From: a virus
IMG/VR virus record: IMGVR_UViG_3300009507_000137
Coordinates: 1-22,796 of that record
Length of the DNA stretch: 22,796 bases
Strand: one strand, 5' to 3'
The notes under the pieces: model-generated
Told to the model about the DNA's origin: nothing
Seen by the model: only the letters and a program-made list of their open reading frames with translations
Database searches by the model: none
Shown: one piece after another, positions 1 through 22,796 of the stretch
Numbering within the stretch: the stretch's first letter is position 1
Layout of the letters: each line of letters starts with the position of its first letter
Translations under genes and position numbers: made by a program

Positions 1-3000
1 CCTACGGTAAAGCTGTTTGAGAACGACCTTATCCCCCGCACAAGCAATCCATCTGTTGTTGGGCTAGTCCCTAGAGCCATACCAAACAGCCCCTTGGTTT
101 GTATTTCAGCATCGGCATCGGCTTCCTCCCAAAGACCAGTACCGCTATTATCTCTTAATACATAGACCTTTCCTGCAGTGAGAGTTCCTGTACCAAACTT
201 AACTACCTGACCTTCATGCGCTCCAGAGACATACGCAGCCGTTCGAGTCTTTACCTCAAGATAAACGCCGTCTAGTTCATTAGCTGAAGTGATAAAGCCT
301 AGGTCATTAGTCAAATCAGATGTGGCAGAAGGTATAGCGGTATTACCTTCTAGTGCAGTGCCTGATGTTGTGCCAAAACCAGGGAAGGAAACCTTAGCAG
401 TGTTAGCCGATACGTCAGTGGCAATGTCTATGCCGTCTACTGTTCCGGTTAAAGTAATATTACCAGTTACACTGAAATTACCAAAGACTGCCGTGTTGCC
501 CTGAAATAGAACAATTAGAGCTTGGAAAGTAGTGGCTGCTGAAGTGGTTAAGGAAAAAGAAGCTAATGAATCATTAAAGGCATCTGTTGCGCTAGACGCT
601 GCTAAGTCAGCAAGACCGATATCTGCCGCGCTAGCGACAACTTGGAAGTTGTTGAACTCCGCATTAAACTCTAGCTGTCCATCGGTTTCGGTAGCACCCT
701 GTGTCCAAGTAAATGCCGTCGTCACTTCGTAGAAACCATCGCTTGCAACAGTACCCTTACAGGCAAACCTATCGCCCACAGCCATTGAGATTGTGCCGCT
801 ACCAATGCCTGTACCGCCACTAGCGCCATCCAACAATACGCCGTGATACTTAGTCAGCCCGCTAAGTTTAGCGCGTTCAGCGGCAGTAATAGTTGTTGGA
901 GGGTTGTCTAAGTCGCCGTAATCAATGCCCGAGGTTCCGGCAGTAAATGTGACGGTGCTACTCGCGTTAGTAAAGTTCCAATCCCTCCCATGGTTGACAA
1001 GGCTGTTAATAGTCGTGGTAGGCAGGGGACTAGAGCTACTTCCTGCAACGCTAATTGCCGTGGTCTGCACCTCGCTACCAGCTGTTCCGCTTTGTACGTT
1101 AATGTCAACTTGACCAGGGCTTGTTTCGCTTAGGTCAATGTTGGTACGCGCACCCGCTTGCAGCTTGCCCGTTGTACCAGTTACAGAGACATGGCTTTCG
1201 TCAGTCGCGCTAGTATTTATGTAGACCCCTGCGCCATCGCTAGTGGTGCTATTCTTAAACACGGCTAGTATATCACTGACGCTTGCGCTCGTGCTAGCAA
1301 TATCATTGATTTGCCCCTGAGTTACAAACTTGTGGGCAGCGGTAGAATCGTCTACTTCATCGGAGCTTAGTGGTTCAGAACTAGCGTCAACATCAAAGTC
1401 TGCAATCTGATCACCATTAGCGTTCATGGTAATCGCGTCAAGCTTTAGCTGATCACTAGCACTAACACTTCCACCGCCTCCGGTAAACCCCGTGATTGTG
1501 TCAACGCCAGTTCCAGCAGCGTTGACGTTTATGAAATCTAGCTTTGTTACCTGCTCAGGCTTTAATGACCGGCCCAAGAACCTTTCTTCGCCAAATATCC
1601 TTTGGGACCGTACAACCCCACCAGGCACCGGGGGTATACCTCCTCCGTCAAGATTCAGGCCCTTGTTGCCAGTGGTGTTTAGCTCAGTGATTACCCTTGG
1701 GTCATGCTCAAGCTCTACGCCTGTCATATTGATAATGCCTGACTCCAAATCAATGTCAACCCGCTGCACAATAAGGCGCATACTCTCACGAGTAAAGTCA
1801 AAGATGTTACGAGGGCTAATGACTCGATTTCTAGAGCTTCCTGGCCTAGGCTTCAGGATTAAATCAAACTGACGCCTTGCTTCACCATAGTAGCTCATCC
1901 CTACATTGGCGGCTACCTGTAAAATACCCTTGTTTGCAGCTTGAGTTTCATGTAAAGAATCCCATTGACTAGAATAGCTGCCTGTAGGCCACTCATTGGT
2001 GTTGGGATCGTATACGCCCACATGAAGGTAGCCAAGCGCACCAAAGAGCTCATTGTACCTGCTGCCCAAAAGAGTTGTTCCAAGTAGCAGGGATTCAGAG
2101 CCATTTGGGTCGTCATCCTGTGAGCTGAACATCGTGTCTTCAGAACGACTTGCATCACCAAGATAGAATTCAAAGTCAGTCCAAGTAGGTGGGTCAATAA
2201 GAACATTACCTAACCAACTATAGTTGCTAGATGGGTTAGGCCAGGCCGATACATCAGTATCGTACAGGATAAACCCTTCAGCAGTATACCCCTTTACGGA
2301 ACAGTCGATAGTAATACCCACTTGATCTCCTGCGACATCAGGTAGCGCAGGGATTTGCAGGTCTATGTCTGTAGATATAACGGGGTTAGGGTAGTCGTTG
2401 CCAGCTAATCCAATTGGATTGCTTTCTAGCCAGTCAATCAAAATACCGTTTGAACTTTCTCCCATCCACTCTTGATGGGATTCGTTGTTGTAAATGGTTT
2501 TGTTTACGCTGTCAGGCTGTCTCTTTAGAAACAACCCTACAGGGTACGTAGTTACTTCTCCGTTCTCGTCATCATACTCAATAGTCTCTACGGCAGGTTG
2601 CGTAAATTCAGGGTGCAAGACCATGAATTCAAACCGGTCAGCGGAATTAGTGGTCCATTCGGCGTCACTGTGCTGTATGGGATAGTAAAACCTGTTTGTA
2701 TAACTATTAGCACCTACCGCCAAATAAGGGATTTGAATCTCACCCCAATCAGTCTCGTCAGTAAAATCACTAGCGCTCAGTTGAGTGGCGGTCTGTTTTA
2801 AATAGTAGGAGCCAACCTGAATCTGCATGCTGCAAATTATTTTGGCGCCAATCATTTCGTCAGCCCTACTCACCGGATCACCAATCACATTTAGGCTGTC
2901 GTTCTTTGGGCTCCTTACCCGCATACGGAAAATTCCACGTATACGGAAACCAGTGCCCTGTGGTATTTCTATCTCGGCGTTATTCTTTGGGAAGTCACCT

Positions 3001-4184
3001 AGCCGAGCGCCTTCTTGGTCTCCTTGAAAGTCACCAAGGTTTGGGCGCGGAATGCCTGTAATAACCGGGTCACGAAAGTTGGCGTCAATTACGTGGGTTT
3101 GTGCCCGAGGAAACACCCTTGTGCTACCGCCATTGCGATGCACATACGTCACCGTAGAAGCTGGCGGAAGAACAGACTCCTTGCTGCCGACTAATATGTC
3201 GTAGTTTGAGTCAGAGTCAATGTAACTGCCCTGATTAATTTCCGTAGGGCCGTAGTTGCTCGTGATACCCGGACTAGAAAGATTATTTTTACTAAGACCG
3301 TATTGATACTTCCCGTAGAACTCAGGGTCTGCTAAGTAGGGCAGTGCACTGACGCAGTAAAACCTACCTTCACTCATTGACATAGTCAATTGGAAAGCAA
3401 TCATAATATCCTTTAGGACATCTAGACAACTTAGGGTCTTTCTCTTTACTAGAAAGAGGTTCTCAAAAATGTTAGGTCTTTCGGCTTCAGTTAAAAACGT
3501 ACCGCTATTGCATCCAGTTCTTGACAATGGTCCTACATCGTATCCAACTTGATTGGCATTGATGTCATGATTGTCATGATAGATATCGGTAATGTAAGAG
3601 AACACCACATCAGGTGTACCAAACAACGGCAGTGTGGGCAGGTACTGAAAGCACCGAGCCATATGCGTTTGCAGCGTAGCATGGTCATCATATTGAGCTC
3701 CATTAGGAGCACGGTATGACTGTTCAGCGAGCAGACTTAAACCATCGACGGCTGTAAAAGAAACCGCATATGGGTCAATGCCGTAATCGACCTGAACAGA
3801 CTGTGGCGCAACCACGCCTCTCCATTCAACTATCTCATTTAGATAGGTTACACCACCGAGCTCTACTTCATCAATAAAACCATACGTAACACCGATATTG
3901 AACTCGGTAGTTTCGCGTATAGCCTCTAGTATTTTGGCTTGATCATCGTTCTGAATAATCAGGTTTACCTTTAAGCTGCTAGACTTAATTGGGTCAAACA
4001 CATTGTCAGTCCTGCCTTCGTACTGGAGGTTTAACCCACCACTAGCAATGGTTAACTGCTTCGGATCATTAGAAGAAAACCCCCATCCAAAAGCAGTGTT
4101 CTCTAGGTCATATACATAAAGGAACCTTTGGAACTCCCGATTAGGCTGCTTCCACTTTGCGTAATACCTTTTTGTTACTGCCAT
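1..4184 (-). CDS. Giant tail-tip / central fibre protein, C-terminus outside window
   Basis: An uninterrupted reading frame of 1394 codons runs off the left edge, so the true length and the receptor-binding end are unknown. The ATG overlaps the tape-measure stop as TAATG; a GGAGG lies only 3 bases before it and also codes for Gly-Gly. About 840 N-terminal residues look like a folded hub, including the string DNVFDPIKSSSLKVNL near residue 60 that I associate from memory with tail proteins of Bacteroidota phages. From about residue 840 the protein turns Gly/Ser/Thr/Asp-rich and fibre-like, with related short units KLDFINVNAAG (near 877), KLDAITMNANG (near 911) and AKLSGLTKYHG further on. Its position directly after the tape measure fits a tail-tip, host-contact protein. 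The structural role is fairly sure. Subdomain assignments and any enzymatic activity are not visible. Confidence 0.8.
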   Translation of the reverse strand, partial: MAVTKRYYAKWKQPNREFQRFLYVYDLENTAFGWGFSSNDPKQLTIASGGLNLQYEGRTDNVFDPIKSSSLKVNLIIQNDDQAKILEAIRETTEFNIGVTYGFIDEVELGGVTYLNEIVEWRGVVAPQSVQVDYGIDPYAVSFTAVDGLSLLAEQSYRAPNGAQYDDHATLQTHMARCFQYLPTLPLFGTPDVVFSYITDIYHDNHDINANQVGYDVGPLSRTGCNSGTFLTEAERPNIFENLFLVKRKTLSCLDVLKDIMIAFQLTMSMSEGRFYCVSALPYLADPEFYGKYQYGLSKNNLSSPGITSNYGPTEINQGSYIDSDSNYDILVGSKESVLPPASTVTYVHRNGGSTRVFPRAQTHVIDANFRDPVITGIPRPNLGDFQGDQEGARLGDFPKNNAEIEIPQGTGFRIRGIFRMRVRSPKNDSLNVIGDPVSRADEMIGAKIICSMQIQVGSYYLKQTATQLSASDFTDETDWGEIQIPYLAVGANSYTNRFYYPIQHSDAEWTTNSADRFEFMVLHPEFTQPAVETIEYDDENGEVTTYPVGLFLKRQPDSVNKTIYNNESHQEWMGESSNGILIDWLESNPIGLAGNDYPNPVISTDIDLQIPALPDVAGDQVGITIDCSVKGYTAEGFILYDTDVSAWPNPSSNYSWLGNVLIDPPTWTDFEFYLGDASRSEDTMFSSQDDDPNGSESLLLGTTLLGSRYNELFGALGYLHVGVYDPNTNEWPTGSYSSQWDSLHETQAANKGILQVAANVGMSYYGEARRQFDLILKPRPGSSRNRVISPRNIFDFTRESMRLIVQRVDIDLESGIINMTGVELEHDPRVITELNTTGNKGLNLDGGGIPPVPGGVVRSQRIFGEERFLGRSLKPEQVTKLDFINVNAAGTGVDTITGFTGGGGSVSASDQLKLDAITMNANGDQIADFDVDASSEPLSSDEVDDSTAAHKFVTQGQINDIASTSASVSDILAVFKNSTTSDGAGVYINTSATDESHVSVTGTTGKLQAGARTNIDLSETSPGQVDINVQSGTAGSEVQTTAISVAGSSSSPLPTTTINSLVNHGRDWNFTNASSTVTFTAGTSGIDYGDLDNPPTTITAAERAKLSGLTKYHGVLLDGASGGTGIGSGTISMAVGDRFACKGTVASDGFYEVTTAFTWTQGATETDGQLEFNAEFNNFQVVASAADIGLADLAASSATDAFNDSLASFSLTTSAATTFQALIVLFQGNTAVFGNFSVTGNITLTGTVDGIDIATDVSANTAKVSFPGFGTTSGTALEGNTAIPSATSDLTNDLGFITSANELDGVYLEVKTRTAAYVSGAHEGQVVKFGTGTLTAGKVYVLRDNSGTGLWEEADADAEIQTKGLFGMALGTSPTTDGLLVRGIRSFSNSFTV

Positions 4185-6886
4185 TATCCTCCAATTCGGG
4201 TCATTTGACGACCGCTGTTTTGATTGCTTATGACAATATCATTGCCATCAATGCGGCTGCCAAAAGCCATGGGGTCACCGCCACCCTGAGCAGACCGGAA
4301 ACCAAGGCCACCCGAAAGAAACCCGCTGAGGCCACCATCACCCATAAGCTGAGATGCCGTCGAAGCAAGTCCGGTGGGCGCACCTGCTGCTGTTGTTCCG
4401 CCTGACAGGAGAGCTAGAATTGCATATAAGGCAATTAAAGAAACTAGCTTACCAATGATTCGAGTGAAGAAGCTTAAGAAAGCATTGCCTAGCTCCTTAA
4501 AGAAGTTAGTGCCTCCTTCAAGTGCAGTGCTAAATGCATTGCCTAGCGCGTTAGCAAAATCCCGGACTACCCGAAGCTGATTGACGGTTGTTTCAGCGGC
4601 CTCATCAGCGCTTTCCTTGCGCAGCTTACGGATGTCCTCATCCAACTTGTAGTACAGCTCCCGCTGCTCCTGGACACTGAGTTCAGCGTCCTTCACAATA
4701 TTGTCTACAGCCTGTCTATGGTCCGCAATTTGATTCTCCAAATCTGAGCGAAGGAACTTGGTATATTCTTCCCTAGCTTTCTTTCTTTTAGCGTTGGCCT
4801 GGTCCTCTTGATCCTCAAAAACCTCACCGGTCAACCTTGTCTCAAGAAGCTCTAGTAGCGGAGCAATCTGATCTGATGAGATACCTAGGTCTGCGGCCTC
4901 ATCCGCTATTCCCGCTATTTGCTGTCGAACCCCAATCAGCTTTCTGCCAATGTCACCTGTAGTTAAGCGCTCGAGCTGTAAGTTTAAATCAGCTAAGAAA
5001 GAAGTACGGTCGGCAGCTATGTCAGCCGTTGCAATTGCCCTAAGCGATGCTGCAATACCATCAATCTCATCTCCAGTTCCACCAGCAGCCTTAAGCTGGT
5101 CAACCAAGTTTTTAATTTTAATATTGACTTCAGCTAGCCTCCTTTGATAATCAGGCAATTGCTGCGCACGAGCTTTAGCAAGTTCATTTTCAGCCCTTAA
5201 GAGTAGTTTGGACCTCTTCTTCGAGTTTTCTACTCCTCGTTTTTCAGCGTCCTCAGCGTCAGCCTGAAGCTTGTTTCCGTCAGCGAAGATTTGGTTCAGC
5301 GCTTTCTGCGATTCAGCGCGTTCTCTGGCTGCTACTATCGCTTTGTCTACTTCAAACCTCTCAAGTCTTAATTGATCTATAGTTCTTGTGCGCTCCACAT
5401 AAGCGTCCGCAAGCTCACTTCCAACCGCTGTAAGCGCTTGCGATTTGGTGGCGTTTTCGCCCTCCTCAGCAAGCTTCCGGCCTAACTTTATTGTACCCCG
5501 CTGTAAATCCGTAAGGTCACGAATCTCTTCTCCTAAGGCTGAATAAGTACCCCGTAACCTAGTGATGGCAGCTACTGTTCCATCTACGTCACTAATCTGA
5601 CTTGATGACCTTAAGTCTTGTGAATCTTCTAATAACTGTTTACTTTTTCTAGCTTCTTCTGCTGCAAAACCTACCTCCCCACCAAAATAAGCAGCGGCAG
5701 CGGCGGCAGCCAAAAGAGAAATTACAATTAACCCCGAAGCTGTAGACAAGGCAGCAACTGCAATCGTAAGCTGACCAACAACAAAGGTTAGGCCGGCAAT
5801 GACAGGTGTAAGCGCAATGAAAGTACCTAAAAGAGACTTTGTACCAGGGCTAAGAGATGTAAATACCCTTGCAAGACCAACCATAATGTCTCGCAACACC
5901 TCTGTTGCCGGAACTAAAGTTCTACCTAGCTCAATACCTAAGTTTTGAAAGGCGTTCTTGAGCTGTTCAACAGTAAAGAAAAGCTCTCCTTCAAACTCTT
6001 CAGAAAGCCTATTGGCAGCACCACCAGCTAGGTCAAACAAGACTTGTAAGTCCTTTAAGTCACCACCCTGGTCCTGCAAAATAGAGCCGACAACTGCGGC
6101 ACGGCTATTAAGAATACCGAGGATTTCTGAGTACTCTAAATTGCCTTCAGTAAATTTAGCAAGGGCAACATTACCGTCACTGTATGATTTAGCTAGCTTA
6201 TTAAACGTAGACCTCAGCTTAGTACCGGCAGTAGAGCCCTTAATAGCTGAATTGGCTAGCAAAGCAAGCAGTGCAACAGAGTCTTCTAAACTTACATTTT
6301 GTTGCTTTAGGATTGGACCAATATTTTTTAGTCCCTCTCGCAACTGAGGAATTGTAAGCGCACTGCTTTGCACAGCCTGAGCATACAAGTCAGTAACCCT
6401 TCCTGCCTGATCAGCCTCTAATCTGAAAATGTTCAGAGCCTCCTTTACCGCTGACGCTGAACCTGCTAAGTCCTCATCAAGAGCACCGGCTAGTGAAGAT
6501 ATAGCAGGAATAATGTTGCCGATGTCGCGGCCCGAAGTACCGAGCTTCGCAAGTTCTTTTTGCGCCTCAACAATTTGAATGCGCGTAAAGATTGTGCTTT
6601 CACCTAAGCCCCGCGCTTGTTCAGAGAGTTTACGAAAATCAGCCTTGCCTACAAGGGACCGCAACTGAACACTGACCTTGTTAAACTCCGATGCCGTGCT
6701 AACTGCAGCGCCCCCTACCAAAGCAAACGCAAGACCCAATCCCCGGCTGATACTAGAGCCTACTTTCGTGGCCTTTTGACCAAAAGTGACTAACTTACTT
6801 TGAGCAATCTCAGCGTTCTTCATGAACCCTGTGATATCCATCGTTAGGATGGCACTTAGCCGTGAAAACTCTGATATACTCGCCAT
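4184..6886 (-). CDS. Tail tape measure protein
   Basis: This 900-residue protein is the length-determining core of the tail and probably helps deliver DNA through the envelope. Residues 60-240 resemble the TP901-type tape-measure core, with alternating helices and the segment NIIPAISSLAGALDED near 124. Hydrophobic Ala/Leu/Val-rich segments at about 351-400 could span a membrane. Residues 410-770 are charged, heptad-like and rich in E, K, R and Q, as expected of a long coiled coil. A second hydrophobic stretch (LVSLIALYAILALL) lies near 820. It starts at an ATG overlapping the chaperone stop by one base, and its stop overlaps the next gene's start by one base. Position between tail chaperones and tail-tip protein is the classic siphovirus order. 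Confidence 0.93.
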   Translation of the reverse strand: MASISEFSRLSAILTMDITGFMKNAEIAQSKLVTFGQKATKVGSSISRGLGLAFALVGGAAVSTASEFNKVSVQLRSLVGKADFRKLSEQARGLGESTIFTRIQIVEAQKELAKLGTSGRDIGNIIPAISSLAGALDEDLAGSASAVKEALNIFRLEADQAGRVTDLYAQAVQSSALTIPQLREGLKNIGPILKQQNVSLEDSVALLALLANSAIKGSTAGTKLRSTFNKLAKSYSDGNVALAKFTEGNLEYSEILGILNSRAAVVGSILQDQGGDLKDLQVLFDLAGGAANRLSEEFEGELFFTVEQLKNAFQNLGIELGRTLVPATEVLRDIMVGLARVFTSLSPGTKSLLGTFIALTPVIAGLTFVVGQLTIAVAALSTASGLIVISLLAAAAAAAYFGGEVGFAAEEARKSKQLLEDSQDLRSSSQISDVDGTVAAITRLRGTYSALGEEIRDLTDLQRGTIKLGRKLAEEGENATKSQALTAVGSELADAYVERTRTIDQLRLERFEVDKAIVAARERAESQKALNQIFADGNKLQADAEDAEKRGVENSKKRSKLLLRAENELAKARAQQLPDYQRRLAEVNIKIKNLVDQLKAAGGTGDEIDGIAASLRAIATADIAADRTSFLADLNLQLERLTTGDIGRKLIGVRQQIAGIADEAADLGISSDQIAPLLELLETRLTGEVFEDQEDQANAKRKKAREEYTKFLRSDLENQIADHRQAVDNIVKDAELSVQEQRELYYKLDEDIRKLRKESADEAAETTVNQLRVVRDFANALGNAFSTALEGGTNFFKELGNAFLSFFTRIIGKLVSLIALYAILALLSGGTTAAGAPTGLASTASQLMGDGGLSGFLSGGLGFRSAQGGGDPMAFGSRIDGNDIVISNQNSGRQMTRIGG

Positions 6887-7215
6887 TAGAACTTCTTTAG
6901 TTTAGCAAACAAGGCTTCGCGTTCTTCTGCAGAACTAACCTTGGTTTCAGCCTCTGAAGTTACATCTAGTAGCGGGTGGAAATCAGCCGGTGAAAACCTC
7001 TTGCCTTTCCCGCTATTTACGTTCGCAAGTAACGCTAGGATAGTTGCTGCCATATCCCACTGACGTGCCAACCTAAAGTCATGTCCGCGAGAATACAGGG
7101 AAAACTCTCGGAACGTCATGTCCCAAAACTGATCCGGCGTTAACCCTAAAGCCATGCCCCTTTCGTAAAGGGACCACAAGGTTAGCTCTTCAGCGACCTC
7201 TTCTGAGCCCTTGTT
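6886..7215 (-). CDS. Tail assembly chaperone, downstream frame (T-like part made by -1 frameshift)
   Basis: This frame has no convincing start: only a TTG at 7179, without a ribosome site, opens it. It is, however, continuously open upstream to the slippery run inside the previous gene. A -1 slip there appends NKGSEEVAEELT and then these residues, giving a fusion of about 219 residues. The sequence contains LTPDQFWDMTFREF, a motif seen in second chaperone frames, where a short helix follows the phrase on the number of residues in the region. In lambda the equivalent proteins are gpG and gpGT, which bind the tape measure and recruit tail tube subunits and are absent from virions. Location directly before the tape measure supports this strongly. 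The last base of its stop is the first base of the tape-measure ATG. Confidence 0.85.
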   Translation of the reverse strand, partial: NKGSEEVAEELTLWSLYERGMALGLTPDQFWDMTFREFSLYSRGHDFRLARQWDMAATILALLANVNSGKGKRFSPADFHPLLDVTSEAETKVSSAEEREALFAKLKKF

Positions 7216-7544
7216 TTTTTTTGCTCCTCGTCGCCGCCAAGGGACTCCGTAACAAAGTCCGACATCTCCTCGAACAACCCAGGCTCATCTAAAGCTTGGG
7301 CACAGAAGGTTTCAAAATCAGGGACAGGCTGCTTCTTCCCATGCTTCAGACTGTAGTTCTGAATCCCGTAGTAAACCATACTTGGAACACTATCGAAAGG
7401 GTTCTCGGTAAGGAATGCATCCAACTCACTCAGCTTCAGCTTTTCCTTAGCGCACAGGATGCGAAGGGAATTCATATTAAGCAAAGTGTGGTATGTCTTT
7501 GTACCTACCTTAAAGGAGTACTCTCCTCGAAATTTATTGTCCAT
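7182..7544 (-). CDS. Tail assembly chaperone, upstream frame (G-like)
   Basis: A 120-residue protein that sits between the tail tube genes and the tape measure. It begins FRGEYSFKVGTKTYHTLLNM, a beta hairpin followed by helices typical of small tail chaperones. Its final codons carry a run of nine A bases (on the coding strand) read CAA AAA AAA ACA, a -1 frameshift signal. Most ribosomes would finish at the TAA to give this short form, and a minority would make the long fusion. It starts 2 bases after the stop of the preceding tail-tube extension, without a Shine-Dalgarno sequence. The role is inferred from position and the recoding signature, with weak direct sequence similarity. Confidence 0.85.
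   Translation of the reverse strand: MDNKFRGEYSFKVGTKTYHTLLNMNSLRILCAKEKLKLSELDAFLTENPFDSVPSMVYYGIQNYSLKHGKKQPVPDFETFCAQALDEPGLFEEMSDFVTESLGGDEEQKKTRAQKRSLKS
7215..7221 (-). promoter_or_regulatory. -1 ribosomal frameshift slippery heptamer A_AAA_AAA
   Basis: On the minus strand the zero frame reads CAA AAA AAA ACA AGG. The heptamer A AAA AAA lets both tRNA-Lys re-pair one base back. The next codon then becomes AAC and the frame stays open to the TAA at 6888-6886. The zero frame ends at TAA 7184-7182, so about 30 bases downstream are decoded in both frames. The site matches the known lambda-like G/GT arrangement. No obvious stable pseudoknot was identified by eye downstream. Confidence 0.85.
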
Positions 7545-7546
7545 TA

Positions 7547-8518
7547 TTAGGTAATGTCAAACTGAATGTTAAACAGCGTTGCTGCTTCTGCCGTTGAGTC
7601 AGCGTGTTTAATTCTATAACCAAAGTCATACGTTCCATTAGTGCCGCTTACGGGCAGCCTAAAGAAAAGTTGATGGTTCGCAGAAAAAGGAACTGTAGCC
7701 CCCCAAATAGGGGATGCCGAGAAAAAGGCCAGTTCTAGATATGTTCTAACACCACTAGACGACTCAATAAACATCTCTATCGTATTTTGCGTACTACCAC
7801 TAGTGGCTTGCTGTCCAACAGTAATGTCAAACTCGTCACCCCAACTCGCCGAGTGATTGGTGGTTTGACCAACACTCAAACTGACCAATCCATCACTAGT
7901 CTCAAAAGCTGTCCAGGTTCTCGGCTTATGCAGGGCTAAACCATTAGTAGTAGCCGCGAAGAAATCAAGGTTGTTGGCTAACTCGCTTCCAGTAGGTTGG
8001 CCAAAATCACCGAACGAGTAGCCAATCATATAGCCTACACTAGTTTCACTAGAGCCATCTGTAACCACCGTCTCCAAGTAAGCGTGATTCGCACTATTAT
8101 CGTCAACACTACTGCTATTAGCAAAAATCAAATGACGCTCGTCAGTACCTGGACTAAAACCAGACCAAGTATAATCAACGCTATTACCAACTGAGCCGCT
8201 AATTGTAAACGACTTAGTTTGTACTAATTGCATCGCTTGCCCCATTCCTGGCCACATGTACAACTTAGCTTCGACAGTGTTTCCGTCTACGATATGAGAA
8301 CCACTCAAAGTAAATTGAATGAATGCGTTAGAATCCTGTAAATCAGGCAGAGAATATACCAGTCCATTCGTGTCCTCTACAGATAACGAGCTTGCTGTCT
8401 GCAAATCAGAAATGGCATGGGTGGAAGTACTAGTGGGTGTTGAGAACGGCAGTTCGTTCTCGACGAAACCGCCACCGCCACCGCCGCCACCACCGCTGCC
8501 GCCACCGGCGCCTGCCAG
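7547..8518 (-). CDS. Beta-rich C-terminal extension of tail tube protein, probably made by UAG readthrough
   Basis: This frame of 323 sense codons follows the UAG of the second tail tube gene directly and in the same frame. The first codons after the stop are CTG GCA GGC GCC, then a Gly/Ser linker of about 15 residues. A folded-looking Ser/Thr/Asn-rich region follows, with alternating hydrophobic residues suggesting beta-sandwich domains. There is no in-frame ATG until about residue 86 of the stretch, and no ribosome site near the TTG at 8404 or the CTG at 8518. Independent translation is therefore unlikely. The readthrough product would have about 514 residues. Siphoviruses often add Ig-like or carbohydrate-binding domains to a fraction of major tail proteins by frameshift, and this would be the same idea by stop readthrough. 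Alternatives are a nonsense mutation, a sequencing error, or initiation at a rare start. Confidence 0.65.
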   Translation of the reverse strand: MAGAGGGSGGGGGGGGGFVENELPFSTPTSTSTHAISDLQTASSLSVEDTNGLVYSLPDLQDSNAFIQFTLSGSHIVDGNTVEAKLYMWPGMGQAMQLVQTKSFTISGSVGNSVDYTWSGFSPGTDERHLIFANSSSVDDNSANHAYLETVVTDGSSETSVGYMIGYSFGDFGQPTGSELANNLDFFAATTNGLALHKPRTWTAFETSDGLVSLSVGQTTNHSASWGDEFDITVGQQATSGSTQNTIEMFIESSSGVRTYLELAFFSASPIWGATVPFSANHQLFFRLPVSGTNGTYDFGYRIKHADSTAEAATLFNIQFDIT

Positions 8519-9091
8519 CTAATCTTTAATCAGGCTGTCAACGCCAGAGAAGGTTACCGAGTAAGTTGCAGTTTCATCGACAGCGCCCGTAAGGCTGATG
8601 CTGTCAATAAGGGCAATACCTACGTAAGCCGTTTGGTTGTCCAAGTAGAACCGAACAATAACATACTCACCGTCGTTTGCAATGTCAACGAGGGTACGAC
8701 CGGTATCAGCAAGAACTGACTCAATAAGTCCCTCGGCGGAAACAGTAAAGCTGTTGTCCTTTTCCTGAATCACACCACCCTGACCAGCATCGCGAGCGAC
8801 GTCGTTAATCTCATTGGAGATATCCAAGGTGCTGTTCGTGGCTGCAGCTAGGATTGTAAAGGAACTACGTGCCCATGTTCCGCTACCACCTCCGGTATAT
8901 GATCCGGCAGCAGTAAATTCACCTGCTGTTGTTTTTACAAGGTAAAAGCCCACCACTAAGGATGCAGTGTTCATTGCGGTCTCAATATCTGCGTCTATCG
9001 TGGCAGAATCGACAAAAATCAAGGGCTTGTCAGTGCTATCTGTGTCAATGTGATAGACCGCAAGGTTATTTGCGTTAAGAATACTAGCCAT
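8519..9091 (-). CDS. Major tail tube protein, second paralogue (ends in UAG)
   Basis: A 190-residue tail tube-like protein. It aligns by eye with the gene just upstream. Shared blocks include AATNSTLDISNEINDVARD against AATNTSMDVSNTVNEIVARD, and LTGAVDETATYSVTFSG against LSGGFDDNVTYSVTVNG at the C-terminal strands. Residues 80-120 (FTILAAATN to VSAEGLI) and 141-185 are the best matches. The family forms the hexameric rings through which DNA passes. The start ATG lies 2 bases past the upstream stop. Its stop is TAG, whereas most late genes end in TAA, and the frame continues open beyond it. The product is probably present mainly as the short form, with a minor extended form. Confidence 0.82.
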   Translation of the reverse strand: MASILNANNLAVYHIDTDSTDKPLIFVDSATIDADIETAMNTASLVVGFYLVKTTAGEFTAAGSYTGGGSGTWARSSFTILAAATNSTLDISNEINDVARDAGQGGVIQEKDNSFTVSAEGLIESVLADTGRTLVDIANDGEYVIVRFYLDNQTAYVGIALIDSISLTGAVDETATYSVTFSGVDSLIKD

Positions 9092-9093
9092 GA

Positions 9094-9702
9094 TTATGCA
9101 GTGTAATAGTAAAGTTTACCGTATCCGTTAACAGTAACAGAGTAGGTTACATTGTCGTCAAAACCACCAGAAAGAGAGAAGCTTTCGACCAAGCCCTGGC
9201 CTACGTATACAGTAGAGCTAGTGCTAGTCACGTCAGTATCAAACTTGACAACGACATACTTACTTCCTGAACTAGAAAGAAACATATCCTGAGCATTGTC
9301 ATTACCTGAGTCAGTCAGGAATCCATCCCCTGAAAAACTCCAAGTCTGAGCTCCACTTACGATGTATGTTTCTGAGCCGCCAGCGCCATCACGAGCAACG
9401 ATTTCATTCACCGTATTACTTACGTCCATGCTGGTATTGGTGGCAGCAAGGGCAAGGTTGAAATCTGTAACCTCAGTAAAGGTAGTAGGGGTGGCTGACA
9501 CGCTTATGATGTTGACGAACTTCCGGAAAACCCCCGTGGTACCGACAAGCATGACGTTATCTCCGGCTGCTGCACCATTAGCCTCAGCGTCGGCGACGGC
9601 TAAATCATCGGTGCTTCCTGCGCCAACAATGAATGGATTAGTGCTACCTTCTGTCGTGTCCAACACGTAGAGACCGAGTACTTTCGATTTAATAATTGCC
9701 AT
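9094..9702 (-). CDS. Major tail tube protein, first paralogue
   Basis: A 202-residue protein with the beta-rich, Gly/Ser/Thr-rich composition of siphovirus tail tube proteins. Conserved pieces shared with its downstream neighbour occur near residues 86-105 and 172-193. It follows the HK97 gp10-like gene with a 6-base gap and precedes the paralogue by 2 bases, the usual place for the tube gene. No Shine-Dalgarno precedes the ATG; the leader is AAATAAATCGAC. It ends in TAA and shows no extension. Whether both paralogues build one mixed tube, or one forms the tip-proximal or terminal rings, cannot be told from the sequence. Confidence 0.8.
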   Translation of the reverse strand: MAIIKSKVLGLYVLDTTEGSTNPFIVGAGSTDDLAVADAEANGAAAGDNVMLVGTTGVFRKFVNIISVSATPTTFTEVTDFNLALAATNTSMDVSNTVNEIVARDGAGGSETYIVSGAQTWSFSGDGFLTDSGNDNAQDMFLSSSGSKYVVVKFDTDVTSTSSTVYVGQGLVESFSLSGGFDDNVTYSVTVNGYGKLYYYTA

Positions 9703-9708
9703 GTCGAT

Positions 9709-10191
9709 TTATTTAGGTATAACGCCTTTCTTCCTCAATCTGCGCACTAAGTTCTGCATACCCTTGCGAATCTTCTTCTTTGCCACGGGGATGCCCCTAC
9801 GGATTGCCGGCTGAAGGAAGTAAGCCCCTTGGTGGTTGACCGTACCTAGCTCTGCCCAGTGCGCTCGCCAACCCGCCATCTTAACTATACCACCTTTAGC
9901 GCCTGTAATAGTGCCCTTTTTTATACCCCCGACAAAAACAGATACGTGACCGAACTTCTTCTTCTTAGCCTTCCTAGCGCGGAAGCTTGCCGCCAAAGCA
10001 CCTGTAGCGCCAATAGGAGAGCCCTGGCGCATATCGGCAGCCATAGGTTCACCCGCCCTTTTTAAGATTAGGTAAAGCTCTTTCTGTCTCTGCTCTAACG
10101 AAACGTATTTACGCAGTAGGGTAGGTAGCGGGTCTTTACGACTCGTGCCCTTGATAATAAATGCAGTAGACTTTCTTCCTAGTTGAGCCAT
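9709..10191 (-). CDS. HK97 gp10-like head-tail joining / tail completion protein
   Basis: A strongly basic protein of 160 residues. The segment HWAELGTVNHQGAYFLQPAI (about 111-130) is the recognisable signature of the HK97 gp10 family, in which a conserved W-x-E-x-G-T is followed by an aromatic-Leu-x-Pro-Ala motif. Helical residues 25-60 precede a beta region with many Lys and Arg. The family sits between connector and tail tube and is required to join tails to heads. The start overlaps the head-tail joining gene stop by one base (TAATG) and the gene lies in the usual order before the tail tube genes. Confidence 0.78.
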   Translation of the reverse strand: MAQLGRKSTAFIIKGTSRKDPLPTLLRKYVSLEQRQKELYLILKRAGEPMAADMRQGSPIGATGALAASFRARKAKKKKFGHVSVFVGGIKKGTITGAKGGIVKMAGWRAHWAELGTVNHQGAYFLQPAIRRGIPVAKKKIRKGMQNLVRRLRKKGVIPK

Positions 10192-10550
10192 TAGTCAGCA
10201 GGGTTAGAGTCATTGGTGTTATCGCGGCGACGAGCTCGGATACGTACCCCCTCGCGGCGACCGATAGGTAGTATGCTGTATACGTTAAAGCGACCGCCAT
10301 TGTACATGATGATGTCGCTGAATTCAATGCCAGAAAGGTAGCGGCACTTAAACTCAATCTTCATTTCGCCAACGCGCTGATCGTCGTCCGTAAACTCTGA
10401 AGCACCAGCGGAAGGTGTACCCATGTGGACTACCATGCAGCGGACATTGCCATATCGCAACGTCTCCGTTTCTACCCAGTCACCATATGTATTCACATTC
10501 TGTGCGACAGAGTAGATGCTGAACTTATCGTGTAAGTCACCGGCCCGCAT
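10191..10550 (-). CDS. Head-tail joining (adaptor/stopper) protein
   Basis: A 119-residue protein with the hallmarks of the Phage_H_T_join family (SPP1 gp16-like). It starts MRAGDLHDKFSIY, followed by YGDWVETETLRYGNVRCMV, then a central KIEFKCRYLSGIEFSDIIMYNGGRF where arginine and glycine positions match the family. These form a small beta barrel that sits under the connector ring and stops DNA leaking from filled heads. The start ATG overlaps the connector gene's TGA as TGATG, so translation is probably coupled. Family assignment is good; the precise position in the neck is by analogy. Confidence 0.82.
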   Translation of the reverse strand: MRAGDLHDKFSIYSVAQNVNTYGDWVETETLRYGNVRCMVVHMGTPSAGASEFTDDDQRVGEMKIEFKCRYLSGIEFSDIIMYNGGRFNVYSILPIGRREGVRIRARRRDNTNDSNPAD

Positions 10551-11470
10551 CAGTATTGCCTTACACTAGATACCAAGCGCCGGACGCCCTCCTTTACCTC
10601 CGTGGTAATACCGCCTACTATTTCTGCCTCGCGCATGTTGTAGTAGTGACCAATCAACAATAAGGCCGCCTGGACATACTGCTTCGGTAGAGAACCTAAA
10701 GCGGTACCGCAGCTGACGCGCAACCTGAAACTCATTTTCTCCCCTCCCTCACTAAGCTGCTGGCATAGCTCACTGTAATCAAACTGACTTGGGTACTGGT
10801 CAGTCATGGCAGTATGCTTGAATAAAGTGCCGTTGTTTATCGCGAAGTAGGAGCTACTCGTATGCGTATGGTCACCAGTGACTGTCCCGTCAATACGGTA
10901 TAGTCCCGCCTGAAGGTTTTGAAACGTATGGACTGTATAGCCGCCCGAGCCGCTAGCTGTATCTACCTGAACATACTGCTCAGTATGCCAATTATAGCGG
11001 CTTAAAGTATGTGTGATAGCCGAAGGTGTGTCGCTAGTGTCAGTGACTAATTGCTGCACATCAACGGAAGTATTAAAGACATCAACGTCAACAACCCTGT
11101 TTACTGCGGTACCGCCTGTAAAAGAGAGTTGAACAAAGTGGTGACCGTGGACCTCATCGTCGGGCACTACCGGAATGTGCTTCGTAAATACACCATTTTC
11201 AAAATACTCCAAAGACAATACAGAAGTAATGCCCTGAAGCTTTTGAATGCGAAAAGGTGCCCTGAACTCAGAGTAGTCCAGGAGCACCTTCGCAGTAGAT
11301 AGACCGAGAACTCGGTCGGAAAGATTTTGCAGATAGTCTACCGCAGCATCGCGATAGATATCTAGCAGGTCATCTTCAGATTCATCAATCGCACGAACGT
11401 GAGCCCGCATGGTAACGGAGCTCACGAACGTGTCGTCTATAGGCGATGTGCGATTGACTTCATAGAACAT
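10550..11470 (-). CDS. Head-tail connector (gp6-like) with a large central insertion
   Basis: The 306-residue product has the two ends expected of HK97 gp6-type connectors. The N-terminal helical part (about 20-60) contains DLLDIYRDAAVDYLQNL. The C-terminal part has LPKQYVQAALLLIGHYYNMR followed by the EGVRRLVSSVRQY end. Usual members are about 100-200 residues. Here roughly residues 125-240 are extra, rich in Thr, Ser, His, Gly and aromatics, and look like a beta-sandwich inserted into the connector. The gene lies between the capsid and head-tail joining genes and shares one base with each neighbour. The connector role is fairly secure, whereas the function of the insertion is unknown. Confidence 0.8.
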   Translation of the reverse strand: MFYEVNRTSPIDDTFVSSVTMRAHVRAIDESEDDLLDIYRDAAVDYLQNLSDRVLGLSTAKVLLDYSEFRAPFRIQKLQGITSVLSLEYFENGVFTKHIPVVPDDEVHGHHFVQLSFTGGTAVNRVVDVDVFNTSVDVQQLVTDTSDTPSAITHTLSRYNWHTEQYVQVDTASGSGGYTVHTFQNLQAGLYRIDGTVTGDHTHTSSSYFAINNGTLFKHTAMTDQYPSQFDYSELCQQLSEGGEKMSFRLRVSCGTALGSLPKQYVQAALLLIGHYYNMREAEIVGGITTEVKEGVRRLVSSVRQY

Positions 11471-13356
11471 TAGTCGCGGTAACCGGTGAAACCGTAGCCA
11501 CCGAAGTTAGTTCCGGTTCGGTTCGTCATGTCCGTCAGGGTCTTAAAGGACCGGTACACGTTGGCGATGATGCGAACGACCCCGCTATCGGCGTCAGTGT
11601 AAGGGTCAATAATCAAATTTAAACCACCCCACCTACATTGTACGGCGCGGGTAGCGTCCATCATGTACAGGTGACCGGCGTCAACAGAGCTATTGATGAC
11701 CGTCGGGTACTCGAGGACGGATTGGCGGGTACTTGGGGAAGAGGCAAACAGCAGACCGGAACCGGCGTCGAGAGAGAGCTGACGATTAGTACGGTAAGCG
11801 GTAGGGCTAGTGAGAACGCGAATGTTCTGATTGTCTACGTTGTCAATCATCAAATCCTCCTCCATATGAAGGGCGTTCTGAGTTGCGGCGGCGAATTGGG
11901 CAATCGTTCCACCAGCGCGGTGATCAGCAGCTGCGTCAATAGCAGAGACAACAGTGGTGTTGAACTTTGCGTCCACAGCCTTGCGAATCTCAGAAGCAAC
12001 AAAAGCGCCGAGATCGTCAGAGGTCTGAGCCAAGAGCTGCTCGGTCACCTGAACGTGAGCGGAAACCCGGGTTGGGGTCAGCTCAATGGCGCTGAACGTC
12101 ATGTTGCCCACTGCCTGGGGTGCGCTCTCATTTGGGGTAGCCGTTCCGGGAGGCTTGTCCGCAACTTGGAAGACAACATTACCGCTGACGCCCGTGACCG
12201 TGCGCACACCCAGCTGCGTGGCGACGTCGTTCGGGTGCAAGAACTCGGTGAACCCCTGGTCGGCTACACCAATCTTACCACCAAACGCGTCAGCCGTGGT
12301 GCCTACCGTCGCGGTTCCGAGGGCGTCAACACGCTTCTCCGTAAGAAAACTCGGGACGCTGATGCCACCGGCGATGTTCACCTTAGAGTCGGTAAACTCT
12401 GATCGAGCCTCTTGGTTCATCTCTGCTTCAAGGCCAGAGAGCTTACCTTGTGCGGCCTCACGAAGGGCCTTTCCAAAGCTGTAACGCTGTTGGACATTTG
12501 ACTGTTGGTCGCCCCGGCTTTGTACGATAGCCGGAGCATTCTTTTCGTTCTCCATGGTATGGGAATTTGAATTATTAGAATTGCGAGCCTCCGGCTCAGG
12601 GATTATTTCTTCTAGTGCGTAAGGATGTGGAAGGATGGCGGGGTCAATGAGCTGGTCAACGCGCTCTTCTTCCTCCTCCTCTTCTTCCTCGTCCTCCATC
12701 TTTTCCTCTTTCTCTTCCTCCTCGGCTTCGGATTTCTCCTCTTTCTCTTCCTCCTCGTCCTTGGCGCCATACGCCTTCTCTTCCTTCTCCTCCTCCTCTT
12801 CTTCGGCGCGAACCTCCTCTTCCTCAATCAGTGCCACATCCTCATTAGCGAGAGCAGTCTCCATGCTGCGAAGGCCGACATCAGTGGTTGGGTAGGCACC
12901 CTGGGTTGTGGGAGAAACGTCGAACAAAAGATCTACTTCTTTAATTGTACGCAAATTAACACCGTCATCCCTGCGTTCCCACTCATCATCACGGACAGTA
13001 AAACCAAAGGAGCTAGTGCTTACGTTGCCCATGCGAATGTTCTCTACGAGATCTTTTGCATAGGATTGATTTCCAATCTCAAAACGGTACTTGAGCCCAC
13101 GTTTATCGACACTAAGCTCTAAGCCTCGCCCGACACGCGCCAAGGGTTGATTGATGTCGTGATTGAATAGCGCAACAGTGTTGTCCATCCGAGCACCTTT
13201 AAATGCACCAGGGGCAACCCGTTCGGCGAACTGCCCACCGATGACCGTCTCATCGTTAAATACGGCAGCGTAGCCCTCAATGACAGGATTCTTGTCGGCA
13301 GCCTCACGGACTTCTACAGATCCTGTTAGAATTCGAATTTCTTTCTTGTCTGACAT
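11470..13356 (-). CDS. Prohead protease / Glu-rich linker / major capsid protein fusion
   Basis: A single frame of 628 residues combines the HK97 maturation protease with the HK97-fold major capsid protein. Residues 1-165 are a Peptidase_S78 domain: IEGYAAVFN near 27, a conserved His in LFNHD (His66), and the Ser in SSFGF (Ser116). Residues 178-232 are almost pure Glu with Lys, Asp and Ala, probably an unstructured scaffold-like delta region. Capsid sequence starts about residue 268, near MENEKNAP, and shows INPS-like strands, GTATPNESA, and a C-terminal Gly/Phe-rich end. I prefer the ATG at 13356; a GTG at 13392 would add 12 residues inside the upstream gene. The internal ATG at 12555 has no ribosome site, so separate capsid translation seems unlikely. 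Cleavage after the linker would release mature capsid. Confidence 0.87.
   Translation of the reverse strand: MSDKKEIRILTGSVEVREAADKNPVIEGYAAVFNDETVIGGQFAERVAPGAFKGARMDNTVALFNHDINQPLARVGRGLELSVDKRGLKYRFEIGNQSYAKDLVENIRMGNVSTSSFGFTVRDDEWERRDDGVNLRTIKEVDLLFDVSPTTQGAYPTTDVGLRSMETALANEDVALIEEEEVRAEEEEEEKEEKAYGAKDEEEEKEEKSEAEEEEKEEKMEDEEEEEEEEERVDQLIDPAILPHPYALEEIIPEPEARNSNNSNSHTMENEKNAPAIVQSRGDQQSNVQQRYSFGKALREAAQGKLSGLEAEMNQEARSEFTDSKVNIAGGISVPSFLTEKRVDALGTATVGTTADAFGGKIGVADQGFTEFLHPNDVATQLGVRTVTGVSGNVVFQVADKPPGTATPNESAPQAVGNMTFSAIELTPTRVSAHVQVTEQLLAQTSDDLGAFVASEIRKAVDAKFNTTVVSAIDAAADHRAGGTIAQFAAATQNALHMEEDLMIDNVDNQNIRVLTSPTAYRTNRQLSLDAGSGLLFASSPSTRQSVLEYPTVINSSVDAGHLYMMDATRAVQCRWGGLNLIIDPYTDADSGVVRIIANVYRSFKTLTDMTNRTGTNFGGYGFTGYRD
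12661..12836 (-). repeat. Low-complexity GAG/GAA tract encoding the Glu-rich linker
   Basis: A nearly pure purine tract (on the coding strand) encodes runs of Glu and Lys. It contains one exact 20-base direct repeat, at 12705-12724 and 12738-12757, with a 33-base period. Such tracts expand and contract by replication slippage in multiples of three or 33 bases, so linker length may vary among relatives. Confidence 0.8.
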
Positions 13357-13360
13357 GACT

Positions 13361-13687
13361 TTACTTTTTTCCTTCGACTTTATTAATGACACCGCTACAC
13401 CAGCTCTTCATGGAGCTCCCGCCCCACGCCGCATACATAACGCTACCGCAGATTTCTTTGCCATCTTTATCGTAAAACCCACCTGTATTGTAAGTGGCAC
13501 TTCGGCTCAAGAAGCTAAAGGTTCTTTTTATTGTAGACAGACTAAGCTTTTTTCCGGACGCGATTTGATTAGCACGTTGCCAGCCCACATTCGTCCCGCA
13601 AGAAGACCCTTTGTCCTCTTTGTGTTTCAGTGCCTTGCGGGCCGCTGCCTTAGCCGAAGCTGGATATCCCCCGTAACTTTCAGCCAT
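13361..13687 (-). CDS. Small Cys-containing phage protein with GWQRANQIASG motif
   Basis: The product has 108 residues when started at the ATG at 13687, which overlaps the upstream stop as TAATG; a TTG at 13699 would add four residues. It begins with a basic helical SYGGYPASAKAAARKALKH, then SSCGTNVGWQRANQIASGKK, and a C-terminal WGGSSMKSWCSGV. I recall similar short modules in phage structural clusters, sometimes linked to prohead protease or portal genes, where the pattern G-x-x-R-A-x-Q-I/L-A-x-G plus a terminal W-G-G recurs. I do not know a function for them. Four Cys residues are present, unlike most neighbours. It lies 4 bases before the protease-capsid gene, so a role in head assembly is plausible but unproven. 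Confidence 0.6.
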   Translation of the reverse strand: MAESYGGYPASAKAAARKALKHKEDKGSSCGTNVGWQRANQIASGKKLSLSTIKRTFSFLSRSATYNTGGFYDKDGKEICGSVMYAAWGGSSMKSWCSGVINKVEGKK

Positions 13688-14130
13688 TAGTCTTTCCAAG
13701 TAATGGTTGCCGTATCCGGGTTGATAAGAGCCGAGGAGCTGTATGCGTATCCAAAAATGTAGATGCGCTTTCCAACGCGCAGTCGGAAGTCGTCGCCGGA
13801 GCTCACACTCGTAGCGGTGGTGGCGTCAAAAACCTGCTTCAGTTCATTAACGATGTGATTCGCATCAAAGCCAGTCGTTGGCTGTTGGGTAACGGCCAGT
13901 ACAAGATTGGGGAATGCATTGGATAGCGCCAAATACGCCAAAGCCGCTTGAGTGGCAGCGGTCGTGCTGTTCCCAGTCAGACTGCTGGGCCACTGATAGA
14001 ACATATGGTAGTTCTTACCACCAAAATCGGGAGTGCCAGCAAAGCCTACATCAATTGTGGTCGCGTCATTGGCAGCCGTAGGGTTGTCGTTCTCCCGAAC
14101 ATTCTTAATGAAGTAACCAATTCTAGGCAT
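13687..14130 (-). CDS. Hypothetical protein between portal and protease
   Basis: An unrecognised protein of 147 residues. It begins MPRIGYFIKNVRENDNPTAA and contains a middle region rich in Gly, Thr and aromatic residues, followed by ALAYLALSNAFPNLVLAV and a short beta-like C-terminus ending TITWKD. No signal peptide, membrane segment or catalytic motif is evident. The gene starts 8 bases before the end of the portal gene, in another frame, and its stop is shared with the next gene. Its place among head genes suggests a structural or assembly role, for example a decoration or minor head protein, but the sequence itself gives no such indication. Confidence 0.55.
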   Translation of the reverse strand: MPRIGYFIKNVRENDNPTAANDATTIDVGFAGTPDFGGKNYHMFYQWPSSLTGNSTTAATQAALAYLALSNAFPNLVLAVTQQPTTGFDANHIVNELKQVFDATTATSVSSGDDFRLRVGKRIYIFGYAYSSSALINPDTATITWKD

Positions 14131-15352
14131 CGATTTTATTGTTATTAGTCACAGAAGAAGCGAAATCCTCCATCTTGTCCAAAGGTATCATGTTCACTTG
14201 GAGGTGGTGGGCATCGCCTCCCTCAACAGGTCCGTACCCTTCTTTCTCTCTAATTTCATTTATTGAGAAAACTCCGTCCTGGAGGAGGGAATGATAATAC
14301 TTAGCGCGAGTCTCAGTATCACCGCGAAGTAGCGTACTCACATCAAAATAACAGCCTAAGCTCTTGTCGTCGCGAAGTAGCTTGCGTTCAATCTCTAATT
14401 CAATACGCCGGACCCAAGGCAAGATGCAGCCCTGCTGAAACTGCAACACCTGCTGCTCGTAGTTGCTGTATGCCGTGTTGCCCTCTAGTCCAATCATAGC
14501 CGGAGGAACACCGTAGATGCGGGCGATTTCCTCGGTAGTGTACTTGCGCATTTCCAAGAACTGCAACTGATCAAGAGGGACTGTAAGGGGCTGGTACTGG
14601 AAGCCACCACCTAGAATAGCCATCTTGTGGGCATTAGCTACACCAGAGTACTCCCGCTCCCACATATCCTTTGCCTCCTGCATCTGCTCTACGCTAAGGT
14701 GCTCCTTGGTAGATAGGATGCCACCCATCATTCCTCCATTCTGGAAAAACCTTGAGCCAAAATCCTGTACAGCCTTTGCCGTCGATAGGTTCTGAAGCTG
14801 CTGATGCGTAGGATTAACCCCACGGAACGCTTTTATTTCCAAAACATCCGATGACGGTATCGGCCCTGGGCTATTCTCATAGCTATAGAAACGCTCACCG
14901 GTAAGGGGGTCGTCTTCATAGAAAACCCTGCTGCTTGGCAGGTAATAAATCTCTCCTTGATCCCTGTGGATGAATGCATAGCCGGTTCCGTAAAGCAGTG
15001 CGTCGCTAATAAGCATCTGCCAAAATTCATAAGCACCAATAAAAGGGTTTGGCTCTTTAGCAATCATCCTGTATGCAGGGTGGTCGTGACGCATAACGCG
15101 AGCGCCATGTGAGTCACCTTCAAACTGGACTACGTGCGCCTCTAGACTAGCAATTGTGTCAGCAATCTTACTGGTACAGGCGTATACAGCGCTGAGTTCG
15201 AGCGCTCCGCTGCCTCCGCTAAAGCCATCTCCAAAGATGCGCATATAGTTTTGACCCCTCGCGAGCATGTAGTCCGCGTAGTTCTGGCGCTTCTCCGGGA
15301 ATAAAGCCCGCAGTGCTCGTGAAAAAATACTCGGCTTGCTTTCTGATGCCAT
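14123..15352 (-). CDS. Portal protein (HK97 family)
   Basis: A 409-residue portal protein that forms the dodecameric DNA entry ring at one capsid vertex. Recognisable family features are the early ELSAVYACTSKIADTIASL helix, YEFWQMLISDALLYGTGYAF, LPSSRVFYE, the FLEMRKYTTEEIARIYGVPP segment (about 268-287), and GNTAYSNYEQQVLQFQQGCI followed by WVRRIELEIERKLL. The gene follows the large terminase with a 30-base gap that contains a hairpin. It ends in TAG, and the frame beyond that stop closes again a few codons later. This indicates that UAG is normally a stop in this genome. Confidence 0.92.
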   Translation of the reverse strand: MASESKPSIFSRALRALFPEKRQNYADYMLARGQNYMRIFGDGFSGGSGALELSAVYACTSKIADTIASLEAHVVQFEGDSHGARVMRHDHPAYRMIAKEPNPFIGAYEFWQMLISDALLYGTGYAFIHRDQGEIYYLPSSRVFYEDDPLTGERFYSYENSPGPIPSSDVLEIKAFRGVNPTHQQLQNLSTAKAVQDFGSRFFQNGGMMGGILSTKEHLSVEQMQEAKDMWEREYSGVANAHKMAILGGGFQYQPLTVPLDQLQFLEMRKYTTEEIARIYGVPPAMIGLEGNTAYSNYEQQVLQFQQGCILPWVRRIELEIERKLLRDDKSLGCYFDVSTLLRGDTETRAKYYHSLLQDGVFSINEIREKEGYGPVEGGDAHHLQVNMIPLDKMEDFASSVTNNNKIDA

Positions 15353-15353
15353 G

Positions 15354-15371
15354 ACCGCAAAAGTCTGCGGT
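15354..15371 (-). promoter_or_regulatory. Hairpin just before the portal start codon
   Basis: On the minus strand ACCGCA and TGCGGT form a perfect 6-bp stem with a 6-base loop, ending only one base before the portal ATG. It lies in the only sizeable gap between terminase and portal. Such a structure may tune portal translation, or reflect chance in a short leader. No run of T follows, so it is not a standard terminator. Confidence 0.35.
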
Positions 15372-15382
15372 GCTCTGTGAGG

Positions 15383-17134
15383 TTATAGGTCCACGACAGC
15401 CATGAAAAAACTGAATCCATCCTCTTGCTCAAATGTTAGGGCTTCACCAATAGACATGATAGCAGCTACCACGCCGTCAATCTTGTCCCCACTCTTGCCT
15501 TTGTCAGGTTTAATATTGCCGCTAGGGTCCGTGCGCAGCACCACATTCCCCATCATCCATCGTAACACCGGGTCGCCACCGTGGTGAAGTTTATTGGTCC
15601 ATAAAGCCTTAGAGAATTCCTTGCTTGGAAAGCTCATTGAGGCAAAACCCTGACCGTATGGGTCGCAAGTAATGCCGTCACCCTCTAAATCACGGATTAG
15701 GTTCAAGCTATTCCACCTATCATACGCCACGCCCATGATTTTGTACTTTTCACTTAGGTTGTCACTATCATACTCTACTTTTCCGTCCAATACATAATGA
15801 CCACTTACAAGTCTACGTATGGAGTTGTAATCCGTTACATTGCCAGGGGTGATGGTAACGTTGTCCAAGTCAGTCAGGTCACCGTAAATAGACGTTTCAT
15901 CCTTTGCTAACCTGCGTTTAATTGACATTTCAGGTAGGAAATAGTGCATGCTTAAACCCCAGCCATTTTCAGCGTCACCAGTGCATATGGCAAGGGCAGT
16001 CATGTCATCAGTAGAAGCTAGGTCTAATCCCATAAATGCTTTTGGTTTGCCTGTCGCACGGTCTATTTCCGCATAGGTATCTGGTGAACAGCAGTTTTCC
16101 TCGCTCATAAACGTCGAATCCTCTACCCAAACCTCCTCTGTGCCCACAAATACGTTAAGGTGCTTGACCATAAACTCAGTTATGTTCCTGCCACCATACA
16201 TCTGTGCGTTGGCAAATTGAGCACGAAGGTGTGACTCGCTGACGCTAACCCCAAGGTTTGGATTGGCCTTGTGCCATGCAGCCTGATCGTCCCATTCGTC
16301 CTCCTCATCTACCTCATACGGCAAGATAAGCAGCCTGTCATTGGCCTTACTGCCATCTAACACTGCTTTGCCTGCCCGAATGAACTGAGCGCAGGGTCCA
16401 TCCGGTACAAAACCAGCAGTCGTAATAGCCAGCATCAAGGGGCTCTTTCGGCTACCCATGGAGCTAGCAAGTACGCGATAAAGGTCACCATTCTTCATGG
16501 CGTGAAACTCATCGACGACCGCGAGGTTTAGGTTCAAGCCGTCCAAAGTATTAGCATCCGAGCTCAATGGACGTATAGTACCATCCTTTGGGGCCAAAAC
16601 CTCGCCTCTACGCACAGTAAAACGCTTGCCTAGGATTGGATTTGTCTTTATGCATCGACACACCTCATCAAACACCTCACGGGCTTGGTCCCGCTTTGTG
16701 GCAGCCGTTACCAACTGCGGAGCACCATCCTGGTCTAGTGTAGCCATCGCAAGTGCAATACCTGCTGCTAGCTGTGACTTGCCGTTTTTACGTGCAACAA
16801 ACAGGTGCGCACTGCTAAATCGCCTGCGATGTGCGTCGGATCGGTCTACCCATCCAAAAATCTGCCCAACAAAGAAGCATTGCCAAGGCTCTAAAAGCAT
16901 AGGCTGCCCTGCTAGCTCACCGCGTGTATGAACGCAGACCCGCTCAATAAAATTGATGTATCGCGCAGCAGATTCAAAGTTGAAGGTCCACTCCCAATCA
17001 TCGCGCTGCAAGTCTGTAAGAAACCTCTGACCCGCTAATTGTATGTACTTACCGCATGGAATGCCACCAGTTGTGACTCCTTCCACGTAATTCCATATCC
17101 TATCTAGGGCAGAGGTGTCTGAGTTGCCTGCCAT
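15383..17134 (-). CDS. Terminase large subunit
   Basis: This 583-residue protein is the packaging motor ATPase and DNA-cutting nuclease. The ATPase part has a Walker A-like LFVARKNGKSQLAAG (about 111-125), a Walker B NLAVVDEFHAMKNG (about 203-216) and the coupling motif AITTAG (about 236-241). The nuclease part has MGLDLASTDDMTAL (about 368-381), holding a first metal-binding Asp, and a late KIDGVVAAIMSIGEAL holding the last conserved Asp. Length and motif order match the phage-terminase family of HK97-type phages. Its ATG overlaps the small-subunit stop by one base. Packaging type (cos or pac) is not deducible from this sequence, though the nearby HNH gene slightly favours cos. Confidence 0.94.
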   Translation of the reverse strand: MAGNSDTSALDRIWNYVEGVTTGGIPCGKYIQLAGQRFLTDLQRDDWEWTFNFESAARYINFIERVCVHTRGELAGQPMLLEPWQCFFVGQIFGWVDRSDAHRRRFSSAHLFVARKNGKSQLAAGIALAMATLDQDGAPQLVTAATKRDQAREVFDEVCRCIKTNPILGKRFTVRRGEVLAPKDGTIRPLSSDANTLDGLNLNLAVVDEFHAMKNGDLYRVLASSMGSRKSPLMLAITTAGFVPDGPCAQFIRAGKAVLDGSKANDRLLILPYEVDEEDEWDDQAAWHKANPNLGVSVSESHLRAQFANAQMYGGRNITEFMVKHLNVFVGTEEVWVEDSTFMSEENCCSPDTYAEIDRATGKPKAFMGLDLASTDDMTALAICTGDAENGWGLSMHYFLPEMSIKRRLAKDETSIYGDLTDLDNVTITPGNVTDYNSIRRLVSGHYVLDGKVEYDSDNLSEKYKIMGVAYDRWNSLNLIRDLEGDGITCDPYGQGFASMSFPSKEFSKALWTNKLHHGGDPVLRWMMGNVVLRTDPSGNIKPDKGKSGDKIDGVVAAIMSIGEALTFEQEDGFSFFMAVVDL

Positions 17135-17625
17135 TATGTTAAATCGTCAATAGCGTCACCCTCTTGGCTGCGGTCTACAGCTAGGCCACCATTGACAACA
17201 GCGCCTAGTATCCTGGTCCTGTCCATTGGACTTAGGCCAAGCTTCGCACTTAACTTCATTACTTGATCCTGAGCCTTGGATAGCGCAGTAAATGCTCCGC
17301 TGACATTGCTAGTGCCGTTAGGATACACCTGAATCATGTCATCCACCCCCTGCACTTGCCTTGCAGCCGCTATGTACAAAGCAAGGGACTTGGCTAGCAT
17401 TGTGACTGTTATTACATCCACAGACTCAATTAAACCCCGGTCCTCTAGGTAGTCAACGACCATAGTAAACAAGCGGTCACCATCAGTGTCTAGGTTAAAA
17501 ATGGGGCGTAGTTCTACCACTGGAGCCGCATCTTGCTTCTGTTCAGCGGTGGGTGTCAATGCTACCTCAGCGGCTTCACGCATTTGACTTAATATGTCTT
17601 TTTTCGTATCAGACACTATATTCAA
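17134..17625 (-). CDS. Terminase small subunit (P27 family)
   Basis: The protein recognises viral DNA for packaging and recruits the large subunit. Its C-terminal KLSAKLGLSPMDRTRILG (about 124-141) matches the P27-type small terminase signature LGLSPxDRxRI. The preceding helical VVDYLEDRGLIESVDVITVTMLA also fits. The start is uncertain. TTG at 17625 gives 163 residues; GTG at 17616 gives 160; ATG at 17583 gives 149 and loses only a poorly conserved N-terminus. None has a Shine-Dalgarno sequence. The first two lie inside the preceding gene's end. The stop is shared with the large subunit start. Confidence 0.83.
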   Translation of the reverse strand: MNIVSDTKKDILSQMREAAEVALTPTAEQKQDAAPVVELRPIFNLDTDGDRLFTMVVDYLEDRGLIESVDVITVTMLAKSLALYIAAARQVQGVDDMIQVYPNGTSNVSGAFTALSKAQDQVMKLSAKLGLSPMDRTRILGAVVNGGLAVDRSQEGDAIDDLT

Positions 17626-17992
17626 ATGTACAGCTTAATGTGCTACGGTGAATGAGGTCTACGTCTACAAAGTAAGACTCATCAAATAAGCGAATAGTAA
17701 AATTGGCTGAATTGTAAGCTAAAGCCGCAGCCTTTACCGCCTCATGGATAAAAGCCGTCTGCTCGGCAGTATCTGAGTAAACCAAGTAGTCAACCCTGTA
17801 TATTGTAGACGCAGTAGCATTTGTCATTGTAGCCTCATAGTCTACAGTACCCATATTGATGACGATGCCAGGCAACTGCTGCCCTTGGGCACGTTGACTA
17901 AATCCAATTTTTGTGGCGGGCACGTAAGCAGTCACGCCTGTGTTTTGGACTACAAGCCTTCGGGCATCGGGAATTAAAAGTGTCAGACTCAT
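17609..17992 (-). CDS. Tail terminator-like protein (DUF3168-like)
   Basis: A 127-residue protein that shows the layout of the DUF3168 / tail-terminator group: an N-terminal helix, the phrase GQQLPGIVINMGTVDYEA (about 37-54), then RVDYLVYSDTAEQTAFIHEA (about 85-104), followed by a beta hairpin with ESYFVDVDLIHRSTLSCTFE. Tail terminators cap the tail tube and bind the head. Such genes usually sit between gp10-like and tail tube genes. Here the gene lies ahead of the terminase, overlapping the HNH gene by 4 bases. The resemblance is by eye and moderate only, and another small structural protein remains possible. Confidence 0.5.
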   Translation of the reverse strand: MSLTLLIPDARRLVVQNTGVTAYVPATKIGFSQRAQGQQLPGIVINMGTVDYEATMTNATASTIYRVDYLVYSDTAEQTAFIHEAVKAAALAYNSANFTIRLFDESYFVDVDLIHRSTLSCTFEYSV

Positions 17993-18378
17993 TGCGCAAA
18001 AAATTTCATCTTCAGGTATCTAGCCCACTCTTCTTTGGTTTCTAACCACACACCTTTAGCAGTGTAGCTAGCTCGTTTGCTGTTGCATGACCGGCAGCTG
18101 CCGACAAGATTTTCTTGGTCAAAGAATGCAGACCTGCTGTGCAAAGATGATGATGGTTGGATGTGGTCAGCGTCGGTGCTTTCGGTCATGATCCCAATGT
18201 GCTCGCACCAATAGCACACAGGGTACCGATCTAACACCGCTTGCCTAGTGGATTCCCATTCTGCCGTGCGGTACAGTGGGTTGGATGTGCTGACTGAAGC
18301 ATTGGCGAAAGAGGGCCTGGTCCTGCCCTTCTTTTTTGCCATCCAAGGTTTGGGCTTTGCACGTCGTCGGATATACAT
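17989..18378 (-). CDS. HNH endonuclease beside terminase
   Basis: A 129-residue HNH nuclease with two Cys pairs that bind zinc, CYWC (55-58) and CRSC (95-98), around the core DADHIQP (69-75) and the helix FFDQENLVGSCRSCNSKRA (85-103) with the expected Asn and His. Small HNH proteins next to terminase genes in HK97-like phages act together with terminase in cutting cos ends, for example in HK97. It is the first gene of the late operon. The basic N-terminus could instead begin at Met13. No Shine-Dalgarno precedes ATG 18378, but the start codon is adjacent to a GGGAGAC repeat, so a regulator may act over the start. Confidence 0.85.
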   Translation of the reverse strand: MYIRRRAKPKPWMAKKKGRTRPSFANASVSTSNPLYRTAEWESTRQAVLDRYPVCYWCEHIGIMTESTDADHIQPSSSLHSRSAFFDQENLVGSCRSCNSKRASYTAKGVWLETKEEWARYLKMKFFAQ

Positions 18379-18608
18379 GGGAGACTAGGAGACTAGGGGT
18401 CGGGAAAGTTTCGTCCCAAGATACAAAGGGGCTGGCGTTCAGGGGTTTAGGTAAATGCCTCACGGATATTTTTTTTCATTACTCCTAGTCTCCATGTCTC
18501 CCACCCCCCTGTAACACCAGTAAACACAGGGCTTTGCGCCGGAGACTTACGGGAGACCAGGAGACTTATGATATGATCGGGAGACATAGCGGGAGACATA
18601 CGGGAGAC
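18379..18608. repeat. GGGAGAC-type repeat cluster upstream of late operon
   Basis: Ten copies of NGGAGAC occur: plus strand at 18379, 18387, 18540, 18551, 18559, 18579, 18591 and 18602, and minus strand at 18488-18494 and 18496-18502. Three composite units pair two copies 8 bases apart, as GGGAGAC-NN-GGAGAC. The first (18379-18397) and the second (18484-18502, minus) are inverted, matching over 19 bases with two differences, 86 bases apart. The right cluster has spacings of 11, 8, 20, 12 and 11 bases, mostly near whole helical turns. The arrangement suggests an operator or initiator-protein binding array controlling the HNH-led operon. Confidence 0.75.
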
Positions 18609-18736
18609 CAAGAACCCCCCCTACCTAAAAATAGCTGTGATGTGCGAGAAATGACCCGCCGCCGGTCCTTCGACCAACGCGGTATAATTATAGACCACCC
18701 CTTATATTCTATCGACGAAAAATATTATATGTTATC
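18609..18736. other. Short non-coding stretch between repeat clusters
   Basis: No credible gene is seen. The near-palindromic stretch GGTATAATTATAGACC at 18681-18696 contains TATAAT on plus and minus strands and could hold divergent -10 elements, but no good -35 was found. The motif TATCGACGAAA at 18710-18720 recurs on the opposite strand at 19479-19489. Confidence 0.4.
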
Positions 18737-18889
18737 TGTAGGATTATTCCTACACGAAATTGTAGGACGATTCCTACAAGATTTGTAAGAGGATTCCTAC
18801 AAAAAAATGTAAGATTATTCCTACAGACGTGTAAGAGGATTCCTACAGTTGTAAGATAGTTCCTACAACATCATCAGAATTGTCCTACA
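18737..18889. repeat. Tandem array of 18-bp palindromic sites (TGTARGA...TTCCTACA)
   Basis: Six near-identical 18-bp sites sit at 18737-18754, 18761-18778, 18784-18801, 18808-18825, 18830-18847 and 18850-18867, with a degenerate seventh at 18872-18889. The right half TTCCTACA is invariant in the first six, while the left half is TGTAGGA or TGTAAGA. Start-to-start spacing is 24, 23, 24, 22, 20 and 22 bases, about two helical turns, so bound dimers would face one side. This is typical of an iteron array for a replication initiator or a multi-site repressor operator. A perfect copy lies alone at 19442-19459. Confidence 0.85.
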
Positions 18890-19441
18890 CAAAAAATATC
18901 CAAAAAAATTAGGATAAATCCAGGGCGTTCACTATAGCCGTTGCCTTGAAGTCGCTATATGTAGAAAATTTGATATATACAAGCGTTGTGGATAACTATT
19001 AAAAAATAAATATGTTAAATAATTAGGATAAACAAAAAACATATCAGGGGCGATTTAAGGGGTCATTTAGCCATTTAGGGGGTAATATGGGCCCTAGGTA
19101 TGCGAAGGAGTATAATAATCAAAATATGAAGGTTTGGGGTTCAAAAAGTGTATAATATGATATAATGTAACCGATGGATACCCGATTTTAATAGACTAAA
19201 AAAAATACGTTATACGTTGTTCGATAAATCGGTGTAATTGATAGATGGATTGCATATAATAATAGACGAAAAAAAAGTGTTAAAAAGCTTGTGCATGTCA
19301 TTTTTTGGATTAAGGAAAACGGCCATAATAATATTATACACTTTCGTCTATAGAATAAGTTAATTGGTCGTGTTATACCCAATATCTGTCAGGAACAATT
19401 CCCACCAAATTAGTATGATATGGATCAGCGGATGCGCTGTT
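18890..19441. other. AT-rich non-coding core, probable origin region
   Basis: About 550 bases are strongly AT-rich and contain no plausible gene on either strand. It holds a perfect DnaA box, the 12-mer AATTAGGATAAA twice (18907-18918 and 19021-19032), DnaA-like GTGTATAA words at 19148-19155 (plus) and 19334-19341 (minus), and ATAGACGAAA at 19262-19271 (plus) and 19342-19351 (minus), with ATAGACTAAA at 19191-19200. The sequence TGCGAAGGAGTATAAT at 19101-19116 could end in a promoter -10. With the iterons on its left and the mirrored copy on its right it looks like a DNA-unwinding or control region. The origin role is inferred. Confidence 0.55.
18987..18995 (-). promoter_or_regulatory. Perfect DnaA box (TTATCCACA)
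   Basis: TGTGGATAA on the plus strand is the exact complement of the strict consensus TTATCCACA. It lies in the AT-rich core next to the palindromic array. Other words matching eight of nine loose positions are at 19147-19155, 19334-19342 and 19957-19965. A single 9-mer may be chance, but its setting makes host DnaA binding plausible. Confidence 0.5.
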
Positions 19442-19459
19442 TGTAGGAATATTCCTACA
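19442..19459. repeat. Isolated perfect palindromic copy of the array site
   Basis: TGTAGGAATATTCCTACA is a perfect 18-bp palindrome, extended by one base pair each side (19441-19460). It belongs to the same family as the array at 18737-18889, lies about 550 bases away, and is followed 19 bases later by the inverted ATCGACGAAA motif. It may allow DNA looping with the main array. Confidence 0.8.
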
Positions 19460-19640
19460 AGAAGCATTTTGGTCAATATTTCGTCGATATAATACGGCAA
19501 TTGGACCCCTGATTATCATATCTCTGCCATGGAAAATCCAGGTTTGGTCATAGATTATACAGTTTTCATAATTTATTATACATTTTGGTCGATTTAATTA
19601 ACCTCTCTATCGATGATTATCAACTATCGGACCCAGAATC
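19460..19640. other. AT-rich non-coding stretch with short repeats
   Basis: No gene is evident. TTTCGTCGAT at 19479-19488 mirrors the left-side ATCGACGAAA. CATTTTGGTC recurs at 19465-19474 and 19581-19590, each followed by RAT. The stretch GATTATCA occurs at 19511 and 19613. Open frames here have no start signal and are low in coding character. Confidence 0.45.
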
Positions 19641-20035
19641 GAAAAGTTTATTTTTTTGTTCCGAAAAGTTGCCCCTACCTTTACAGCGTCGGAAGACAGG
19701 GAGCGCCCTGCATACGACATACCCCATTGGGGTCATGTATAAAGGGACCGCACACCGAACGACAAAGGTGCCCGTTGAAAGGACGTTCTAGGAACGTTGC
19801 GGTAAAAAGGACGGAACCCCTCCCCGGACCTACAAAATAGGTTAACCTACATGCAAAGTTTGAAGTTCTTTGACGTATTGAGATAATCCAATAATGTGTA
19901 AAGTCTAACCTATTGATTAGGTATTGATTGAGAATACAGGATGCAGATGATGCGAAGGTGTATAATTCCAAGAAAGGGTTCACCGATACCCCCCCAATTG
20001 AGGGAGTGGGGGGCGAAGTTCCACAAGGTCAATAT
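19641..20035. ncRNA. Hairpin-rich non-coding stretch, possible structured RNA
   Basis: The base composition becomes less AT-rich than its left side, and several perfect inverted repeats occur close together: CAGGG-AGCG-CCCTG (19697-19710), ACCCCA-T-TGGGGT (19721-19733), ACGTTC-TAG-GAACGT (19783-19797), TAGGTTAACCTA (19838-19849) and a C7/G6 pair (19989-20013). The frames on both strands are short and lack starts. This may be a structured RNA, a leader, or binding sites for proteins. A GGTGTATAAT at 19957-19966 could be a -10 element. The RNA call is only a hypothesis. Confidence 0.25.
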
Positions 20036-20301
20036 TGAAAACGGCGCCGCTTTATACTAGGATGGACAGGGAAATCCAAGAAACCCCCGATAGGTACAAC
20101 ACACGTTTTCCAAGGTTTGCATCCAAGGCCGGTCCTCGAGACTTACGAACCCGATGCAAAAACCCGTTTACAGGTGTACTATACAGACAAGCGTTCTCTA
20201 TGTGTAGTCGGAGGTTACCTATCCACGGCAAATTATCTAAGTAAGTAAACGCGATACGGGCCACCCCGGGATTGAGTCAGTATCCGGACTCCGCGTTTAC
20301 A
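20036..20301. other. Leader region before the early operon, no gene seen
   Basis: Open frames of about 60 codons exist, but their composition is unlike the genes downstream, and I do not accept them. The 11-mer CGTTTACAGGT occurs at 20165-20175 and 20294-20304; the second copy runs into the first tRNA-like fold. GATAC (20252) and GTATC (20280) bracket a C/G-rich patch. I see no clear promoter. Confidence 0.4.
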
Positions 20302-20346
20302 GGTCCCGTGTAGACACTTCGGGAGGGTGCAATTCCCTCCGGGACC
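20302..20346 (+). ncRNA. tRNA-like acceptor/T-arm fold upstream of first early gene
   Basis: GGTCCCG (20302-20308) pairs perfectly with CGGGACC (20340-20346), and GAGGG (20323-20327) pairs with CCCTC (20335-20339) around a 7-base loop TGCAATT. The two helices abut on the 3' side, giving a continuous 12-bp stack like a tRNA acceptor and T arm. Only 14 bases fill the place of D and anticodon arms. No CCA follows. It lies 41 bases before the 136-residue ORF and could regulate it. Confidence 0.4.
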
Positions 20347-20352
20347 GCGACG

Positions 20353-20365
20353 TGGCAAGTTGCCA
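20353..20365. repeat. Perfect short palindrome before the first early gene
   Basis: TGGCAA-G-TTGCCA is a 6-bp inverted repeat with one central base, in the leader 22 bases before the start codon. It could be a repressor site or a small RNA hairpin. Confidence 0.4.
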
Positions 20366-20387
20366 TATCATTAATAAATTCAACATT

Positions 20388-20798
20388 ATGCAGGTTCGCA
20401 TATACCAACCAACCATCGAGGGCGATACGTCCATCGAATCTAGCCTGACCATCAAGTTCGGCACATCCACGAGGAGCCTCAACACGCAACTCGGCACACT
20501 ACTCACGGAAATCTTCGAACGGATGGATTTCTACAAGTCCATGGGTTCACGGCTCTGCACGTGCAATGCCCCCCTGTTGGTCACCTTCAGCACGAAGAAT
20601 CAGACCATAGACCTCGGGTCTATCGACGAGGAGCTCGTCCACAAGCTCAAGCCCTCGTACAATACCAAGGGTCGAATCCGGTATGCTCGACGCATCGTCA
20701 AGTCGGCGAAGTGGATGATTGAGACCCCTGACCGTCTCAACAATACCATCGGTGCCGACGAGCTGATTGCAGGTCTCGAGGCTCAGTTGAAGGACTGA
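20388..20798 (+). CDS. First early gene, unknown protein
   Basis: The protein has 136 residues, is not recognised, and begins MQVRIYQPTIEGDTSIESSL. I chose this ATG over an upstream in-frame one at 20352 (GTG-like context) because the leader TTAATAAATTCAACATT is unstructured and AT-rich, and codon use becomes C-ending after it. Two apparent modules are a beta-like half with CNAPLLVTFSTKNQTIDLG (about 62-80) and a basic helix-rich half with KGRIRYARRIVKSAKWMIE. No zinc site or catalytic motif is evident, although Cys60 and Cys62 are close together. Tight placement between two tRNA-like folds is unusual. As first gene after the control region it could be a regulator or an anti-host protein; this is inference only. 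Confidence 0.75.
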   Translation: MQVRIYQPTIEGDTSIESSLTIKFGTSTRSLNTQLGTLLTEIFERMDFYKSMGSRLCTCNAPLLVTFSTKNQTIDLGSIDEELVHKLKPSYNTKGRIRYARRIVKSAKWMIETPDRLNNTIGADELIAGLEAQLKD

Positions 20799-20806
20799 TT
20801 CTGACA

Positions 20807-20860
20807 ATGGTACTTGGAGGGCACAACGTGCCGGGGGGCTCGATTCCCCCCTACCATCCA
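20807..20860 (+). ncRNA. tRNA-like minihelix with CCA end after first early gene
   Basis: ATGGTA (20807-20812) pairs with TACCAT (20852-20857), and GGGGGG (20833-20838) pairs with CCCCCC (20846-20851) around CTCGATT, which differs from the usual T-loop TTCGATT by one base. The helices stack to 12 bp and are followed directly by CCA. Between them GGCAC-AAC-GTGCC (20820-20832) forms another hairpin where a tRNA has its D and anticodon arms. At 54 bases it is too short for a tRNA, and it starts 8 bases after a stop codon. It may be a tRNA-derived relic, a processing signal, an att-site remnant or a regulatory hairpin. Confidence 0.45.
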
Positions 20861-20878
20861 ACCCCAAAACAAAACAAC

Positions 20879-20950
20879 ATGTACCACATCATCCTTTTCA
20901 TCAGCGTCCCGGCAATCGTCGGGGCGCTCCACCTCTTAAGAAACCTTTAA
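20879..20950 (+). CDS. Tiny hydrophobic peptide
   Basis: A frame of 23 residues, starting MYHIILFISVPAIVGALHLL, is almost entirely hydrophobic and could form one membrane helix, followed by a basic RN end. The leader is CCCCAAAACAAAACAAC, an A/C-rich unstructured stretch like those of neighbours. The next gene's ATG begins one base after its stop, which favours real translation. It may be a small membrane peptide of the phage, but so short a frame could be accidental. Confidence 0.45.
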   Translation: MYHIILFISVPAIVGALHLLRNL

Positions 20951-20951
20951 A

Positions 20952-21083
20952 ATGCCACGTCCACGCATCAAGCGCCGCTCGAATGTTGACCAACGTATCA
21001 ACGCTGTACTCAAGCAACTCACCCGACACGAAGTTAAATCCGCACAGATCCGCCTGGACATGCGCAAAATTGCCACATCATGA
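20952..21083 (+). CDS. Small basic protein of the early operon
   Basis: This 43-residue frame encodes a strongly basic, helical-looking peptide starting MPRPRIKRRSNVDQRINAVL and with about a quarter Arg and Lys. It begins one base past the previous stop and ends as TGA overlapping the next ATG as ATGA, the signature of coupled translation. The charge pattern would fit nucleic-acid binding, but no family is recognised. Confidence 0.55.
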   Translation: MPRPRIKRRSNVDQRINAVLKQLTRHEVKSAQIRLDMRKIATS

Positions 21084-21292
21084 CCACCAATCCCGATTAC
21101 CTCAACACCTCGAACAACTTGCTCAGGCTTCGGCGCTATCAGCGAGCCATCAAGCATCACGATAAGGAATTGTACAGGGAGAACCACGAGTACCTGCTTA
21201 TCGAAACCTTCTTCTCCATGGACTCTAGCAGACGCCACAAGCTCGCAACCGCTTTCCCATGGCTCAACATGCAATACACAACTTGGATTTGA
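21080..21292 (+). CDS. Small early protein, unknown
   Basis: The product has 70 residues and starts MTTNPDYLNTSNNLLRLRRYQ. It is helical and charged (RAIKHHDKELYRENHEYLLIETF) and ends in a short WLNMQYTTWI. No family is recognised. Its ATG overlaps the preceding TGA by four bases. The next gene begins one base after its stop, so it belongs to a single operon. Confidence 0.6.
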   Translation: MTTNPDYLNTSNNLLRLRRYQRAIKHHDKELYRENHEYLLIETFFSMDSSRRHKLATAFPWLNMQYTTWI

Positions 21293-21293
21293 C

Positions 21294-21611
21294 ATGAACC
21301 CTCTCAACCCCCGCCCGATGAGCAATCCCAAGCAAATCCAAAAGCAGTTGGCCCGTGAGAAGGCCCACGCGGAACGCATGGCCGCCCCGAACGGCTTCGT
21401 CATCTACAAGTACTCCTTCAGTGAGATGAAGCGGATGTACGTCAAGTCTATCTCCGACAGCCTGGACTACGTCGATGAGGTCGAGTACACCGAAGAGAAG
21501 TCCGAGGCCCTCGTTCACCCCAACTACGAATCCGCCCGGTGGGACACCGCAGGACGCGACCACCTCGAGTACGTCATCGTCGGCGAGGTCTTCCGCATCG
21601 AAAAACTTTAA
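21294..21611 (+). CDS. Small early protein, unknown
   Basis: A 105-residue protein that begins MNPLNPRPMSNPKQIQKQLA. The N-terminal 30 residues form a charged, Gln/Lys/Arg-rich helix. The rest mixes aromatic-rich strands (GFVIYKYSFSEMKRMY) with an acidic middle (DEVEYTEEKSEALV) and a hydrophobic end, EYVIVGEVFRIEKL. The opening MNxxNPR closely resembles the next gene's start, MNLMNPR, including the nucleotides, suggesting a duplicated 5' end or a shared initiation sequence. Function is unknown. Confidence 0.68.
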   Translation: MNPLNPRPMSNPKQIQKQLAREKAHAERMAAPNGFVIYKYSFSEMKRMYVKSISDSLDYVDEVEYTEEKSEALVHPNYESARWDTAGRDHLEYVIVGEVFRIEKL

Positions 21612-21624
21612 CCCCACATTACGA
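21611..21624 (+). repeat. 14-base element ACCCCACATTACGA, copy 1
   Basis: An exact copy recurs at 21862-21875. This one overlaps the final base of the previous stop codon and ends 3 bases before the next ATG (21628), where a ribosome site would be expected. It may mark a translation-initiation or operator sequence. Confidence 0.5.
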
Positions 21625-21627
21625 GAC

Positions 21628-21888
21628 ATGAACCTTATGAACCCCCGCACACGTCGGCGCTCATCACCTCTCGACAGGTTGGTGATGCGCAACTCCAATG
21701 GCGAGTACCTCGTCAGCTATCAGAGCAAATTGGGCAACTACTTCTTGGTCAAGAGCGACGACCTCGCCGATGCCCGCAGTTTCACAAGAGTACAACGCCG
21801 CTTCATCGAGAAAGTTCTCGGATTCACGACAGTAAGATACGGCGATTGTGTACACAACACGACCCCACATTACGACGACCAACGCTAA
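21628..21888 (+). CDS. Small basic early protein, unknown
   Basis: The 86-residue frame starts MNLMNPRTRRRSSPLDRLV, with a very basic N-terminus. It continues with a beta-like NGEYLVSYQSKLGNYFLVKS and a helix FTRVQRRFIEKVLGF. I chose the ATG at 21628 because it sits behind the CA-rich leader and has the same MNxxNPR opening as the previous gene; the frame remains open further upstream but within the neighbour's coding region. The 14-base repeat's second copy lies inside its last codons. Function is unknown. Confidence 0.68.
   Translation: MNLMNPRTRRRSSPLDRLVMRNSNGEYLVSYQSKLGNYFLVKSDDLADARSFTRVQRRFIEKVLGFTTVRYGDCVHNTTPHYDDQR
21862..21875 (+). repeat. 14-base element ACCCCACATTACGA, copy 2
   Basis: Identical to 21611-21624. 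It is inside the last codons of the 86-residue ORF, and ends 18 bases before the ATG at 21894. Confidence 0.5.
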
Positions 21889-21893
21889 TTACT

Positions 21894-22172
21894 ATGTATC
21901 AATACCGCCCCCTTTTCGTACAGATGGAGCAGAATAACGACGGCTCCGACCGCGTCTTCATCGCAGACCTCGACAGCGAGACCAATGAGCCCTGCGACGG
22001 CTTGACAATCTCTTACGACTACAGACTCAACACGGCTCGTCAGGTAGCTATCAAGTACCTGAACTCCATTGATGTCTACGTCCACGGCTACACGGTCAAC
22101 GACGACCACTACATCCTGTACATCACAGACTTCGCATTCATCCTCAATAAACCAACCACCTCAAATGGCTAA
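21894..22172 (+). CDS. Small acidic early protein, unknown
   Basis: A 92-residue protein starting MYQYRPLFVQMEQNNDGSDR. It is acidic and predicted by eye as beta-rich, with VFIADLDSETNEP, a helix RLNTARQVAIKYLNS, and hydrophobic strands IDVYVHGY, HYILYITDFAFIL. I chose this ATG rather than one 48 bases upstream because the upstream region is the end of the previous gene, and no ribosome site supports it. The stop overlaps the next gene's ATG region by 8 bases. No family is recognised. Confidence 0.68.
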   Translation: MYQYRPLFVQMEQNNDGSDRVFIADLDSETNEPCDGLTISYDYRLNTARQVAIKYLNSIDVYVHGYTVNDDHYILYITDFAFILNKPTTSNG

Positions 22173-22509
22173 AGCAAATGGCCCCCTGGCATACGCCAAG
22201 CTGATTCAACAGTCGGGCGACATCAGTCCTGTACACTTCGCCTACCTCGTAGGAATCCTCCACACAGCTCTCGAGCATGCCTTCAAAAATCGACAGGCAG
22301 AACTTGACGAGAAGATCCGCGCAGGTGTCAACTACATCGTCAACCCGCACTTCGAGAAGCGCATGATTGAGGAGTTGTACTTCTTGGTCAACCAAGCTCA
22401 AGAGCACATGGACGGCTCGAAGGGCTCTATCAGCAAAATCAATTACCGCGACCTCTTGCACGAGTACAATCTTGAGGAAGCACGAAAGCAACACCCCCTG
22501 AAATCATGA
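22165..22509 (+). CDS. Helical early protein, unknown
   Basis: This 114-residue frame starts MAKANGPLAYAKLIQQSGDI and is almost entirely helical by pattern, with SPVHFAYLVGILHTALEHAF and EKRMIEELYFLVNQAQEHMD. The start overlaps the previous gene's last codons, behind the A/C-rich leader AAACCAACCACCTCAA. The end overlaps the next ATG as ATGA. Function is unknown, and no zinc or nucleotide-binding motif is seen. Confidence 0.7.
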   Translation: MAKANGPLAYAKLIQQSGDISPVHFAYLVGILHTALEHAFKNRQAELDEKIRAGVNYIVNPHFEKRMIEELYFLVNQAQEHMDGSKGSISKINYRDLLHEYNLEEARKQHPLKS

Positions 22510-22796
22510 GTAACAAACATCCCGACGGGTACATCCCGAAAATCAAGTATTGGAAGTCACGCCTCGAATCTGCTACGACCTCGTATGACAAGGCAAAGGC
22601 AAACTCAAAGCTCGCCTACTTCGTCACTCAACACACCTCGAAGTACGGGCCTCTCAATACGGAAGAGCTCAGTCCCCCTGATTGGAATACACAAGCCAAC
22701 TACGACAGGCTACGCCGAGAGGGCGGCGGGTCGTTTTACACAGCCCTCATCGACGCCTTCTTCAAGGCTGACAACAACAACAAGCCTCGCCTTGTC
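22506..22796 (+). CDS. Early protein cut by window edge, unknown
   Basis: The frame begins MSNKHPDGYIPKIKYWKSRL, with the ATG inside the preceding TGA (ATGA), and stays open for all 97 codons to the window end. It is charged, with a helix ESATTSYDKAKANSKLAYFV and later PPDWNTQANYDRLRREGG. No family can be assigned from the fragment. Confidence 0.65.
   Translation, partial: MSNKHPDGYIPKIKYWKSRLESATTSYDKAKANSKLAYFVTQHTSKYGPLNTEELSPPDWNTQANYDRLRREGGGSFYTALIDAFFKADNNNKPRLV

Follow-up and report, generated by a model that had tools for sequence, protein, structure and literature searches.

The product of tail-tube gene 2 in the virus record analysed here is very probably extended by programmed readthrough of its UAG stop codon, as judged from sequence comparison. 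The record, a 22.8-kb stretch hereafter called the window, carries the structural genes of a long-tailed phage on its minus strand, namely terminase, portal, protease-capsid, connectors, two tail-tube genes, chaperones and tape measure. A sequence-only reading had described a 190-residue tube frame that ends in TAG and stays open for 323 more codons, and the ORF and its translation confirm these coordinates and counts (190 + 1 + 323 = 514; Table 1). The stop is followed by the codons CTG GCA GGC GCC and directly by the Gly-rich sequence LAGAGGGSGGGGGGGGG. We favour readthrough because the extension lies in frame with the tube gene, this layout is conserved, the TAG is constant, the downstream frame is under coding selection and no usable start was found for it, and the same points support the earlier proposal of UAG readthrough. 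The sequence hallmarks of readthrough are thus present at this locus: an in-frame downstream frame without a start, a conserved stop and protein-level selection from the stop onward.

Table 1. Features of the tail-tube region in the window.
Feature	Position	Strand	Evidence
Tail-tube gene 1, paralogue without extension, TAA end	9094..9702	(-)	Phage_tail_2 E 5.1e-11; paralogy to tube 2, profile E 9.8e-23
Tail-tube gene 2, 190 aa, UAG end	8519..9091	(-)	Pfam Phage_tail_2 E 4.9e-7; PHROG 1407 major tail protein E 1.3e-11
Proposed readthrough site: the UAG stop, in the context AAA GAU UAG CUG	8519..8521	(-)	TAG in 6/6 extension genotypes; TAA in extension-less L015
Gly-rich linker LAGAGGGSGGGGGGGGG	8468..8518	(-)	Translation; L006 and L008 linkers likewise Gly-rich
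In-frame extension, 323 codons, probably two beta-sandwich domains	7550..8518	(-)	L008 70%, L006 49%; low-confidence all-beta model
TAA closing the extended frame	7547..7549	(-)	

Scans of IMG/VR returned one contig (L002/L017) whose tube and extension proteins are identical to those of the window, and six distinct relatives that have the tube genes (L003, L004/L012, L005/L006/L014, L008/L018, L016 and L015). In the window and in five of the six relatives (L003, L004, L006, L008 and L016) the TAG is followed by 265-325 in-frame open codons, the extension of L003 counting at least 274 codons because the end of the contig is reached. Tube 2 identity among these extension genotypes goes down to 42%, and the extension stands in frame 0 relative to tube 2 in all six, with both of the module types described below in frame. 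The tube protein itself ends in VDSLIKD in the window, L003, L004, L006 and L008 and in VDKLYEQI in L016, each time with the TAG next. The remaining relative, L015, has no extension; its tube 2 stops at TAA, and the ATG of the chaperone is the fourth codon after that stop. Searches with the extension sequences found the extension only behind this TAG. As to whether TAG and linker are conserved among relatives, the TAG is kept in 6/6 genotypes; three of these have a Gly-rich linker and the other three a Pro/Thr-rich one. A relative with a start codon and an expression signal of its own for the extension, which would speak against readthrough, was not seen among those found. GenBank phages and GTDB genomes yielded no relative, and the terminase and portal matches listed were all below 36% identity and do not place the phage.

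The constancy of the TAG stands out against the other genes of the same genomes, where 60 stops from 11 other orthologous genes comprise 46 TAA, 10 TGA and 4 TAG, and where stop codon identity varies between genomes in 8 of the 11. Between several extension genomes tube 2 has a dS of 1.3-2.5, and still the TAG is constant. We quote no probability for this constancy, the six extension genotypes all being related; that TAG is kept over such divergence and is TAA in the lone relative lacking the extension nevertheless argues for selection on the identity of the tube 2 stop. Conservation also reaches past the stop. The next codon is CTG, TTG, CTG, CTG, CTC and CCC in the window, L003, L004, L006, L008 and L016, respectively, meaning that leucine is kept directly after the TAG in five of six genotypes through three different codons. 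In L004, L006 and L008 the residues after the stop read L-[IT]-Y, ahead of different modules.

The earlier statement that no in-frame ATG lies near the beginning of the extension proved correct for the window, where no ATG, GTG or TTG occurs for 38 codons and the first ones are TTG at codon 39, ATG at codon 88 and GTG at codon 151. The first ATG of the extension falls at codon 18 in L004, 59 in L006, 167 in L008 and 31 in L016, and L003 has none. True same-frame neighbours have an ATG 2-11 codons past the stop (135 ORFs of 100 or more codons at nine loci), as seen at the terminase-portal, Neck1-tube 1 and extension-chaperone pairs, whereas the junction of tube 2 and extension lacks such an ATG in every genome that has the extension. 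The few further in-frame open runs in this nine-locus scan can be put down to antisense ORFs and to a chance run at 21609. In the window, L008 and L006, protein conservation starts ahead of any ATG, GTG or TTG; between the window and L008, conservation is seen in a stretch of only 21 codons ahead of the first possible start. We give little weight to the absence of a Shine-Dalgarno motif before the extension because such motifs are, by eye, weak or absent before most genes of the window.

Over the whole extension, window and L008 differ with a dN of 0.23 and a dS of 0.49, values from which we conclude that the frame is under coding, purifying selection. When the window (7550-8518(-)) is set against L008:1301-2275, the dS of 0.49 in the extension compares with 1.7 in the adjoining tube 2, a gap that fits exchange of the extension between phages. 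The extensions fall into two module types: type 1, with the Gly-rich linker, in the window, L006 and L008 (49-70% identity to the window), and type 2, with the Pro/Thr-rich linker, in L003, L004 and L016 (26-35% identity to L004). The profile match between the types is weak (E 0.009, probability 4.5%) and a GxxxxGN motif is common to both; together they hint, without proof, that the first domains of the two types are related. Neither Pfam nor PHROG gave a family match to the extensions. The best PDB sequence matches, to the linkers of antibody scFv, were set aside as they rest on the Gly-rich linker. AlphaFold gave an all-beta model for the window extension at a poor pLDDT of 39.5, and a fold search with this model returned no match at E<=0.001. 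For L004 the extension model (pLDDT 52) is similar to tandem Ig/FN3 proteins at TM-scores below 0.45, phage FN3 and Big_1 proteins being among these low-scoring matches. From these models, the extension likely consists of two Ig/FN3-like domains.

Three other explanations of the layout were weighed. In one, the extension would be a separate protein made by termination-reinitiation at a non-AUG codon (CUG, UUG or GUG) after the UAG. Such codons are indeed at hand, with CTG or TTG directly after the TAG in the window, L003, L004 and L006 and GTG as the second codon in L016; a usual start thus lies at or next to the stop in L003 (TTG) and L016 (CCC GTG), where reinitiation is possible, and the genes here are tightly coupled with frequent overlap of stop and start. 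In L008, however, the TAG is followed by CTC ATA, with no ATG, GTG or TTG until codon 40, which contradicts a separate gene with a non-AUG start. None of the six genotypes has an ATG near the 5' end of the extension, against an ATG within 2-11 codons in the other in-frame neighbours, and reinitiation leaves the constant tube frame, the constant TAG and the conserved leucine unexplained. We therefore consider it unlikely.

The host or the phage might instead read UAG as sense, by reassignment or a suppressor tRNA, in which case the tube protein would always be 514 aa long. Some gut phages do read TAG as glutamine (PMC9523058). Against this, TAG serves as an ordinary stop of the portal gene in the window, L012 and L014 and of a chaperone gene in L016, no internal TAG occurs in the other conserved structural genes compared, and no tRNA was found in any of the records, which are incomplete. 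The portal frame of the window closes 5 codons after its TAG, in agreement with the earlier view that UAG is not globally reassigned, and the hallmarks of code 15 (TAG inside many genes, often a suppressor tRNA) are absent. Given the ordinary use of TAG as a stop and the lack of a tRNA, reassignment is very improbable. A nonsense mutation or an assembly error in a truly continuous fusion gene would leave a TAG in an otherwise open frame of a single genome, but six distinct genotypes with protein identities as low as 42% share this TAG, and past it the frame stays open under purifying selection. Sequencing error is an unlikely cause of the TAG for the same kind of reason, as the layout recurs in five other, clearly different contigs, and we regard this last explanation as next to impossible.

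Under programmed readthrough, most ribosomes would stop translating at the UAG, yielding the 190-aa tail-tube subunit, and a minority would decode it as an amino acid, probably via a near-cognate tRNA. The second product, of 514 aa, would add to the same subunit a flexible linker and two domains of the beta-sandwich (Ig/FN3-like) type. The tail tube would take up both forms, and on some of its subunits the domains would be exposed at the tail surface and aid attachment there. That the extended subunit is minor, surface-displayed and adhesive we infer with less confidence than readthrough itself. The base after the UAG is C in 5/6 genotypes; +4C raises readthrough in yeast and +4U lowers it in E. 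coli, where a glutamine tRNA is able to misread UAG (PMC5289835). The 100 nt after the stop were not consistently better folded than shuffles, L004 alone standing out (z -2.7), and the consensus fold of the six sequences at the junction was weak, giving no conserved stimulatory RNA structure 3' of the stop, an element that some readthrough sites do without. An RNAalifold hairpin holding the UAG, CAGCCUGAUU-AAA-GAUUAGCUG, was given no weight: most of it falls within conserved codons, some of its pairs are lost in L006 and L008, and it shows no covariation. The lack of a conserved RNA structure, the +4C context and the reported decoding data together favour near-cognate decoding in a weak stop context.

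Tube 1 adjoins tube 2 on its upstream side, and the tandem tail-tube pair (window 8519-9702(-)), which the earlier reading did not mention, is kept in 7/7 genotypes. In all seven, tube 1 ends in TAA and carries no extension, and therefore only the second of the two tube proteins is extended. It seems likely that this lineage of uncultured phages uses UAG readthrough to set the ratio of decorated to plain tube subunits, the stop being fixed and the Ig-like modules behind it exchangeable, and that the undecorated paralogue forms part of the same tube.

Readthrough of a coat-gene stop is an established way of making a minor extended virion subunit. In Q-beta the stop is UGA and the product is termed A1. 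The CP-RTD of poleroviruses arises through readthrough of the coat-protein stop and is again a minor extended subunit of the virion (PMC9553062). Both cases concern RNA viruses and capsid proteins, whereas ours concerns the tail tube of a tailed DNA phage. A close likeness in function is to the Bacillus phage SPP1, whose tail contains the plain gp17.1 and the extended gp17.1* at 3:1 (PMC6316719, PMC8718954). There, too, a single tail-tube gene is recoded at its stop, and the extension is an Ig-like (FN3) domain; SPP1 however uses a +1 frameshift at CCC UAA that adds 87 residues, and here 323 residues are added at a UAG with no change of frame. In lactococcal phages of the 936 group, TpeX is made by frameshift and was shown to bind host cells (PMC6669499). 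The 936 major tail protein with TpeX resembles the present protein in having a long, beta-rich extension on part of the tube subunits that varies in sequence between phages, and differs in that TpeX depends on a frameshift, follows an adhesin domain and is unrelated in sequence to the present extension. Extended second products of the major tail or coat gene are made by +1 or -1 frameshift, and not by readthrough, in the Listeria phages A118, A500 and PSA and in coliphage T3, where the extension is Ig-like (PMC5009743). In lambda gpV and T5 pb6, a C-terminal Ig-like domain sits on the outer face of the tube (PMC8718954), but it is present on every subunit and involves no recoding. Compared with major tail genes of the frameshift type, the present gene shares the optional beta-rich C-terminal domain on a tube gene, as far as the low-confidence models go, and lacks an extension in the +1 or -1 frame behind a slippery site, its extension being in frame 0 in 6/6 genotypes. 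By analogy, the best explanation is that it works like SPP1 gp17.1* by another recoding route.

A full-text literature search found no reported tail-tube readthrough; its coverage falls short of most subscription journals, and priority is not established. If true, this would be the first tailed-phage tail-tube extension made via readthrough instead of frameshift, and would show that tailed phages have a third recoding route to a minor, decorated tail subunit. Such an outcome is expected if Ig-like modules are acquired in whatever frame and the leakiness of the junction is then tuned by selection. The locus would also make available, in a bacterial system, a UAG readthrough site that nature has conserved. 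For annotation, standard gene calling truncates such proteins or misplaces their start.

Some further features of the window were noted. In the chaperone gene (7182-7544(-)), a run of nine A (GCAAAAAAAAAC) lies at 7214-7222(-), and the -1 frame opens into 6886-7179; the same A-run and frame relation are present in L018, L015 and L016. The arrangement is reminiscent of lambda G/GT, where tail chaperones undergo a -1 frameshift, and two recoding events would then lie in neighbouring genes. At 11470-13392(-), the prohead protease (Peptidase_S78) and capsid domains share one frame of 640 aa with a long Glu/Lys-rich join. Finally, the ORF at 21294-21611, within 21294-22172(+), ends in TAA and is followed by 186 open in-frame codons, which are most simply explained as the next gene lying by chance in the same frame.
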